Positions 1-64,000 of a DNA stretch of 64,000 nt are shown piece after piece. Position numbers and translations under genes: made by a program. Below the pieces are notes generated by a model. It saw only the letters and a program-made list of their open reading frames with translations. It was not told the DNA's origin and made no database searches. The DNA comes from Devosia oryzisoli (GTDB lineage: Bacteria > Pseudomonadota > Alphaproteobacteria > Rhizobiales > Devosiaceae): contig NZ_JACYFU010000003.1 of NCBI RefSeq assembly GCF_014837245.1, positions 124,001 through 188,000 of the forward strand, read 5' to 3'. How positions within the stretch are numbered: position 1 is the stretch's first letter; every line of letters begins with the position of its first letter.

Positions 1-76
1 TATATCTCGCATTGATCCATCGGGGTGCTTTCCGTATAGGAGGGGCAACGACTTTTCCCCTTTTCGGAGTTCAACC

Positions 77-1477
77 ATGCCCAGCCCGACCGACTACGCG
101 GTCAAGGACATTTCCCTTGCCGACTATGGCCGCAAGGAAATCACCATTGCCGAAATCGAGATGCCGGGCCTGATGGCGATCCGGGCCGAATATGCGGCCA
201 GCCAGCCGCTCAAGGGCGCGCGCATCGCTGGTTCGTTGCACATGACGGTGCAGACCGCCGTGCTGATCGAGACGCTGGTGGCGCTGGGCGCCGATGTGCG
301 CTGGGTCTCGTGCAACATCTTCTCGACCCAGGATCATGCCGCGGCGGCCATCGCGGCGGCCGGCGTGCCGGTCTTTGCGCACAAGGGCGAGACGCTCGAG
401 GAATATTGGGCCTTCACCGACCGCATGATGGAGTGGGGCGATGGCGGCACGCCCAACCTAATCCTGGACGATGGCGGCGACGCCACCATGCTGGTCCTGA
501 CGGGCGCCAAGGCAGAGACCGATCCTTCCGTCCTCGATAAGCCTGGCAACGAGGAAGAAGAGATCTTCTTTGCCACCATCCGGAAGCGCCTTGCGACACA
601 TCCGAATTTCTATTCGCGCATCCGCGCCGCCATCAAGGGCGTCTCGGAAGAGACCACCACGGGCGTGATGCGGCTTTATCAGCTCCATGCGCGCGGCGAA
701 CTGCCGTTCCCCGCCATCAACGTCAACGACAGCGTCACCAAGTCGAAGTTCGACAACAAGTACGGCACGCGCGAGAGCCTAGTGGACGCCATCCGCCGCG
801 GCACCGACGTCATGCTGGCCGGCAAGGTGGCGATCGTTTGCGGCTATGGCGACGTGGGCAAGGGTTCGGCAGAATCGCTGCGCGGCGCCGGGGCCCGCGT
901 TCTGGTGACCGAAGTCGATCCCATCTGCGCGCTGCAGGCGGCCATGGAAGGCTTTGAGGTGGTGACGCTCGAAGAGGCGGCGCCGCGTGCGGATATCGTG
1001 GTGACCGCTACGGGCAACCGCGATGTCCTCATGGTCGATGACATGCGCAAGCTCAAGGACATGGCCATCGTCTGCAATATCGGGCACTTCGACAACGAGA
1101 TCGACGTGCTGGGCCTGCGCAATTTCAAGTGGACCAATGTGAAGCCGCAGGTGGACATGATCGAGCAGCCCAATGGCAACCGGCTGATCCTTCTCTCCGA
1201 GGGGCGCCTCGTCAACCTCGGCAACGCCACGGGCCACCCGAGCTTCGTGATGTCGGCCAGCTTCTCCAATCAGACCCTTGCCCAGATCGAACTCTGGACC
1301 AATGGCGACCGGCTCGAAAAGCGCGTGCACGTGCTGCCCAAGCATCTCGACGAGAAGGTCGCCGAACTGCACCTGGCCAAGCTCGGGGCCAAGCTCACCA
1401 AGCTCACCGAAAAGCAGGCTGACTATATCGGTGTCTCGGTCGAAGGTCCGTTCAAGTCGAGCGAGTATCGCTACTAA
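77..1477 (+). CDS. ahcY: Adenosylhomocysteinase (S-adenosyl-L-homocysteine hydrolase)
   Basis: Reversibly splits S-adenosylhomocysteine into adenosine and homocysteine, relieving product inhibition of SAM-dependent methyltransferases; cytosolic, NAD-dependent. The 466-residue length is normal for the bacterial family. The substrate segment HMTVQTAVL lies near residue 55, the NAD-binding GYGDVGKG near 256, and the protein ends in the usual aromatic tail (EYRY). The ATG follows a CGGAG Shine-Dalgarno. A strong terminator follows the stop, so ahcY is probably its own transcript although divL lies downstream as in other Hyphomicrobiales. I looked at the 76 bases upstream for a SAH or SAM riboswitch and could not support one. 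Confidence 0.97.
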
Positions 1478-1502
1478 GGCCAATCCGGTTCTTGAGAACA
1501 AC

Positions 1503-1535
1503 AGGGCCCGCGCCGGCAGCGCGGGCCCTTCTTTT
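1503..1535 (+). terminator. Rho-independent terminator of ahcY
   Basis: An 11-bp perfect GC stem (AGGGCCCGCGC with GCGCGGGCCCT) closes a 5-base loop and is followed by TCTTTT, 26 bases after the ahcY stop. Confidence 0.9.
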
Positions 1536-1817
1536 CGGTGCAAAGACGACGACGTTTACACTTTTTAAACGTTCCTGCTTCGTTCGCCGTCAAGCACTGC
1601 TTTGCTGCTTTGCCCGCAAAGCACAGGCAGGAAGACTCTTTTTCGCGATTCCAGCGACCGGTATGGTCAGAGTGATTCGGGCCGTGGGGGGACACGCGGC
1701 CGGTTGGGGCAGTCGGAATCGCGTAGCGAGGCCAGTGTTGGCCGCCCTGTTTCTGTGCCAGTACCGGCCTTTCGGGCCGGATAGTTCACTTGCGACAACA
1801 ACAGACGAGGGCAATCC
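1536..1817 (+). other. Intergenic region ahead of divL
   Basis: About 280 bases with no convincing gene. It must hold the divL promoter. A 6-bp inverted repeat CGTTTA-N7-TAAACG lies at 1553-1571 in an AT-rich patch. No clear CtrA (TTAA-N7-TTAA) site was seen. The divL Shine-Dalgarno GAGGG precedes the ATG. Confidence 0.5.
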
Positions 1818-4283
1818 ATGGCGCCGGTCCGGCCCCGGAAACAATGGGGATTCGCAGCTTTGAGCGCAGCGCCCCTTACCCTTGTCACCGCCGTCCCAGC
1901 GCTGGCACAGGGCTTCTCCAAGGCGTCGATGGGCATGGTGGCTCCGCTGGCCGTCGCCCTGGGCGCTGGTGGCGTTGCCCTCATCGGGCTGGCCCTGATG
2001 CGCCGGGCACTCCGGGAGAGCCGCCAGAACGAGGCGCGCGCTGCCGAACAGATCGCCAGCCTTCGGGCCCTGGTGGACGAATACGAAAACCTGATCGCCG
2101 GCGGGCGCGAACTGACCGTGCTCTGGACCGAGCAGTCCCAGGGGCAGCCTCGTTTCCTGGGGCAGGCCTCCGCCGTCCTGCCGGTAGGCCGGCAGCCGCA
2201 AAGCGCGCTCAACTTCAACAGCTGGCTAGGCGCCGCCGATGCCAACAAGCTGGCCCGCCTGCTCGATGACCTGCGCATGCATGGCCACGCCTTTTCCACC
2301 AGCCTGGCGACGCTGGAGGGCCGCATCATCCGCGCCAGCGGCTGGGTCACCGGCGCCGGTGCTGCCATCCGTTTAAGGCCGGCCTTTTTCCAGGCGGACC
2401 CGGCCGAGCCGGCCAGTGCGTCCAATGCTGCTCCCGAAACCGATACACGCAGCGTCCGCACCATTCTGGGACTGCTCTCCAAGCCCGCCTACCTGCGCGA
2501 CGGCAGCGACCGACTGATCTTTGCCAACGGCCCCTACCTGTCGCTGGCCGCCACGATCGGCCGCCCCGGCCGCGAGGACCAGCCCGCCGAACTGCTCGAT
2601 GGCGCGCAGCTCAAGGCCCACCTTGCCGCCTGCGCCCGGGCCGATGAGCCGGTTTCGCAGACCCTGGACATCGCCGGCCAAGGCCAGTTCGAGCTGCTCG
2701 AGTTTCCCATCGCCGGGGGCCGCGCAGGCTATCTGCGCCCCAAGATGGACGCTGCCCGTGCGGGCGAAGGGGCGATGACGCACATTTCGGGCATCATCGA
2801 CGCGCTGGGCACGCCCATCGCCATCTTCAATGGCCGGCGCGAACTGGTGCAGTTCAATCAGGCCTACGCCAGCCTCTGGCATCTCGACCGCAAATTCCTC
2901 ACCCTCGGGCTCGATGAGCGCGCCATTCTCGACAAGCTCCGCACCGAGGGCATGCTGCCCAACCAGGTGGACTACCACACCTGGCGCACCAGGCATCTCG
3001 AGAGCTATAGCCGCACCGAACCCCACGAGGCCGAACCCTGGCACCTGCCGGACGGCCGCACCATCAAGGTCATCTCGGCGCCCGCCAGCCCCAAGGGCGG
3101 CGTGATCTATGTCTTTGAAGACCTGACCGAGCGGCTCGAGCTCGAATCCACCAACAAGGCCTTCACCAATGTGCTGCGCGAGAGCATCAACGCTCTGAGC
3201 GAAGCGGTGGCCGTGTTCGGCACCAATGGCCGGCTGACGCTGTCCAACCCGCGTCTTTCAGCGCTCTGGAAGCTGCCGATGAACACGCTGGGCAGCAATC
3301 CGCATATCGACCAGATCGCGGAAGTCTCGGGCCGGGCCATTCCCGAGGATGGGGCCAAGATCTGGCGCGACCTCAAGCGCGGCATCATCGACCTCAATCC
3401 CACGCGTACCGACCAGACCGGCCGCATCAGCCGCTCCGACGGGCGCCTGCTCGATTATGCCATCACCCGCCTGCCCGACGGGCAGACCATGATGACCTTC
3501 CTCGATGTCACCGAGAGCGCGAGCTATTCCAAGGTCCTCAAGGAGCGCAACGATGCGCTGGTCGCGGCGGACCGGCTCAAGGACGCCTTCATCGAGAACG
3601 TCTCCTACGAGTTGCGCTCGCCCCTCACCAACATCATCGGCTTTGCCGACCTTCTGGCCGCAACCGAGGGGCAGAGCCTCAACGAGCGGCAGAGATCCTA
3701 TATCGACTACATTCGCGCCTCGTCGGTCACGCTGGGCGTGCTGATCGACAACATCCTCGATCTCGCCTCGGTCGATGCCGGCATTGCCGAACTCAACCCC
3801 GAACTGCTCGACGTTGGGGCGCTCATCGAAAAAGCCCGCGCCGGCCTGATCGCCAGCTTCCCGGAAGTCTCGGCCGAGGCGCCGCATCTGGTGGTCGACA
3901 TCGAGCCCGACATGCCCCCCTTCGTGGCCGACGGCACGCGGCTGGTGCAGGTGCTCTACAATCTGTTGTCCAATGCGGCGCGCTTTTCCCCACCGGGCGG
4001 GGAAATCCGTCTCTCCGCCTCCCATCGCCCCGATCGCATGCTGTTCGTCATCGAAGATGAAGGCCCGGGCCTCAGCGACGAAATGAAGGCGGCCATCCTC
4101 ACGCGCCTCGATACGCCGGCCTCCAACGGCCGCCAGCGCGGTGCAGGCCTCGGGCTCTCCATCGTGCGCACCTTCGTCAACATGCATGGCGGCACAATCT
4201 CGGCAGAGCGGCGCGAGCCGCGGGGCAGCCGCATCATCATCAACCTGCCCATGGACAGCGCACTGCGCGGCGTGGCGGAATAG
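1818..4283 (+). CDS. divL: DivL-type PAS-domain histidine-kinase homologue with Tyr in the H-box
   Basis: An 821-residue membrane-anchored kinase-like protein. Two hydrophobic segments lie in the first 60 residues, followed by a long region of PAS-type sensor repeats (about 130-570), a HisKA dimerisation region and a HATPase_c domain with N-box (NLLSNAARF, near 715) and G2 box (GAGLGLSIV, near 775). In the H-box the phosphorylated histidine is replaced by tyrosine: the motif reads SYELRSPL with Tyr597. That substitution is the hallmark of Caulobacter DivL, an allosteric regulator of the CckA-ChpT-CtrA cell-cycle relay that binds DivK. The place between ahcY and tsaE is the usual divL position in rhizobia. 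Assignment rests on motif and synteny; a generic PAS kinase is the alternative. Confidence 0.85.
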   Translation: MAPVRPRKQWGFAALSAAPLTLVTAVPALAQGFSKASMGMVAPLAVALGAGGVALIGLALMRRALRESRQNEARAAEQIASLRALVDEYENLIAGGRELTVLWTEQSQGQPRFLGQASAVLPVGRQPQSALNFNSWLGAADANKLARLLDDLRMHGHAFSTSLATLEGRIIRASGWVTGAGAAIRLRPAFFQADPAEPASASNAAPETDTRSVRTILGLLSKPAYLRDGSDRLIFANGPYLSLAATIGRPGREDQPAELLDGAQLKAHLAACARADEPVSQTLDIAGQGQFELLEFPIAGGRAGYLRPKMDAARAGEGAMTHISGIIDALGTPIAIFNGRRELVQFNQAYASLWHLDRKFLTLGLDERAILDKLRTEGMLPNQVDYHTWRTRHLESYSRTEPHEAEPWHLPDGRTIKVISAPASPKGGVIYVFEDLTERLELESTNKAFTNVLRESINALSEAVAVFGTNGRLTLSNPRLSALWKLPMNTLGSNPHIDQIAEVSGRAIPEDGAKIWRDLKRGIIDLNPTRTDQTGRISRSDGRLLDYAITRLPDGQTMMTFLDVTESASYSKVLKERNDALVAADRLKDAFIENVSYELRSPLTNIIGFADLLAATEGQSLNERQRSYIDYIRASSVTLGVLIDNILDLASVDAGIAELNPELLDVGALIEKARAGLIASFPEVSAEAPHLVVDIEPDMPPFVADGTRLVQVLYNLLSNAARFSPPGGEIRLSASHRPDRMLFVIEDEGPGLSDEMKAAILTRLDTPASNGRQRGAGLGLSIVRTFVNMHGGTISAERREPRGSRIIINLPMDSALRGVAE

Positions 4284-4370
4284 GATGGTGCAGGGCACGC
4301 GCCCTGCCCCCAAGCTTGAGGCTCGGCGCGCGACGCTCTATCAAGCCTGACGGATGATCGGGAGCCAGGC

Positions 4371-4826
4371 ATGAACCCTAGCGAAGTGTTTCTCGCGGAC
4401 GACGCGGCAACCGTGGCGTTCGGCGCCCGGCTGGCCGAGCAGCTGGCGCCTGGCGATATCGTGAGCCTCGAAGGCGATCTTGGAGCGGGCAAGACGGCGC
4501 TGGCGCGGGCCATCGTCCGGGCCCTTGCGGCCGACGACGGGCTCGACGTGCCCTCGCCAACCTTTGCGCTGGTGCAGCCCTACGATACGCCGCGCGGGCC
4601 GGTGCTGCACGCCGATCTTTATCGCATCGGATCGCCGGCCGAGGTCGACGAGTTGGGATTGCTCGATACGCCCGAGGCCATCGTGCTGGTGGAGTGGGCG
4701 GAGCGATCGCCGGAGGTGGTTTCGCGCAGCACACTGCGCGTCCTCCTCTCCATTCCGGCCGGAGGAGTTGGACGGAACGCCGTTCTCGTCCCGCCCGGCA
4801 AGGGTACTCAGGCCGAAACCCTGTAA
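4371..4826 (+). CDS. tsaE: tRNA threonylcarbamoyladenosine biosynthesis ATPase TsaE
   Basis: ATPase partner of TsaB/TsaD in making t6A37 on ANN-decoding tRNAs. At 151 residues it has family length. The P-loop GDLGAGKT sits near residue 34, followed by the conserved SPTFALVQPY and HADLYRI segments and VEWAERSP near the C-terminal third. The ATG is preceded by GGGAGCC. In many Hyphomicrobiales tsaE continues into a phosphotransferase and a nucleotidyltransferase gene. Here it instead runs 19 bases into the 3' end of a convergent reductase gene, so local synteny is broken. Confidence 0.93.
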   Translation: MNPSEVFLADDAATVAFGARLAEQLAPGDIVSLEGDLGAGKTALARAIVRALAADDGLDVPSPTFALVQPYDTPRGPVLHADLYRIGSPAEVDELGLLDTPEAIVLVEWAERSPEVVSRSTLRVLLSIPAGGVGRNAVLVPPGKGTQAETL

Positions 4827-5407
4827 TCGATGTGGGTGGCGAACCGCGAGTGGCGAGCCCCGATCGGTTCGAGCGTCGCCTCGAGGCCATCCCACAGCCG
4901 CTCGCCTTGTCCGGCGAGCATCGGCACGATCTTGAGGTGAAGCGTGTCCACGGCCCCGGCGTTGAGATAGTTGCGCAGGGTCGAGACGCCCCCCGCGATC
5001 GAGACATTGCGTTCGCCCGCGGCCTCGCGGGCCCGGGCGAGGGCCACTTCGGGCCCCTCGGTAACGAAGTGGAAGACGGTGCCACCCTCCATGGGCAGAG
5101 AGGGTCGCGCGTGGTGGGTCAGCACGAAGACCGGCGCATGGTAGGGCGGGTTGCGGCCCCACCACCCGGTCCATTCGGGCTCCCAGGCATCATCGCCCGG
5201 GGCCGCAAACATGTTTCGCCCCATGATGAAGGCGCCATAATCGGTGACCGCGGCAATTTCGTCCCGGTTGTTGTCGCCATCCTCGAACATCCAGCGCGCG
5301 AGCTGCCGTGGATCGATGGTGCCGAAGGGACGCTCGCGCGACTGACCAAGACCGGTGCCGAACCCGTCGAGGGTCAGCATCATATGAGCAGAGACCTGTT
5401 GGGCCAT
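4808..5407 (-). CDS. Dihydrofolate reductase family protein (RibD C-terminal-like)
   Basis: A reductase of the DHFR/RibD-C fold, likely NADPH-dependent, substrate unknown. It has the family opening HMMLTLDGFGT, a central YGAFIMGRNMF segment, and SIAGGVSTLRNYLNAG near the C-terminus, as in yeast-RibD-like and YyaP-like proteins. About 199 residues from the chosen ATG (GGGATG six bases upstream). In-frame ATGs at 5416 and 5425 are possible starts. The 3' end overlaps tsaE in convergent orientation. Divergent from the GST gene, with about 100 bases between. Confidence 0.8.
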   Translation of the reverse strand: MAQQVSAHMMLTLDGFGTGLGQSRERPFGTIDPRQLARWMFEDGDNNRDEIAAVTDYGAFIMGRNMFAAPGDDAWEPEWTGWWGRNPPYHAPVFVLTHHARPSLPMEGGTVFHFVTEGPEVALARAREAAGERNVSIAGGVSTLRNYLNAGAVDTLHLKIVPMLAGQGERLWDGLEATLEPIGARHSRFATHIDYRVSA

Positions 5408-5504
5408 CGGTGTCATCCCGAGCATCAAGGTCTTCAAGACGTAAGTTTGGCCGGGCCCCCTGTCAAACGGGAACGGCCTGCCGGCCCCGCGCATTGCGGC
5501 TCCC

Positions 5505-6218
5505 ATGGCTTACGAACTCTACTACTGGACCGGCATTCAGGGCCGCGGCGAATATGTGCGGCTGGCGCTCGAAGAGGCGGGGGCCGACTATGTGGATGTG
5601 GCGCGCGAGCGCGGCGACCGGGCGATCGCGGACTTCTCGAGGACCGTCGCGACGCCCAGCTTCGCGCCCCCCTTCCTCCGGGACGGCGACGTGGTGGTCG
5701 GGCAGACGGCGGCGATCCTGCTCTATCTCGGCGGTCGGCTTGGTCTGGCGCCCGCAGAGGAGCGGCTAAAGCTCTGGACGCATCAGATTCAGCTCACCAT
5801 CGCCGATTTCGTGCTCGAAGCGCATGACGTGCACCATCCGGTAGGCGCCGAAAAATATTACGAGGAGCAGAAGCCGGAGGCGCGGCGCCGGGCCGGCGAA
5901 TTTCGTGAGGCGCGCGTGCCCAAATTCCTCACCTGGTTCGAAACCATCCTCGAGCGCAATCCTGCAGGCGACGCCTTCCTGGTCGGGGACAGCCTGACCT
6001 ATGCCGACCTCTCCCTGTTCCAGGTGATGAGCGGTCTCGACTACGGGTTCCCCAGGCTCATGGCGCGGGTCGGCGGCGGTTACCCCAAGGTCCGCGCCCT
6101 CGTGGCCCGTATCGCCGAGCGCCCGCGCATCAAGGTCTATCTGGCGAGCGACCGGCGTCTGCCCAACAGCGAGGACGACCTCTTCCGCCACTATCCCGAA
6201 CTCGACGGGGCGGCCTGA
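5505..6218 (+). CDS. Glutathione S-transferase family protein
   Basis: 237 residues with an N-terminal thioredoxin-like domain opening ELYYWTGIQGRGEYVRLAL (Tyr/Trp rather than a CxxC) and a C-terminal helical domain with the GST hallmark segment VGDSLTYADLSLFQVM near 165-180. It resembles sigma/alpha-type bacterial GSTs that conjugate or bind glutathione; the substrate cannot be told. No clear Shine-Dalgarno precedes the ATG. Followed 14 bases later by the convergent rutR gene. Confidence 0.88.
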   Translation: MAYELYYWTGIQGRGEYVRLALEEAGADYVDVARERGDRAIADFSRTVATPSFAPPFLRDGDVVVGQTAAILLYLGGRLGLAPAEERLKLWTHQIQLTIADFVLEAHDVHHPVGAEKYYEEQKPEARRRAGEFREARVPKFLTWFETILERNPAGDAFLVGDSLTYADLSLFQVMSGLDYGFPRLMARVGGGYPKVRALVARIAERPRIKVYLASDRRLPNSEDDLFRHYPELDGAA

Positions 6219-6232
6219 ACGAGATCATTTCG

Positions 6233-6943
6233 TCACGTGGTGCTGCCGGAGTGCGGGCGCGGCGTCAGCCCGTGCATGAAGAGATGCTCGAGGTATCGCG
6301 CGGCGTCTTCAAAACGCCCCTCCCCACCTCGATCCTTGCCCAGCACGGCGCGCACCTGCACGTCGAAATCGGCATAGTGCTGCGTCGTCGCCCAGATCGA
6401 GAAGATGAGGTGGTAGGGGTCGGTGCGCGCGATCTTGCCCTGCTCCATCCAGGCGAGAAGCACCTTGGCTTTTTCATCGACCAGCGCCTTGAGGTCGATG
6501 GCGATCATGTCCTCGATGTGCGGCGCTCCGCGCAGCATCTCGTTGGCAAACAGGCGAGACTCCCGCGGGAAGTCACGCGCCATTTCCAGCTTGCGGCGAA
6601 TGTAGGAGCGGATTTCGGTGAAGGGGTCCCCCTCCTCGTCCATTTCGCGCAGCGGGGCGAGCCAGGTGACCAGCAGCTCTGAAATCAGCCGGCGGTAGAT
6701 CTCTTCCTTCCTGGGAAAATAATAGAGCAGGTTGGGCTTGCTCATGCCGGCGACCTCGGCGATCTGGTCGATGGTGGCGCCCCTGAAACCATGCGCCGAG
6801 AATACCTCCAGCGCCGCCTCGAGGATCGTGTCCTGCTTCTCGCGCTGGATGCGGGTCAGCGGGCGTGCGGTGGCCTTGGGCTTTTTCGGGCGGCCGGCGG
6901 CCGGCACGGGGGCCTCGGCCGATTTCACTTTCGAGGGTGCCAT
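6233..6943 (-). CDS. rutR: TetR-family pyrimidine-responsive regulator RutR
   Basis: 236 residues: a disordered Lys/Pro/Ala-rich N-terminal tail of about 40 residues, a TetR helix-turn-helix (ILEAALEVFSAHGFRGATI, then IAEVAGMSKPNLLYYFPRKEE), and a RutR-type ligand domain with PHLIFSIWATTQHYADF-like residues (here DPYHLIFSIWATTQHYADF) that match E. coli RutR closely from memory. RutR binds uracil or thymine and controls pyrimidine degradation. Divergent to the pyrimidine catabolic operon, with a palindrome close to the RutR consensus between the two starts. The ATG at 6943 is chosen because upstream residues in frame do not resemble the family. Confidence 0.9.
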   Translation of the reverse strand: MAPSKVKSAEAPVPAAGRPKKPKATARPLTRIQREKQDTILEAALEVFSAHGFRGATIDQIAEVAGMSKPNLLYYFPRKEEIYRRLISELLVTWLAPLREMDEEGDPFTEIRSYIRRKLEMARDFPRESRLFANEMLRGAPHIEDMIAIDLKALVDEKAKVLLAWMEQGKIARTDPYHLIFSIWATTQHYADFDVQVRAVLGKDRGGEGRFEDAARYLEHLFMHGLTPRPHSGSTT

Positions 6944-6977
6944 TTTCGTCTTGCGGGATCGGTTGCGCGTGCTAGAT

Positions 6978-6993
6978 TTTTCCAACTGGTCAA
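6978..6993. promoter_or_regulatory. Putative RutR operator upstream of the transaminase/rutR
   Basis: The 16-mer TTTTCCAACTGGTCAA matches 12 of the 14 defined positions of the E. coli RutR consensus TTGACCA-N2-TGGTCAA. It sits between the divergent starts of rutR (6943) and the transaminase (7074), suited to controlling both. A similar site lies ahead of preT. Confidence 0.7.
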
Positions 6994-7073
6994 AAATCTT
7001 GGTACCACGATCTCCCGTCAAGCACCAATAAATGGGACCAGCATCGTCAGGTAATTTTGGGAGCGAGAGGGCC

Positions 7074-8401
7074 GTGACTTCATCCCCATCCGTGGTGCCG
7101 AACGACCTTGGTGCGTTCTGGATGCCGTTTACTGCGAACCGCCAGTTCAAGCAGAACCCGCGCCTGTTCGTGGCGGCCAAGGACATGCACTACACCACCA
7201 GCGACGGCCGCCAGGTGCTCGACGGCACGGCGGGCCTGTGGTGCGTCAATGCCGGCCATGCGCGGCCGAAGATCGTCGAGGCGATCGCCAATCAGGCCGC
7301 CGAGCTCGATTACGCGCCGGCCTTCCAGATGGGCCATCCCAAGGCCTTCGAGCTGGCCAACCGCATCGTCGACATCGCCCCCGAGGGGCTCAACCATGTG
7401 CTCTTCACCAATTCGGGCTCGGAATCGGTGGAAACCGCGCTCAAGGTGGCGCTGGCCTATCAAAAGCAAAAAGGCCAGGGCTCGCGCACTCGCCTGATCG
7501 GGCGCGAGCGCGGCTACCATGGCGTCAATTTCGGCGGCATCTCGGTGGGCGGCATCGTCACCAACCGCAAGATGTTCGGCACCCTGCTGACCGGCGTCGA
7601 TCACATGCCGCACACGCATAATCTGAGCAAGAACGCCTTCTCGCGTGGCCTGCCGGCGCATGGCGCGGAGCTGGCGGACGAGCTCGAGCGCATCGTGACG
7701 CTGCACGATGCCTCAACCATCGCCGCCGTCATCGTCGAGCCGGTGGCCGGTTCCACGGGCGTGCTGATCCCGCCGCCGGACTACCTCAAGCGCCTGCGCG
7801 AAATCACCAGGAAGCACGGCATCCTCCTCATCTTCGACGAGGTGATCACCGGCTATGGGCGCCTCGGCACCCCGTTCGGAGCCGACTATTTCGGCGTCAC
7901 GCCGGACATCATGGTGACGGCCAAGGGCCTCACCAATGGCGTCATCCCGATGGGCGCGGTGCTGGTGTCTTCGGAAATCCACGACGCCTTCATGACCGGG
8001 CCGGAGCATCTCATCGAGTTCTTCCACGGCTACACCTATTCGGGCAATCCGATCGCCTCGGCGGCGGGCCTTGCGACGCTCGAAACCTACAAGGAAGAGG
8101 GCCTACTCACCCGCGGGGCGGAGTTGGCCAAGGTCTGGGAAGATGGCCTCCATTCGCTCAGGGGAGAGCCGCATGTGATCGACGTGCGCAATATCGGCCT
8201 CGTCGGCGCCATCGAGCTCGAGCCCATCGCCGGCCAGCCAACCAAGCGGGCGTTCTCGGCCTTCCTCCACGCCTATGAGAATGGGCTTTTGATCCGCACC
8301 ACCGGCGATATCATCGCGCTCAGCCCGCCCCTCATCGTCAGCGAAAGCCAGATCGGGGAAATCGTCGACGGCGTGCGCAACGCCCTGCGGAGTATCCAGT
8401 A

Positions 8402-8402
<1 letters not shown>
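7074..8402 (+). CDS. Omega-amino acid (beta-alanine):pyruvate aminotransferase
   Basis: Class III PLP aminotransferase, 442 residues. In pyrimidine breakdown it moves the amino group of beta-alanine or beta-aminoisobutyrate to pyruvate, giving malonate or methylmalonate semialdehyde. Seen: FWMPFTANRQF at the N-terminus, the PLP phosphate-site region NSGSESVETAL, GYHGVNFGG, EPVAGSTGVL, the Asp-containing IFDEVITGYGR, and TAKGLTNG with the PLP lysine near 283. All closely resemble Pseudomonas omega-amino acid:pyruvate transaminase. The GTG at 7074 is preferred over the ATG at 7032 because GGAGCGAGAGG stands just before it. The stop shares one base with the mmsA start (TAATG), implying coupling. 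Confidence 0.92.
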
Positions 8403-9898
<1,496 letters not shown>

Positions 9899-9904
9899 GG
9901 ACGC

Positions 9905-10450
9905 ATGGTGGGCACATTCACCAGCATCGCCCCCCTCACCCCTACCCTCTCCCCGGAGGGGCGAGGGGGCGATGGTGGCGGCGCTGGTGAAAGTACCGGT
10001 AAAGGCCCAGCGGCTCCTGCGTCCCCTCGCCCCTCCAGGGTGAGAGGGGTCAAGGCGCAACCGTCGCAGGTCGAGCGGGCACGCACATTGCGAGCAACGA
10101 TGACCGACGCCGAAAAGCGGCTCTGGTCTTTCCTTCGCGACAGGCGCATCGGCGGTTACAAATTCGTCCGCCAATACCCGATCGACCGATACTATGCGGA
10201 CTTTGTCTGTCGCGACGCGATGCTCGTCATCGAAGCCGATGGCGGCCAGCACAATCCTGAGCACGATGCCGTGCGCGACAACGCCATCCGCGCTGCGGGT
10301 TATACGATCCTGCGCTTCTGGAACCACGATATCTTGAAAAGCACGCCCACCGTGCTTGAACTGATCCACAAGGCCCTCGGCTCCTGCGTCCCCTCGCCCC
10401 TCCGGGGAGAGGGGCAGGGTGAGGGGTCTTTCGTCCACGAACAAACCTGA
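9905..10450 (+). CDS. DUF559 endonuclease-like protein, repeat-derived ends
   Basis: Residues about 55-160 form a DUF559 domain (Vsr-like PD-(D/E)XK fold): ERARTLRATMTDAEKRLW, FVRQYPIDRYYADFVC, VIEADGGQH and ILRFWNHD are all present. Function in the cell is unknown. The first 40 or so residues (PLTPTLSPEGRG) and the last 20 (SPLRGEGQGEG) are translations of palindromic repeats that flank the domain. The real start may therefore be the GTG at 10040, or the ATG at 10100, rather than 9905. It interrupts the pyrimidine operon between mmsA and the hydrolase. Confidence 0.75.
   Translation: MVGTFTSIAPLTPTLSPEGRGGDGGGAGESTGKGPAAPASPRPSRVRGVKAQPSQVERARTLRATMTDAEKRLWSFLRDRRIGGYKFVRQYPIDRYYADFVCRDAMLVIEADGGQHNPEHDAVRDNAIRAAGYTILRFWNHDILKSTPTVLELIHKALGSCVPSPLRGEGQGEGSFVHEQT
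9930..10053. repeat. Palindromic repeat pair before DUF559 gene 1
   Basis: 9930-9971 is a palindromic unit built on CCCTCTCCCCGGAGGGGCGAG with flanking CCCCTCACCC; a related inverted unit (CCCCTCGCCCCTCCAGGGTG) lies at 10021-10053. Both are read through by the DUF559 reading frame. Confidence 0.8.
10388..10428. repeat. Palindromic repeat at the 3' end of DUF559 gene 1
   Basis: Inverted copy of the unit at 9930-9971: its reverse complement shares the core CTCTCCCCGGAGGGGCGAGG and the CCCCTCACCC flank. The DUF559 domain is thus bracketed by inverted copies. Confidence 0.8.
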
Positions 10451-10462
10451 CGAGTAACACCC

Positions 10463-11713
10463 ATGACCTCTCCCGGCGAAAACCTTCGGATCAATGGCGA
10501 TCGGCTCTGGGAGAGCCTGATGGAGATGGCCAAGATCGGGCCGGGGGTCGCCGGCGGGAACAATCGCCAGACGCTGACCGATGCCGACAAGGAGGGCCGG
10601 GCGCTCTTTGCCCGCTGGTGCGACGAGGCCGGCCTCACCCTGGGGGTGGACCAGATGGGTACCATGTTTGCCCGCCGCGAAGGCGAGGATCCGAGCCTTG
10701 ATCCGGTCTATGTCGGCAGCCATCTCGATACCCAGCCGACGGGCGGAAAATATGACGGTGTGTTGGGGGTGCTGGGCGGGCTCGAGCTGGTGCGTACGCT
10801 CAACGATCTGGGCATCAAGACCCGACGCCCCATCGTCGTCACCAACTGGACCAACGAGGAAGGCACCCGCTTTGCCCCGGCCATGCTGGCCTCGGGCGTC
10901 TTTGCCGGCATGCACGAGCAGGACTGGGCCTATGACCGCACCGATGCCGAGGGCAAGCGCTTCGGCGACGAACTCGAACGGATCGGCTGGAAGGGCGAGG
11001 AAGCGGTGGGCGCGCGCAAGATCCACGCCATGTTCGAGCTTCATATCGAGCAGGGGCCGATCCTCGAAGCGGAAGGCAAGGATATCGGCGTCGTCACCCA
11101 CGGGCAGGGCCTTTGGTGGCTCGAGGTGACGCTGACCGGCAAGGACGCGCATACCGGTTCGACGCCGATGACCATGCGCGTCAATGCCGGTCTCGGCATG
11201 GCGCGGGTCACCGAAGCGGTGCACCGCATCGCCATGGCGCACCAGCCCGACGCCGTGGGGGCGGTGGGGCAGGCCAATGTCTATCCCAATTCGCGCAACG
11301 TCATCCCGGGCAAGGCGGTGTTCACCATCGACATCCGCTCACCGGACCTGGGCAAGCTCACGTCCATGCGCTCGGAAATCGAGGCGGAGGCGGCGCGGAT
11401 CGCGGAAGAACTGGGACTGGGCGTCAAGATCGAGCCGGTCGGGCATTTCGACCCCGTCACCTTCGACCCGGGCTGCGTCAGCGCCGTGCGGCAAGCCGCC
11501 GAACGCCTTGGCTACTCCCATCGCGACATCGTCTCGGGCGCTGGCCACGACGCCTGCTGGATCAACCGCGTCGCCCCCACCGCCATGATCATGTGCCCCT
11601 GCGTCGATGGCCTGTCGCACAACGAGGCCGAGGAGATTTCCAAGGAATGGGCGACGGCAGGCGCGGATGTGCTGTTCCACGCGGTAGTGGAGACGGCTGG
11701 GATCGTGGAGTGA
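10463..11713 (+). CDS. M20-family beta-ureidopropionase / N-carbamoyl amino acid hydrolase
   Basis: 416 residues, Zn-dependent amidase of the AllC/HyuC group. In this operon it should hydrolyse N-carbamoyl-beta-alanine (and the isobutyrate analogue) to the beta-amino acid, CO2 and ammonia. Metal-ligand motifs are all there: GSHLDT near 85, GGKYDG, NEEGTRFAPAM with the catalytic Glu pair, LHIEQGP, and LSHNEAEE near the C-terminus; the dimerisation part holds GKDAHTGSTPM. Only a weak ribosome site (ACGAG) precedes the ATG. Substrate is inferred from context between mmsA and hydA; allantoate and L-carbamoyl amidases are close relatives. Confidence 0.9.
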   Translation: MTSPGENLRINGDRLWESLMEMAKIGPGVAGGNNRQTLTDADKEGRALFARWCDEAGLTLGVDQMGTMFARREGEDPSLDPVYVGSHLDTQPTGGKYDGVLGVLGGLELVRTLNDLGIKTRRPIVVTNWTNEEGTRFAPAMLASGVFAGMHEQDWAYDRTDAEGKRFGDELERIGWKGEEAVGARKIHAMFELHIEQGPILEAEGKDIGVVTHGQGLWWLEVTLTGKDAHTGSTPMTMRVNAGLGMARVTEAVHRIAMAHQPDAVGAVGQANVYPNSRNVIPGKAVFTIDIRSPDLGKLTSMRSEIEAEAARIAEELGLGVKIEPVGHFDPVTFDPGCVSAVRQAAERLGYSHRDIVSGAGHDACWINRVAPTAMIMCPCVDGLSHNEAEEISKEWATAGADVLFHAVVETAGIVE

Positions 11714-11733
11714 GATTCTGATGGTGCGCAAAG

Positions 11734-11861
11734 CCCCCTCACCCGTCTCGCGCTCTGCGCGATCCACCCTCTCCCCGAGAGGGAGAGGAATAAGGTCGGA
11801 CGCTTGGCCATTCTTCTCCCTCTTGGGGAGAAGGTGGCGCGCAGCGCCGGATGAGGGGGTG
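11734..11861. repeat. Palindromic repeat pair before DUF559 gene 2
   Basis: Two inverted units: 11734-11790 (CCCCTCACCC followed by CCCTCTCCCCGAGAGGGAGAGG) and 11811-11861 (TTCTCCCTCTTGGGGAGAAGG ending GGATGAGGGGG). Confidence 0.8.
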
Positions 11862-11866
11862 TCGAG

Positions 11867-12385
11867 GTGACCACCCGCCCCCGCCAATTGCGCCGCGCCG
11901 CTTCCATAGCCGAAAACCGGCTCTGGTATGTGCTGCGCAACCGGGGTTTGAACGGACTGAAGTTCGTACGGCAGATGCCGGTTGGATCGTACATCGCGGA
12001 TTTCGCCTGCCGCGAGGCGGCGTTGATCGTTGAACTCGATGGCGGGCAGCATGCGGATAGTGTCGCAGACGAGGCGAGGACTGCGTTTCTGAACCGGGAA
12101 GGCTATTCGGTTCTGCGCTTCTGGAACAACGAAGTGCTCAGCAACCGGGACGGTGTGCTGTCGACAATATTGCGGGTGATCGAAGGGTCCCCCTCACCCG
12201 ACCTCCGCTTCGCTCCGGCCACCCTCTCCCCGAGGGGGAGAGGAAGAAGAGGCGCGCGCGCTGCCGACGGCGCCAACTTTCTCAATCAGGCACGATCCGT
12301 TCTTCTCCCTCTCGGGGAGAAGGTGGCTCGCCCGCAGGGCGAGACGGATGAAGGGGCCTTGCTTACCAAAGGGAACACAGCATGA
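11867..12385 (+). CDS. DUF559 endonuclease-like protein, second copy
   Basis: GTG-started 172-residue protein. Residues 5-105 are a DUF559 domain with AENRLWYVLRNRG, FVRQMPVGSYIADFAC, ALIVELDGGQH and SVLRFWNNEVL. It is clearly related to, but roughly half different from, the copy at 9905-10450, so it is not a recent duplicate. The last 60 residues (ATLSPRGRGRRG, then LLPLGEKVARPQG) are translated palindromic repeats. The stop overlaps the hydA start (ATGA), so hydA translation may depend on this gene. Biological role unknown. Confidence 0.75.
   Translation: MTTRPRQLRRAASIAENRLWYVLRNRGLNGLKFVRQMPVGSYIADFACREAALIVELDGGQHADSVADEARTAFLNREGYSVLRFWNNEVLSNRDGVLSTILRVIEGSPSPDLRFAPATLSPRGRGRRGARAADGANFLNQARSVLLPLGEKVARPQGETDEGALLTKGNTA
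12188..12358. repeat. Palindromic repeat pair at the 3' end of DUF559 gene 2
   Basis: Units at 12188-12244 (CCCCTCACCC then CCCTCTCCCCGAGGGGGAGAGG) and, inverted, 12301-12358 (TTCTCCCTCTCGGGGAGAAGG then GACGGATGAAGGGGC). They lie inside the DUF559 reading frame just before hydA. Confidence 0.8.
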
Positions 12386-13833
12386 GCACAGTCATCAAGA
12401 ACGGCACGGTCGTCACTGCGGATCTCTCCTACGCGGCCGATGTCAGAATCGAGAACGGCACCATCGTCGAGATCGGCAAGGGCCTTTCGGGCGACGAGGT
12501 GCTCGATGCCACCGGGTGTCTCGTCATGCCGGGCGGCATCGATCCGCACACCCATCTCGAAATGCCGTTCATGGGCACCTATTCGGCCGACGATTTCGAG
12601 AGCGGGACGCGGGCGGCGTTGGCGGGGGGCACCACGATGGTGGTGGATTTCTGCCTGCCCAATCCGGACCAGTCGCTGCTGGAAGCGCTCCAGATGTGGG
12701 ACAACAAGACCGGCAAGGCCTCGACCGACTATTCCTTCCACATGGCCATCACCTGGTGGGGGGAGCAGGTGTTCAACGAGATGGCCGAGGTGGTGGATCG
12801 CGGCATCACCAGCTTCAAGCATTTCATGGCCTATAAGGGCTCGCTGATGGTGAACGACGACGAGATGTTCGCCAGCTTCCAGCGCTGCGCCGCGCTCGGC
12901 GCGCTGCCGCTGGTGCATGCCGAGAACGGCGACGTCGTCGCGGCGATGACGCAGAAACTCTTGGCCGAAGGCAATAACGGGCCGGAGGGCCACGCCTATT
13001 CGCGGCCGCCCGAAGTCGAGGGGGAAGCGACCAACCGCGCCATCATGATCGCGGACATGGCCGGCGTGCCGCTTTATGTGGTGCACACCAGCTGCGAGCA
13101 GGCGCACGAGGCGATCCGCCGGGCGCGGCAGAAGGGCATGCGGGTGTATGGCGAGCCGCTGATCCAGCATCTGGTCCTCGACGAGAGCGAATACTTCAAC
13201 CCAGACTGGGACCATGCGGCGCGACGGGTGATGTCGCCGCCGTTCCGCAACAAGCAACATCAGGATTCGCTCTGGGCCGGGCTGCAGGCGGGCTCGCTTT
13301 CCTGCGTTGCGACCGACCATTGCGCCTTCACCACCGAGCAGAAGCGCACGGGCGTGGGCAATTTTGCCAAGATTCCCAACGGCACGGGCGGGCTTGAGGA
13401 CCGATTGCCGGTGCTCTGGACAGCGGGCGTCAACACCGGCCGGCTGACGCCGAACGAGTTCGTGGCGGTCACCTCCACCAACATCGCCAAAATCCTCAAC
13501 CTCTATCCCAAAAAGGGTGCGGTGCTGGTGGGGGCCGATGCCGACCTCGTGGTCTGGGACCCCAAGGCCAAGAAGACCATTTCAGCGGGCAAGCAGCAGT
13601 CGGTGATCGACTACAACGTCTTCGAAGGTTTCGAGGTCACCGGCCTGCCGCGGTTCGTGCTGTCGCGCGGCAAGGTGTCGGTGGTGGAAAACGAGATGCG
13701 GGCGGAGCCCGGCCACGGCAAGTTTGTGGCGCGCGAAGCGAAAAACCCTGTGAACAGGGCGCTCAGCCAATGGAAGGAGATCGTCGCGCCGCGCAAGGTG
13801 GAGCGGTCTGGAATTCCGGCGACGGGGGTTTGA
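12382..13833 (+). CDS. hydA: Dihydropyrimidinase
   Basis: Zn-dependent cyclic amidohydrolase, 483 residues, opening 5,6-dihydrouracil or dihydrothymine to the N-carbamoyl-beta-amino acid. Metal ligands visible: H56 and H58 (DPHTHLE), the carboxylated lysine K152 (FMAYKGS), His in LVHAENG, His in VVHTSCEQAH, and Asp312 (ATDHCAF). It matches the hydantoinase/dihydropyrimidinase family over its full length. The start overlaps the DUF559 stop by four bases. It delivers the substrate of the M20 amidase upstream and uses the product of PreTA. Confidence 0.95.
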   Translation: MSTVIKNGTVVTADLSYAADVRIENGTIVEIGKGLSGDEVLDATGCLVMPGGIDPHTHLEMPFMGTYSADDFESGTRAALAGGTTMVVDFCLPNPDQSLLEALQMWDNKTGKASTDYSFHMAITWWGEQVFNEMAEVVDRGITSFKHFMAYKGSLMVNDDEMFASFQRCAALGALPLVHAENGDVVAAMTQKLLAEGNNGPEGHAYSRPPEVEGEATNRAIMIADMAGVPLYVVHTSCEQAHEAIRRARQKGMRVYGEPLIQHLVLDESEYFNPDWDHAARRVMSPPFRNKQHQDSLWAGLQAGSLSCVATDHCAFTTEQKRTGVGNFAKIPNGTGGLEDRLPVLWTAGVNTGRLTPNEFVAVTSTNIAKILNLYPKKGAVLVGADADLVVWDPKAKKTISAGKQQSVIDYNVFEGFEVTGLPRFVLSRGKVSVVENEMRAEPGHGKFVAREAKNPVNRALSQWKEIVAPRKVERSGIPATGV

Positions 13834-13860
13834 TGGGCGGTTCTGTGAACGTGGTGGCAT

Positions 13861-13986
13861 CCCCCTCATCCAGCCCTTCGGGCCACCTTTTCCCCGAGGG
13901 GGAGAAGAAGAGCGCTGGCGCCCTCCTGTTCCTCTCCCCCTCGGGGAGAGGGTGGATCGCGCGCAGCGCGAGACGGGTGAGGGGGG
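13861..13986. repeat. Palindromic repeat pair between hydA and the ABC ATPase gene
   Basis: Units 13861-13912 (CCCCTCATCC, TTTTCCCCGAGGGGGAGAAG) and 13927-13986 (CTCTCCCCCTCGGGGAGAGGG ending GACGGGTGAGGGGGG). The last G run lies 8 bases before the next ATG and can serve as its Shine-Dalgarno. Confidence 0.8.
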
Positions 13987-13993
13987 CGCCCGA

Positions 13994-14782
13994 ATGACCG
14001 CTGTCGTTTCCGCCCGCCATCTCGGCCTCACCTTCCGCACCAATGACGGGGACGTGGTGGCGCTGAGCGATGTCGATCTCGAGATTGGCAAGGGCGAGTT
14101 CGTTTCCTTCATCGGCCCCTCGGGCTGCGGCAAGACGACGTTTTTGCGCACCATTGCCGATCTGGAACAGCCGACCTCGGGCACGCTCACGGTCAATGGG
14201 CAGACGCCGGAGACCGCGCGTCGCGACCGCTCCTACGGCTATGTGTTCCAGGCGCCGGCGCTCTACCCCTGGCGCACCATTGAAAAGAACGTCGCCCTGC
14301 CGCTCGAGATCATGGGCTATTCGGCGCCCCAGCAGGCCGAGCGGATCGGGCGGACGCTGGACCTCGTCAATCTGTCGGGGTTCGAGAAGAAATTCCCCTG
14401 GCAGCTGTCGGGCGGCATGCAGCAGCGCGCCTCGATTGCCCGGGCCCTGGCGTTCGACGCGGATCTCCTTCTGATGGACGAGCCGTTCGGGGCGCTGGAC
14501 GAGATCGTGCGCGACCATCTCAATTCCGAATTGCTCAAACTCTGGGCCGCGACGGGCAAGACCATCTGTTTCGTGACGCACTCCATTCCCGAGGCGGTGT
14601 ACCTCTCCACCAAGATCGTCGTCATGTCGCCGCGGCCGGGGCGGGTGACGGATGTGATCGAAAGCGACCTGCCGCGCGAACGCCCGCTCGATATCCGCGA
14701 GACGCCGGAGTTCCTGGCCATCGCCGCCCGCGTGCGCGAGGGGCTCCGGGCCGGGCATTCCTATGACGAGGGGGCTGTGTGA
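13994..14782 (+). CDS. ABC transporter ATPase, nitrate/taurine/NMT1 type
   Basis: 262-residue ATPase with Walker A GPSGCGKTT near 45, signature LSGGMQQR near 143, and Walker B LLLMDEPFGALDE. It belongs to the SsuB/TauB/ThiZ-like group that works with the two permeases and NMT1-family binding protein downstream. The ATG at 13994 is taken because in-frame sequence further upstream is repeat. Genetic context suggests import of a pyrimidine or its reduced or ring-opened derivative; thiamine precursor or riboflavin import is possible for this family. Confidence 0.9.
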   Translation: MTAVVSARHLGLTFRTNDGDVVALSDVDLEIGKGEFVSFIGPSGCGKTTFLRTIADLEQPTSGTLTVNGQTPETARRDRSYGYVFQAPALYPWRTIEKNVALPLEIMGYSAPQQAERIGRTLDLVNLSGFEKKFPWQLSGGMQQRASIARALAFDADLLLMDEPFGALDEIVRDHLNSELLKLWAATGKTICFVTHSIPEAVYLSTKIVVMSPRPGRVTDVIESDLPRERPLDIRETPEFLAIAARVREGLRAGHSYDEGAV

Positions 14783-14810
14783 TGGCGGGGGCGAGGGGCT
14801 GCGCCTTCAC

Positions 14811-14963
14811 CTCTCCCCTGAGGGGAGAGAGCTTGCCCTCGGGCTTGACCCGACGGGTCGCCGCTAAGCGGCGGGTGAGGGGTTCAGCGCCAGCTTGGAG
14901 CGCTGGGGCTTTTACAGGCTCTGAACCCCTCACCCCGGCCCTCTCCCCTCAGGGGAGAGGGAG
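14811..14963. repeat. Palindromic repeat pair between ABC ATPase and permease genes
   Basis: Units 14811-14886 (CACCTCTCCCCTGAGGGGAGAG ... GGCGGGTGAGGGG) and 14924-14963 (CCCCTCACCCC, CTCTCCCCTCAGGGGAGAGGG). The end of the second unit places AGAGGGAG five bases before the permease GTG. Confidence 0.8.
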
Positions 14964-14966
14964 TGC

Positions 14967-15887
14967 GTGCAGCGGTTGGGACAAAGCTTCATGACCCGCT
15001 TCCTGCCCATCCTCACCGTCGTCGTCGCCATCGTCCTTGTCTGGTATGCGGCGGCGATCGGGATGAATGCGGCGTGGCAGAACGACGTCTATCGGCGCGG
15101 TGACGTTGCCAATGTGCCCTTCACCCAGTTCGTGCTCGACACCTGGAGCCAGGACAAGCCGGTGCTGCCGGCGCCGCACCAGGTGGCGATCGAGGTCTGG
15201 AACGCGACGGCCATGGTGGCGCCGAATAAGCCACGCAGTCTTCTCTTTCATGCCTGGGTGACGTTTTCCGCCACCGGGCTGGGCTTTGTCATGGGCTCGC
15301 TGCTCGGGATAGGGTTGGCCGTCCTCATCGTGCACAACGAGGCGATGAACCGCTCGCTGATGCCCTGGATCGTCGCGAGCCAGACCATCCCCATCCTGGC
15401 GCTGGCGCCGCTGATCGTGGTGATCGGGTTCAACATCTTCACCGGCACCATCGGCATTCCGACCGATCCGGCGCGTCTGCTGAGCAAAGCCATCATATCG
15501 GCCTATCTCAGCTTCTTTCCGGTGGCCGTGGGCATGGTCAAAGGGTTGCGCAGCCCCGAGGCGATCCAGCTCGATCTCATGCACACCTATAATGCCACGC
15601 CGTCGCAAGTGTTCTGGAAGCTGCGCTGGCCCGCCTCGGTGCCCTATCTCTTCGCCTCGCTCAAGGTGGGGGTCGCCGCGAGCCTCGTCGGCGCCATCGT
15701 GGGCGAATTGCCCACCGGCGCGGTGGCCGGGCTCGGGGCGCGGCTCCTCGCCGGGTCCTATTACAGCCAGACGACGCAGATCTGGTCGGCGCTAGTCGTC
15801 GCCTCGATGCTGGCGGCGCTGCTGGTGGCGGCGGTGGGCGTCGTCGAAAAGCTCGTCAACCGGGCCATGGGGGCGCGTCCGGCATGA
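14967..15887 (+). CDS. ABC transporter permease 1
   Basis: Inner-membrane permease of the BPD_transp_1 family, about 306 residues, with an N-terminal membrane anchor, a periplasmic stretch of about 60 residues, then five or so membrane helices. The EAA-type cytoplasmic loop is visible as GLRSPEAIQLDLMHTYNATP near 190-210. Start may be the GTG at 14967 (good ribosome site supplied by the repeat) or the ATG at 14991. Overlaps the next permease gene by ATGA. Confidence 0.88.
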   Translation: MQRLGQSFMTRFLPILTVVVAIVLVWYAAAIGMNAAWQNDVYRRGDVANVPFTQFVLDTWSQDKPVLPAPHQVAIEVWNATAMVAPNKPRSLLFHAWVTFSATGLGFVMGSLLGIGLAVLIVHNEAMNRSLMPWIVASQTIPILALAPLIVVIGFNIFTGTIGIPTDPARLLSKAIISAYLSFFPVAVGMVKGLRSPEAIQLDLMHTYNATPSQVFWKLRWPASVPYLFASLKVGVAASLVGAIVGELPTGAVAGLGARLLAGSYYSQTTQIWSALVVASMLAALLVAAVGVVEKLVNRAMGARPA

Positions 15888-16981
15888 GCCAGCTGCAATA
15901 CTTCCTTGCCCTTCTCGCCGGCGGCGTCAGCCTGATCGGGCTGGTGTTCGGGCTCATCTCAGGCCCGCTCGAACAGGCCCTGCTGCTCAAGGCGTTCCTC
16001 GCGCTCGGCACCCTGTCGCTGGTACGGTTCCTGGTGCCGCTCGGCTTCTGGGCCGATGCCGCGCTGGCATTCCTCGGCACCGTGTCGGTGCTCACCGGCA
16101 TCGGCATCTTTTCGCCCGCCCCCGCCTTCTTCTGGCTGGCGCTGGTCGCGAGCTGGCTGTTTGCCTGGCTGTTCGTTGAACGGTTTTCGCGTGTCCTCGC
16201 CCCCGGCTGGCGGGATTCGGGCGGGCTGGGGCTCATCATCCCCATCGTCTTCGGAGTCGCGATCCTCGTGGTCTGGGAGGCGATCACCCGAGGGGCCAAC
16301 GTGCCGCAGGTGATCCTGCCGCCGCCCTCGATGATCGGGGCGCGCATTGCGAGCTCCATCCCGACGCTCTGGGCCGATTTCCAGCAGACCTTCCTCAAGG
16401 CGGTGCTGATCGGCTACCTGCTCGGCTGCGGCCTCGGCTTCGTGGTCGCCATCCTGATCGACCGCTCGCCCTTCCTCAAATCGGGCCTCCTGCCACTGGG
16501 AAACCTCGTTTCGGCGCTACCCATCGTGGGCGTGGCGCCGATCATGGTGATGTGGTTCGGCTTCGACTGGCCCTCCAAGGCCGCCGTCGTCGTCATCATG
16601 ACCTTCTTTCCCATGCTCGTGAACACGGTGGCCGGGCTCAATGCCGCCTCGGTCATCGAGCGCGACCTCATGCGCACCTATGCCGCCAGCTACTGGCAAA
16701 CCCTTATGAAGCTGCGCCTTCCCGCTGCGGGGCCCTTCATATTCAACGCCCTCAAGATCAACTCGACACTGGCCTTGATCGGCGCAATCGTAGCGGAGTT
16801 CTTCGGGACGCCCATAGTGGGAATGGGGTTCCGGATATCGACCGAAGTCGGCCGGATGAATGTCGACATGGTGTGGGCCGAAATCGCGGTGGCGGCTGTC
16901 GCGGGCTCGGTCTTTTACGGGGTGATCACGCTGGTCGAGCGGCGCGTCACCTTCTGGCATCCGTCCGTGCGCGGTGCATGA
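15884..16981 (+). CDS. ABC transporter permease 2
   Basis: 365-residue membrane protein: an extra N-terminal block of about four hydrophobic helices (residues 1-105), then a standard BPD_transp_1 permease domain with the loop AASVIERDLMRTYAASYWQT near 262-280. Couples to the same ATPase as permease 1, giving a heteromeric channel. Four-base overlap with the preceding gene indicates coupling. Confidence 0.9.
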   Translation: MSQLQYFLALLAGGVSLIGLVFGLISGPLEQALLLKAFLALGTLSLVRFLVPLGFWADAALAFLGTVSVLTGIGIFSPAPAFFWLALVASWLFAWLFVERFSRVLAPGWRDSGGLGLIIPIVFGVAILVVWEAITRGANVPQVILPPPSMIGARIASSIPTLWADFQQTFLKAVLIGYLLGCGLGFVVAILIDRSPFLKSGLLPLGNLVSALPIVGVAPIMVMWFGFDWPSKAAVVVIMTFFPMLVNTVAGLNAASVIERDLMRTYAASYWQTLMKLRLPAAGPFIFNALKINSTLALIGAIVAEFFGTPIVGMGFRISTEVGRMNVDMVWAEIAVAAVAGSVFYGVITLVERRVTFWHPSVRGA

Positions 16982-17010
16982 GGGCGGAGCCGAACGCAAG
17001 GGAACAGGGA

Positions 17011-18006
17011 ATGAAGAACACTCTTATCGGAGCATTGGCCGGGGCCATGGCTCTGGCCGCGACGGGGGCGGCCTTTGCCCAGGACAATTCGGTGACGCTG
17101 CAGCTCAAATGGGTCACCCAAGGGCAGTTCGCCGGCTACTACGTGGCGCAGGCCAAGGGCTTTTACGAGGAGGAAGGCCTCAATGTCGAAATCAAGCCGG
17201 GCGGGCCGGACATCGCGCCCGAGCAGGTGATCGCCGGCGGCGGCGCAGACGTCATCACCACGTGGATGGCGGCCGGGCTTGCCGCGCGTGAGCGGGGCGT
17301 GCCGCTGGTCAATATCGCCCAGCCGTTCAAGCAGTCGGGGCTGTTGCTCACCTGCCGCAAGGATATGGGCGTCGAGACCACCGACGATTTTCCGGGCAAG
17401 ACGCTGGGCGTCTGGTTCTTCGGCAACGAATATCCGTTCTACGCCTGGATGGCCAAGCTCGGGCTCTCGACCGAAGGCGGCGACGATGGCGTCGAGGTGC
17501 TCAAGCAAGCCTTCAACGTCGACCCGCTGATCCAGAAGCAGGCCGCCTGCATCTCGACCATGACCTACAATGAATATGGCCAGGTGCTGCGCGCCGGGCT
17601 GACGCCGGAAGAGCTGACCGTCTTCAACTATCGCGACGAAGGCGTCGGCATGCTCGAAGACGGGCTCTACGTCATGGAGGACAGCCTCAAGGACCCGGCG
17701 TTCGTCGAGAAGATGACCAAGTTCGTCCGCGCCTCGATGAAGGGCTGGGCCTATGCGCGCGAGAATCCGGAAGAAGCCGCGCAGATCGTCGTCGACAACG
17801 ACATGACCGGCTCGATGACCATGGAAGACCAGCTCTACCAGGTCCAGGAGGTCAACAAGCTGACCGAGGGCTCAACCGGCGCCCTCGATGAAGCCGATTA
17901 CCAGCAGACGGTGGATACGCTCCTTTCGGCTGTATCACCGGATAATCCGGCGATCACCAAACAGCCCGAAGGCGCCTTCACCCATGCTGTGACCGACGGC
18001 CTCTAA
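17011..18006 (+). CDS. NMT1/THI5-like ABC transporter substrate-binding protein
   Basis: 331 residues with a signal peptide (MKNTLIGALAGAMALAATG, cleavage after AFA). The mature part opens VTLQLKWVTQGQFAGYYVAQ, typical of the NMT1/THI5 family that binds pyrimidine-like or sulfonate ligands, and contains GKTLGVWFFGNEYPFYAWM. The ATG is preceded by AGGGAACAGGGA. As the last gene of the pyrimidine operon, its ligand is likely a pyrimidine base, dihydropyrimidine or ureido acid; this is inferred from context. A terminator follows. Confidence 0.9.
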   Translation: MKNTLIGALAGAMALAATGAAFAQDNSVTLQLKWVTQGQFAGYYVAQAKGFYEEEGLNVEIKPGGPDIAPEQVIAGGGADVITTWMAAGLAARERGVPLVNIAQPFKQSGLLLTCRKDMGVETTDDFPGKTLGVWFFGNEYPFYAWMAKLGLSTEGGDDGVEVLKQAFNVDPLIQKQAACISTMTYNEYGQVLRAGLTPEELTVFNYRDEGVGMLEDGLYVMEDSLKDPAFVEKMTKFVRASMKGWAYARENPEEAAQIVVDNDMTGSMTMEDQLYQVQEVNKLTEGSTGALDEADYQQTVDTLLSAVSPDNPAITKQPEGAFTHAVTDGL

Positions 18007-18025
18007 GCTCATAAGTCAATCGAAC

Positions 18026-18058
18026 AAGGGGCGGACCGCGGTTCGCCCCTTTCCTTTT
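18026..18058 (+). terminator. Terminator of the pyrimidine/ABC operon
   Basis: Stem AAGGGGCGGAC with GTTCGCCCCTT (one G-U pair) around a short loop, followed by TCCTTTTG, 20 bases after the stop of the binding-protein gene. Confidence 0.85.
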
Positions 18059-18078
18059 GTGCGCGCCCGTTCGCCCCG

Positions 18079-18103
18079 GGAACGAATCGCCACACTCACA
18101 GTT
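18079..18103 (+). promoter_or_regulatory. Possible EcfG-type (general stress sigma) promoter
   Basis: GGAAC, 16 bases, AGTT: one mismatch to the alphaproteobacterial EcfG consensus GGAAC-N16/17-CGTT. It would start transcription about 30 bases before the 24-residue membrane peptide gene. Confidence 0.45.
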
Positions 18104-18139
18104 GTTTGAACACTTGCGTCAACTGGAGAGGGCTTTCCC

Positions 18140-18214
18140 ATGAACGCTATCATCTATCTCGTCGGTCTCGTCGTGGTCGTCATGGCCATCCTGTCCTTCC
18201 TAGGGCTCAGCTGA
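18140..18214 (+). CDS. 24-residue single-helix membrane peptide
   Basis: Encodes MNAIIYLVGLVVVVMAILSF plus four residues (LGLS). The ATG follows a clear GGAGAGGGC ribosome site. The peptide is one transmembrane helix with almost no soluble part. It begins a three-gene block with a larger membrane protein and a second 25-residue helix peptide. Function unknown; stress-membrane adaptor peptides are a reasonable guess only. Confidence 0.65.
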   Translation: MNAIIYLVGLVVVVMAILSFLGLS

Positions 18215-18240
18215 GAGCGGGCCCGGGAGGACACACATCA

Positions 18241-19139
18241 TGAGCATGGATAGTACAACAACAGGCGTCGCCGTTATCGAAACGGGTGCCGTGGGCGATC
18301 GCGATCAGTCGAGCTATGTCGACTGGGCCGCCATCATCGCCGGCATCGTCTTCGCGTCGGCCATTTCCCTGGTCCTGGTCAGCTTCGGCTCGGCCATCGG
18401 CCTCAACTTTGTCGACTTCAACGCCCGCGAAGGCGCCTCGGGCATCTTCATTGGCATCGCCGCGGCAAGCTGGTTCCTCTGGGTCCAGATTTCGAGCTTC
18501 ATGGCCGGCGGCTATCTCACCGGTCGGCTCCGTCGCCGTCACTTCGACGCGACAGAAGACGAAAGCGACCTGCGCGATGGTGCGCATGGGCTCCTGGTTT
18601 GGGGCGGCGCGATGATCGTCGGGGCGGTCCTGGCCCTCAGCGGCATCGGAGCGACGGCCAACGCCGTCGGCGGCGCCGTTTCTACCGCCACCACGGCCGC
18701 ATCCAACGTTGCAGGCGATGCCGCCGATGCGGTCGATCCCAACGCCTATTTCGTGGACACGCTGTACCGCTCCAACCAGCCCACCGATGCGGGTGTCGCC
18801 CGCGACGAGGCCGGTCGCATCTTCGCCCAGGCCGCGCTCAACAATGGGACGGTATCGGACGAAGATCGCACCTATCTGGCCAACTCAGTTGCCGCCAATA
18901 CCGGCCTTTCGCCGGAAGAGGCTCAGGCTCGGGTGGATCAGGTGATCGCCAATGTCGAAGCGGCGCGCCAGAAGGCGATCGAGGCCGCACGGGTCGCCCG
19001 CAACACGGCCATCATCGCCGCCTTCCTTCTCGCCGCGTCCTCGCTCGTGGCGGCGATCGGCGCCTATTGGGCAGCCCAGAAGGGTGGCAATCACCGCGAC
19101 AAGAACACCGCCTTCGTCGACGTGTTCCGTCGCTTCTGA
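18241..19139 (+). CDS. Four-helix membrane protein of unknown function
   Basis: About 299 residues. Hydrophobic helices lie near 30-55, 68-95, 120-145 and 260-282. Between the third and fourth is an alanine-rich, charged, helical soluble part (about 150-255) with DRTYLANSVAANTGLSPEEA, which could form a coiled coil. Such proteins occur in many Hyphomicrobiales next to stress genes; no function is known to me. The preceding GGGAGGACACACATC holds the ribosome site. Confidence 0.75.
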
Positions 19140-19163
19140 CCGGCTGAAACAAGGAGTACCGCA

Positions 19164-19241
19164 ATGTTTCGCGCTTTGGGCCTCTGGCTGCTCGGCATCC
19201 CGATCTGGCTGATCATCATCATCATGCTGTTCATCCACTAG
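19164..19241 (+). CDS. 25-residue single-helix membrane peptide
   Basis: Encodes MFRALGLWLLGIPIWLIIII plus MLFIH. The ribosome site AAGGAGTACCGCA is near perfect, which argues for real translation. It sits 24 bases after the four-helix membrane protein gene and just before a terminator, so it is the last gene of that transcript. Confidence 0.7.
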   Translation: MFRALGLWLLGIPIWLIIIIMLFIH

Positions 19242-19254
19242 GATGATAGCCAAG

Positions 19255-19281
19255 AGGCGGGGCTTCGGTCCCGCCTTTTTC
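19255..19281 (+). terminator. Terminator with UUCG tetraloop
   Basis: Stem AGGCGGGGC with GTCCCGCCT closing a TTCG loop, followed by TTTTT. It ends the membrane-peptide operon. Confidence 0.9.
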
Positions 19282-19308
19282 GTTCGGGAGGATCAGCGCG
19301 CCGGTTGC

Positions 19309-20004
19309 CTACACCGTGAGTTGGCTCAACGGCGCCATGACCTCGACCCTGCCCTTGGTTACCTTCGCCGCAAAGCCATCGGCGCTCTGCTCGAGCAGGC
19401 CAAACGTGCCGTAGTGGCAGGGAATGACGGTCGTAAAAGCAAAGAAGCGATTGACCGCCAGGGCGGCCTCGTCCGGACCCATGGTGAAATTGTCGCCGAT
19501 GGGCACGATGCCGATGTCGGGGCGGTGCAACTCGTTGATCAGCGCCATGTCGCCAAAGCTGTCCGTGTCGCCCATGTGGTAGAGCGCCTTGCCCTCCGCC
19601 TTGAGGATCAGTCCCGTCGGCATGCCGCCATAGATGGTGCGGCCATCGGGCGCCGAATAGGACGAGGAGTGGAAGGCCTTGACCATCGAGACCGAAATCG
19701 CGCCCAGCTTCGCGGTACCGCCAATGTTCATGCCGCGCGTCTTGGCGTCCCCGAACACCGAAGCGACATAACCGCAGAGCTCCGGCGTCGAGACCAGCGT
19801 GGCGCCGGTCATCTTGAGGATATCGATGGTATCCCCAAAATGGTCGTTGTGCCCGTGCGTCACGAGCACATGGGTCACGTCGGCCACCATTGCATCGCGA
19901 TTGCCCGAGAACTTCGGATTGCCCGTGAGGAAGGGGTCGAACAGCACGACGGCGTCGCCCGTGACGATCTTGAAGGCGGAGTGGCCGAGATAGTGGATCT
20001 GCAT
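19309..20004 (-). CDS. Metal-dependent hydrolase, UPF0173 (MBL fold)
   Basis: 231 residues of the metallo-beta-lactamase fold. The first metal motif is THGHNDHFGD near 50-58, followed by an Asp-containing MGDTDSFGDM near 150 and PCHYGTF near 205. It corresponds to the UPF0173/YtkL-like group, whose physiological substrate is not established. It lies downstream of, and on the same strand as, the GMC oxidoreductase (53-base gap). Confidence 0.88.
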   Translation of the reverse strand: MQIHYLGHSAFKIVTGDAVVLFDPFLTGNPKFSGNRDAMVADVTHVLVTHGHNDHFGDTIDILKMTGATLVSTPELCGYVASVFGDAKTRGMNIGGTAKLGAISVSMVKAFHSSSYSAPDGRTIYGGMPTGLILKAEGKALYHMGDTDSFGDMALINELHRPDIGIVPIGDNFTMGPDEAALAVNRFFAFTTVIPCHYGTFGLLEQSADGFAAKVTKGRVEVMAPLSQLTV

Positions 20005-20057
20005 GAGGGTAATGTCCTTTCAGTCTCCCACACTAACGACCGGAGCGCGCGTTGCGA

Positions 20058-21674
20058 TCACTGCCCGGCGTGAATGAGCTCTGCCGCCTTGGAGCCGATG
20101 GCCATGGCCGGGGCATTGGTATTGCCCGAAACGATCTGCGGCATGATCGAGCAGTCGATCACCCGCAGGCCATCGACGCCACGCACCTTCAATTCCCCAT
20201 CGACCACGGCCGTCGGATCATCGTCCCGCCCCATGCGCAGCGTGCCCACGGGATGGTAGTTCGTCTTCACCGTCTGTCCGCAATAGCGCGTCAGCGCCTC
20301 GGGATCGTCCATCGTCGCCTGGCCCGGCAAAAGTTCGGTGGCGATCTTGTCGGCGAGGGGCGGCGTCCTCAGCAGCTTGCGCGCTTCGTGCAGCGCCGCG
20401 ATGGTCAGTCGCAGATCGTCCGGGTGGCCGAAGAAATTGCAATCCACCACCGGCTGGTCCGCCGGATCGGCCGAGCGCAGCGTGACCGTGCCGCGCGCCT
20501 TGGGGCGAAGGAGGCAGGAGGTGAAGGTCACGCCCCAGGTCGGCTTGGCGGCACTGACATCGCGGTCGAGATAGACGATGGGCGCGCAATAGAGCTGGAT
20601 GGTGGGCCGTTCGCCGCCATCGGGATCGAAGAACAGACACGCCTCGATGCCGGTCGTCGTCACCGGGCCGGAGTTGGTGAAGAGGTATTGCAGGCCATTG
20701 CGGATCATCGGCCAGCCCTTGTCCTGGCCGAAATAGCCCGATGGGCCTTTGGTTGTCGCGATCACCGGGACTTCGTGATGATCCTGCAGGTTCTGTCCCA
20801 CGCCGGCGATGTCGGCCACGACGGCAACCCCATGCTCCCGCAGATGGTCGGCGGGGCCAATGCCGGAGAGCATCATCAGCTTGGCGCTGTTGTAGGTCCC
20901 TGCCCCCACCAGCACCTCGCGGCCGGCCCGCGCCTCATGCGTTTCGCCCTGCCTTGTATAGGCGACGCCCACGGCGCGGCCGTTTTCGACGAGGATGCGG
21001 TCGACCCGCGCTTCGGCGATGATGGTCAGCCGCTTGTCGTCCCGGAGCGGATCGAGAAAGGCGAGCACCGCATCTGAGCGGCGCTTGTAGCGGCCCCACT
21101 GGCCATAGGTATGCTGCATGATGCCGGCGCCGGTCTGGCGGGCGCCATTGAAATCAGCGTTGGCGGGGTGCCCCAGCGCCTCGGCGGCGGCGAGGAAATC
21201 ATGCGTCGTCTGCGTGGTGTAGGCGGGGTCAGACACCTTGAGCGGGCCGCCGCTGCCGTGAAAGCGGTCATGGAGGCGCTCATTGTCCTCGATGCGGGTG
21301 AAGTGCGGCAGCAGGTCCTGGTAGGACCAGTCACGGTTCGAGCCCAAGGACCGCGCCCAGCCGTCATAGTCCTCCGCCTGGCCGCGCATATAGACCATGG
21401 CGTTGACCGACGAGCCGCCCCCCAGCACCTTGGCCACCGGCACCGTCGGCGCCCGCCCGCCCAGTTGCGGCTGCGGCACCGTCTTGTGCATCTCAAGAAA
21501 CGTGTCCTGCGCGAGATACTTCATGTAGCCCGCGGGCATTGCCATGATGGCATTGGTCCGCGCCCGGCCGCGCTCCAGCATCAGCACGGAATAGCCGAAC
21601 TCGCCCACCAGCCGCCACGCCGCCACCGACGCAGCCGAACCGCCCCCCACGATGATGAAGTCGTACTCCGCCAT
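20058..21674 (-). CDS. GMC-family FAD oxidoreductase (choline dehydrogenase-like)
   Basis: 538 residues. N-terminal FAD-binding IIVGGGSAASVAAWRL, the GMC signature region GGGSSVNAMVYMRG near 85-98, GAGTYNSAKLMMLSGIGP near 255, and C-terminal HPVGTLRMG with NTNAPAMAIGSKAAELI. It oxidises an alcohol group; closest in feel to BetA/alkane alcohol dehydrogenases. No betaine-aldehyde dehydrogenase or BetI neighbours are present, so choline as substrate is not supported. Divergent from higBA. Confidence 0.9.
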   Translation of the reverse strand: MAEYDFIIVGGGSAASVAAWRLVGEFGYSVLMLERGRARTNAIMAMPAGYMKYLAQDTFLEMHKTVPQPQLGGRAPTVPVAKVLGGGSSVNAMVYMRGQAEDYDGWARSLGSNRDWSYQDLLPHFTRIEDNERLHDRFHGSGGPLKVSDPAYTTQTTHDFLAAAEALGHPANADFNGARQTGAGIMQHTYGQWGRYKRRSDAVLAFLDPLRDDKRLTIIAEARVDRILVENGRAVGVAYTRQGETHEARAGREVLVGAGTYNSAKLMMLSGIGPADHLREHGVAVVADIAGVGQNLQDHHEVPVIATTKGPSGYFGQDKGWPMIRNGLQYLFTNSGPVTTTGIEACLFFDPDGGERPTIQLYCAPIVYLDRDVSAAKPTWGVTFTSCLLRPKARGTVTLRSADPADQPVVDCNFFGHPDDLRLTIAALHEARKLLRTPPLADKIATELLPGQATMDDPEALTRYCGQTVKTNYHPVGTLRMGRDDDPTAVVDGELKVRGVDGLRVIDCSIMPQIVSGNTNAPAMAIGSKAAELIHAGQ

Positions 21675-21754
21675 GATCCGCTGTCCTCCGCCGCTCAGCT
21701 TAGGCAGCGACAGTGGATTCGGCGAGGTGAGAAATCTCGCCCGAGCCTCCCGTG

Positions 21755-21790
21755 TATAACGTGTTGCGTTATATAACGTCTCGCATTATA
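21755..21790. promoter_or_regulatory. Tandem operators of higBA
   Basis: Two 19-bp inverted repeats with the same geometry: TATAACG-N5-CGTTATA at 21755-21773 and TATAACG-N5-CATTATA at 21772-21790, overlapping by two bases and ending 8 bases before the higB ATG. Such sites are what a HigA dimer would bind for autorepression. Confidence 0.8.
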
Positions 21791-21797
21791 AGGGGGA

Positions 21798-22079
21798 ATG
21801 ATCCAGAGCTTCGCCGACAGCGAAACAGGGCTGATCTGGCAAGGCCGCCGCAGCCGCAGACTGCCGGTGGACATTCAGGGGGTCGCGCTGCGCAAGCTGC
21901 GCCTGCTCCACGCGGCCCGCGTACTGGCCGATCTGCGGGTGCCACCGGGTAACCGGCTGGAAAGCCTCAAGGGCGATCGCGCCGGACAGTGGAGCATTCG
22001 GATCAACGACCAATGGCGGATTTGTTTCGCCTGGGCAGATGGAGGACCGAGCCATGTCGAAATCATCGACTATCACTGA
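21798..22079 (+). CDS. higB: HigB-like RelE-superfamily mRNA interferase toxin
   Basis: 93 residues. The RelE/HigB hallmarks are the KLRLLHAARVLADLRVPPGN segment, LKGDRAGQWSIRINDQWRI and the C-terminal VEIIDYH with the catalytic-site His. It should cleave ribosome-bound mRNA. Toxin-first order with the antitoxin overlapping by 26 bases is typical of higBA. An AGGGGG run directly precedes the ATG. Confidence 0.92.
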   Translation: MIQSFADSETGLIWQGRRSRRLPVDIQGVALRKLRLLHAARVLADLRVPPGNRLESLKGDRAGQWSIRINDQWRICFAWADGGPSHVEIIDYH

Positions 22080-22368
22080 CGATCTGCTGCCCAACCCGCA
22101 CCCAGGGACGATCCTGCTCGAAGACTTCCTCCGGCCGATGAACCTCAGCCAGAACGCCTTGGCTCGCGCCGTGAAGGTGCCACCGCGCCGCATCAACGAG
22201 ATCGTGCTGGGGCAGCGCAGTGTATCGGCCGATACCGATTTGCGACTGGCGCGGTATTTCGGGGTTACCGAGGGCTTCTTTCTCACGCTGCAGGCGGAGT
22301 ATGACCTGATGGAGCGCCGCCGCCAGATCGGACCCGATCTGGAGGCAATCACACCCCGCGCTGCCTAG
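22054..22368 (+). CDS. higA: HigA-family XRE antitoxin
   Basis: 104 residues with a helix-turn-helix: [20 protein letters not shown] then [20 protein letters not shown]-terminal [15 protein letters not shown] is characteristic of HigA. It neutralises HigB and represses the operon. The ATG at 22054 follows GGAGGACC and overlaps the end of higB. Its stop shares CTAG with the convergent trhO stop. Confidence 0.93.
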
Positions 22369-23402
22369 CCGCCATTGGCCTTGCGCGAACGTTCGGCCTG
22401 GGCCTGCTTTTCGCTCTTGCGGCGTGCCGCCGTATGGGCTGCGTCGTCCCCGAGGTGGGCGGTGCCACGTGCCCGGGCCAGCTCCATCTGGCGCTGCCGT
22501 TCGGCGGCGGCGGCGTGCTTTTCGCTCTCCCCGATGCAATGGGGGCAGGAAACGCCTTCATGGAAATGCTCGCTCTGCCGGTCCGCTTCGGTCAGCGGAT
22601 GGCGGCAGGCGCGGCAGAGTGTGGCGGTGCCCGGTTCAAGCCCATGCCCCACCGAGACGCGCTCGTCGAACACGAAGCATTCGCCAGCAAAGCGGCTTTC
22701 GGTTTCGGGCACCACTTCGAGATATTTGAGGATGCCGCCCTTGAGGTGGAACACCTCTTCAAAGCCCTGGCTCAGGAGATAGCTCGAAGCCTTTTCGCAG
22801 CGTATGCCGCCGGTGCAGAACATGGCCACCTTCTTGTCGCGCGCCGGATCGAGGTTTTTGGCGACATAGTCCTTGAACTCAGTGAAGTTGGCGGTGTGCG
22901 GGTCGAGCGCGCGCTGAAAAGTGCCGAGCCCCACCTCGTAATCGTTGCGCGTATCGACCAGCACCACATCGTTGCGCTCGATCAGCCCGTTCCAGTCCTC
23001 GGGCTCCACATAGGTACCGACCTGCCGGTTGGGGTCGACCTGCGGCGCGCGCAAGGTGACGATCTCGGGCTTGAGGCGCACCTTCATGCGCAGGAACGGC
23101 GCCGTGTCGGCAAAGGAGTATTTCACTTCCGCCCCGGCAAGCCGGGTGCCGAACGGCCCGTCCGCGAACAGATAGTCCGCCAGCGCGTCGATGGCTTCCG
23201 GCGTCCCCGCCACCGTCCCGTTAATGCCCTCGGGCGCGAGGATCAGCGTGCCCTTTATGCCCCGGCCACAGCAGAATGCGGCCAGCGGCGCCTTGAGGCT
23301 TTCCGCATCGGGCAGCGAAGCGAACTTGTAGAGCGCCATCACCTTGTATGGATGATCGGGCTGGGGCACAGTGGCGGCGGATCGATGAGCGAGCGTCTTC
23401 AT
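22365..23402 (-). CDS. trhO: tRNA uridine(34) 5-hydroxylase TrhO (rhodanese-like)
   Basis: 345 residues. N-terminal acylphosphatase-like region, then a rhodanese domain ([16 protein letters not shown]) with the active-site cysteine loop [16 protein letters not shown] near 195, then a Cys-rich C-terminal part ([15 protein letters not shown]) that may bind metal. It makes 5-hydroxyuridine at tRNA position 34 independently of prephenate. The last 50 residues are charged and low in complexity. Confidence 0.93.
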
Positions 23403-23472
23403 TTGCGCCGTGTCCTATCATCGGGCGGGCCCGGCGTCACGGGCCACCGCAGCACGACATCGGGAGATGACC

Positions 23473-24513
23473 ATGACCTATCGGGCGGACAACGCACGCT
23501 ATGACACCATGCAATACCGGCGCTCGGGCCGCTCGGGCCTCAAGCTGCCCGTGGTCAGCCTGGGCCTGTGGCAGAATTTCGGGGGCACGCGCGACTATCC
23601 CGGCGCCATGGAGATCCTCGGCTATGCCTTCGATCGGGGCATCACCCATTTCGATCTGGCCAACAATTACGGCCCGCCGGCGGGATCGGCGGAGGAACTT
23701 TTCGGCCAGGTGCTGGCGCGCGATTTCCGCCCCTATCGCGACGAGATGATCATCTCCACCAAGGCGGGCTACAATATGTGGCCCGGTCCCTATGGCGAGT
23801 GGGGGAGCCGCAAATACATGCTGGCGAGCCTCGACCAGTCGCTCAAGCGCATGGGGCTCGACTATGTCGACATCTTCTATTCGCACCGCTTCGACCCCGA
23901 GACGCCGCTCGAGGAAACCATGGGCGCCCTCGCCCACGCGGTGCGCAGCGGCAAAGCTCTTTACGTCGGGATTTCCTCGTATCCCGAGAAGGAGACGCGC
24001 GAGGCGCATCGCATCCTCAAGGAAATGGGCGTTGCCACCACCATCCACCAGCCCAGCTATTCCATGATCAACCGCTGGATCGAAAACGACCACACCATCG
24101 AGGCCTGCGGAGAACTCGGCATCGGCGTCATCGCCTTCTCGCCGCTGGCGCAGGGCGTCCTTTCGGGCAAGTACAACAGCAACACCAGCAAGGAAGGCAC
24201 CCGCGGCGCCAACCCCAACGGGTCGCTGCGCGCCAGCCATATCGAACCGCGCGTGCTCGCTGCCGTCGACAAGGTGGGCGAAATCGCCCGTCAGCGCGGC
24301 CAGTCCATGGTGCAACTGGCGCTGGCCTGGGTGCTGCGCCGCCCGGAAATGACCTCGGCCCTGATCGGCGTGCGCACGCTCGAACAACTCAAGGACAATC
24401 TGGGCGTCCTCGACAACATGGAGTTGAGCCCCGAAGAAATCGCCGCCATCGACGACGCCACCAGGGACGGCCAGATGGAGCTCCACCCCCGCCCGCAAGG
24501 CTGGCTGCGCTAG
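23473..24513 (+). CDS. gpr: Aldo/keto reductase, YghZ-type (L-glyceraldehyde-3-phosphate reductase)
   Basis: 346 residues from the ATG at 23473 (GGGAGATGACC upstream; ATG at 23467 is also possible). TIM-barrel AKR with HFDLANNYGPPAGSAEE (Asp/Tyr catalytic residues), IISTKAGYNMWPGPYGEWGS (Lys) and YVDIFYSHRFD (His). These match E. coli YghZ nearly word for word, an NADPH enzyme that detoxifies L-glyceraldehyde 3-phosphate and methylglyoxal. Stands alone. Confidence 0.92.
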   Translation: MTYRADNARYDTMQYRRSGRSGLKLPVVSLGLWQNFGGTRDYPGAMEILGYAFDRGITHFDLANNYGPPAGSAEELFGQVLARDFRPYRDEMIISTKAGYNMWPGPYGEWGSRKYMLASLDQSLKRMGLDYVDIFYSHRFDPETPLEETMGALAHAVRSGKALYVGISSYPEKETREAHRILKEMGVATTIHQPSYSMINRWIENDHTIEACGELGIGVIAFSPLAQGVLSGKYNSNTSKEGTRGANPNGSLRASHIEPRVLAAVDKVGEIARQRGQSMVQLALAWVLRRPEMTSALIGVRTLEQLKDNLGVLDNMELSPEEIAAIDDATRDGQMELHPRPQGWLR

Positions 24514-24559
24514 CCGCAAGGGGTCTATTTTTATCTAGCCCGAACGCGATACGGCATCG

Positions 24560-24784
24560 TCACCCCCACCCTCGGTCCCTCCCCATCAAGGGGAGGGAGG
24601 CGATGAACATGGGCTTTGCGCTCGCGGTTGTTCTTAGGGACATCCGCTCGGTGGGCCCGCGGACCTTCCGGCCAGACCTCGAAGATTGTCAATCGGATCT
24701 CCCACCCGCACCTGATGGTGCCCCCCGGCCCCCCAGCCTGCGCCTCCCTCCCCTCGATGGGGAGGGACCGAGGGTGGGGTGGAG
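24560..24784. repeat. Inverted pair of palindromic repeats, 24.56-24.78 kb
   Basis: 24560-24603 (CCCACCCTCGGTCCCTCCCC, then ATCAAGGGGAGGGAGG) and 24744-24784 (CCTCCCTCCCCTCGATGGGG, then AGGGACCGAGGGTGGGG) are near-perfect inverted copies enclosing about 140 bases without a gene. The 290-base gap contains nothing else I can support. Confidence 0.8.
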
Positions 24785-24803
24785 CCGGTGTCGGGACGAT
24801 CCT

Positions 24804-25694
24804 TCACACCATCATCGACTGCAGCGCCCCCATGGCGGCAAGCGAACCGGCATTGGTCGAGAACGTCACTGAATGCATGGCCATCGCAAGGTCGCCGGCG
24901 GCAAAGACGCCGGGGCGCGAGGTGGCGCCCATCTCGTCTACCACCACCATGGTGCCGGTCGGGGTATCCTTCATGTCGAGCCCCAGCTGGGCATGGAGGT
25001 TTGCCGACGGCCGGTTGCGCGGATGAGCGTAGAGGGCCGCAAGCGGCACTTTCGTACCGTCCTCCAGCGTGACGCTCCGGATCACCCCGTCCGCCTGGTC
25101 GATGGCGGCCAGCTTGCCGTCGAAGATCCGCACCTTGCGCTTCTCAAGCTTATGCCGCTCTGCCTCGGGGATGGTGTGCCCGTCGAGGATGAGCGATATC
25201 TCGTCGGTCCAGTTGCTGTAGAGCGCCGGGCCGTGCAGCGACATGGGCGAGGAATAAAGAAGACCCCAGGGGCGGCCGGCAACCTCGTAGCCGTGGCAGA
25301 ACGGGCAATGGATCACCGTCTTGCCCCAGCTTTCGGCAAAGCCGGGAATGGGCGGAAACTCGTCGACGATGCCGTAGCTGAGGATCAGACGGCGCCCCTC
25401 TATGGTCTCCCCCTCCGCCGTCGTCACCGTGAAGGCATCCGGTTCGCCGGTCACCCTCTCCGCCCGGCCCGCGCGCAGGGTGACGGTGGGGTAGGCGCCC
25501 ACCTGCGCCCGCGCCGCGGCCAGGATATCGCCCGGCGGCGTGCCGTCATGGCCCAGGATGTTGTGCGCCTCCTGCGCGTAGCGGTTGCGATTGAGACCGG
25601 TGTCGAGCACGGTCACCCTGCGTCGCGCCCGCCCCAGTTGCATGGCCGCGGCTAGGCCGGCAAAGCTGCCCCCCACGATGATGATGTCCTGCAT
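24804..25694 (-). CDS. Thioredoxin-reductase-like FAD/NAD(P) oxidoreductase
   Basis: 296 residues of the class II pyridine nucleotide-disulfide family: FAD motif IIVGGSFAGLAAAMQLGRAR at the N-terminus, redox CPFCHGYE near 135 and FAD-closing GVFAAGDLAMAMHSVTF near 265. Unlike true TrxB the NADP-binding half is poorly conserved (LLYSSPMSLHGP), as in the family found beside Rrf2 or thiol-sensing regulators. Start ATG after AAGGAGAAGCAG. Probably co-transcribed with the Rrf2 gene 50 bases upstream. Confidence 0.88.
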   Translation of the reverse strand: MQDIIIVGGSFAGLAAAMQLGRARRRVTVLDTGLNRNRYAQEAHNILGHDGTPPGDILAAARAQVGAYPTVTLRAGRAERVTGEPDAFTVTTAEGETIEGRRLILSYGIVDEFPPIPGFAESWGKTVIHCPFCHGYEVAGRPWGLLYSSPMSLHGPALYSNWTDEISLILDGHTIPEAERHKLEKRKVRIFDGKLAAIDQADGVIRSVTLEDGTKVPLAALYAHPRNRPSANLHAQLGLDMKDTPTGTMVVVDEMGATSRPGVFAAGDLAMAMHSVTFSTNAGSLAAMGALQSMMV

Positions 25695-25744
25695 CTGCTT
25701 CTCCTTTGATGGGCTTGCGGCCGAACGACAGGAAATCGCGGGTC

Positions 25745-26182
25745 CTAACCCAGCTGCGGGATCCGGGCGCCGTGCGTCTGGCGCGCCAAGTCGCTGATGC
25801 GCAATTGCGCCAGTCGCTCGGCAAGCAGCGCCTCGGCATCGGCGAGCACGTCTTTCATCACGGCATCGACCGAGCGCACGATGGCGCAACCATGGTCGCC
25901 CGGCTCGCTTTGCGTGCGGACGAGGAGGCTCTCCCCCATCGCCGCATAAACCTCGCGAACCGTGATGTCTTCGGCCGGTCGCGCCAGCATCCAGCCGCCA
26001 CTGGGCCCCTTGCTGGCGGCAACCAATCGGGCCTCGCGCAATTCGCCCAGGATGCGCCGCACCACCACCGGGTTGGTGAGCAGGCAACTGGCGAGGGCGG
26101 TCGAGGTCAGGTGCTTGTCCGGCTGGGCCTCGAGATGCACCAGCGCATGCAGCGCAAGGGATAGGCGGCTGGACTTTTTCAT
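25745..26182 (-). CDS. Rrf2-family transcriptional regulator
   Basis: 145 residues. Winged helix: LSLALHALVHLEAQPDKHLT, then LLTNPVVVRRILGELREARLVAASKGPSGGW. It lacks the three-cysteine cluster of iron-sulfur IscR/NsrR members, having only isolated cysteines near 33 and 99, so a redox-thiol or other signal is likelier. The ATG has no ribosome site and abuts an inverted repeat and promoter, suggesting a leaderless, autoregulated message controlling the reductase downstream. Confidence 0.9.
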   Translation of the reverse strand: MKKSSRLSLALHALVHLEAQPDKHLTSTALASCLLTNPVVVRRILGELREARLVAASKGPSGGWMLARPAEDITVREVYAAMGESLLVRTQSEPGDHGCAIVRSVDAVMKDVLADAEALLAERLAQLRISDLARQTHGARIPQLG

Positions 26183-26218
26183 GTAACTTTATCTGTTACA
26201 TATAGCCGTGCCTGTCAA
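26181..26218 (-). promoter_or_regulatory. Rrf2 operator and promoter overlapping the start codon
   Basis: Perfect inverted repeat ATGTAAC-N7-GTTACAT at 26181-26201. Its arm includes the rrf2 start codon. On the minus strand TTGACA (26218-26213) and CAGATA/AGATAA about 17-18 bases on form a plausible promoter whose start point would fall at the ATG. Confidence 0.7.
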
Positions 26219-26282
26219 GTCCATAGGCACGCCCCTGCCCTTGGGCTAAGCTTGCCCTAACGCCATGCGAGGGGGAACTGCC

Positions 26283-26891
26283 ATGCGCCGGATCGCCATC
26301 ATCGCCGCTCTTCTGTGCGCCGGGCTCACGCCCGTCGAAGCCTTTCCGCCCGACGTGCAATCAACGCTGGACGGCCTCAAGCGCGGCAAGCCCCTGCCCA
26401 TCAGCGCCGTCCAGACGCTGATGCGCGGCGCGGAGCGCTGGTGCTATCGCGAAACCGACGGCGCCTGTTCGTGGTCCGACATCTATCTCGACGTCACCGA
26501 GAAGGGTGCCATCTACGAGATCGGCAATGCCTGGGACGAGCGCTACGACATCGTCTTCACAGACGAGGGCGAATTTCGCGATGGCCGCTTCATCTGCGAG
26601 ATCGCCCATGACTGGCTCCCCTCGCTGCGCGCTTTCCATCGGGCCGACGGCACGCCCGTCGGTGGACGCGAGCTCTATGCGCTGCGTCAGGAGGTCCAGG
26701 CCGCTGTCGATCTCACGCAGCACGACTGCTTCGACTATGTGCTCGAGGCGGTGGATGCGGCAGGGCAGACGGTGCAACTGACCCAGCGGCAATATCCGGC
26801 CGGCGGCGAGGAGGCCGATCCGGCGCAGGATACGCTCGTGACGCTGCACTTCGACCCGGCCAGCGCCGCAGCGCTGACCTGGTCCTATTGA
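26283..26891 (+). CDS. Secreted hypothetical protein
   Basis: 202 residues with a signal peptide (RIAIIAALLCAGLTPVEAF). The mature part is acidic, has four cysteines (near 50, 57, 102 and 140) that could form two disulfides once exported, and shows no motif I recognise. The ribosome site GAGGGGGAACTGCC decides for the ATG at 26283. Stands alone, convergent with the Gfo/Idh/MocA gene. Confidence 0.7.
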   Translation: MRRIAIIAALLCAGLTPVEAFPPDVQSTLDGLKRGKPLPISAVQTLMRGAERWCYRETDGACSWSDIYLDVTEKGAIYEIGNAWDERYDIVFTDEGEFRDGRFICEIAHDWLPSLRAFHRADGTPVGGRELYALRQEVQAAVDLTQHDCFDYVLEAVDAAGQTVQLTQRQYPAGGEEADPAQDTLVTLHFDPASAAALTWSY

Positions 26892-26894
26892 GTC

Positions 26895-28022
26895 TTAGCC
26901 GAGCCGCCCGTTGACGAGGCTTTCCGAAAGCGGCGCCGGCCGCTCGACCGGGGTCTTGATGTCCACCGTGCGGCCATCGCGAGCAGCCGTCTCGAAGGCC
27001 TCCATGACTTCGAGGACATGGAGCGCGAGATCGCCATTGGCCCGGTGCGGACGGTTGTCGAGAATGCCCAGCGCCATGTCGGCGACGCCGAGCGAGCGGT
27101 AATTGCCGTCGGCATAGGGCTGCTCGACGCTGACCGGCGTCCAGGGTTCCTCGCGCCCCTTCTTCTTGAGCTCCACCGCGCCGCCGAAGAAGTTCGGGTC
27201 GGGCACGATCAGGCTCTGATCGGTGCCATAGAGCTCGAGCGGCACGTGCTTGTGGCCGGCAACGTCGAAGCTCATGCCCATCTGCACGATCGCGCCATTG
27301 GCAAAGCCGAGCGACCCGGTGACATGGGTGTCGATCTTGACCGGCATGGTCTGCCCGCGCTTGGGCTCCGAGGTGATGGTGCGCTCGCTGCGCAGGCGCG
27401 AGGACATCGCCGAAACGCGCGCCACGGGTCCGAGCAGGTTGACAAGGTCGGTGATGTAATAGGGGCCCATGTCGAGCACCGGACCGCCGCCGATATCGTA
27501 GTAGAAGGCCGGGTCGGGGTGCCAGCTTTCGTGCCCGGGCGCGAGCATGAAAGCGGTGCCGCCCACGATCTGCCCAAGGACGCCGCTATCCACCACGGCA
27601 CGCGCCTGCTGGTGCGAACCGCCCAGAAACGTGTCCGGCGCAGAGCCGATGCGCAACCCCGCGGCCATGGCCGCGTCGAGCAGCTTCCGCCCCTCGGCAA
27701 AGGTGATGCCCAGCGGCTTTTCCGAATAGACATGCTTGCCGGCAGCCAGGCACCTCAGCCCCACTTCGACATGGGCCCGCGGAATGGTGAGGTTGATCAC
27801 CAGCGCAATTTCCGGATCGGCCAGCATCTCGTCGACGCTCATGGCCCTGAGGCCGAATTCGGTGGCTCGCGCCTGCGCCGCTTCGGGCCGCATGTCCGCG
27901 AGCCCCTTGACGTCCAGCACGGAAAAGCCGGGCATTCCGTCGCGGCCGAGGATGGCCTTGAGATAGGCCGATGAAATATTGCCGGTACCGATAATGCCGA
28001 TGCCGAGGCGCTTGGCGCTCAT
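26895..28022 (-). CDS. Gfo/Idh/MocA-family NAD(P) oxidoreductase
   Basis: 375 residues. Rossmann motif IGIIGTGNISSAYL, the signature EKPLGITFAEGRKLL near 100 with the catalytic-site Lys, and a C-terminal alpha/beta domain with GGGPVLDMGPYYI near 175. Sugar or polyol dehydrogenase of unknown substrate. Good ribosome site GGGAGGAG upstream. No sugar transporter adjoins it; a TetR gene is divergent. Confidence 0.88.
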   Translation of the reverse strand: MSAKRLGIGIIGTGNISSAYLKAILGRDGMPGFSVLDVKGLADMRPEAAQARATEFGLRAMSVDEMLADPEIALVINLTIPRAHVEVGLRCLAAGKHVYSEKPLGITFAEGRKLLDAAMAAGLRIGSAPDTFLGGSHQQARAVVDSGVLGQIVGGTAFMLAPGHESWHPDPAFYYDIGGGPVLDMGPYYITDLVNLLGPVARVSAMSSRLRSERTITSEPKRGQTMPVKIDTHVTGSLGFANGAIVQMGMSFDVAGHKHVPLELYGTDQSLIVPDPNFFGGAVELKKKGREEPWTPVSVEQPYADGNYRSLGVADMALGILDNRPHRANGDLALHVLEVMEAFETAARDGRTVDIKTPVERPAPLSESLVNGRLG

Positions 28023-28132
28023 AGGCGCACTCCTCCCAGATGTACGTGCCTCAACCTAACAAGCAGCCCTGGTAACGGGAAGGGGGCACCGACGAATTCT
28101 CTTTGCCGCTCGTCATCTTCATGTCACCCTCA

Positions 28133-28149
28133 ACATGCAGGCAGCATGT
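28133..28149. promoter_or_regulatory. Putative TetR operator
   Basis: Perfect inverted repeat ACATGC-N5-GCATGT, in the intergenic space between the Gfo/Idh/MocA gene and the TetR gene, 15 bases upstream of the preferred TetR start. Confidence 0.6.
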
Positions 28150-28164
28150 ATGCGAGGCAGAAGG

Positions 28165-28743
28165 ATGCGGCAACGGCAGGACGAGCGGCGCGACGCCACG
28201 CGCCGTCAGCTCATCACCGCGGCGCGCCGGCTTTTTGCCACCAAGGGGTTTGCCGCCACAGGCACGCCCGAACTGGTGGCGGCGGCCGGTCTCAGCCGCG
28301 GCGCGCTCTACCACCATTATGCCGACAAGACGGCGCTGTTCGCCGCCGTGGTGGAGGCCGAGCACGTGCTGGTCGACCTCGCGGTAGAGGCCGCCGTCGA
28401 CCCCGGCGATGACGACCCCGGCCCCGTGCGGCAGCTTGTGCTTCTGGCGGATGCGCGCGTTGCAGCACTGAGCGACCCGGCGCGGCAAAGGATGCTGCTG
28501 ATCGATGCCCCGGCAGCGCTCGATCCGGCGACCATGCTGGCTATCCGCCTGCGGCACGGGCGGCGACTGTTCGAGGAGCGGATCGACGCCGCCCTTGCCG
28601 CCGGCGCGATCCGCGCCATGCCGGCCGACCCCCTCGCCGATCTGCTCGACAGTCTCGTCGAGCGGGCGGCGCTGGCTCCGGTTGACCAGCAGCCGCGCTA
28701 CCGCAAGACCATCAAGGCGCTGATTCGCGGCCTCAAGACGTGA
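28165..28743 (+). CDS. TetR-family transcriptional regulator
   Basis: 192 residues from the ATG at 28165, which has GAGG seven bases before it; the ATG at 28150 abuts the palindrome. Helix-turn-helix: QLITAARRLFATKGFAATGT, then LVAAAGLSRGALYHHYADKTALF. The ligand domain has no recognisable specificity. It may control the divergent oxidoreductase and itself. The 3' end overlaps the convergent fibre gene by 11 bases. Confidence 0.9.
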   Translation: MRQRQDERRDATRRQLITAARRLFATKGFAATGTPELVAAAGLSRGALYHHYADKTALFAAVVEAEHVLVDLAVEAAVDPGDDDPGPVRQLVLLADARVAALSDPARQRMLLIDAPAALDPATMLAIRLRHGRRLFEERIDAALAAGAIRAMPADPLADLLDSLVERAALAPVDQQPRYRKTIKALIRGLKT

Positions 28744-29770
28744 TCCCGTCCTCAAGGGCCGCCACACGGCGCGCCAGCTCCTGCACCGCCCCGATCAGGG
28801 GAGCAATGAAGGCGTCATAGCGCAGCGCTGCGGCGGCTTTGGGGCTGGCCGGATCGGCCGGTACATGGCCGCCAAATTCGGGCGCACCCAGAGCCGCGGC
28901 GGCCTCTGCCACCTCATGCGCCAGCAGGCCGTATTGGATGCCGGGGGCCGCACCGTCCCGCCAGCGAAAGCGCACCGGCTTGAGCGCGCAGATGAAGTCC
29001 AGGCCCAGGTCGCTCGGCGCGATGCCGGTCTTGAGCCGCGCGTCCGAAGTCTGCAGCGTGCCCGTTGCCGCCCAGACAGCCGACCAGCGCGCCGTGCTGC
29101 TGCCCAGTGCCTGTGCGTTGTCCGCCGCCGGCAGCAGCGAGCCCCCGACCACCACCGTCTCAGCATCAACGGCCAGCGCCTCTGTCCAGCCGGTGCCGTC
29201 CGTGCTGACCTTGAGCCGCCAGCTGTCGTCCCCGGCCAGTCCCATCTCCGCCCGCCCCGACCAGTCGGTCTGGAACAGCACGCTGGCCGTGTCGCCAATT
29301 TCGGCCTTGTTGATCTTGAGCTGGTGCCCCGCCCCGTCATGGCTGAGCAGCGTTGCGGCCGCCGACACGGCGAGGCGGTTGGTGGCGTCGGCAGAAGCAT
29401 TGATGCCCAGCCATTCAAGGCCCGGACCGATGGCGGCAATGCTGGTCCAGGCGGCGCCGTCAAAGGCCTTCAGCGCTCCGCTGTCCCGATCGAACACCAG
29501 CCAGCCGCGCGCCGGATCGTAAAATTCCCAGGCGCCCGCCTGGTAGGCGGCCAGTTCACCCCCATGCCCGGCCCAGGCGCCACCGGCCCCAGCGGGCACG
29601 ACATAGGCTTCCCCCGGCAGTGGCGTCGTGGGCGGGGTCGCGAGCACCGTGCTTTCCACCACCGGCTGCACCAGCGCATCGAGGCGGTCGAGCGCTTCGT
29701 TGTGGGTGATGTGCTTGAGGGCCTGGCCGCCAATGATGAAGGGCAGGTCGAGACGGGCTGTGTGATCCAT
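28733..29770 (-). CDS. DUF2793 and peptidase-S74 (intramolecular chaperone) tail-fibre-like protein
   Basis: 345 residues. The N-terminal half (LPFIIGGQALKHITHNEALDR, then PTTPLPGEAYVVPAGAGGAWAG) is DUF2793, found in phage and gene-transfer-agent spike or fibre proteins. A beta-rich middle follows. The C-terminus is an S74 self-cleaving chaperone domain: TSDARLKTGI carries the Ser and the Lys five residues later of the endosialidase-type dyad, then LKPVRFRWRD. It ends in a coiled-coil stretch (LIGAVQELARRVAALE). No other phage or GTA genes are near, so it may serve a GTA or phage encoded elsewhere. Confidence 0.85.
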   Translation of the reverse strand: MDHTARLDLPFIIGGQALKHITHNEALDRLDALVQPVVESTVLATPPTTPLPGEAYVVPAGAGGAWAGHGGELAAYQAGAWEFYDPARGWLVFDRDSGALKAFDGAAWTSIAAIGPGLEWLGINASADATNRLAVSAAATLLSHDGAGHQLKINKAEIGDTASVLFQTDWSGRAEMGLAGDDSWRLKVSTDGTGWTEALAVDAETVVVGGSLLPAADNAQALGSSTARWSAVWAATGTLQTSDARLKTGIAPSDLGLDFICALKPVRFRWRDGAAPGIQYGLLAHEVAEAAAALGAPEFGGHVPADPASPKAAAALRYDAFIAPLIGAVQELARRVAALEDGITS

Positions 29771-29912
29771 GGAGCTCTCCAGTCAGATTTGCCTCCAGTG
29801 TGCTGCGGCCCTCGCACCCGGGGAGAAGCGGCAAAGGGCTCGGGAGTTGACGGACGCAACGCCAGCCGACACAAGCGGGCGCAATCCTCTCCAGCCGCCC
29901 GCGGAGCCAGCC

Positions 29913-30788
29913 ATGTCGGCGATCCATATTGCCCTCACCTTCGACGACAATTTCTGGGCGCCCGCCTATACGCTGATGCGCTCGATCTGCCTTTCGACCA
30001 AGCGCAAGACCGATCTCGTCTTCCACCTCGTTCACATGCCGCTCTCCCCCGAGCATCGGGCGGATCTCGACAAGATCAGCGCCGAATACGGCGCAGCGCT
30101 CCGCTATTATCCGCTCGACCAGTCAGCGATCTTTACCCGTTTCGTTGAGACCATGCCGGAAAGCGCGCAATGGCCCAAAGTGGTCTATGCGCGGCTCCTG
30201 CTGCCGCGCCTGCTGCCCGACGACGTCGAGCGCGTCATCTATCTCGATTGCGACATGATGGTGCGCCGCCCGATCGAGGCACTGTTCGAGGCCGACCTTG
30301 CCGGGCAACCGCTCGGGGCGGTCGCGGACTCCATTTCGCCCTTCATCGCCGGGCGGCGCGACATGCGGCAGAACGCCGGCATCTTCGATCCGGCCGATCC
30401 CTACTTCAATTCGGGCATGCTGGTCATCGACCGCGCCGGCTGGGCGGCCATCGACATGGAAGCGGAAATCGCGACCCTGGCGCAGAAGGGCTGGATGGAA
30501 CGGCTCTACTATGACCAGGACATGCTCAACCTGATCTTTGCCGGCCGCTGGACCCCCCTCAACTGGCGCTGGAACTGCATCGACGCGCATCCGGCGCACG
30601 AAGCGCTCAATCCCGCGATCCTGCACTATACCGGAGTCAATAAGCCCTGGTTCCTCCTCGCCGGGATTCTGCGCACCTCGGCCTATGCGCGGTGGTACCG
30701 CCACGTCATGACCAACGAGCTCTTTTACCGCTTCGCGCGCCATCGCTGGAAGCGCACCTGGCTCCGGCGCCTTGGGCTGCGCCGCTGA
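29913..30788 (+). CDS. Glycosyltransferase family 8 protein
   Basis: 291 residues. GT-A fold retaining transferase: HIALTFDDNFWAPA at the N-terminus, the DxD metal/nucleotide-sugar motif in VIYLDCDMMVRRP near 110, YFNSGMLVIDRAGW near 165, YYDQDMLNLIF and a C-terminal HYTGVNKPW. Likely adds glucose or galactose to lipopolysaccharide or another envelope glycan. Ends in a basic tail. Isolated gene. Confidence 0.9.
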   Translation: MSAIHIALTFDDNFWAPAYTLMRSICLSTKRKTDLVFHLVHMPLSPEHRADLDKISAEYGAALRYYPLDQSAIFTRFVETMPESAQWPKVVYARLLLPRLLPDDVERVIYLDCDMMVRRPIEALFEADLAGQPLGAVADSISPFIAGRRDMRQNAGIFDPADPYFNSGMLVIDRAGWAAIDMEAEIATLAQKGWMERLYYDQDMLNLIFAGRWTPLNWRWNCIDAHPAHEALNPAILHYTGVNKPWFLLAGILRTSAYARWYRHVMTNELFYRFARHRWKRTWLRRLGLRR

Positions 30789-30797
30789 GGCGCCGGT

Positions 30798-31688
30798 TCA
30801 GGTGATGGCGCCGCGCTTGCGGTATTCGGCGGCCAGCACGATGGCGGCGATGGCAAAGAGCGCCCCGAAGCCGACCTGCGTCCAGTCGAACTTGCCGAGG
30901 AAATCGGCCAGGAACGTCCCGGCGTCGAACTGCTCGGTGCCGTCCCAGACGCGCTCGAGATAATCGAACGACACTGGGAACTGCGAGCGGTAGTCGAGGA
31001 ACCGCCAGGTGGCCGTGGCGAAGGGATGCAGCCCGCCCAGCGTCACCCATTCGAGCACCGAAAGGATCGTGGGCAACAGCACCGCCAGCGGAATGGCCCA
31101 GCGCCCCACTGCCGTCGCCATGGCCCCGACCAGCGCCATATAGGGCAGGTACCAGAGCAGGGCGCAGGCGAGCACCACGAGAAACACCAGCGCCATCTGT
31201 GCAAAGATGAGCGCGATGCTCCCCAGCAGCGTCACGCTGCCCAGCCCCGCGATCATGGTCGTGACATAGGCGACACCGAACATGATGAGGATGGAGAGGA
31301 GCGCCACGGCAAAGATCGAGCCGGGCAGCACGGTCAGCGCCGCCACGAGCTTGCTCGTCAGCACCTTGAGATCGGAAACCGGCATGGATTTCCAGAACAG
31401 CATGGCGTTGTTGCGCTTGTCCGCGGCAAAGCCGTCGGCGCAATAGAAGAACAGCGTGAACCCCAGATAGACCATCCAGCCCGTGGCGAGGCCCGCGAAG
31501 CCGGCCACGAACACCCAGGTCGGCACCACCGTCAGCAGCTGTCCGGAAAACCGCGAATCGATGCGATGCACGCTGAAGGCCAGCAGCGTCAGCACGAAGA
31601 CGACGCCGACCAGGATCAGCGGCGCGATGAAGAAGGCGCCGCGATGCTCGATATATTCGCGGTGCACGAGGGCAATAAAAGCCTTCAT
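30798..31688 (-). CDS. ABC-2 type transporter permease
   Basis: 296 residues with six predicted helices: one near the N-terminus (ILVGVVFVLTLLAF) and five between 60 and 290. Substrate unknown. It is the last gene of a GntR-ATPase-permease operon and overlaps the ATPase stop by four bases. Confidence 0.87.
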   Translation of the reverse strand: MKAFIALVHREYIEHRGAFFIAPLILVGVVFVLTLLAFSVHRIDSRFSGQLLTVVPTWVFVAGFAGLATGWMVYLGFTLFFYCADGFAADKRNNAMLFWKSMPVSDLKVLTSKLVAALTVLPGSIFAVALLSILIMFGVAYVTTMIAGLGSVTLLGSIALIFAQMALVFLVVLACALLWYLPYMALVGAMATAVGRWAIPLAVLLPTILSVLEWVTLGGLHPFATATWRFLDYRSQFPVSFDYLERVWDGTEQFDAGTFLADFLGKFDWTQVGFGALFAIAAIVLAAEYRKRGAIT

Positions 31689-32584
31689 CGCGCGCTCTCC
31701 GGGTTTGCGGTCGGACGCTGCATCAGCGCGACGAAGAGGTCGGAGAGGGTTGGCGTCGACACCTTCCCCAGCGGCTCCAGGGTTTCGCGCGGCACCCCGT
31801 CGAAGATGAAGACGGTCTGGCCGAAGCGCGTTTCCTCATAGACCGGACCAAGCGCCCGCGCCGCTTCTTGCGCCTCCGGCTCGTTGGCGACGAGCTGGCT
31901 GAACTTTTCGCTCACCGTCTCCATCTGCATATGGAGGATCAGCTCGCCATCGCGGATGAACATGATGTCGGAGAGCATGAACTCGATCTCGTCCACCTGG
32001 TGGGTGGTGATGATCAGCGTCCGCTCCTCGGTCATGTAGTCTTCGAGCAGCCGCCGGTAGAAGCGCTTGCGGTAGGTGATGTCGAGCCCCAGCGTCGGCT
32101 CGTCGAGCACCAGCAGCTTGGCGTCGATCGCCATCACCACCGCCAGGTGCAGTTGCGCCATCATTCCCTTGGAGAGCGCCTTGATCTTCATCTCCGGGCG
32201 GATGTCGGTGCCCTCGAGAAACTGGCGCGCCTTTTCCTGGCTGAAATTGGGGTGGATGTTGGTCAGGAGCGCAAACAGTTCCCGCACCCGCAGGAAGCGC
32301 GGCAGGCTGGCCACGTCGGAGATGAAGGCGACGTTTTCCATGAGGTGGGCGCGGCGCGCGAACGGGTCCTCGCCCAGCACGCGGATGGTGCCCTCGTAGC
32401 TCGTGAGGCCCAGCATGGCATTGAGCGTCGTGGTCTTGCCCGCGCCGTTGTGGCCCACGAGCCCATAGATGCGGCCGGGCGGAATATCGAAATCGAGACC
32501 ATGCAGGATGGGCTTGCGCCCGAACGACTTGCGCAGCCCGCGCGCCGAGACGATGGGTTCGAGGGCGGTCGAGGGTTCACTCAT
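31685..32584 (-). CDS. ABC transporter ATP-binding protein, YtrB-like
   Basis: 299 residues: Walker A GHNGAGKTTT near 50, signature LSKGMMAQLH near 148, Walker B LLVLDEPTLGLD near 170, and a C-terminal extension of about 80 residues. Pairs with the ABC-2 permease. In Bacillus the analogous Ytr operon responds to cell-wall antibiotics; function here is inferred by that parallel only. Starts inside the end of the GntR gene (8-base overlap). Confidence 0.9.
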   Translation of the reverse strand: MSEPSTALEPIVSARGLRKSFGRKPILHGLDFDIPPGRIYGLVGHNGAGKTTTLNAMLGLTSYEGTIRVLGEDPFARRAHLMENVAFISDVASLPRFLRVRELFALLTNIHPNFSQEKARQFLEGTDIRPEMKIKALSKGMMAQLHLAVVMAIDAKLLVLDEPTLGLDITYRKRFYRRLLEDYMTEERTLIITTHQVDEIEFMLSDIMFIRDGELILHMQMETVSEKFSQLVANEPEAQEAARALGPVYEETRFGQTVFIFDGVPRETLEPLGKVSTPTLSDLFVALMQRPTANPESAR

Positions 32585-32960
32585 GGGTCGGACCTTCCGG
32601 CTTGGCAGGTGTGGAACTTGCGGTGAGCAGGCGATCGAGATCGAGCCCGAGCGCCCGGATCTGCGCCGCGATCCGCGGCCAGTCGTCCTTGAGGAATTTT
32701 TCGCGCTCATGCGCCAAAAGGCGCGCATGCGCTCCCTGTGCAACAAACATGCCCAAGCCCCTTCGCTTTTCCACCACCCCGATATCGACCAGCGCCTCGA
32801 AGGCCTTGGTGACCGTCAGCGGATTGACCGAGAGATCGGCGGCGATCTGGCGGACGGAGGGCAGCGCCTCCCCTTCCCCCACGCTGCCGCGTAGGATCAT
32901 CTCGATCAGCCGCTGCCGGATCTGGACGAAGATCGGCTGGCTGGCGTGAAAATCATCCAT
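32577..32960 (-). CDS. GntR-family regulator, YtrA subfamily
   Basis: 127 residues: an N-terminal winged helix (PIFVQIRQRLIEMILRGSV, LPSVRQIAADLSVNPLTVTK) and a short C-terminal helical part, the architecture of YtrA-type repressors that control a neighbouring ABC transporter. First gene of the operon, with a long inverted repeat 16 bases upstream. Confidence 0.92.
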   Translation of the reverse strand: MDDFHASQPIFVQIRQRLIEMILRGSVGEGEALPSVRQIAADLSVNPLTVTKAFEALVDIGVVEKRRGLGMFVAQGAHARLLAHEREKFLKDDWPRIAAQIRALGLDLDRLLTASSTPAKPEGPTHE

Positions 32961-32975
32961 GTGCCTTGCTCAACT

Positions 32976-32999
32976 AGTGTGTTATATCACTAACACACT
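32976..32999. promoter_or_regulatory. GntR/YtrA operator
   Basis: Perfect 9-bp inverted repeat AGTGTGTTA-N6-TAACACACT, just upstream of the gntR start. The arms begin and end like the AGTGTA/TACACT half-sites known for YtrA-type regulators. Confidence 0.8.
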
Positions 33000-33113
33000 T
33001 GCACACCCTGTCAAGCGCCATCGCGCACGCCCTGCCCACCAGCAGGACGAGAAAAGATGACTTCTCTCCTCCGCTTGAAAGGTCTACATCGGCCGCACTG
33101 ACCGGAGGACCCA

Positions 33114-33911
33114 TTGGCGGCTCGCAGTTTTCTCTTTGCCGAGGACAATACCGACGTGGCCCTGACGCGGTTCATCGGCTGCGCGGCCACCACCACGGGC
33201 TTCATGGACGGGGCGCCCGGAGACTGGCAGCCCGGCCTCTACCAGATCGGCCGCGACAATCGCGCCGTCCTCGAAACCCTCTACGCCCGGCTCGAACAGG
33301 CCTATCCTCATGCCGGGCAACCGTTCTACGCGGTGCGCCTCTGGACCAACCTCGTCTGGCAGCCGGCCTATCTCGCTGTCATCGCCGTCCACGTGCATGG
33401 CGCACTGCCCGACCTGGGCCGCCTGTCCCAGGCCATCAAGGGCATCCATGTCAGCGGCTACCGCCTTCCGCCCGCCCCCCAGGTCGAGGCGCCCCGCGAT
33501 GCCCTTATCGCCGAGGCAGGCACGCGCCTGCGCGCCATGGCCGATGCCATCCTGCGCGACATCAACGCCGTCACGCGGCTCAAGCGCCTGCCCGCGCTGC
33601 GCCTTCTCACCGATCGGATGCTGGGGCTCATGGTACGCCTCAACCCTTACCAGCCGGGCATCACCGTCGCCGAGCAGCAGCGCGTCTGCGCCCTCTGGCT
33701 CAAGGCCATGGGCCTCACCGGCCACGGCGATCTCGACATCCTGACACTCCATGACGGCACCGAGGTGCCCATCATCGCGCGCAAGGGGTGTTGCCTGGAT
33801 TACCTCGCCTTTCCGGACACCTATTGCATCTCCTGCCCCAAGCAGGACGATGCGGTGCGGATCACCCGGCAGCGCGACAACGCCATGGCGGAGCGCTCGG
33901 CGGCGGGCTGA
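33114..33911 (+). CDS. FhuF-like [2Fe-2S] siderophore-iron reductase
   Basis: 265 residues. The C-terminus carries CC-X10-C-X2-C (GCCLDYLAFPDTYCISCP), the iron-sulfur motif of FhuF-type ferric-siderophore reductases; the N-terminal three quarters is helical with no other motif. It should release iron from an imported siderophore in the cytoplasm. The start is a TTG, chosen because CGGAGG stands seven bases before it and no ATG fits. No siderophore uptake genes are near and no Irr or Fur box was recognised upstream. Confidence 0.8.
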   Translation: MAARSFLFAEDNTDVALTRFIGCAATTTGFMDGAPGDWQPGLYQIGRDNRAVLETLYARLEQAYPHAGQPFYAVRLWTNLVWQPAYLAVIAVHVHGALPDLGRLSQAIKGIHVSGYRLPPAPQVEAPRDALIAEAGTRLRAMADAILRDINAVTRLKRLPALRLLTDRMLGLMVRLNPYQPGITVAEQQRVCALWLKAMGLTGHGDLDILTLHDGTEVPIIARKGCCLDYLAFPDTYCISCPKQDDAVRITRQRDNAMAERSAAG

Positions 33912-34481
33912 TCAGTCGAAGGTTTCTTCCGGGTAGACACCCCAGAGCTCGGCCTGGTGCACCCAGCCCGAATAGATCGTGCGCTCGCCCGGCTGGCTGG
34001 CCGAAACCTTGCACCAGCTGTTCTCGCACGCGCTGATCGAAACTCGCGCCCCCGCCGCAAGACGGGCAGCCAGCCGCGCCTGGTCCGAAGGATCGGCATG
34101 CATCTCCACCTCGCCATTGGCGACGAGCGGGGTGGCGTATCCGGCCCGGCTGCCATCGAGCAGCGATTGATGCACCCAGCCTTCGGCGCCGTCGAAATCG
34201 CGGATCTTCCGCCAGGTGTCGAACTCCTGGATAATCTCCACCGGCACGCCCGAGACCAGGAAATTCCAGGCGATGTCGTATTTCGTCCCCGGCCCCACCC
34301 GCACATTGATGGGGTGCGACCGGGTCGTGACGAATCGCGGCAGGGGCAGGCCCGATGGGTTATCGGCGGCGCTCTGCGCTGCGGCCGGCACCGTCGTGGC
34401 GGCCGGGACACAAAGCAGCAGCGCCAGGAACAGGGCGGAGAAAAGGCGGGCGCGGCCCGAAATAGCGGCCAAGGGCAACAT
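33912..34481 (-). CDS. Exported SH3-domain protein
   Basis: 189 residues with a long signal peptide (LFSALFLALLLCVPAATTV). Two bacterial SH3-type segments follow: NVRVGPGTKYDIAWNFLVSG then WVHQSLLDG, and a second with CENSWCKVS and YSGWVHQAELWGVYP. Proteins of this sort sit in the periplasm of rhizobia and may bind peptidoglycan. Stop codon directly abuts the convergent fhuF-like stop. Confidence 0.82.
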   Translation of the reverse strand: MLPLAAISGRARLFSALFLALLLCVPAATTVPAAAQSAADNPSGLPLPRFVTTRSHPINVRVGPGTKYDIAWNFLVSGVPVEIIQEFDTWRKIRDFDGAEGWVHQSLLDGSRAGYATPLVANGEVEMHADPSDQARLAARLAAGARVSISACENSWCKVSASQPGERTIYSGWVHQAELWGVYPEETFD

Positions 34482-34586
34482 GACTTTGCAGACGGATTTG
34501 AATTGTCCTATCACTAGCCGATGATCCTTAATGGTCGCTGAAGGATGCCTGTCATTGCCGTCCCGGATTGTGCCAAGGCGCCCCCG

Positions 34587-35606
34587 ATGACATCGCCCAA
34601 AGCCAAGATTCTTGTGACGCGGCGCCTGCCCGAGGCAATCGAGGCGCGCATGGCGACCCTGTTTGAGACGGACGTCAACGAGTTGGACGCAGCCCTGGCT
34701 CCGGAGGACATTCTCACCGGCCTCGCCGGCAAGGACGTGCTGGTGTCCACCATCACCGACAGGATCGACGCGGACCTGATCGGCCGCCTGCCCCCCAGCG
34801 TGCGCCTCATTGCCCAGTTCGGCAATGGCGTCGACAATATCGACCTCGAAGCGGCATGGGCGGCGGGGCTCACCGTCACCAACACACCAAGCGTCCTCAC
34901 CGAAGACACTGCCGACATGGCCGTGGCCCTCATGCTGGCCCTGCCGCGCCGGCTGGTGGAAGGCAGCGAAATGCTGCTGCGCGACCGGGCTTGGGCGGGC
35001 TGGTCGCCCACCTCCATGCTCGGCCACCGACTGCGCGGCAAGGCCCTTGGCGTCGTCGGCATGGGGCGCATCGGCACTGCCGTGGCCCAGCGCGCCCGCG
35101 CCTTCGGGCTCGCCATTCATTATTTCTCGCGCAACCGTCGCCCAGCGGGGGTCGAAGAGCCGTTGGGCGCGGTCTACTGGCACGATCTCGATGCCATGCT
35201 GGAGGCGGTCGACATCGTCTCGCTCCACACCCCGCTCACCCGCGACACGCACCACATCCTGTCCGCCGCGCGCCTCGGCCGGTTGCGGCGCGGCGCCTAT
35301 GTCATCAATGTCAGCCGCCCCGAACTGATTGACGAGCCGGCGCTGATCGACGCCATCGCCGGGGGCCGCCTCGGCGGAGCGGCGCTCGACGTCTTCGAAA
35401 ACCGGCCCGAAATCAATCCGCGGCTGCTCGACCTGGCGGAGGCCAACAAGGTGATCCTCACCGCACACATGGCCTCGGCGACGCTTGAGGCGCGCGTCGA
35501 GATGGGCGAGACGGTCATCGTCAACATCCGCACCTTCATGGACGGGCACCAGCCGCCCCATCGCATCCTGCCCGATCGGCTGCAGGCACCCGCCGCCCGC
35601 GCCTGA
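34587..35606 (+). CDS. D-isomer 2-hydroxyacid dehydrogenase (glyoxylate reductase-like)
   Basis: 339 residues. NAD motif GVVGMGRIG near 155; substrate loop FGNGVDNIDLEAAWAAGLTV; catalytic Arg in NVSRPELIDE (usually NTARGE), Glu in ENRPEINP and His in LTAHMASATLE. It resembles the alphaproteobacterial glyoxylate/hydroxypyruvate reductase group. The ATG at 34587 has AAGG eight bases upstream; ATG at 34545 is an alternative. The altered residues beside the catalytic Arg (Ser-Arg-Pro) are unusual. Confidence 0.88.
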   Translation: MTSPKAKILVTRRLPEAIEARMATLFETDVNELDAALAPEDILTGLAGKDVLVSTITDRIDADLIGRLPPSVRLIAQFGNGVDNIDLEAAWAAGLTVTNTPSVLTEDTADMAVALMLALPRRLVEGSEMLLRDRAWAGWSPTSMLGHRLRGKALGVVGMGRIGTAVAQRARAFGLAIHYFSRNRRPAGVEEPLGAVYWHDLDAMLEAVDIVSLHTPLTRDTHHILSAARLGRLRRGAYVINVSRPELIDEPALIDAIAGGRLGGAALDVFENRPEINPRLLDLAEANKVILTAHMASATLEARVEMGETVIVNIRTFMDGHQPPHRILPDRLQAPAARA

Positions 35607-35780
35607 GTGTTGCAGCTTCTCCCCAACGCGGCGCCCTTCGGCCTCCCCCGGGGCCATGGCTCTTGCATGGCCCGGTCATCCTTTCTAATCGTCCCCCATC
35701 CGGTCGGTAAAAAGGGCGCGGCGGCCCTCTTGGCGACCCTCTGGCCTGGCCAGCCGAACCTCTGGGTTTAGGAGTGCCCC

Positions 35781-36449
35781 GTGCGGACGTCTTGGTTCCT
35801 CTGCCTCAGCCTTTGCGCAGCCCTGCTCGCGCCCTTGCCTGCCCAGGCGCAGGAGGCTGCACCGCCGGACCTCAAGCGGGACGGTGACACGCTGACGCTG
35901 GACGCGCTGGGGCAGCGCCTGGCCCTGCCGCTGCCGAGCTGGCTGGACGCCGCCGAGGTCGACGCCGCGGCCCTCGCCAGCGCGGCCGAAACGCGGTTCA
36001 CGCTCACCGACACGCAGGCAAGCCTGATGCTCTATCCCAGGGCCGAGGGCGAGGGCTTCTGGACTACCCGCATGGGTGCCCGCATCACCCTCGATGACAC
36101 GCCCAATCTCAAGGCCTATCGGGACGTCGTGATCATCGGCTACGCGCAGGTCTGCAAGCCCGAAGCCACGGCCTTCTTCCAGCTCACGCCCGACGAGGAC
36201 GACAGCCTGCCGCCGCTCGGCCTCGCCTGCGGCAGCTATGCCGACATTGTCCGCGGCTACCAGGGCAAGGGCGAAGTGGTGGTCATGCGCTTTCTCAAGA
36301 CCGACCTGGGCGTCGGCCTGGTGTTCCAGGAATGGCTCGGCCGCGCTTTCGATCCGGCCGATGCGCAGAGCTGGCCGGTCACCACCGAGACGGTCCAGCA
36401 GCGCATCGACACCTTCGGGCAAAGCACTGCGCTGGCTCTCGTGGATTGA
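35781..36449 (+). CDS. Exported hypothetical protein
   Basis: 222 residues, GTG start after TAGGAGTGCCCC. Signal peptide FLCLSLCAALLAPLPAQAQ. The mature part has two cysteines (near 124 and 150) and a repeated pattern of acidic loops and beta strands (GEVVVMRFLKTDLGVGLVFQ). No family recognised. Precedes rbfA by 33 bases on the same strand, which could put them on one transcript. Confidence 0.7.
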   Translation: MRTSWFLCLSLCAALLAPLPAQAQEAAPPDLKRDGDTLTLDALGQRLALPLPSWLDAAEVDAAALASAAETRFTLTDTQASLMLYPRAEGEGFWTTRMGARITLDDTPNLKAYRDVVIIGYAQVCKPEATAFFQLTPDEDDSLPPLGLACGSYADIVRGYQGKGEVVVMRFLKTDLGVGLVFQEWLGRAFDPADAQSWPVTTETVQQRIDTFGQSTALALVD

Positions 36450-36482
36450 CGGCGGGCCCTTGAGGGCCTAAGCCGCTCGCCC

Positions 36483-36902
36483 ATGAAAAAGGACAACCGA
36501 CCCACTGGGCCCAGCCAGCGCATGCTGCGCGTGGGCGAACTGGTGCGCCACGCGCTGGCGGCCCTGTTCGCGCGCGGCGAAGTCGAGGACGAAGCGCTGC
36601 GCGGCGCCGTCGTCACCGTGCCCGAGGTGCGCATGACGCCGGACCTCAAGATCGCCAACGCCTACGTGATGCCGCTCGGCGGCACCCATGCCGAGGAGAT
36701 CGTGGAGGCGCTCAACCGGCACCGCAAGTTCATCCGTGGCCGCGTCGCGCCGCAGATCGATCTCAAATATGCGCCGGAATTCCGCTTCTTCGTGGACGAG
36801 ACCTTCGAAGAGGCCGGGCGCATCGATGCGCTACTCCGCTCCGAGCGCGTCCGCCGCGATCTCGAGGCCGATGACGGCGACGACGACAGCCAAGAAGACT
36901 GA
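36483..36902 (+). CDS. rbfA: Ribosome-binding factor A
   Basis: 139 residues. KH-like small-subunit maturation factor: [18 protein letters not shown] at the N-terminus, [18 protein letters not shown] in the middle and [19 protein letters not shown]. It helps 30S assembly and cold adaptation. Two bases separate it from truB. The infB gene normally found upstream is absent here. Confidence 0.96.
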
Positions 36903-36904
36903 GT

Positions 36905-37813
36905 TTGAACCAGCAGAAATCGAAAAAGCGCGCCATCTCCGGGTGGATCGTGCTCAACAAGCCATACGACATGACCTCCACCCAGGCCGTGGGCAAGGTG
37001 CGCTGGCTGTTTTCCGCCGCCAAGGCCGGCCACGCCGGCACGCTTGATCCGCTGGCGACCGGCATCCTTCCCATTGCCTTGGGGGAAGCCACCAAGGCCG
37101 TGCCACAGGTGCAGGACGGCACCAAGGTCTATCGCTTTGCCATTGCCTGGGGCAGCGCCACGAGCACCGACGACACCGAGGGCGAGGTCGTCGCAGCCTC
37201 GGACGTGCGTCCGGACCAGGGCGCGCTCGAAGCCGTGCTGCCGCGCTTTACCGGCACCATCATGCAGCGCCCGCCTGCGTTTTCGGCCCTCAAGGTCGAT
37301 GGCGAACGCGCCTATGACCTGGCGCGCGCCGGCGAGACGGTGCAACTGGCCGAGCGCCCCATCGAGGTCGAAGCCATCCGCCTCGTCTCGCATGGCCCGG
37401 AACAGAGCGTTCTCGAAGTCACCTGCGGCAAGGGCACCTATGTGCGCGCCCTGGCCCGGGACATCGCCGAGGCCCTTGGCACCCGCGGCCATGTGGCGAG
37501 CCTCCACCGCGCTGCCGTCGGGCCCTTTACCGATGAGAATTGCGTCACCATCGAGCAACTCGAAGCGACAGAGGCTGGTCCCGAGCGCGATGCGCTGATC
37601 GCGCCGGTTTCGCTCGGCCTTGCCGATCTGCCGGAAATCCGGCTCGACGCCGGGCAGGCCGGCGCCGTTGCCCACGGCAACACCATCCTCCTCACCGGAG
37701 CAGGCGCACCGGTCGCGATGGACGAGTGCTGGGTCAGCTTCAAGGGCAAGGTGCTGGCGAGCGGCAGCGTCGAGTTCGGCCAGTTCAAGCCGCGCCGCGT
37801 CTTCAACCTCTAG
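36905..37813 (+). CDS. truB: tRNA pseudouridine(55) synthase
   Basis: 302 residues. Makes pseudouridine 55 in the T-loop of tRNAs. Seen: GWIVLNKPYDMTST, catalytic Asp in HAGTLDPLATG near 45, YRFAIAWG and RPPAFSALKVDGERAYDLAR. Start codon is TTG at 36905; no ATG or GTG upstream fits and the family N-terminus begins here. The weak start and two-base gap suggest translation coupled to rbfA. rpsO, the usual next gene, is missing. Confidence 0.95.
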   Translation: MNQQKSKKRAISGWIVLNKPYDMTSTQAVGKVRWLFSAAKAGHAGTLDPLATGILPIALGEATKAVPQVQDGTKVYRFAIAWGSATSTDDTEGEVVAASDVRPDQGALEAVLPRFTGTIMQRPPAFSALKVDGERAYDLARAGETVQLAERPIEVEAIRLVSHGPEQSVLEVTCGKGTYVRALARDIAEALGTRGHVASLHRAAVGPFTDENCVTIEQLEATEAGPERDALIAPVSLGLADLPEIRLDAGQAGAVAHGNTILLTGAGAPVAMDECWVSFKGKVLASGSVEFGQFKPRRVFNL

Positions 37814-38790
37814 GCGTTGCCGATCAGGATGCCGGCCGCAAACACCAGCGCGCCGCCCAGCACCACCTGCAGCACCGCCCGCCAGAACGGGGTCTGCATA
37901 TAGCGCTGCTGGATGAAGGCGATGGCCCAGAGTTCGATCAGCACCACGACGATGGCGATGGTGGTCGCAACAGTGAAATCGTGGATCAAATAGGGCAGCG
38001 CATGCCCCAGCCCGCCCAGCGCCGTCATGATGCCGGCGGCAAAGCCGCGCTTGATCGGTGAGCCGCGCCCGGTCAGCTTGCCGTCGTCCGAGGCCGCTTC
38101 GGTGAACCCCATGGAAATCCCGGCGCCCACTGCCGCGGCCAGGCCCACGAGAAAGGTCTGCCAGGTGTCGCCGGTGGCAAAGGCCGCCGCGAACACCGGT
38201 GCCAGCGTCGAGACGGAGCCATCCATCAGTCCGGCGAGGCCCGGCTGCACATAGGTCAGCACGAACTGGCGGTGCGCTTCCGTCTTTTCGGCGGCATGAC
38301 CTTCGGGTCCCAGGACGGCATCATCGATCTGGTCGGCCTTTTTTGCGTGCTGGCGCTCCTGCACGGCCAGATCGCCGAGCAGCTTGCGCACCTCTGCGTC
38401 GGTCGCCTGCCGTGCGGCGGCGAGATAGAAGCGGTAAGCGCCTTCCTCCATCTCCCAGACCTGCTGGCGCGCCTGTTCGAGCGTCAGGTTCTTGAGCAGC
38501 CAGATCGGCTTGCGCTGGAGGAAACCGCGCACATGCTCGCGCCGGATGGGGACCAGCCGCGTCCCGAAGCGTTCCACATAAAGATCGAGCAGGCGCCGCC
38601 GGTGCTCGTCCTCCTCGGCTGCCATGCCCTCGAACAGCGCCCCGCTGCCGGGATAGGTGTCGCCCAGCCGGATCGCGAGTTCGGAGTAGATGCGCCCATC
38701 CTCTTCCTCGGCGGAGACCGCCAGAGCCAGGATTTCGCGTTCCGAGAGGCTGGAAAAATCGCGGCGGCTGTCGCGCCAGAGGAGGGCCAT
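37810..38790 (-). CDS. mbfA: MbfA-type iron exporter (rubrerythrin-like plus VIT1/CCC1 domain)
   Basis: 326 residues. N-terminal ferritin-like/Er domain (about 20-165) with paired carboxylates: SAEEEDGRIY, AAEEDEHRRRLLDLY, VWEMEEGAYRFYLAA and AVQERQHAKK. C-terminal VIT1 membrane domain with GLMDGSVSTLAPVFAAAFATG and five helices. In Agrobacterium and Bradyrhizobium MbfA exports iron and protects against H2O2. The ATG at 38790 follows GGAG. An Irr-type box stands 37 bases upstream, so it is likely repressed by Irr under low iron. Confidence 0.93.
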   Translation of the reverse strand: MALLWRDSRRDFSSLSEREILALAVSAEEEDGRIYSELAIRLGDTYPGSGALFEGMAAEEDEHRRRLLDLYVERFGTRLVPIRREHVRGFLQRKPIWLLKNLTLEQARQQVWEMEEGAYRFYLAAARQATDAEVRKLLGDLAVQERQHAKKADQIDDAVLGPEGHAAEKTEAHRQFVLTYVQPGLAGLMDGSVSTLAPVFAAAFATGDTWQTFLVGLAAAVGAGISMGFTEAASDDGKLTGRGSPIKRGFAAGIMTALGGLGHALPYLIHDFTVATTIAIVVVLIELWAIAFIQQRYMQTPFWRAVLQVVLGGALVFAAGILIGNA

Positions 38791-38826
38791 GCGAGGCTCC
38801 GGAGGAAGCTGTCTACATATCATTTC

Positions 38827-38842
38827 TTAGAACGGTTCTAAA
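38827..38842. promoter_or_regulatory. ICE box (Irr binding site) upstream of mbfA
   Basis: TTAGAACGGTTCTAAA contains a perfect palindrome TTAGAAC-G-GTTCTAA. It fits the iron-control element of Irr (TTTAGAA-N3-TTCTAAA type) known ahead of mbfA in rhizobia. Confidence 0.8.
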
Positions 38843-38930
38843 CTTTGCGCAAGCGTGCGACACCGTGCGCGGACGCCTCGGCTTGAGCCCCACCCCCTTG
38901 CGCGCTATGGCTCGTGCAATGGAGGGCCCG

Positions 38931-39320
38931 GTGTCCACACAAGTGCGTCGCATGGTGAAAGAGGCAGGAACCGCGTTCGCGGTGCTGGCGCTCTACGTCC
39001 TCACCCTGCTCCTGCCGCTGCACCAGGCCGCGGGCCTGCAGCGCGACCTCGATGCCGCCGGCTACGCACCGCTCACCAGTTGGTCGATCTGCGCCCCGCT
39101 CTCGCAGGACCGCCAGGGCGAGCCGCATCGCGAACCCGCCGTCCACTGCCCGGCCGCGGGCATTGCCAAGCACCAGTTCGCCGCTATCCTGCCGCCACCA
39201 CCCGCTCCTGCGCTCATTCCCCGGACAGCTGCGGTGGCCCATGCCGCCGCGCCTGGCCTGAACCAATTCCACCTGCCCGACCATTTCGGGCAATCGCGCG
39301 CGCCTCCAGCCCGGGCCTGA
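38931..39320 (+). CDS. Small membrane protein ahead of copper genes (DUF2946-like)
   Basis: 129 residues from a GTG preceded by GGAGGGCCCG. One N-terminal helix (AFAVLALYVLTLLLPLHQAAG), then a periplasmic part with WSICAPLSQ, HCPAAGIAKH and a proline-rich His-containing tail (LIPRTAAVAHAAAP). Gene order with a PCuAC chaperone and a Sco protein, plus the Cys/His content, suggests a copper-related DUF2946-type protein; similarity is weak and the assignment tentative. Confidence 0.6.
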   Translation: MSTQVRRMVKEAGTAFAVLALYVLTLLLPLHQAAGLQRDLDAAGYAPLTSWSICAPLSQDRQGEPHREPAVHCPAAGIAKHQFAAILPPPPAPALIPRTAAVAHAAAPGLNQFHLPDHFGQSRAPPARA

Positions 39321-39372
39321 ACCCATCGGCACCCTGTGCCGCCGTTCCGACCTCGATTTCCTGGAGAACCCC

Positions 39373-39903
39373 ATGATCCGCACCCTCGCCTGCGCGGCCA
39401 TCCTCGCCGCAGCGTTCGCCGCACAGCCCCTGCCCGCCTTCGCCCAGTCCACCGCCCCCACCGCCACGCAGCATGATGCAGCGTCCGTCGCCGTGGGCAG
39501 CATCGCCATCAGCGGCGCCTTTACCCGCGCCACCCTGCCCAACGCACCGGTGGCTGGCGGCTTTTTCACCCTCACCAATACCGGCTCCCAGGACGACCGC
39601 CTCGTCTCCGCCAGCGCCGATTTTGCCGATGTCGCGCAGATCCACGCGATGGCGATGCAGGGCGACGTCATGAAGATGGGCCAGCTCAAGGATGGGCTCG
39701 TGATCCCCGCAGGCGAGACGGTGACGCTGGCGCCCGGCGGCTACCACCTCATGTTCATGGGGCTAAAGCACCCGCTGGTGGAAGGCGAAACGGTCGCGGT
39801 CACTCTCACCTTCGAAAAGGCCGGCAGCGTGACGCTCGACCTTCCGATCGGCGATCCCGCGGCCGATGCGCCAATGGCCGGCATGGACCATGGCGGGCAC
39901 TGA
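39373..39903 (+). CDS. PCu(A)C copper chaperone
   Basis: 176 residues with a signal peptide (TLACAAILAAAFAAQPLPA). The copper motif H-X-M ... M-K-M ... H-L-M-F-M is visible in IHAMAMQGDVMKMGQLKDGL and GGYHLMFMGLKHPL. Periplasmic chaperone that delivers Cu(I) to the CuA or CuB site of cytochrome oxidase with Sco. A His/Met tail (MAGMDHGGH) may bind extra copper. One base separates it from the sco gene. Confidence 0.93.
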   Translation: MIRTLACAAILAAAFAAQPLPAFAQSTAPTATQHDAASVAVGSIAISGAFTRATLPNAPVAGGFFTLTNTGSQDDRLVSASADFADVAQIHAMAMQGDVMKMGQLKDGLVIPAGETVTLAPGGYHLMFMGLKHPLVEGETVAVTLTFEKAGSVTLDLPIGDPAADAPMAGMDHGGH

Positions 39904-39904
39904 C

Positions 39905-40486
39905 ATGGCGAAAGTTCGCATCATCCTCTGGGCGCTGGTCGCCGTGGTCGCGCTGGCGGCCACCGGGCTCTACGCCTACACCACTACGCGCCCCACCCAG
40001 ACCACGACACTGGGCGAGGGCGACTACGACCTCGTCACCGCCGACGGCCAACCCTTCACCCGCGAAAACTTCAACGGTCATCCGACAGCGCTGTTCTTCG
40101 GCTTCACCCACTGCCCCGATGTTTGCCCGACCACACTGGCCGACATCGCCAACTGGTATGAAAAGCTCGGGCCGGAGGCCAAGGACCTGCAGGCGGTGTT
40201 CATCACCGTCGACCCCGAACGCGACACGCCCCAGATCATGGGCGACTATGTGAGTTGGACCAACCACGTCACCGGCGTCACCGGGTCCCGCGCGGAGATT
40301 GACAAGGCCCTCAAGGCCTGGGGCGTCTTTACCGAAAAGGTGCCGCTCGAGGATGGCGACTACACCATGAACCACACCGCCTCGGTGTTCCTGATCAACC
40401 GGCAGGGGGGCTTTGAGGGCACCATCGCCTTCCGCGAGGACACCGACACCGCCCTCGCCAAGCTCAAAAAGCTCATCAACGGCTAG
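39905..40486 (+). CDS. SCO1/SenC family copper-binding protein
   Basis: 193 residues: N-terminal membrane anchor (VRIILWALVAVVALAATGLY), thioredoxin-like domain with the copper/redox pair in FTHCPDVCPTTL near 75-86 and the distal His in YTMNHTASVFLIN near 162. Assembles the CuA centre of cytochrome c oxidase together with PCuAC. ATG immediately after the PCuAC stop. Its stop shares CTAG with the convergent RES toxin gene. Confidence 0.94.
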   Translation: MAKVRIILWALVAVVALAATGLYAYTTTRPTQTTTLGEGDYDLVTADGQPFTRENFNGHPTALFFGFTHCPDVCPTTLADIANWYEKLGPEAKDLQAVFITVDPERDTPQIMGDYVSWTNHVTGVTGSRAEIDKALKAWGVFTEKVPLEDGDYTMNHTASVFLINRQGGFEGTIAFREDTDTALAKLKKLING

Positions 40487-41208
40487 CCCAGCCGCGGGTC
40501 GGCGGCAAAGCCGGCCCGCACGAATTCGAGGCTCTGGCGCGGAAAGTCGCACAGCGCCTGCACGCCATGTCGACCGACCTGAATTTTCCAGGTCTGTCGG
40601 TCGATCGGCGCCCTCTGGGCAAAGACCGCACAGGTCAGCACCGCGAGGTTTGCTCCACCGGCCGGATCGCGCACCGACCGGTAGCGGATGAGCTCGATTT
40701 CCTCGCCGCGCGCCGTGTCCGCCAGCGCCTGGCAGGCGGCATAGTCGGTGCGGTCGGTCCAGTTTCCCGTCTCCGAGAGCGGCGGCACGGTGAGGTCGAT
40801 GCTCGCATCGGTGGCCAGCGCCGCGGCAAAGGCGGTGTAGTCAGCGGCATTGGCCGGCAGCGGCGTGGCGGGCGATTCGGCAAAGAACAGCAACCGATAG
40901 AAGGCCATTTCCGCCAGCGCCGTCTCCACCCGCTCGGCGGCATAGAACACGCCCGGCGTCCGCCCCGCGCGGCGAAACCGCGATCCGTGCGGATAGGGGC
41001 CATAGCGGAAGGGCGTCGCCAGCAGGTAATCGAGCCCGGCGCAGTCGTGCGGCAGGGGCGGCTTGCTTGCCTCCAGCACCTCTTCGAGCAGCGCCTGCTC
41101 TGCCAGCGTTTCGACGAGCTTGAGCGTCGAGACCTTATGCTGCGCCTCGACCACGCGCCAGCCGGTGCCGCGATAGGCGGTCCGGCTAGACGAGAGCGCG
41201 ACGGGCAT
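40483..41208 (-). CDS. RES-domain toxin
   Basis: 241 residues. RES domain with YRGTGWRVVEAQHKVST, then FRYGPYPHGSRFRRAGRTPGV and FYAAERVETALAEMAFYR; Arg/Tyr/Glu of this fold resemble ADP-ribosyltransferases, and characterised RES toxins destroy NAD+ (for example MbcT). Preceded on the same strand by its antitoxin, with 23 bases overlap. ATG at 41208 chosen because it lies just inside the antitoxin gene. Confidence 0.88.
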   Translation of the reverse strand: MPVALSSSRTAYRGTGWRVVEAQHKVSTLKLVETLAEQALLEEVLEASKPPLPHDCAGLDYLLATPFRYGPYPHGSRFRRAGRTPGVFYAAERVETALAEMAFYRLLFFAESPATPLPANAADYTAFAAALATDASIDLTVPPLSETGNWTDRTDYAACQALADTARGEEIELIRYRSVRDPAGGANLAVLTCAVFAQRAPIDRQTWKIQVGRHGVQALCDFPRQSLEFVRAGFAADPRLG

Positions 41209-41563
41209 CAAGATAGGCCAGCACGTCGACAAGCCCCACTACCGAGGCGACGCGGTCGATCGGCCGGCCGCCCAACGCCGTGTTGTCGCTGCGCATCCAG
41301 GCCCGCATCACGCCCGCGTCGCCTCCCGCGATGGCATCGAGCGAGCGAAACACGCGGATTAGCAGCACCGCCAGCTCGAACGGCTTGCCCGCCGGATCAA
41401 GCTGAAAGCTGCCAGCCTTGAGCCGCGACACGGTCGGTTCGCTGGTGCCGAGCACGGCCGCGAGGCGCCGGGCGCTGAGCCCGAGCTGCTCGGCGGCGCG
41501 GAGCACGGCCTTGCCGACCACTGCGCCCCTCTCGTCCGCCTCACTTACCGCCGCGACCTGCAC
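41186..41563 (-). CDS. Xre/MbcA/ParS-type antitoxin of the RES toxin
   Basis: 125 residues. Helix-turn-helix (LGLSARRLAAVLGTSEPTVSRLKAG) followed by the DUF2384 toxin-binding domain (VFRSLDAIAGGDAGVMRAWM, then GRPIDRVASVVGLVDVLAYLD), which plugs the RES active site. GTG start after AGGAGCAG. Gene order antitoxin-toxin is usual for Xre-RES. Autoregulation is likely through the repeat upstream. Confidence 0.9.
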   Translation of the reverse strand: MQVAAVSEADERGAVVGKAVLRAAEQLGLSARRLAAVLGTSEPTVSRLKAGSFQLDPAGKPFELAVLLIRVFRSLDAIAGGDAGVMRAWMRSDNTALGGRPIDRVASVVGLVDVLAYLDARRALV

Positions 41564-41579
41564 CTGCTCCTCCTGAAAT

Positions 41580-41609
41580 CTTTATCCCAGAGTATTTCTG
41601 AAGATAAAG
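41580..41609. promoter_or_regulatory. Putative Xre-RES operator
   Basis: Inverted repeat CTTTATC-N16-GATAAAG in an AT-rich patch 16 bases upstream of the antitoxin start, with an imperfect inner pair (CAGA/TCTG). Confidence 0.6.
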
Positions 41610-41642
41610 TAGTTCCGGCGAGCACAGTTTGCAAGGCCTCCC

Positions 41643-42896
41643 TCAGCCGCCCAGGAACCGCTCCATCCGGAAGGGCCGGATATCGATGGCGGTGGCCTCG
41701 CCGGTCATGGTCTGCGCCAGCAATTCCCCCGTCGCCGGCCCGAGTGTGAAGCCATGATGGGCATGGCCGATGCCGACGAAGAGCCCCTCGTGGCGCGGCG
41801 CTTTGCCGATGATCGGCATCATGTCCGGCGTGCAGGGCCGGGCGCCCTTCCAGGGCTGCGGATCGACCCGCTCGCCGAGCGGGAAGATTTCCCGCGCCGC
41901 CGCTTCCGCCTTGCCGAGCTGGATGGGCGTGGGCGCCGCGTCGCGCATGGCAAATTCCGCGCCCGTTGTGATGCGGATGCCCCGGGTCATCGGCGCCATG
42001 GCGTAGCCCACCTCGGTGTCGAGCAGCAGGTGGTTGAGCTCGGCCCCGTCCTTGGGGTGGTAATGCATGTGGTAGCCGCGCTTGACGAAGAGCGGCAGGC
42101 GATAGCCCAGCGGCTCGAGCATGTCGGGCGCCCAGGGCCCCAGCGCAATCACCGCCTGGCGCGCGACCACTTGCCGGCCGCCCACGGTCGTCCGCCAGCT
42201 CCCTTGCTCCGCGCTCAACCGGCCGGCTTCCCCCGAGACGAAGGTGCCCCCCATGCGCTTGAAGAGTTCGAAATAGGCGGTCACCAGCGCGCCGGGGTCG
42301 CGCACCGTCCATGGATCCGTCCAGTGCACCGCCCCCACCAGCTTGCCCAGCAGGCTCGGCTCCAGCGCCTTGAGCGCCGGCCAGCCCACCATCTCGTAGC
42401 CGATGCCGAAGCGCTCGTGATCGGCCCTGGCCTTGCCCTCTTCGCGCGCCATTTTTTCGGCCGTGCGGAACACCAGATACCAGCCGTCCCGCGAGATCAG
42501 CTTTTCGGCCTCGGGGCCGGCGGCGGCGATCAGGTCGGAATGGGCGATGATCGAGCGGCCGATCAGCGGCGCATAGCTTTCCACCACGCGCCGATAATGC
42601 TCGGGCGAAGACTCCCACCAGTAGCGCAACAGCGGCGGCGCCAGTTTGGGCAGCGCCAGCGGCTCGTAGCGGGCGGCGGTCGAGAGGTGCAGCCCCACCT
42701 GCAGCAGCGTCGTCAGGTCGCGCGGGAACGGATGCGGCCGCACCCCCTCGCGCTGGATGATCCCGGCATTGCCGAACGAAGTCTCGTGCCCCGGCGCGCT
42801 CCGGTCCACCAGCGTCACGCTGCGGCCACGCCGAAGCAGATGAATCCCGGTCGCCACGCCGACGATCCCGGCCCCAAGAATAATAACGTCGTCCAT
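41643..42896 (-). CDS. D-amino acid dehydrogenase-like FAD oxidoreductase (DAO/DadA family)
   Basis: 417 residues. FAD motif VIILGAGIVGVATGIHLLRRG at the N-terminus, SFGNAGIIQREGVRPHPFP near 40-60 as in DadA, GYHMHYHP, and C-terminal MMPIIGKAPRHEGLFVGIGHAHHGFTLGP. It probably oxidises a D-amino acid at the membrane and passes electrons to quinone. No alanine racemase neighbour, so the substrate is open. Confidence 0.88.
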   Translation of the reverse strand: MDDVIILGAGIVGVATGIHLLRRGRSVTLVDRSAPGHETSFGNAGIIQREGVRPHPFPRDLTTLLQVGLHLSTAARYEPLALPKLAPPLLRYWWESSPEHYRRVVESYAPLIGRSIIAHSDLIAAAGPEAEKLISRDGWYLVFRTAEKMAREEGKARADHERFGIGYEMVGWPALKALEPSLLGKLVGAVHWTDPWTVRDPGALVTAYFELFKRMGGTFVSGEAGRLSAEQGSWRTTVGGRQVVARQAVIALGPWAPDMLEPLGYRLPLFVKRGYHMHYHPKDGAELNHLLLDTEVGYAMAPMTRGIRITTGAEFAMRDAAPTPIQLGKAEAAAREIFPLGERVDPQPWKGARPCTPDMMPIIGKAPRHEGLFVGIGHAHHGFTLGPATGELLAQTMTGEATAIDIRPFRMERFLGG

Positions 42897-43188
42897 ATCG
42901 GCCTTTGCGCCCTGGCGTTTACCCCACCGCCATCAAATCAAAGAAGCAGGAGGTCGTCTATGTGGCGTAATGGGCGGAGGAAGAGAAGACAGGCGGGACA
43001 ACAGAGTTACGCAATTGGACGAAGCGTGGCTGAGCGCCTTTAGAGCAGCTTTGTTCGCCGCTACGGCACCAGCCCTGCTGTAGGCAGGCAGACTCTCGGC
43101 AGAGGTCTTTGCTGTCGCAACGACAACCCTGACATTGGCAGCGGTTTGGGGGCAGCCTGGAACGGGACGTTTCGCCTGCCAGTCCCGC
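42897..43188. other. Gene-poor stretch
   Basis: About 290 bases of lower GC. A 37-codon frame at 42970-43083 (+) has a fair GGGCGGAGG but lies after its own ATG and resembles nothing I know. I see no promoter or repeat I can defend. Confidence 0.3.
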
Positions 43189-43401
43189 CTACCAGGGGTG
43201 CGGTTCCAAGGTGATAGTGGCATTGGGAACATGGTTGGCACCCGGCGCATAGGCATGATGCGTGATTTGGCGCACCATGAACCGGGCGTTGCTACCGAGA
43301 CTGTCGATCACCACCGTCTCCCCGATCCTGGGGCAATGGACGAAACTGAGTTCTCTGATCTTATCGTGACCAGAAACGACCACCTTGTAGATCTCTGCCA
43401 T
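43189..43401 (-). CDS. Small hypothetical protein, 70 residues
   Basis: Encodes a compact beta-rich 70-residue protein (AEIYKVVVSGHDKIRELSFV, then GETVVIDSLGSNARFMVRQ). ATG at 43401 is preceded by GAGGGG, and codon use is like that of real genes. It looks like a small stand-alone domain of a type annotated as hypothetical in rhizobia. Function unknown. Confidence 0.6.
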   Translation of the reverse strand: MAEIYKVVVSGHDKIRELSFVHCPRIGETVVIDSLGSNARFMVRQITHHAYAPGANHVPNATITLEPHPW

Positions 43402-43726
43402 TTTCCCCTCGCTTCGTGCATTGACCATACGCCAGGCCCACGCCGGGACCAACAAGCACGTTACGCCCCTTGGCTGGCTTAGTCAGAGGATGCTGCCCTT
43501 CACCGAGTGGCAGCCTCCTGGCAAGGAAAGGAAGGGCAGCCGTCTGGAGATGGCTTAGGTGTGTTTGAGGTCGCTCGCCGTCGATCACGGCTGGTGCTGG
43601 ATCGGGTCTGCTCGCTTGCCTGTTGCGGCTATCGAGACAGTGGATGACGTTGCTTTCTCCGGCCATTTGGGCGCTGCTGGTCATTCCCGCAAGCGTCCCA
43701 AATGAGCGTTTTCCACGTCTCAGCCA
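43402..43726. other. Gene-poor stretch upstream of the 70-residue gene
   Basis: About 325 bases with lower GC than the surroundings. No frame looks coding on either strand. It must carry the promoter for the small gene at 43189-43401. Confidence 0.4.
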
Positions 43727-43761
43727 ATAAAAAACCCGCCTAAGCTTTCGCCGGCGGGTTC
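43727..43761 (-). terminator. Terminator of the cold-shock gene
   Basis: On the minus strand AACCCGCC pairs with GGCGGGTT around a 12-base loop and is followed by a run of T (the A run at 43727-43732). It ends the transcript 40 bases after the cold-shock stop. Confidence 0.85.
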
Positions 43762-43802
43762 TTGTGGTCCGAGACGCCAAAGGCGCAGTGGACTGTCAGG
43801 CG

Positions 43803-44018
43803 TTACTTCTGCAGGATGAGATTGATTGCAGACTCGCGACCGTCCCGGCCAGTCTCGACCTCGTAGGACAGCTTGTCGTTCTCATAAAGCCCGTCCACAC
43901 CCGAGTTCTGAACGGCGGAGACGTGGACGAAGTGGTCCTTGCCGCCGTTGTCAGGGGTGATGAAACCAAAGCCCTTGGTTGCGTTGAAGAATTTGACGGT
44001 GCCGTTAATGGTAGCCAT
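43803..44018 (-). CDS. Cold-shock protein, CspA family
   Basis: 71 residues, a single OB-fold nucleic-acid-binding domain. RNP1 appears as KGFGFITP and RNP2 as DHFVHVSAV. It opens MATINGTVKFFNATKGFGFI, as do other alphaproteobacterial Csp proteins. The ATG follows AAGGAGTACTCC-like sequence. A gene-free leader of 100 or more bases lies upstream, as for cold-inducible csp messages. Confidence 0.95.
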   Translation of the reverse strand: MATINGTVKFFNATKGFGFITPDNGGKDHFVHVSAVQNSGVDGLYENDKLSYEVETGRDGRESAINLILQK

Positions 44019-44332
44019 TGGAGTACTCCTTAAGCTCGAAGCCGAAGCAAAGCGAGCGTTGCCCTCCGCAACATGCGAGAGGGGGCATAGACGTTCGCAA
44101 AGTAGATCAGTGAGCCATGAACCGGTTATGACCGGCAGGAGGCAGCCGACTTGGGCTGAAAACGTGTATCCCTCTTTCTCGCATCCAATAGTGGCGCTGT
44201 AAAGGCGGACGGTAAGAAATCGGGCAGATGGACGATATTCTGCGAGGCTGGCGGCGCTGTGCGGGACGTTGAAACCGAATTGACAGCCCGCCGCGCGAAG
44301 GGCAGCGCTGCCGAAACACAGCGCTGCATCCC
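44019..44332. other. Upstream region of the cold-shock gene
   Basis: About 310 bases between the cold-shock start and the end of the next minus-strand gene. Probably holds the promoter and a long 5' leader. No clear stem-loop or start point could be assigned by eye. Confidence 0.4.
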
Positions 44333-44596
44333 TTAGGAGAAACCCGTGCTGACATCGTGCTGACTGTCAGCCAGCAGGGCGGCTTCGACGTCCGTCATTG
44401 TGACCGCAATCGCGCTCGTGGTTCCACCGTCTATCAGCATCAACTGGCAAGACGTGCGATGCGCTTCCCACGAAACGTCCAACGGGATTTTCTCGATCAC
44501 AAGATCGAAGGTCCCTGGTGCATGAGTTTCCGACATGTTGGCCAGGGCGAAGCGATGTCTGAAAGTGATGCGACGTGTTGTCGTCTTAGTGGTCAT
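44333..44596 (-). CDS. Small hypothetical protein, 87 residues
   Basis: Starts at the ATG at 44596 (AAGG nine bases upstream; GTG at 44602 possible). A basic Thr/Arg N-terminus, then FDLVIEKIPLDVSWEAHRTS and MTDVEAALLAD. No known domain recognised. It follows the 83-residue gene by about a dozen bases, so the two are likely one operon. Confidence 0.55.
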   Translation of the reverse strand: MTTKTTTRRITFRHRFALANMSETHAPGTFDLVIEKIPLDVSWEAHRTSCQLMLIDGGTTSAIAVTMTDVEAALLADSQHDVSTGFS

Positions 44597-44608
44597 CCGC
44601 ACGCGCCT

Positions 44609-44860
44609 TCACGATGCGCGTTGGGTGAGCGCGCGGCGCAGGGGATAGTCCTCGGAAAAATAGAGGCCGCGAATGGCGTCACCGCCATATCGAATCTCAT
44701 CTGCCTCGATCAAAGAGCTTGCCTGAAGGCGAACCGGAAGTTCCTCGACCGTGAACTGAACCGCCTCGGCCAGCGAGGGGAACCGCTGATAGCGGGCCGC
44801 TCGGGGCGAGCTGTGATGTCGTCCGGGATAGAGTTCGGCCGGGGCATTATAGTTGGTCAT
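44609..44860 (-). CDS. Small conserved hypothetical protein, 83 residues
   Basis: ATG preceded by GGGAAGCAACA. Contains YQRFPSLAEAVQFTVEELP and RYGGDAIRGLYFSEDYPLRR, a pattern I recall from small unnamed proteins common in Hyphomicrobiales. Predicted mixed alpha/beta. Function unknown; first gene of a likely two-gene operon. Confidence 0.65.
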   Translation of the reverse strand: MTNYNAPAELYPGRHHSSPRAARYQRFPSLAEAVQFTVEELPVRLQASSLIEADEIRYGGDAIRGLYFSEDYPLRRALTQRAS

Positions 44861-45395
44861 TGTTGCTTCCCTGAAGATACGCGAGATCGAGCGCCGCGGA
44901 GCACAACGTTCATGATCTAAGGAAAGCGGCAGGAGCCGGGGACCAGAGGCGTCTGAAACGCATCACCCTATATAGGGCGCAATAGCCGCTTTTGTAAGGC
45001 GGCAGGGTGGCAAGATCCTCGCTAGAACCATCACTGGCGGCTCGGAAGCGATCTGGGTCGCCACAGCATTGCCCCTGAAGCTTGGACAGGCTCGATGCGG
45101 CTCCTCCCCCGTGACGGGGGAGGCTGGGTGGGGGTGCGCCCCGCGCTGGTGACCAGTAACAAGCATCCTGCGCGCGATCCCCCCACCCCGTCCCTCCCCG
45201 CGAGGGGGAGAGAGCCGGATCGAGTAAGCACAAACACCTGGCGCACAGCTCCCGATGACGTTCCGTCGGTGTGCTGCAGGCCGCGGCTCCCTCGCTTGGT
45301 CCAGGATCGTCCACGAAGGTCTCACAGACCCCATGCGGCACCTCCCCATGAGGGGGAGGGTGCCGGATCGAGCATAGCCCCATACACCTGGCCCC
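44861..45395. repeat. Intergenic region with three palindromic repeats
   Basis: 535 bases without a gene. Palindromic units: 45100-45140 (CTCCCCCGTGACGGGGGAGG, then TGGGTGGGGGTGCG), 45178-45212 (CCCCACCCCGTCCCTCCCCG) and 45333-45371 (GCACCTCCCCATGAGGGGGAG). The first half holds the promoter for the two small minus-strand genes. Confidence 0.7.
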
Positions 45396-46307
45396 CTAAC
45401 CCGTCGCCTGAGCCACATAGCCCCCCGCGCTGGCCGGCACCTCCTGCGCCAGCCAGTCGTGAAACTGCGTCACCTTGGCCGGTTCCCGCCGCCCCTTGGC
45501 CGTAGCGAGGTAATAGCCGCGCCGCCCTTCGACGGGCAGATCGAACGGCCGGACGAGACGCCCGTCGCTGACGGCGTCGGCGCTCATCATGTCGGCCGCA
45601 AGCAGCACGCCCTGCCCGGAAATGGCCGCGTCGAAGGCCAGCGAGGCATCGGAATAGACCGGGCCGGAGAGCGCGGTCTGCGGGTCGAGACCCGCCGTTC
45701 GCAGCCAGAGCGGCCAGTCGAGCATGCTGGTCTGGTCGACGATCACCGGCACGTGCGCGAGGTCAGCCGGGGTTTGCAGCAATTGCCGCGTCACCGGCGC
45801 GCAGACCGGCTGGAAGGCGAAACCGCCAATCGGGCGCGCCAAGACGCCGGGCCAGTTGCCCTCGCCATAGCGAACGCCGCAGTCGATGTCCGGGCGCCCC
45901 AGGTCCAGCATGGCCGCGGTCACCGTCAGCCGCAGTTCGACCCCGGGATGGAGCGCGGCAAACTTGTGCACCCGCCAGATCAGCCAGCGCGAGGCAAAGA
46001 CGCTCCCCACCGTCACGGTGAGGATGTCTTCCTGCCGCCCCGAAAGGCTCGCGAGGCCATCCTGCAGCGCCGCAAAGCCGGCGCTGAGCTGCGGCAGGAC
46101 CTGCACCAGCGCCGGCAGCGGCTCGAGGCCGCGCGGCGTGCGCGCAAAGAGCGGCATGCCCAGCCGCTCCTCGGCCCGCCGCAGGTGCTGGCTCACCGCC
46201 CCAACGGTCACGCCAAGTTCATCGGCCGCCGGCGCCAGCGCGCCGCGGCGGGCGACGATTTCGATGGCGCGCAGGGCGTTGAGCGGGATCGGAAACGCGG
46301 AAGACAT
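45396..46307 (-). CDS. LysR-family regulator, GcvA/VtlR-like
   Basis: 303 residues. N-terminal winged helix LNALRAIEIVARRGALAPAADELGVTVGAVSQHLRRAEERLG, of the GcvA-like group, followed by a periplasmic-binding-like effector domain (RPIGGFAFQPVCAP, SDASLAFDAAISGQGVLLAA). Divergent from a 47-residue small protein gene. In rhizobia such regulators (VtlR/LsrB types) control small proteins and sRNAs; that role is inferred. Confidence 0.9.
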   Translation of the reverse strand: MSSAFPIPLNALRAIEIVARRGALAPAADELGVTVGAVSQHLRRAEERLGMPLFARTPRGLEPLPALVQVLPQLSAGFAALQDGLASLSGRQEDILTVTVGSVFASRWLIWRVHKFAALHPGVELRLTVTAAMLDLGRPDIDCGVRYGEGNWPGVLARPIGGFAFQPVCAPVTRQLLQTPADLAHVPVIVDQTSMLDWPLWLRTAGLDPQTALSGPVYSDASLAFDAAISGQGVLLAADMMSADAVSDGRLVRPFDLPVEGRRGYYLATAKGRREPAKVTQFHDWLAQEVPASAGGYVAQATG

Positions 46308-46412
46308 GGAGATTTTCTAAACCGGCACAGCCGAACTGTCCATTGGCGAGCCCCCCGTTCAGGCGCAACCTCCTTCTGCATCACATCTCGATCTCCGCTG
46401 GAGGCCCACAAA

Positions 46413-46556
46413 ATGTCGACCCTGCGCCGTCTCCTTGCCCGGCTCTTCGATGCGCGCGCCTCGCACAGCCGAAGACCCCTGCCGGACGAGCTTGCCCTGC
46501 ACGACTGGGCGGATCTTCCCACCCACCACCCGCGTTGCGACGAGGCGCCGTGCTGA
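46413..46556 (+). CDS. 47-residue basic small protein, divergent from LysR
   Basis: A clear GGAGG stands nine bases before the ATG. The peptide opens MSTLRRLLARLFDARASHSR and ends with a His/Cys-containing acidic stretch (LPTHHPRCDEAPC). Length and arginine-rich helix recall DUF1127 proteins but the DUF1127 core (LxxLDDRxLxDIG) is not conserved. Likely regulated by the divergent LysR. Confidence 0.6.
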   Translation: MSTLRRLLARLFDARASHSRRPLPDELALHDWADLPTHHPRCDEAPC

Positions 46557-46613
46557 CGCCATATTCGGCGCGTCAGTGGGGTGCCAAACGGTAACAACCG
46601 CAAGGAACATCCA

Positions 46614-47135
46614 ATGCGCCTTCTGTCCGCAACGCTCATGCTGGCCACTCTGGGCCTCAGCCCCGCCTTCGCCCAGCAGGACCTGACGACCGATGCGGCC
46701 GGCGCCGCCAATGCCCAGGTCACCATCGATCCCTCCGCGGCGGTCAGCGCCATGCCGCAGACCGCCAATATCCTCACCGGGCTCTACGCCACCCTCGCCA
46801 CCGTCGAATTGTGCGACATCGCCGTGTCCGACACGGTGACCACCGCCATGGACGCCCATCGCAAGCAGATGGAAACCAGCCTCTCGATGGATGAAGCCAC
46901 CAGCACCAAGGCCTATGACACGGTGCGGGCGGACGTGGAAAAGACGGGCGTCGATTGTGCCGAGGGCAGCACCGATCGGCAGCAGGCCGAAGCGGTGGCT
47001 GCGCTCTACGAGAACAGCGGAGCCGCTTCCCCGGCCCCTGCTGCCGCTGCCCCAGCCCCTGCCGCCACCGACCCGGCAGCGCCGAGCCCGGCGCCCGCTG
47101 CTCCTGCTGCTCCTGCTGCTCCTGCTGCGCAATAA
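46614..47135 (+). CDS. Exported alanine/proline-tailed hypothetical protein
   Basis: 173 residues. Signal peptide LLSATLMLATLGLSPAFA; a helical middle with two cysteines (near 68 and 113) and QTANILTGLYATLATVELCD; and a low-complexity Pro/Ala tail of about 40 residues (repeats of PAP and AAPA). Ribosome site AAGGAACATCCA. Possibly a cell-envelope linker protein. Its stop directly abuts the convergent extensin-like gene. Confidence 0.7.
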   Translation: MRLLSATLMLATLGLSPAFAQQDLTTDAAGAANAQVTIDPSAAVSAMPQTANILTGLYATLATVELCDIAVSDTVTTAMDAHRKQMETSLSMDEATSTKAYDTVRADVEKTGVDCAEGSTDRQQAEAVAALYENSGAASPAPAAAAPAPAATDPAAPSPAPAAPAAPAAPAAQ

Positions 47136-48092
47136 CTACTCGCAGATGCGGGCCGTGCAGCTCTTGCCGTGACACCCGAGGTCAAGGTGGAAGTGGTTGG
47201 CGTGGTCCGCATTGGCCTCCGGACCCAGCACGGTGGTGAAGCGGCCGCAGGCGGCCCCGTGCGACTGGCGCAGGAATTTTCCTTCCGGCGTCGTCCGCCT
47301 GGGCCAGCCGGCCTCCACTGAAATCGTCTCGCCATTGGCCAGCGTAAAACTCATCACATCGAGCGCATCGGCGAAGGCGTGTTCGGAAATCTTGTCGTCC
47401 TCGCTGCTGACGCGGTTGCGGCAGACCAGACCCGGGCCCGAGGCCAGGCTCTCCACCCGGCTTTCCAGCGCCGCCTGGGCATAGGTGTCGATCTCGCCCA
47501 CCCAATCGGCCAGCGCACCGGCCATGGCGCAGGTGGTGGTGACAGGGCTGGCAAAGGCCACGCGGTGGCCATTGACGTTCACCGCCGTCACCGAAAGCGG
47601 AGACTGGGTGCCGCAGACGCCGTCGGCGACGGGCGGAAGCATCTCGGCCTCCACGATCCCACTCAATACCGCCGGGCACGCCGTCTGGTAGATGCGGCCG
47701 TCCTCATGCGGCTCGGCCGGCTTGGCCGGCGCCTCGGGCTCCGGCTCGGGTTCAGAGGGTTTCGCCGTCTCTTCGGCCTCGGAGGCCTCGGGCTTATCTG
47801 CCTCTGGCGACACCGCCTCCGTCTCGTCCTCGGCGGGGCCGGCCGCGTCTGTGGCCTCCTCGCCCTCCCCATTGTCCGGCCGCGGCAAGGGAATGGGCGG
47901 CGCCTCGGTTTCGGCCTCCGCTTCGGCCTTGGCGGCCTTTTCCCGCTCCGCCACCGGCGCGGGCCGCGGACGCGGAGGCACGAGGTCGTCCACCAGGGTC
48001 TGCAGCGGCTTGAGGATATCCTGCGCCATTGTCCCGCCCGCGGGCTGGACCAGCATCAGGACGGCGAGGGCGGGGGCGAGGGAGAAGCGCAT
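47136..48092 (-). CDS. Extensin-like C-terminal domain protein
   Basis: 318 residues. Signal peptide, then an acidic Glu/Pro/Ala-rich linker (about 25-135), then an extensin-like_C domain with [36 protein letters not shown] and [10 protein letters not shown]. The His/Asp pattern resembles D,D-carboxypeptidase-type metal folds, suggesting a peptidoglycan-related role. ATG at 48092 after GGGAGCC. Common in rhizobia; substrate not known. Confidence 0.87.
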
Positions 48093-48194
48093 GGCTCCCA
48101 AACGCCGCAGCCGCGTCCCCCGTTGCGCAGGCGGGCGTTTACCCCTCGCAAACCATCTTTCTTGCCCAGGGCGCTTCTGCTATCAGCCACCCCC

Positions 48195-50000
48195 ATGACA
48201 ACGCCGCTCAAGAACATCCGCAATTTTTCCATCGTCGCCCATATCGACCATGGCAAATCGACCCTGGCCGACCGGCTGATCCAGCTCACCGGCGGGCTCG
48301 ACCTGCGCGAGATGAAGGAGCAGGTGCTCGATTCGATGGATATCGAGCGCGAGCGCGGCATCACCATCAAGGCGCAGACCGTGCGCCTCAATTATCACGC
48401 CGAGGACGGCGAGACCTACGTCCTCAACCTCATCGACACGCCCGGCCATGTCGACTTCGCCTATGAGGTCAGCCGCTCCATGGCCGCCGTCGAAGGCTCC
48501 CTCCTCGTCGTCGACGCCTCCCAGGGCGTCGAGGCGCAGACGCTGGCCAATGTCTACCACGCGCTCGATGCCAACCACGAGATTGTCCCCGTCCTCAACA
48601 AGGTCGACCTGCCCGCCGCCGATGTCGAGCGCGTCAAGGCGCAGATCGAGGACGTTATCGGCATCGACGCCTCTGATGCGGTGGAAATCTCCGCCAAGAC
48701 CGGCCTCAACATCGACAAGGTGCTCGAGGCCATCGTCAAGCGCCTGCCCGCGCCCCAGGGCGACATCACCGCCCCCCTCAAGGCGCTGCTGGTCGATAGC
48801 TGGTACGACACCTATCTCGGCGTCGTCGTCCTCGTCCGCATCATCGACGGGGTGATGAAGAAGGGCCAAAAGATCCGCATGATGGCCTCGGGCGCCGTCT
48901 ACGAGCTCGATCGCGTTGCCGTCACCACGCCTAAGGTGGTCGAGGTCAAGGAGCTGGGCCCGGGCGAGCTCGGCGTCTTCACCGCCTCGATCAAGGAAGT
49001 CGCCGACACCAATGTGGGCGACACCATCACCGAGGACAAAAAGCCCACCGCCACCCCGCTGCCCGGCTTCCGCCCGGCCCAGCCGGTGGTGTTCTGCGGG
49101 CTGTTTCCGGTCGATGCCTCGGACTTCGACGAGTTGCGCGCCGCCATGGGCAAGCTCCGGCTCAACGACGCCAGCTTCTCGTTCGAAATGGAGACCTCGG
49201 CCGCGCTCGGCTTCGGCTTCCGCTGCGGATTTCTGGGGCTGTTGCACCTCGAAATCATCCAGGAGCGGCTCAGCCGCGAGTTCGACCTCGATCTCATCGC
49301 CACCGCCCCCTCGGTGGTCTACGAGATCGAGATGACCAATGGCGAGACGGTGCACCTGCACAATCCGGCCGACCTGCCGGACGTCATGAAGATCGCCGAA
49401 ATCCGCGAGCCCTGGATCAAGGCGACCATCCTCACCCCGGACGAGTATCTCGGCGCCATCTTGAAACTCTGCCAGGACCGGCGCGGCATCCAGCGCAACC
49501 TCTCCTATGTCGGCCAGCGCGCCATGGTGGAATACGACCTGCCCCTCAACGAGGTGGTGTTCGATTTCTACGACCGGCTCAAATCCATCTCCAAGGGCTA
49601 TGCGAGCTTCGACTATCAGCTCGCCGACCACCGCCCCGGCGATCTCGTCAAGCTCTCGATCCTGGTCAATGCCGAGCCGGTCGATGCGCTCTCCATGCTG
49701 GTGCACCGCTCGGCGGCGGAGTCGCGCGGCCGCGTCATGTGCGAAAAGCTCAAGGAGCTGATCCCGCCGCACCTGTTCGTCATTCCCATCCAGGCGGCGA
49801 TCGGCGGCAAGGTCATCGCCCGCGAGACGGTGCGCGCCATGCGCAAGGACGTGACCGCCAAGTGCTATGGTGGCGACGCCACTCGCAAACGCAAACTCCT
49901 CGAAAAGCAGAAGGCCGGCAAGAAGCGCATGCGCCAGTTCGGCTCGGTGGAAATCCCGCAGGAAGCCTTCATCAAGGCCCTCAAGATGGGCGACGACTGA
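48195..50000 (+). CDS. lepA: Elongation factor 4 (back-translocating GTPase LepA)
   Basis: 601 residues. G1 AHIDHGKST, switch region [11 protein letters not shown]3 DTPGHVDF, G4 NKVD, and the LepA-specific C-terminus [21 protein letters not shown]. Ribosome-associated GTPase acting on stalled or mis-set ribosomes and in initiation. ATG at 48195; in-frame sequence upstream overlaps the extensin gene antisense and is not coding. No lepB downstream. Confidence 0.97.
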
Positions 50001-50408
50001 GCCCTTCGCGCGATCACAGCCCTTCGACACCCCACACAGTCACCCCCGCGAAAGCGGGGGCCTCCGTTTCAAGGGGCCAACAGAGGGTCCCGCTTTCGCG
50101 GGCATGGCATCGTGGCTGGCTGACCCAATTATTGCCCGGTTACGCGCAGGACGCCTCCCCGCCAGCCGCGGCCTCCTCCCTCCCCCTCGCGGGGAGGGAC
50201 CGAGGGTGGGGGGTGGCACAGCCACCAAGCCAGGACCCAGGCCCCCATTCCTCTCCCCTCGGGCAGAGGGTGGCGCGGCCAAGGCCGAAACGGGTGAGGG
50301 CGGCCTGGGTGATTGGGGGGGCCATGGCGTGGTTTTCGGACGGGCAGCTTCTGAGGAACCTCTAGCACAAAGCAGCCGCATGAACCGGACTTGCCCTATT
50401 GTGACATC
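50001..50408. repeat. Repeat-rich region between lepA and the DUF4365 patch
   Basis: About 400 bases without a gene. Palindromes: 50036-50104 (CCCCGCGAAAGCGGGGGCC, then a partner GTCCCGCTTTCGCGGGCA), 50168-50216 (CCTCCCCCTCGCGGGGAGGG, then ACCGAGGGTGGGG) and 50247-50300 (CTCTCCCCTCGGGCAGAGGG, then GAAACGGGTGAGGG). They mark the edge of the lower-GC patch. Confidence 0.75.
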
Positions 50409-51458
50409 TCAAAAGACGCGAAAGCTGCTTGGCTGCAGCATCGTTGCAGATTTCGATGCCCTCCCAATCTCTCCAGTCACCGCGACAACGCGCCCATTCC
50501 GGTGCGCGTCAACGGCAAGAAGGTAATCCTCAGCGGAAAGGCGAACTCTAAGGGCGATCGAGCCGGTTTCGCTGCTAGCCCCTTCCAGTCCGATCTCATA
50601 CCGGCCCTCATCCAGCAAATTCGCAGGTATCTCCCTCGTCTCGAGGCGAACGACTTGCCCTACAACCGTGACCAAAACCGGGCCTACTGCCGGTCCGAGC
50701 TGAGATATGGCGCTGTCAAGGATTGGGAGAGCTGTATCCTCGATTTCAGCGCTTAAACGGATGTCAGGCGATGGTGCCCATGCGGGCGTGAGGGTGATGT
50801 CGTATTTGATCTTGCCCGCTGACGTGTCTGCAATCCACGTCGTGAAGTCGCTCAGCATATTGAAATTGAAGCCTTCGGAAGCGCCGATCAAAAGTGGCTC
50901 CGCACTTTTCACGGCCGTAGCCTTTTCCACGAGGGTGAGGCCGCGGGCGATGCGTTCAATGACTCGCCTTTCAAGCGGCGCAGGTGGAGCTTCGCCGTCC
51001 AAGGTCTGCGCCGCGGGTCCTGCAGGCGATTCAATTGTAAACCCGAAGCTGCCCTTGAAAGTGTGTCCCAGCCGACAACTGTTGGCATACTCAGCACCCG
51101 CGCTCTGGTTGTCGGGCACAACAATGACCTTACGAATCTCGGCAGCAGCTGCGGAAGTCAAAAACTTGCGGGCATTGACGATGAATTTCTCGGCGATGCG
51201 TAAGTGGATGCTGTCTCGAAGCACCAAGGTGCCAGGCAACCTGGCCCGAAGCAGGTCATAGTCAAACATCGAAATGTCGTGGGCGAGCCGCTCAACGGCC
51301 ATCCCAGTCACACTGGAGAGCGTTCGCAATGCCTGGCGTATCCGCCGCTCGACATCCTCGGGCTCACTGCTACTGAGTACAATCTCGGGGGAACTATCTT
51401 TATCGGGACCAAGTGTGAAAAGTTCTAGCGCGCCACCTAAGCAGTAGCGCCCGTTCAT
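50409..51458 (-). CDS. Unnamed 349-residue protein, partner of DUF4365
   Basis: 349 residues, no signal peptide. Helical N-terminal half (EPEDVERRIRQALRTLSSV, HLRIAEKFIVNARKFLTSA), then SCRLGHTFKGSFGFTIESP near 135, a charged RRVIERIARGLTLVEKAT, and a C-terminal beta domain ending YLLAVDAHRNGRVVAVTGEI, which looks like an OB-type fold. I recall a broad family with the same order (R-x-G-x-T-x-x-GSF-x-x-T near the middle) but no assigned function. Overlaps the DUF4365 gene by 59 bases in another frame. GC visibly below that of the neighbourhood. Confidence 0.6.
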   Translation of the reverse strand: MNGRYCLGGALELFTLGPDKDSSPEIVLSSSEPEDVERRIRQALRTLSSVTGMAVERLAHDISMFDYDLLRARLPGTLVLRDSIHLRIAEKFIVNARKFLTSAAAAEIRKVIVVPDNQSAGAEYANSCRLGHTFKGSFGFTIESPAGPAAQTLDGEAPPAPLERRVIERIARGLTLVEKATAVKSAEPLLIGASEGFNFNMLSDFTTWIADTSAGKIKYDITLTPAWAPSPDIRLSAEIEDTALPILDSAISQLGPAVGPVLVTVVGQVVRLETREIPANLLDEGRYEIGLEGASSETGSIALRVRLSAEDYLLAVDAHRNGRVVAVTGEIGRASKSATMLQPSSFRVF

Positions 51459-51894
51459 TCTGACGTAGCCATGAAATTTCCAGCGCGGGTAGACACAGCA
51501 AGATCAGCACGAGCGGAACTGCGGCAGGATCTCGCAATGCCATTTTGTTGAAGGCGGCGGCCTCCATGTCATACACTATTGAGGCGCCATCGACTTCCCA
51601 GTTTACCGTAGCTTTGAGCTGGTATTGCAGAGTGAACCCCGTTTCGGTTCGCCCCGCAATCGTCTCTTTCACCGGATGAAAGGTGCCGTCGACGCCGTAA
51701 TCGTGCAGCGCGCGCGTCACATTAATCCCCAAGCGTCCCGCGATTGCGTCGACGTAGGCCATAGACAGCCGTTCTTTTATGTGCGGTTCGAGTATCACGA
51801 AATAAGCTTCCCCAAAGCTGTGGGATTTTGGCGATACTGGCTGAGCGGAAGTCAATACTTCGTTGCACCAGCTAATTAGACCTTTGCGGCACAC
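51400..51894 (-). CDS. DUF4365 domain protein (PD-(D/E)XK-like)
   Basis: 164 residues from a GTG at 51894 that directly follows GGAGGG; GTG at 51798 (GGGGAA nine bases upstream) gives 132 residues starting near the domain edge. The DUF4365 pattern is clear: HIKERLSMAYVDAIAGRLGI, DYGVDGTFHPV, then GFTLQYQLKATV and IVYDMEAAAFNKM. Asp and Gln-x-Lys fit a PD-(D/E)XK nuclease variant. Such domains occur in mobile or defence loci. The C-terminus is shorter than usual and runs over the start of the 349-residue gene. Confidence 0.72.
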   Translation of the reverse strand: MCRKGLISWCNEVLTSAQPVSPKSHSFGEAYFVILEPHIKERLSMAYVDAIAGRLGINVTRALHDYGVDGTFHPVKETIAGRTETGFTLQYQLKATVNWEVDGASIVYDMEAAAFNKMALRDPAAVPLVLILLCLPALEISWLRQNERALLLRWRARTFHTWSR

Positions 51895-52360
51895 CCCTCC
51901 AATTGATTTTTGGCAATGCGCAATATCAGCTTTTGGAAAGCAACCAAGCTTTGGCGGACGACAGTCCTGGGGTCGGTGACCGCCACCCAGGTCTTGGACT
52001 ATGTGTTTCCACCCCCACCGCTCGTCACCCGCGGGCTTGACGCGAGGGCTCTCTCCTCAAGCAAGTCCTCCGACCAGCCCGCCAGCCGGAGCACGCTGCT
52101 CGATCAACGCGTCCGTACACGGGCGAAGTCGACCTTTCCCTGTTCTTTCGCGCCGCGTGGCGGTGCCGAGATGGCGGCGAACGATAACGCCCCGGTGCCA
52201 GCCCGAGGGTGACGGCAGGGAGCGGGACCTGCTTTGGTCATGCCAAGGCCGAGACGGGTCCTGGCGGGAACCATGCCAACCGCGTCGCTGACCGCCAAAT
52301 AATCCCCGCCCCACCCCCCGCGCGTACCCTCTCCTGTCCCACTTTCGACAGGAGACCCCG
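51895..52360. other. Intergenic region upstream of the DUF4365 pair
   Basis: About 465 bases. The first 70 are AT-richer and must hold the DUF4365 promoter. The rest is GC-rich without a gene I can defend; frames over it lack codon bias and start sites. An RBS hairpin for the next gene lies at its end. Confidence 0.4.
52330..52355 (+). promoter_or_regulatory. Hairpin covering the ribosome site of the 154-residue gene
   Basis: TCTCCTGTC (52330-52338) pairs perfectly with GACAGGAGA (52347-52355) around an 8-base loop. The 3' arm contains the only Shine-Dalgarno (AGGAG), 7 bases before the ATG, so the stem would block ribosome access unless opened. Confidence 0.6.
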
Positions 52361-52825
52361 ATGCCCATTCCTCTTTCCACCACCACCTATGCCAGGGCCG
52401 AGCGGCATGAGGCGCTCTGGCTGCGGATGACGGCGCTGCACAAGGCGGTGACGGGCCTCGCCGGCCGGCGGCCGGAGGGAAAAATTTCCGAGGCGGTGCG
52501 GGTGGTGGCGGAGGGGCTGCTCAGCGATTGCACGCCGTTTCGCGTTTCGGGCGAGCGGCTGGCGGTGGCCGCGCCCGACTGGGCGGGGCTGGCGGTGCAA
52601 CTGGGGCAGGCGCTGGCCGAGCTCGATGCCTTTGAAAACCGCCATGCCGGGTGGGAGCCGCGCCTCAAATGCCGGGCCTGGCGCATGAAATCGGGCCCGG
52701 TGCCGGTGCGGCGGCTGCGGCCGGAGGTGACGGGCGAGGACCACAGCTACACCCCCGCCGAGGCGTCGGAGCTGCGGCGCAAGCTCGAGGCGCGCATCAA
52801 CGCCATCACCAAGGCCAGGGTGTGA
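52361..52825 (+). CDS. Hypothetical protein, 154 residues
   Basis: Soluble, mostly helical protein with RMTALHKAVTGLAGRRPEGK and a C-terminal helix of alternating charge (ASELRRKLEARINAITKA). One aromatic stretch GWEPRLKCRAWRMKSGP. No recognised domain. The start is supported by the hairpin-embedded AGGAG. Could bind nucleic acid or a partner protein; nothing firm can be said. Confidence 0.6.
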   Translation: MPIPLSTTTYARAERHEALWLRMTALHKAVTGLAGRRPEGKISEAVRVVAEGLLSDCTPFRVSGERLAVAAPDWAGLAVQLGQALAELDAFENRHAGWEPRLKCRAWRMKSGPVPVRRLRPEVTGEDHSYTPAEASELRRKLEARINAITKARV

Positions 52826-53261
52826 GACCGCGCCCGGGCGCTTGCCTCGGGCAGAACTCTGCTGCTTGTCCCCGCGCGTCTTGCCTGCGCTATCATGAGC
52901 GGCATCGCTTGCGCAGAGACGGCGTGCACGGCCACTGGCGCAGCGACGATCGGGGGGTGGGGTGTCGTGACCCCGCCCGGGCCGCAAGGAAGTGTCGGGG
53001 GTCTCTTCTACCACCCCCCGGCCTGAAGTCCGGCGGCGCAAAATCCCGATGCCCCGAGGCGGTTTTCGTCTCCTACACAACCCATCCAGAGGCGAAAACC
53101 GCCTCGGGGCCCGTCATCTTTCCCTGTGTCCGGAGGCGTGCGGCGCCGTCCGGCGCTTCGGCGCGTCGCGAAATCAGCGGCGCAGCGCCGCTGAATGAAC
53201 CCAAGGGGCAGCTCGCGCGTAATGGGGAGGCTGATCCCTCCTCATGCCGCGAGTGTCCAAG
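52826..53261. other. Intergenic region with a long hairpin
   Basis: About 435 bases. A perfect 18-bp inverted repeat lies at 53051-53110 (see separate entry). The remainder is GC-rich with short palindromes (for example GCGGCGCAGCGCCGC near 53180) and no gene. Confidence 0.45.
53051..53110. repeat. 18-bp perfect inverted repeat, 24-base loop
   Basis: Left arm GCCCCGAGGCGGTTTTCG at 53051-53068, right arm CGAAAACCGCCTCGGGGC at 53093-53110. It is unlike the CTCTCCCC repeats elsewhere in the window and has no U-tract on either side, so it is not a plain terminator. Confidence 0.8.
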
Positions 53262-53741
53262 ATGACCCGTCTGTCCGATTTCACCCTGCCGCTGCTCGAC
53301 GGCACCGACCAGCCGCTTGCGGCCTATGACGGAAAGGTGCTCCTCATCGTCAACGTGGCGAGCAAGTGCGGGCTGACGCCGCAATATCGCGGGCTCGAGG
53401 CGCTCTACCGGCAGCACCGGGACAAGGGCTTCGTCATCCTCGGCTTTCCGTGCAACCAGTTCGCCGGCCAGGAGCCGGGCACGGCGGCAGAAATCGCCGA
53501 TTTCTGCTCGACCACCTATGACGTCACCTTCCCGATCTTTGCGCGCATCGACGTCAATGGCGACACGGCCCACCCGCTCTACCAGTGGCTCAAGGCGTCG
53601 GCGCCGGGGCTCTTGGGCAGCGAGGCGATCAAGTGGAATTTCACGAAGTTCCTCATCGACCGGCAGGGCCATGTGGTCGAGCGCTTCGCCCCCACCACCG
53701 AGCCCGAGGAGATGGCGCCGGCGATCGAAAAGCTGCTGTAG
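53262..53741 (+). CDS. Glutathione peroxidase (Cys type)
   Basis: 159 residues from the ATG at 53262 (ATG at 53244 possible). Catalytic Cys in NVASKCGLTPQY near 36, Gln in FPCNQFAGQEPG near 70 and Trp/Asn in IKWNFTKFLID near 127. Reduces hydroperoxides, in bacteria usually with thioredoxin. Fits the oxidative-stress flavour of this region (peroxiredoxin at 57.4 kb). Confidence 0.94.
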   Translation: MTRLSDFTLPLLDGTDQPLAAYDGKVLLIVNVASKCGLTPQYRGLEALYRQHRDKGFVILGFPCNQFAGQEPGTAAEIADFCSTTYDVTFPIFARIDVNGDTAHPLYQWLKASAPGLLGSEAIKWNFTKFLIDRQGHVVERFAPTTEPEEMAPAIEKLL

Positions 53742-53781
53742 CACGCGGGCAACAGGCTGCACGATGTGAAGCAGCTAGCAG

Positions 53782-53806
53782 GGAACGTTCGGGCCGGAGC
53801 GCCGTT
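53782..53806 (+). promoter_or_regulatory. EcfG-type general stress promoter
   Basis: GGAAC, exactly 16 bases, CGTT: a perfect match to the alphaproteobacterial EcfG consensus GGAAC-N16/17-CGTT, about 100 bases before the DUF1236 gene start. Confidence 0.7.
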
Positions 53807-53906
53807 CGGTTGGCAAGGGGCTACCAACCGCATCGGCGTTTCGCCGGTGTTCCCTTGGCAGCGCGGGACGCGAGAATCCCGCCGAACCGACAAAAGGACT
53901 TTCCCC

Positions 53907-54539
53907 ATGAAAAAGATGCTTATGGCCTCCGTGGCCGTGCTTTCGCTTGGCCTTGCCGCTCCCGCTTTCGCCCAGGATAGCGGCACCGTGAATGCCGATG
54001 CCGGCGCCGCCATTGGCGGTGCAGGTGGCGCAGCCGGTGGCGCGACGCTTGGCTTCCTCGCCGGCGGCCCCATCGGTGCCGTGATCGGCGGCTTTGCCGG
54101 TGCCGTGATCGGCGCCGAAGCGGGCGTCGCCAGCTCCACGGTCGAATATGCCGGCAACCATCCGGTCGATCCGATCGTCATCGACGGCTCGGTCGACGTC
54201 GGCATGGCCCTGCCCAAGAGCGTCAAGATCTACCCTGTCGAGGGCGACCCGGACTATGGCTACGTCTACGCCAATGGCCGCGTCTGGATCGTCAACATGA
54301 GCGACCGGACCCTGGTGCAGTCGCCCGGCTATGTCGTGAGCCAGGCCTCGGCCGACTATGCCATCGCCAACCCCACCACCTCGGCCAGCGTCGAGGGTGA
54401 CGTAGTCGTCGGCTATGTGCTGCCCGACGATGTCGAGCTGACGCCTGTGCCGGACAACGCCTACTACGATTACGTCTACATCAACGATCGCCCGGCGCTC
54501 GTCGATGCCGGCAGCCGGACCATCGTCTGGATCAAGTAA
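53907..54539 (+). CDS. DUF1236 domain exported protein
   Basis: 210 residues. Signal peptide (MASVAVLSLGLAAPAFA), a glycine-zipper-like segment (GGAGGAAGGATLGFLAGGPIG, then GFAGAVIGAEAG), then two repeats of the DUF1236 beta unit: DVGMALPKSVKIYPVEGDPDYGYVY and GDVVVGYVLPDDVELTPVPD. Envelope proteins of this type are usually stress-induced in rhizobia. ATG after AAAAGGACTTTCCCC; preceded by the EcfG-type promoter and followed by a terminator. Confidence 0.88.
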   Translation: MKKMLMASVAVLSLGLAAPAFAQDSGTVNADAGAAIGGAGGAAGGATLGFLAGGPIGAVIGGFAGAVIGAEAGVASSTVEYAGNHPVDPIVIDGSVDVGMALPKSVKIYPVEGDPDYGYVYANGRVWIVNMSDRTLVQSPGYVVSQASADYAIANPTTSASVEGDVVVGYVLPDDVELTPVPDNAYYDYVYINDRPALVDAGSRTIVWIK

Positions 54540-54561
54540 GCAGCGGACCGTCTCCGCCCCA

Positions 54562-54595
54562 GCCGCCCGGTTTCGTGCCGGGCGGCTTTGCTTTG
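54562..54595 (+). terminator. Terminator of the DUF1236 gene
   Basis: GCCGCCCGG pairs with CCGGGCGGC around TTTCGTG, followed by TTTGCTTTG. Confidence 0.88.
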
Positions 54596-54621
54596 CGCTT
54601 CGGCTCGCTTACCCTTCCCGC

Positions 54622-54948
54622 ATGACTGAGCAAGCGCCAAAGCCCCGCATCACCATCACCTACTGCACCCAGTGCAACTGGCTGCTGCGCTCGGCGTGGA
54701 TGGCGCAGGAGCTGCTCTCCACCTTCTCGCTCGAATTGGGCCAACTTGTCCTCATCCCCGGCACAGGCGGTATCTTCGAGATCCGCTATGACGACGCGCT
54801 GATCTGGGAGCGCAAGCGCGATGGGGGCTTTCCGGATGTGCGGGTGCTCAAGCAGATGGTGCGGGACCGGCTCGATCCGGAGCGCAGCCTGGGCCATGTG
54901 GACGGGGTCTCGGCCGCAAAGGCGGGAGCAGGCAGCAACCCGGAATAG
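54622..54948 (+). CDS. SelT/SelW/SelH-like protein (Rdx family)
   Basis: 108 residues of thioredoxin-like fold. Redox motif CTQC in [20 protein letters not shown] near 14-20, with Cys in place of selenocysteine; [19 protein letters not shown] is the family's C-terminal signature. Role in redox control is not established. The 25 or so residues at the C-terminus are unconserved. Confidence 0.88.
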
Positions 54949-55018
54949 GTGCTTCCCGAGCATCCCCTCTACGGCTAATGTCGCCGGCAATCGCAGGTTT
55001 TCCGGAGACCGTCGCCTC

Positions 55019-55813
55019 ATGCACTCGCTCAAGATCATCCTTGCCACCCTCGCGCTCCTGAGCAGCGGCGCCGCGGTTCAGGCTCAGGACCTGCCCGATC
55101 TGGGCGGGCGCACGATCGTTGCGGTGACGGAGAATGCCTATGTCCCGCTCAATTTCACCGATCCCAAGACCGGTGAGGGGGTGGGCCTCGAATACGATCT
55201 CTTCAACGAGATCGGCAAGCGCCTCAACGCCAAGGTCGAGTGGCAGCTCGCGAGCTGGGACGTGATGATCCAGGCGGTGCGCGATGGTCAGTTCGATGTC
55301 GGCATGGACGGCATCACCATCAATGACGAGCGCAAGCAGATGGTCGATTTCTCCGCCCCCTACCTCACCAGCGAACAGTTCATGCTGGTGCGCGCCAACG
55401 AAGACCGCTTTACCGATGCGGCGAGCTTTGCGGCCAACGACGAGTTTCTAGTGGGCGCCCAGGCCGGCACCACCAATTTCTACGTCGCCGTCTACAACGT
55501 GCTCGATGGCGATGAGGCCAATCCGCGCATCAAGCTCTTCGACACCTTCGGCGCCTCCGTGCAGGCCCTGCAGGCGGGCGACGTCGATACGGTGCTGATG
55601 GACCAGACCTCGGCCAACGGCTATATCGGCGCCAATCCCGGGGCCTTCAAGGTGATCGGCGAGGCGCTGGGCTCGGAGGATTTCGGCTTCATCTTCACCC
55701 CGGGTTCCGATCTCGTCGAACCGGTCAATGCGGCCCTGGCGGCCATCATGGCCGATGGCACCATGGACGCGCTAAAGCAGAAGTGGTTCTACGACTACAA
55801 CGCGGCCCAGTAG
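55019..55813 (+). CDS. Polar amino-acid ABC transporter substrate-binding protein
   Basis: 264 residues with a signal peptide ([17 protein letters not shown]). SBP_bac_3 family: [55 protein letters not shown], and C-terminal [18 protein letters not shown]. Ligand probably a polar amino acid. Followed by its permease gene; no ATPase gene follows, so one encoded elsewhere must serve. Confidence 0.92.
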
Positions 55814-55857
55814 AGACCGGCGAGCGGGGCGGGGCAGGCTGGCCTTCCTGAGTGTTC

Positions 55858-56661
55858 ATGGTTCATCGTCCACAGCGCCCCACGCTCCTTTCCCGCATGC
55901 CGTGGTGGCTTCTCGCCATCGTGCTGCTCTTCGTGCTCGGCTTCTGGGCGATGACGGCCAACGCGGGCTATGCCACGATCTTCGCCGCGCTCTCGGGCGG
56001 CGTCGCGACCACCCTCTGGGTCACCGCCGTGGCCTTCACCCTGGCGACTGCCCTCGGCATGCTCGTGGCGCTGGCCCGCACGTCCGGCAATCGGGTTCTG
56101 GTCGAAATCGCCACCTTCTATGTCGAGATCGTGCGCGGCATTCCCGTGCTGGTGCTGCTGTTCTACGTCGCGTTCGTCGGGGCGCCTGCCCTGGTGGGGG
56201 CGGTCAACTGGGCACTCGGTCCCACCGGAGCCAGTGTCACGATCCGCCAGTTCGATTTCGCCTGGCGCGCCATCCTGGCTCTGACGGTTGCCTATTCGGC
56301 CTTCATCGCCGAGATTTTCCGGGCCGGCATTGAGGCCGTTCCGGTCGGGCAGATCGAGGCGGCACGGTCGCTGGGCCTCGGGCGCTGGGCGTGCTTCCGC
56401 CACATCGTCTTTCCCCAGGCGCTGCGCACCATCCTGCCGCCACTGGGCAATGACTTCGTCGCGATGATCAAGGATTCGGCGCTGGTTTCGGCGCTCGGCG
56501 TGCAGGACATCACCCAGCTGGGAAAAGTCTATTCCTCCGGAACATTCAAGTTCTTCGAGACCTATAACGTCGTGGCGTTCCTCTATCTCACCATGACCAT
56601 TTCGCTCTCGCTGCTCGTGCGCTGGCTGGAGCGCCACATGGCGGTGGGCGATCGTCGCTGA
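55858..56661 (+). CDS. Polar amino-acid ABC transporter permease (HisMQ type)
   Basis: 267 residues. Membrane helices near 20-40, 55-80, 95-120, 140-165 and 235-255. The EAA loop reads [19 protein letters not shown] near 165, and the helix [18 protein letters not shown] is typical of the family. ATG at 55858 (GTG at 55852 also possible) without a clear ribosome site, suggesting coupling to the binding-protein gene 44 bases upstream. Confidence 0.9.
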
Positions 56662-56719
56662 ACCCTTGCAGACCGTCCGCCAGGACACCAAATCTCGTGC
56701 CGAACAACCGGAGGTCCCC

Positions 56720-57244
56720 ATGAACGTATTTGCCCGCCTGGGCGTCGTTGCTCTCGCCGCCGTTTCCCTCGCCGCCTGCGGCAACCGCGACGAGGTGGGC
56801 AGCGTCGGCGTCGACTGGACCGGAAACGATATCTCCATCGAAGCGGTGGCCGACCCCGATGTCGAGGGCGTCGTCTGTCACCTCGCTTTCTTCAATCGCT
56901 CCTTCATCGATCGGGTCAGCCAGGGCAACTGGTTCGAGGATCCGTCCTATTCCGCTCTCGACTGTTCCGCTGTCGGCCCGGTCACGGTGGGCGACATTTC
57001 CACCCGCCCGGGCGGCGAGGAAATCTTCAAGCAGGCCCGGTCGCTGATCTGGAAGTCGCTGCGCGTCACCCGCATCTACGACCAGGCCAACAACGCCCTG
57101 ATCTATCTGGCGCACGCCCGGGAGGTGCAGCAGGGATCGGGCAAGATGAGCTTGTCCGTCGTGCCCCTCAACGGGCTCAACGTGCACTGGACAAACGGCG
57201 CCCCAAGGACGTCGGGCGAGAGCCAGTCGGTCATGGTGCAGTAG
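56720..57244 (+). CDS. creA: CreA family protein
   Basis: 174 residues. N-terminal signal with lipobox-like LAAC. The CreA pattern is plain: EVGSVGVDWTGNDISIEAVA, CHLAFFNRSFIDRVSQGNWF, DPSYSALDC, RIYDQANNALIYLAHAREVQ. Periplasmic or outer-membrane anchored; function unknown in spite of wide conservation. Ribosome site CCGGAGG. Confidence 0.93.
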   Translation: MNVFARLGVVALAAVSLAACGNRDEVGSVGVDWTGNDISIEAVADPDVEGVVCHLAFFNRSFIDRVSQGNWFEDPSYSALDCSAVGPVTVGDISTRPGGEEIFKQARSLIWKSLRVTRIYDQANNALIYLAHAREVQQGSGKMSLSVVPLNGLNVHWTNGAPRTSGESQSVMVQ

Positions 57245-57345
57245 GCATTGCGCCACAGCACGAACAACAGGCAGAACGGGTTGCCTCGCTATCGACCAAC
57301 AAGGCAAAAGCGTTCCGCACCCGGCCATTCATGTGAGGCTTGTGC

Positions 57346-57362
57346 GCACGATATTCTCGTGC
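57346..57362. promoter_or_regulatory. Inverted repeat upstream of the peroxiredoxin gene
   Basis: GCACGA-N5-TCGTGC, 44 bases before the peroxiredoxin ATG. It could be a regulator site; no known consensus fits well. Confidence 0.4.
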
Positions 57363-57405
57363 ACAGGCATTTAGCAGACCCGCATCGCGGGCAGAGGAAA
57401 ACGAC

Positions 57406-58041
57406 ATGGCGATACTGATCGGCGACATCGCGCCCGACTTCACCCTCCAATCCACCGAGGGCACCATTCATTTCCACGATTACATCGACGGCTCCTGGGC
57501 GGTGCTGTTCAGCCACCCCAAGAACTACACCCCCGTCTGCACCACCGAGCTGGGCTACACCGCCAAGCTCAAGGACGAATTCGCCAAGCGCGGCGTCAAG
57601 GTGCTGGGCCTTTCGGTCGACAAGATCGAAGACCATGAGGGCTGGGCCAAGGACATCGAAGAGACCCAGGGCACGGCGCTGAATTTCCCGTTGCTGGCCG
57701 ACAGCGAGGGCGAAGTCGCCCGCAAGTACGACATGATCCACCCGAACGCCGACAACACGCTGACCGTGCGCTCGCTCTTCGTCATCGGGCCGGACAAGAA
57801 GGTCAAGCTCAAGATCGAATACCCGGCGTCCACCGGCCGCAACTTCGATGAGGTGCTGCGCGTCATCGACAGCCTGCAGCTCACCGCCAAGCACCAGGTC
57901 GCAACGCCGGTCAACTGGAAGCAGGGCGAGGACGTCATCATCGTCCCGGCCGTCTCCAACGAGGCCGCCAAGGCGAAGTACCCCGGGGGCTGGAAGGAAC
58001 TGAAGCCCTACCTTCGCATTGTTCCCCAGCCGCAGGGATGA
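57406..58041 (+). CDS. 1-Cys peroxiredoxin (Prx6/AhpC-TSA family)
   Basis: 211 residues. Peroxidatic Cys in HPKNYTPVCTTELG near 45, with Pro/Thr of the active site; Arg in the later VRSLFVIGPDKKVK stretch; C-terminal extension ending WKELKPYLRIVP as in Prx6-type enzymes. Reduces hydrogen peroxide and organic peroxides with an unspecified thiol donor. ATG after GAGGAAAACGAC. Confidence 0.94.
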   Translation: MAILIGDIAPDFTLQSTEGTIHFHDYIDGSWAVLFSHPKNYTPVCTTELGYTAKLKDEFAKRGVKVLGLSVDKIEDHEGWAKDIEETQGTALNFPLLADSEGEVARKYDMIHPNADNTLTVRSLFVIGPDKKVKLKIEYPASTGRNFDEVLRVIDSLQLTAKHQVATPVNWKQGEDVIIVPAVSNEAAKAKYPGGWKELKPYLRIVPQPQG

Positions 58042-58136
58042 CCCCTCCCCGCGTGCCCAAGACTTCTCCCTGACCAACTTGAAGGGCGGTGGCCGAGGCC
58101 ATCGCCCCTTCTTTTCCTCGGGTGGGCGAAGACCTT

Positions 58137-59459
58137 CTATTCTGCCGGTTCCACCGCACCCTTGCGCATGGGATTGTTCGGATGTGTCGTCCAGTTCGCA
58201 TACTGACCGGTCACCACGCGCCCGGTCCGTTCATCGACAGTGCCGATGGGCAGGGCTTCCATGGTGATGCAGTCGTCCACGGGGCACACGTTGACGCACA
58301 GATTGCACCCGACGCACTCGTCGTCCATGACCTCGAAGTAGCGGACGCCGTTCTTTTCCTTGGTGATCGCCTGGTGGGACGTATCCTCGCAGGCGATGTG
58401 GCAGCGGCCACACTTGATGCAGAGTTCCTGGTTGATCCTCGCCTTGCTGATGTACTCAAGGTTGAGGAACTGCCAGTCGGTGACGTTGCGCACCGCGCGT
58501 CCGGTGATGTCGTCCAGCGTGCGGTGCCCCTTTTCGTCCATCCAGTTGGAGAGGCCCGAGATCATCTCCTCGACGATCTTGAAGCCATAGGTCATGGCGG
58601 CGGTACAGACCTGGACGTTGCCCGCACCCAGGGCCAGAAATTCGGCGGCGTCGCGCCAGGTGGTGATGCCCCCGATCCCCGAGATGGGGAGCCCGGAGGT
58701 CTCCGGGTCGCGGGCGATTTCGGCGACCATGTGGAGGGCGATGGGTTTGACGGCCGGGCCGCAATAGCCACCATGCGTCCCCTTGCCACCCACCGTCGGC
58801 ACCGGCGCAAACGTGTCCAGGTCGACCGAGACGATGGAGTTGATGGTGTTGATCAGGCTCACGGCATCGGTACCGCCGTGCTTGGCGGCCCGAGCGGGCT
58901 TGCGGACGTCGGTCACGTTGGGCGTGAGCTTGGTGATCACCGGCATGCGCGTATATTGCTTGCACCAGCGCACGACCATTTCGACATATTCGGGCACCTG
59001 CCCGACGGCGGCGCCCATGCCGCGCTCGCTCATGCCATGCGGGCAGCCGAAATTGAGCTCGATGCCATCGGCGCCGGTCTCTTCCACCAGCGGCAATATA
59101 GCCTTCCAGGCATCTTCCTCGCACGGCACCATGATGGAGGCGATGAGGGCGCGGTCTGGCCAGTTCATCTTGACCGCCTTCATCTCCTGCAGGTTGATCT
59201 GCAGCGGCCGGTCGGTGATGAGCTCGATATTGTTGAGGCCGAGGAGCCGCCGGTCGGCGCCCCAGATGGCGCCGTAGCGCGGGCCATTGACGTTGACGAC
59301 CGGCGGGCCTTCCTCGCCCAGCGTCTTCCAGACCACCCCACCCCAGCCGGCCTTGAAGGCCCGCTCGACATTGTACTGCTTGTCGGTCGGCGGCGCCGAG
59401 GCGAGCCAGAACGGGTTGGGGGATTTGATGCCGACGAAAGTGTTGCGCAGGTCAGCCAT
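58137..59459 (-). CDS. preA: NAD-dependent dihydropyrimidine dehydrogenase subunit PreA
   Basis: 440 residues. FMN-binding dihydroorotate dehydrogenase-like barrel (NPFWLASAPPTDKQYNVERA; the active-site loop NFGCPHGMSERGMGAAVG near 150; NTINSIVSVDLDT) and a C-terminal pair of [4Fe-4S] clusters: CIKCGRCHIACEDTS and CVGCNLCVNVCPVDDC. With PreT it interconverts uracil/thymine and the 5,6-dihydro forms using NAD(H). ATG at 59459 overlaps the end of preT by 8 bases. Feeds the dihydropyrimidinase at 12.4 kb. Confidence 0.95.
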   Translation of the reverse strand: MADLRNTFVGIKSPNPFWLASAPPTDKQYNVERAFKAGWGGVVWKTLGEEGPPVVNVNGPRYGAIWGADRRLLGLNNIELITDRPLQINLQEMKAVKMNWPDRALIASIMVPCEEDAWKAILPLVEETGADGIELNFGCPHGMSERGMGAAVGQVPEYVEMVVRWCKQYTRMPVITKLTPNVTDVRKPARAAKHGGTDAVSLINTINSIVSVDLDTFAPVPTVGGKGTHGGYCGPAVKPIALHMVAEIARDPETSGLPISGIGGITTWRDAAEFLALGAGNVQVCTAAMTYGFKIVEEMISGLSNWMDEKGHRTLDDITGRAVRNVTDWQFLNLEYISKARINQELCIKCGRCHIACEDTSHQAITKEKNGVRYFEVMDDECVGCNLCVNVCPVDDCITMEALPIGTVDERTGRVVTGQYANWTTHPNNPMRKGAVEPAE

Positions 59460-60801
59460 TGCCGCCTCCCATGAGGAACCGATGAATGCTCTCGGCCGCA
59501 TCGCGGCCTTCGGCGACGGCCGTCACCGTCAGGTCGTCGCCGCCCGTGGCGCAGTCGCCACCGGCCCAGACGCCGCGCAGCGAGGTCCGCCCTTCCCCAT
59601 CGACCGCAATCTTGCCACCCGCCAGCTCGAGCGCGCCGCCATCGGTGGCGAGCGTCTGGCCGATGGCCTTGAACACCTGGTCACACGCCAAAACTGCCGT
59701 CTCTCCGGTCTCGGCGAGATTTCCATCGACCAGGGTCGTGTAGGCGAGCTCGATGCCGGTCACCCGATCGCCGTCGGTCAACACGCGTTTGGGCGCCATC
59801 CAGTGGCGAATGGTGACCCCCTTGGCCGCCGCCAAATCCTGCTCGAACAGCGACGCACTCATCTGCTCCTTGCCGCGCCGGTAGACCATCGTCACCTCTT
59901 CGGCCCCCAGCAGGCGGGACTGCACGGCCGCATCGATCGCGGTCATGCCGCCGCCGATGACGACCACGCGACGCCCGATCGGCAGGCTGGCGAGGTCACT
60001 GGCCTGACGCAGTCCGGCAATGAAATCGACGGCGTTGTCGACACCGCTGGCCATCTCGTTTTCGGCCCTGAGGGCGTTGACGCCGCCAAGGCCCAACCCG
60101 AGAAACACTGCGTCGTACTCGGCCTGCAGCGTGTCGAGCGACAGGTCGCGCCCCAGCGCCTGCCCGTGGCGGATGTCGATGCCGCCGATGGCCGTCACAT
60201 AATCGACCTCGGCCTGCGCAAAGTCGTCGGTCGCCTTGTAGGCGGCAATGCCGTATTCGTTGAGGCCGCCTGCCTTGGGCCGGGCATCGAACATGACGAC
60301 GTCATGCCCCTTCGTTGCCAGCCGGTGCGCAGCCGCCAGACCGGCCGGGCCCGCACCCACCACCGCGATCGTCTTGCCCGTTGGGGCGGCCCGCTCGAAG
60401 AACTGGTAGTGCCCCTCCATGGCGATGTCGGTAGCATAGCGCTGCAGCATGCCGATCTTGACGGGCTTGCCTTCAGCCTCCTCCCGCACGCAGGCCTCTT
60501 CGCACAGCTGCTCGGTGGGACAGACGCGGGCGCACATGCCGCCCAGGATATTCTGTTCGAAGATCGTTTCGGCCGCGCCGACCGGATTATCGGTGGCGAT
60601 CTGGCGAATGAAGAGGGGGATGTCGATGCTGGTGGGACACGCATTCATGCACGGCGCGTCGTAGCAGAAGTAGCACCGGTCCGCCTCCACATGGGCTTCG
60701 TGGCGGTCGAGCGGCGGGTGCAGGTCGGAAAAGTTCGCGGCCAGTGCGGCCGGATCGAGACGTCCGGGCGCGATGCCCTGTTTCAGAACACCTTGAGCCA
60801 T
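59452..60801 (-). CDS. preT: NAD-dependent dihydropyrimidine dehydrogenase subunit PreT
   Basis: 449 residues, resembling glutamate-synthase small subunits. N-terminal iron-sulfur region (CYFCYDAPCMNACPTSIDI and GGMCARVCPTEQLCEEACV), FAD motif VVGAGPAGLAAAHRLATKG and NAD motif VVIGGGMTAIDAAVQSRLLG. Passes electrons from NAD(P)H to PreA. ATG at 60801 after GGGGAGTCACG. A RutR-like palindrome stands 56 bases upstream. Confidence 0.95.
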   Translation of the reverse strand: MAQGVLKQGIAPGRLDPAALAANFSDLHPPLDRHEAHVEADRCYFCYDAPCMNACPTSIDIPLFIRQIATDNPVGAAETIFEQNILGGMCARVCPTEQLCEEACVREEAEGKPVKIGMLQRYATDIAMEGHYQFFERAAPTGKTIAVVGAGPAGLAAAHRLATKGHDVVMFDARPKAGGLNEYGIAAYKATDDFAQAEVDYVTAIGGIDIRHGQALGRDLSLDTLQAEYDAVFLGLGLGGVNALRAENEMASGVDNAVDFIAGLRQASDLASLPIGRRVVVIGGGMTAIDAAVQSRLLGAEEVTMVYRRGKEQMSASLFEQDLAAAKGVTIRHWMAPKRVLTDGDRVTGIELAYTTLVDGNLAETGETAVLACDQVFKAIGQTLATDGGALELAGGKIAVDGEGRTSLRGVWAGGDCATGGDDLTVTAVAEGRDAAESIHRFLMGGGNG

Positions 60802-60856
60802 CGTGACTCCCCTTGCTGCGTTTCCCCTCATCGAAACGCTAGCGCAGCTCCTATTT

Positions 60857-60872
60857 TTTATCAATTGGTCAA
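60857..60872. promoter_or_regulatory. Putative RutR operator of preTA
   Basis: TTTATCAATTGGTCAA matches 12 of 14 defined positions of the RutR consensus TTGACCA-N2-TGGTCAA, and shares the perfect TGGTCAA half with the site at 6978-6993. Confidence 0.7.
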
Positions 60873-61041
60873 ATTATGAGCCAGTGGAACCCTTCCGATG
60901 GCCACATTTGCCCCCATTTGTCGCCGCCGCATGGCGCAAAGTTGCTGCCATTGTTCTTGGAACCCCGGTTTTTGAGAGGCTTGTCGGAGTCGTGATGCAA
61001 CCGTTGCAGACAAAACACACGAGGAAAGCCATTGCGCCTCA

Positions 61042-61057
61042 TTGACCAGTTGAGCGC
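61042..61057. promoter_or_regulatory. Possible second RutR half-site
   Basis: TTGACCAGTTGAGCGC has one perfect half (TTGACCA) and a degenerate second half: 10 of 14 defined positions. About 240 bases upstream of the preT start. Confidence 0.4.
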
Positions 61058-61264
61058 ATGATTCGGATGAATCGACCCAGCAGGAGGATTCTAGTTCTCC
61101 TGGACCTTTTTGGTTAAGCCGCTCGGTTAGTAAAGTCCTGCCATCGGCGTGTGGCGGATGTGCCACAATGGGACTCGCGCCCCATTTCCCCGCATTTTCC
61201 CTCACATTTCGGCCTTTGCCACAATCTAGTCAGCCCTCATCGATAACTTGAGTGAGCTAGACCA

Positions 61265-61618
61265 TTGATCAACAAAGCCGTCCGCGTCGCCTCATGCGCA
61301 GCAGTCCTCGCCCTCTTCTCGACTTCTGCGTTCGCCCAATGTGGTGGCGCCTCCTGGTATGGCCCCGGCTTTAACGGCAAGACGGCCGCGTCGGGAGAAA
61401 TCTTCAACGAGAACGCCATGACGGCGGCTCACAAGTCGCTTCCTTTCGGCACCAAGGTGAAAGTCGTTGACCAGCGGACCGGCAAGGAAGTCGAGGTCAC
61501 CATCAACGACCGCGGCCCCTACCACGGCGGGCGCATCATCGACCTGTCCAAGGCTGCGGCGACCAAGCTGGGCTTCCGCAACCGCGGCACCACGTCCGTC
61601 TGCCTCGCTCAGATGTAG
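61265..61618 (+). CDS. RlpA-like septal-ring lytic transglycosylase family protein
   Basis: 117 residues. Signal peptide (RVASCAAVLALFSTSAFA), then a double-psi beta-barrel: GGASWYGPGFNGKTAASGEI, AAHKSLPFGTKVKVV and VTINDRGPYHGGRIIDLS. Asp and Glu of the RlpA active site are present. Shorter than E. coli RlpA and without a SPOR domain. The start is a TTG; no ATG or GTG in frame retains the signal peptide. Followed by a terminator. Confidence 0.9.
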   Translation: MINKAVRVASCAAVLALFSTSAFAQCGGASWYGPGFNGKTAASGEIFNENAMTAAHKSLPFGTKVKVVDQRTGKEVEVTINDRGPYHGGRIIDLSKAAATKLGFRNRGTTSVCLAQM

Positions 61619-61638
61619 GCCTGCGCGCTCTCGAACAA

Positions 61639-61668
61639 AAAGGCCGCCTGCGAGGGCGGCCTTTCTCG
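61639..61668 (+). terminator. Terminator of the rlpA-like gene
   Basis: AAAGGCCGCC pairs with GGCGGCCTTT around TGCGAG, followed by CTCGTTTT. Confidence 0.88.
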
Positions 61669-61676
61669 TTTTGGGC

Positions 61677-61829
61677 TCACGTGCCGACGCGGTCGCGGAC
61701 GAAATCATCTATCGCCTCACGCTCGGCGCCGATGTCCGCCAGCAGGCGGTTGTCCAGTGCCCGCAACCGGCGCGCAGTGTCGTGCCGGAGCCGCCAGGTG
61801 CGGAATCGTTTGGTCAGATTTGAAAGCAT
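61677..61829 (-). CDS. DUF1127 small protein, 50 residues
   Basis: Encodes MLSNLTKRFRTWRLRHDTAR followed by RLRALDNRLLADIGAERE and a short tail. The DUF1127 core RLRALDNRLLADIG is unmistakable. ATG preceded by AGGAGCGCAACG. Such arginine-rich proteins bind RNA and influence phosphate and carbon flow in Agrobacterium and Rhodobacter, and are often targets of a divergent LysR regulator, as here. Confidence 0.85.
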   Translation of the reverse strand: MLSNLTKRFRTWRLRHDTARRLRALDNRLLADIGAEREAIDDFVRDRVGT

Positions 61830-61969
61830 CGTTGCGCTCCTCTGTCATGTGCGAGGGCCGTTGCAAGTTTGAAAAACTTCAGCACGACCAGCGCCCGTAT
61901 CGGGCCCGCTCACACCAGAAAGAGTGGCCAAAGCTCGGCGCTTCAGCTACAGACAAGAGCGAAACGTTC

Positions 61970-61985
61970 TTTTCACATGTGAAAA
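61970..61985. promoter_or_regulatory. 16-bp perfect palindrome abutting the LysR start
   Basis: TTTTCACATGTGAAAA ends one base before the ATG of the LysR gene. It occupies the place of a ribosome site and lies between the LysR and DUF1127 starts. Confidence 0.75.
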
Positions 61986-62855
61986 ATGGATCCTTCCTGG
62001 AACGACCTGAAGCTCTTTCTCCAGGTGGCGCGGCTGGGTGGCCTCAGCGCAGCGGCGACCGCAACTGGTCTTTCTCCGGCCACGCTCGGCCGGCGGGTCG
62101 CGGCCGTGGAGCAGCAACTCGGCCAGCCGCTCTTCCTGCGCAGCCAGAAAGGCTATCGGCTGACCCCGGCCGGCGAGGACCTGCTGGTTCGCGCCGAGGA
62201 GGTCGAGACGGCGATGGTCGCCGTCAAGCGCTGGGCTGAGGGTGCTGCGGCTCAGCGCGTCGTACGGGTTTCCGCGGGGCCGTGGACGTCGGCCTTCCTT
62301 GCCCGCCATATCGGACGGCTCTGGAGTCCATCGGACCCCTTCGGGATCGAGTTTGTCACGGCCAATGAAAAGGTCGACATCGGCCGGCGCAATGCCGATA
62401 TCGGCATCCGCAACCAGCGCCCCAGCGAGCAGTGGCTGGCAGGTCGATCCATGGGGCGCGTCGCTTACGGCCTCTATGCCCGTCCGGAGTTGGTGCACGG
62501 TGTTTCCGCCGGCTACTTCGTCGGCACGGCCAGCGGCGGCTACCAGACTCATTCGGCTCGCTGGCTGCAAGCGCACCATGCCGACCGCATCGCCATACGC
62601 GGCAACGACGCCCTGGGTGTGCTTGAACTGGTGGCCGCGGGGGCGGGCATCTCGGTCTTTCCGTGCTTTGTGGGCGACAGCGACCCGCGCCTCGCCCGCA
62701 TGGCGCCGCCCATCCCGGAGCTCGAGACCGACCATTGGCTGGTCTGCCATCACGAGGAACGCCACGTCCCGGCCGTCCGCACCGTCACCGAACGGATCGC
62801 CACCCTCATGCACGAGCACAGCCGGCTGTTTCGCGGCGAAGGGAAAGCTCGCTAG
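61986..62855 (+). CDS. LysR-family transcriptional regulator
   Basis: 289 residues. N-terminal winged helix WNDLKLFLQVARLGGLSAAA, then TGLSPATLGRRVAAVEQQLGQPLFLRSQKGYRLTPAGEDLL; C-terminal effector domain with ADIGIRNQRPSEQW and NDALGVLELVAAGAGISVFP. Divergent to the DUF1127 gene, so probably its regulator. No Shine-Dalgarno; a perfect palindrome abuts the ATG, suggesting a leaderless autoregulated message. Confidence 0.9.
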   Translation: MDPSWNDLKLFLQVARLGGLSAAATATGLSPATLGRRVAAVEQQLGQPLFLRSQKGYRLTPAGEDLLVRAEEVETAMVAVKRWAEGAAAQRVVRVSAGPWTSAFLARHIGRLWSPSDPFGIEFVTANEKVDIGRRNADIGIRNQRPSEQWLAGRSMGRVAYGLYARPELVHGVSAGYFVGTASGGYQTHSARWLQAHHADRIAIRGNDALGVLELVAAGAGISVFPCFVGDSDPRLARMAPPIPELETDHWLVCHHEERHVPAVRTVTERIATLMHEHSRLFRGEGKAR

Positions 62856-63043
62856 GGGGGCGTTAGCTGCGCCGGTCCGGCGAAGCGACGACTGTTTGCG
62901 GGGTGATAGGGTGCCCCCTGTGGCAGTGTGACCCGAATGCAAACGTTGCAAGAATAGGTTTGGCCGCTTTGTGAGACCGTTCCCCTGGTGGAGGAAATGG
63001 CATAGCGTGCGGTCCGATTGATCTTTTCCAGCAGTGTCCTCCC

Positions 63044-64000
63044 ATGCGATTCGGCCTCGATTTGCCGCCCCAGATCAAGGTCTTCGGGGCCTTCTTTGTT
63101 TATTCCTTCTGCATGGGGAGCCTCTATCCGCGCCTACCGGCCATCCAGGCCGCCATGGGTGTGGGGGAAGGCGCCTTGGGGCTGTCCCTGATCGGCGCTG
63201 CGATCGGCACGCTGATTTCGCTCACCTTTGCGCCCCCTATCATCGAGCGCATCGGTTATCGCCGCACCCTCTTGGGCGCCATTCCCTTGCTCTCGGCTCT
63301 CTACGCGGCTTCAGTCTGGGCGCAGGGGCCGCTGGCCTTCTTCCTGTTGCTGGTTCCGGTGGGCATGACGATTGGCTGCATCGAGATCATCATCAATCTT
63401 GAGGCCGACCGGGTGGAGCACGCCATCGGTCGGCGCATCATGAGCCGCGCGCACGCCTTCTGGAGCTTTGGCTTTTTCTCCGCCGGCATGGTCGGCTCGT
63501 TCATTGCCCAGTCTGGGCTGCCCCCGCAGGCTCACCTGGCGCTGATGATCCCGGTGGTGACGCTGGGCACCTTCGTCGTCCTCGGCCGCTTCGAGCCGGC
63601 CGCGCATCGCACCGGCTCGAGCACCGAGGCAACGCCGCATTTCGCACGGCCCACCTTGCCTATCCTCAGCCTCATCAGCGTCTGCATCGGCGCCATGATG
63701 ATGGAAGGCGCCGGGATCGACTGGTCCGCCATATACATGCGCAATCTCTTCGACGCGACGCCGTTCTGGGCCGGCTTCGCGGTGGCGCTCGTTGCCGGCT
63801 CGCAGGCCGTGGCGCGCTTCTTTGCCGACGGGTTTGTCGAGCGCTACAGCCCGGTCCTGGTGGCGCGGGTTCTCGTCACCATCCTCGGCATCGGGGCCGC
63901 CCTGATGTTCGTGGCCCAGGCAAGCTGGGTGGGCTATCTCGGGCTCGTGCTGATCGGCGTGGGCTCGAGCGCCCTCTTCCCGCTCTCCATGTCGGCGGCG
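63044..64000 (+). CDS. MFS transporter, truncated by the window end
   Basis: 319 codons before the window ends; the rest lies outside. About ten membrane helices are visible, opening KVFGAFFVYSFCMGSLYPRL. The motif-A-like loop between helices 2 and 3 is ERIGYRRTLLG, and EGAGIDWSAIYMRNLF marks helix 7. It resembles the YbjJ-like group of sugar/drug MFS proteins. ATG at 63044 without a strong ribosome site. Substrate unknown. Confidence 0.88.
   Translation, partial: MRFGLDLPPQIKVFGAFFVYSFCMGSLYPRLPAIQAAMGVGEGALGLSLIGAAIGTLISLTFAPPIIERIGYRRTLLGAIPLLSALYAASVWAQGPLAFFLLLVPVGMTIGCIEIIINLEADRVEHAIGRRIMSRAHAFWSFGFFSAGMVGSFIAQSGLPPQAHLALMIPVVTLGTFVVLGRFEPAAHRTGSSTEATPHFARPTLPILSLISVCIGAMMMEGAGIDWSAIYMRNLFDATPFWAGFAVALVAGSQAVARFFADGFVERYSPVLVARVLVTILGIGAALMFVAQASWVGYLGLVLIGVGSSALFPLSMSAA

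What the first reader, a model, noticed from the sequence alone, without database searches (positions are those of the whole stretch)
9905..14963. Palindromic repeats at nearly every junction of the pyrimidine operon, with two DUF559 genes between them
Each gap from mmsA to the first permease contains one or two copies of a CTCTCCCC-type palindrome, and two unequal DUF559 nuclease-like genes each sit bracketed by inverted copies. Elsewhere in the window such repeats are sparse. The nuclease-like genes may travel with, or act on, these repeats, a relationship comparable to REP elements and RAYT transposases but with a PD-(D/E)XK protein. I recall other alphaproteobacterial DUF559 proteins with repeat-encoded tails, unchecked.
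Basis: partly seen in the sequence, partly recalled or inferred. Interest (0 to 1): 0.65.

Follow-up and report, generated by a model that had tools for sequence, protein, structure and literature searches.

The report
Nuclease genes bracketed by triplex repeats
In the bacteria sampled, small nuclease genes of unknown function (the DUF559 family, which includes E. coli ycjD) nearly always sit beside, and mostly between, inverted copies of short DNA repeats that can fold into three-stranded hairpins, which suggests that these nucleases are the missing partner enzymes of a widespread orphan repeat family.

Summary
In detail: eleven palindromic repeats lie in the four junctions at 9931-14962, and both DUF559 genes are bracketed by inverted copies. 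The repeats are intrastrand triplex motifs (PIT/TM: stem plus mirror-matching third strand), described before without any mobility gene.

In an alphaproteobacterial draw 74 of 88 DUF559 genes have a strict hairpin within 250 bp, 42 on both sides; control ORFs have one on 20 of 290 flanks, 0 of 145 on both sides. A relaxed purine-stem criterion gives 85 of 88 against 5 of 145, and 26 of 27 in a phylum-wide draw. All 33 unambiguous pairs are inverted. Paralogues in one genome carry their own repeat types (p=5e-5). Repeat-rich genomes carry DUF559 (27 of 32), seldom a Y1 transposase (7 of 32). The protein is under purifying selection and folds like Vsr and a homing endonuclease.

Best reading: a REP/RAYT-like system with a Vsr-like nuclease in place of the transposase. 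Cleavage and mobilisation are inferred, not shown. The predicted single-repeat empty site was not seen: the eight DUF559-free versions of the two DUF559 slots hold no copy; a third slot holds none or a gene-less pair.

The parts
9931..9969 (+). repeat A, upstream of DUF559a: third strand CCCTCACCC, spacer, imperfect stem-loop
10020..10049 (+). repeat B, degenerate, upstream of DUF559a; its first 17 bases equal those of repeat C
10070..10378 (+). DUF559a domain (ORF 9905-10450; both ends of the ORF are repeat-encoded)
   Evidence: PF04480 E 1.9e-35, residues 56-158; genome hit C7:134070-134378
10387..10426 (+). repeat C, downstream of DUF559a, inverted relative to A: stem-loop, then third strand GGGTGAGGGG
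11734..11859 (+). upstream inverted dimer of DUF559b (D1 11734-11789, D2 11813-11859); third strands at its outer ends
11867..12385 (+). DUF559b gene (GTG start); homology to 12181, then a tail encoded by dimer E
   Evidence: PF04480 E 1.2e-38, residues 3-105; dN/dS 0.05-0.21 among relatives
12189..12357 (+). downstream inverted dimer of DUF559b (E1 12189-12245, E2 12302-12357)
13861..13986 (+). gene-less inverted dimer in the hydantoinase-ABC gap (F1, F2); of 10 relatives 4 have a dimer here, 5 have no such repeat, 1 (L020) has repeats plus a DUF559 gene
14810..14962 (+). gene-less inverted pair in the ABC-permease gap (G1 14810-14884, G2 14926-14962)

Best explanation
The DUF559 proteins are dedicated, structure- or sequence-selective nucleases of the intrastrand-triplex palindromic repeats (PIT/TM type) that bracket their genes. 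Gene plus inverted repeats form one element, and gene-less inverted dimers are its non-autonomous copies. Proposed action: when the element is single-stranded (at a replication fork or during repair) its C-rich arm pairs with the G-rich arm and the third strand folds back; the Vsr-like nuclease recognises this structure and nicks or cuts at or near an element end, and repair or recombination then copies or loses the element. SHOWN: the association, its inverted geometry, the pairing of nuclease and repeat type, purifying selection, the fold, and presence/absence of gene plus repeats and of gene-less dimers among relatives. INFERRED: recognition, cleavage, and that cleavage causes spread.
For: (1) Flanking: 74 of 88 DUF559 genes with a strict hairpin within 250 bp, 42 of 88 on both sides (116 of 176 flanks); control ORFs of the same loci 20 of 290 flanks, 0 of 145 on both sides. 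Intergenic gaps only: 103 of 154 next to DUF559 against 13 of 104 others. Relaxed purine-arm criterion 85 of 88 against 5 of 145; same criterion on 27 further loci of a phylum draw: 26 of 27. Another small-nuclease family (GIY-YIG): 3 of 30, strict criterion. (2) Geometry: of 35 loci with a third strand found on both sides, 28 have both facing the gene, 5 both facing away, 2 ambiguous, none direct. (3) Own repeat type: in the 12 genomes with two or more suitable genes, the two flanks of one gene are more alike (31.8, n=29) than flanks of different paralogues (18.3, n=64), p=5e-5; protein identity and repeat similarity correlate (Mantel r 0.44, p 2e-4, 45 loci; within genome G012, 7 paralogues, r 0.75, p 0.006). 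(4) Genome content: repeat-rich genomes hold DUF559 in 27 of 33 against 33 of 207 of the rest; within families 11 for, 2 against, 11 ties, p 0.011. (5) Gene plus repeats, and gene-less dimers, are present or absent as wholes among relatives. (6) dN/dS 0.05-0.21. (7) Fold: solved DUF559 protein 3hrl Z 15.7, homing endonuclease I-Bth0305I domain Z 10.5, Vsr Z 9.0.
Against: No cleavage, binding or movement was observed. Five repeat-rich genomes (6, 40, 10, 3 and 12 copies) have no detected DUF559, and two within-family comparisons are reversed (40 copies without and 1 with; 10 without and 3 with). 3 of 88 genes have no such repeat even at the relaxed criterion, one of 27 in the second draw, nor do L217 (Pseudomonas), L252 and L253 (cyanobacteria). 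The two copies beside the Neisseria gene are in direct, not inverted, orientation (by eye), and beside E. coli ycjD recognisable copies lie on the downstream side only. No target-site duplication was identified. Published in vivo footprinting did not support stable triplexes in E. coli (PMC4666352, passage). The one DUF559 protein with a phenotype that I met (Caulobacter VsrA) is read by its authors as a mismatch-repair nuclease (PMC12907096, passages).
Confidence: 0.6

Rival explanations
1. Genome-care enzyme: DUF559 is a Vsr-like repair or structure-clearing nuclease that resolves hairpins, triplexes or mismatches arising at these repeats (or mismatches in general) and does not spread them; the gene stays beside the repeats for that reason.
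For: Vsr fold similarity (Z 9.0); Caulobacter VsrA is SOS-induced and proposed to act on TG mismatches (PMC12907096, passages); purifying selection, and a slot filled in 9 of 10 relatives (relatives were found through this gene).
Against: A trans-acting repair enzyme needs no flanking inverted copies of its own repeat type; the pairing per paralogue and the absence of direct pairs among 35 fit an element better.
Confidence: 0.2
2. Homing-type selfish gene: the nuclease cuts unoccupied target sites and the gene is copied in by break repair; the flanking repeats are part of the copied cassette or only provide homology.
For: Foldseek rank 2 and Z 10.5 match to the catalytic domain of homing endonuclease I-Bth0305I; decay in some copies (internal stop in L004, and in L009; frameshift in L012); present in 3365 of 5426 E. 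coli genomes.
Against: A classical homing gene splits its recognition site, but the flanks carry whole repeats on each side, and the eight gene-free versions of its two slots carry no repeat; the gene-less dimers are not explained.
Confidence: 0.1
3. Passive hotspot: repeats mark recombination-prone junctions where any small gene accumulates; no functional link.
For: PIT/TM loci are reported to be unusually variable (PMC4666352, abstract); in this window repeats also sit in two junctions without DUF559.
Against: Both-sided hairpins at 0 of 145 control ORFs and 2 of 30 GIY-YIG genes; pairing per paralogue and co-variation with protein sequence.
Confidence: 0.07
4. Ordinary REP elements moved by a Y1 (RAYT) transposase, with DUF559 a bystander.
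For: Palindromes, inverted dimers and dispersal resemble REPINs; 7 of 32 repeat-rich genomes do have a Y1_Tnp match.
Against: No Y1_Tnp match in this genome or in 25 of the 32; GTAG at the foot in 2 of 160 flanking hairpins.
Confidence: 0.03

Closest known systems
REP/REPIN elements with RAYT (TnpA_REP) transposases
   Same: Short palindromes in inverted dimers, dispersed in intergenic DNA; an enzyme gene bracketed by inverted copies of its own repeat type; one gene per many copies.
   Different: Enzyme is a Vsr-like protein of PF04480, not a Y1/HUH transposase; the repeats seldom have the GTAG foot and carry a mirror-matching third strand.
Intrastrand triplex motifs (PIT, TM_ECO; Holder 2015 PMC4666352, which cites Hoyne 2000)
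   Same: C-rich arm, loop, G-rich arm, short spacer, second G-rich stretch; single copies and inverted pairs; reported in 262 proteobacterial genomes (passages).
   Different: Holder et al. report no mobility gene beside the motifs; here a nuclease gene is. Many Devosia-type copies have a longer linker that holds an extra hairpin.
DUF559 / YcjD family (3hrl from Neisseria gonorrhoeae; Caulobacter VsrA)
   Same: The two window proteins are members: PF04480, same fold.
   Different: In the papers seen they are read as Vsr-like repair or restriction-like nucleases; a link to repeats was not found in the searches made here.
Homing endonuclease I-Bth0305I (3r3p)
   Same: Nearest solved fold outside the family (Z 10.5).
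   Different: A homing enzyme of a phage intron, without bracketing repeats (both recalled; the paper was not held).
CGTC-tagged REPs (PMC3733652)
   Same: Palindromes prominent in Alphaproteobacteria that lack a known transposase.
   Different: Different sequence and foot; CGTC or TGTC seen at 9 of 160 flanking hairpins.

Membership tests
DUF559 (PF04480) | Profile match above the curated cut-off | tested here: met
   121.5 and 131.8 bits against 20.6
DUF559 (PF04480) | Fold of the solved family member, Vsr-like | tested here: met
   AlphaFold2 pLDDT 89; 3hrl Z 15.7 rmsd 1.2 over 89; Vsr 1cw0 Z 9.0 rmsd 2.5 over 93
DUF559 (PF04480) | Nuclease activity | not testable with these tools
   E16, D45, D58, Q61, H62 and D68 are invariant in the 40 sequences chosen for A1; activity not assayed
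Intrastrand triplex motif (PIT/TM) | Stem-loop followed by a third strand that mirrors the purine arm | tested here: met
   Unbiased set, 128 flanking purine-arm hairpins: perfect 9-base mirror match within 60 nt in 72%, direct match 38%, shuffled flanks 0.7%; 92 with asymmetric arms: 63%, 16%, 0.5%, best of both strands for each (first version)
Intrastrand triplex motif (PIT/TM) | Forms a triplex | not testable with these tools
   Reported in vitro for TM_ECO by others (PMC4666352, abstract and passages)
REP/RAYT | Associated Y1 tyrosine transposase (PF01797) | tested here: not met
   0 in this genome; 7 of 32 repeat-rich genomes
REP/RAYT | GTAG-type tag at the foot of the palindrome | tested here: not met
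   Within 6 nt 5' of the stem on either strand: GTAG in 2 of 160, GTAG/GTGG/GGAG in 8 of 160
REP/RAYT | Enzyme gene bracketed by inverted copies of its own repeat | tested here: met
   42 of 88 on both sides at the strict criterion
Homing endonuclease gene | Gene interrupts its own target so that flanks are the two halves of the empty site | tested here: not met
   Flanks hold whole repeats; the eight gene-free versions of the two slots hold none
Insertion sequence / MITE | Target-site duplication | tested here: inconclusive
   Filled and empty slots compared by eye only; none recognised, relatives too divergent
CGTC REP | CGTC tag | tested here: not met
   9 of 160 with CGTC or TGTC

The most novel reading that the evidence does not exclude
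DUF559 (YcjD-like) proteins are the long-missing mobilising enzymes of the intrastrand-triplex repeat superfamily: a second, independently evolved counterpart of the REP/RAYT system in which a Vsr-like nuclease recognises a three-stranded DNA fold, with each nuclease lineage co-evolving with its own repeat type.
Probability: 0.45. Interest if true: 0.92.

Novelty: new variant of a known kind. Interest (0 to 1): 0.82.

Why it matters
[quoted passage not shown] DUF559 is a common family without a settled role, including ycjD of E. coli K-12. Linking the two gives both a testable function, in a laboratory strain, with a solved family structure (3hrl) in hand. It would also mean that repeat-plus-enzyme systems like REP/RAYT arose more than once with unrelated enzymes, and possibly a protein that reads triplex DNA.

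Tried and rejected
CGTC-REP link: considered because that superfamily lacks a transposase (PMC3733652, passages); few flanking hairpins carry the tag (9 of 160), dropped. GIY-YIG nucleases as a second repeat-associated family (own hunch, recalled): 3 of the 30 top-scoring loci with a hairpin, 2 on both sides, dropped (loop limit 8 there instead of 7, and the gene position is approximate in the seven loci shorter than 3 kb). RAYT as mover. Rfam: no family at its gathering score at 9800-15000. Repeat-rich genomes without DUF559 searched again with alignment A2: 0 of 5, an answer that the tool notes has no positive control. E. coli search with L058 DNA: no match; ycjD was found through a hit in the plasmid collection. 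The family tool's E. coli control did not ring for PF04480 although K-12 MG1655 carries an annotated DUF559 gene, ycjD (against 62), so DUF559 absences are less certain than presences.

Limits of the tests. The 93 loci are 93 of the 95 hits above 90 bits outside this genome (two truncated hits, G071:C501 and G223:C170, left out); 5 more were dropped there for short flanks. The 2x2 test uses lists copied by hand, counts three genomes with partial domains as DUF559-positive (G084, G090, G230) and one low-complexity artefact as repeat-rich (G144); without the latter it is 27 of 32. It counts only the commonest repeat pattern. The relaxed criterion was chosen after seeing the 14 loci that failed the strict one; one search is its only test on fresh loci, and those are the best-scoring new hits of the draw, not a random set. 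The 80 loci were found partly with peptides from the repeat-encoded tail, so they are biased and are not used for the rates (70 of 80 have a strict hairpin within 320 bp, counted by hand). In one search the strand was chosen by the mirror score, which favours mirror over direct and shuffled; one search repeats it without that advantage on the unbiased set, and its figures are the ones reported. The ten operon relatives were found through DUF559b, so how often that slot is filled is not a fair rate. TnsA scores Z 6.1, within the range that the tool calls unspecific, and was not used.
Full report
What is there. The window is C7:124001-188000 of a 3.68-Mb, 12-contig genome; the eight best relatives of its DUF559b gene in the genome collection are from Devosia. 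Between mmsA and the first permease the four gene junctions hold eleven palindromic elements. A typical one consists of a C-rich arm, a loop of a few bases, a G-rich arm and, to one side, a second G-rich stretch (or its complement). In many copies here the link between arm and second stretch is long and holds a further hairpin. Elements mostly come as inverted pairs. DUF559b (11867-12385) lies between two such pairs, DUF559a between single copies, and two further pairs have no gene. CTCTCCCC occurs 17 times in the window against 3.35 expected, 11 of them here.

What the repeat is. A search of paper texts for the consensus found it as the intrastrand triplex motif PIT/TM_ECO (PMC4666352; listing, outline with abstract, passages). 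The second G-rich stretch is the third strand: read backwards it matches the purine arm with G over G and A or T over A. I tested this on the 128 purine-arm hairpins within 300 bp of the DUF559 genes of the unbiased set, taking the best of both strands for each measure. A perfect 9-base mirror match within 60 nt occurs in 72% (mean 0.966), a perfect direct match in 38% (0.898), and in shuffled flanks 0.7% (0.741). For the 92 with arms that are not mirror-symmetric the figures are 63%, 16% and 0.5%. Stem and third strand thus change together between repeat types. Purine-arm hairpins more than 1 kb from DUF559 (n=63) show it as well (59% perfect), as dispersed copies should. The authors of that paper report triplex formation in vitro, data that do not support stable triplexes in vivo, greater variability around the motifs, and that they never found genes for mobility beside them (abstract and passages).

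The gene-repeat association. All four DUF559 hits in this genome are bracketed by inverted palindromes. The two outside the window carry other repeat types; the type of L003 belongs to a family with dozens of copies (54 palindromes of the joint pattern in the genome, 10 of them of the window's type, reversed control 0, the latter a capped list). In 240 genomes of the class drawn by the tool I took 93 of the 95 DUF559 hits outside this genome that score above 90 bits (fetched). Of the 88 with enough flank, 74 have a strict hairpin within 250 bp and 42 have one on both sides. By flanks that is 116 of 176, against 20 of 290 for control ORFs of the same loci, which have one on both sides in 0 of 145 (odds ratio 26, p 4e-43). 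By genome, 44 of 54 have at least one such gene. Density is 5.3 and 7.4 hairpins per kb in the first 100 bp on either side, against 0.13 far away. Intergenic gaps alone give 103 of 154 against 13 of 104. With a relaxed, purine-arm criterion the rate is 85 of 88 (53 on both sides) against 5 of 145 (none on both sides); this criterion was set after inspecting the failures. On the 27 new best-scoring loci from a 299-genome phylum draw it gives 26 of 27, 14 on both sides, with a background of 0.31 per kb. GIY-YIG nuclease genes from the same class give 3 of 30 at the strict criterion. Outside Pseudomonadota, two of two Deinococcus loci and one of three cyanobacterial loci that I fetched have such a repeat beside the gene.

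Geometry and pairing. Of 35 loci with a third strand found on both sides, 28 have both third strands facing the gene, 5 have both facing away, 2 are ambiguous, and none is in direct orientation. Exceptions outside that set exist: by eye the two copies beside the N. gonorrhoeae gene are in the same orientation. In the 12 genomes with two or more suitable genes, the two flanks of one gene score 31.8 (n=29) and flanks of different paralogues 18.3 (n=64), permutation p 5e-5. Protein identity and repeat similarity correlate (Mantel r 0.44, p 2e-4, 45 loci); within the seven paralogues of one genome r is 0.75, exact p 0.006, where host phylogeny cannot be the cause.

Genome content. Of genomes with three or more copies of the commonest pattern, 27 of 33 have DUF559, against 33 of 207 of the rest (p 1e-13); one of the 33 is a low-complexity artefact. 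Within families that differ in DUF559 presence, 11 comparisons favour the carrier, 2 oppose and 11 tie (p 0.011). Y1 transposases occur in 7 of the 32 genuine repeat-rich genomes. Five repeat-rich genomes have no DUF559 by either search.

Empty sites. Ten relatives share the operon; they were found through DUF559b. The hyuC-hydantoinase slot holds DUF559 in nine (two of them broken) and is empty in L020, without a repeat. The mmsA-hyuC slot holds DUF559 in L005, L012 and L020 and is empty in seven (L006-L011, L013), again without a repeat (0 purine-arm hairpins of score 7 or more in all eight). The hydantoinase-ABC slot holds a gene-less dimer in the window, L005, L007, L009 and L012, no such repeat in L006, L008, L010, L011 and L013 (one unrelated hairpin in L006), and repeats with a DUF559 gene in L020. 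Gene plus repeats, and gene-less dimers, thus behave as units. The direction of change (gain or loss) was not established.

The protein. DUF559b orthologues have dN/dS of 0.05-0.21 (seven sequences, L013 left out, two of 21 pairs saturated). The forty sequences aligned share invariant E16, D45, D58, Q61, H62 and D68. The predicted structure (pLDDT 89) matches a solved family member, 3hrl (Z 15.7), the catalytic domain of homing endonuclease I-Bth0305I (Z 10.5) and Vsr (Z 9.0). YcjD was already placed in the PD-(D/E)XK superfamily with a profile link to Vsr (PMC1189080, passages).

E. coli. The family member there is ycjD, in 3365 of 5426 complete genomes. It lies between sapF and fabI, where lineages without it have an efflux operon (eef in PMC12817139, passages; an efflux operon in L218). 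A PIT/TM copy lies between ycjD and fabI and a degenerate one at the end of the gene; I saw none upstream. In 22 listed genomes without ycjD the matched part of the region begins to the right of these repeats.

How it most likely works, and what is not shown. The set of features (inverted own-type repeats, gene-less dimers, unit-wise presence and absence, an enzyme under selection with a nicking or homing nuclease fold) is that of a repeat family with its enzyme, as in REP/RAYT. I think the nuclease recognises the folded repeat and cuts at or near the element, and that repair then spreads or removes it; confidence 0.6. A pure repair role is the main rival (0.2). No binding, cutting or movement has been seen by me.

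Novelty. No paper in the held library couples DUF559 or YcjD with REP, REPIN or intrastrand-triplex terms (listings, plus passages of those named above; openly licensed papers only). The repeats, the protein family and its Vsr likeness are known; their association is what I believe to be new. It works like REP/RAYT but is not a member of it: the transposase and the GTAG tag were tested and not met.

Noticed in passing
L007:4522-4598, L008, L009, L010 (mmsA-hyuC gap): Empty DUF559a slots carry an ordinary GC-rich hairpin with a T run, terminator-like, that the filled slots seem to lack (read by eye).
   Followed up: no
L214, L215, L219, directly upstream of E. coli ycjD: A long inverted repeat (TCACCTCATTCTGACA...TGTCAGAATGAGGTGA; hairpin scores 15-19) directly upstream of ycjD, unrelated to the triplex motif.
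   Followed up: no
L004:1501-1806; L009:6001-6492; L012:6001-6637: Decayed DUF559 copies (internal TGA in two, frameshift in one).
   Followed up: partly
genome G012: Ten DUF559 hits (some partial) in one 3.4-Mb genome with several different repeat types; a natural test case for nuclease-repeat specificity.
   Followed up: partly
genome G042: 40 copies of the repeat pattern with neither DUF559 nor Y1 transposase detected.
   Followed up: partly
window 24576-24767, 45103-45123, 50177-50199: Four purine-arm palindromes elsewhere in the window, three of the CCCTCCCC type that flanks the DUF559 gene of L003 elsewhere in the genome.
   Followed up: no
L254 and L253 (cyanobacterial plasmids): DUF559 genes next to DUF1156-domain genes, a different neighbourhood; possibly a branch of the family with another role.
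   Followed up: no
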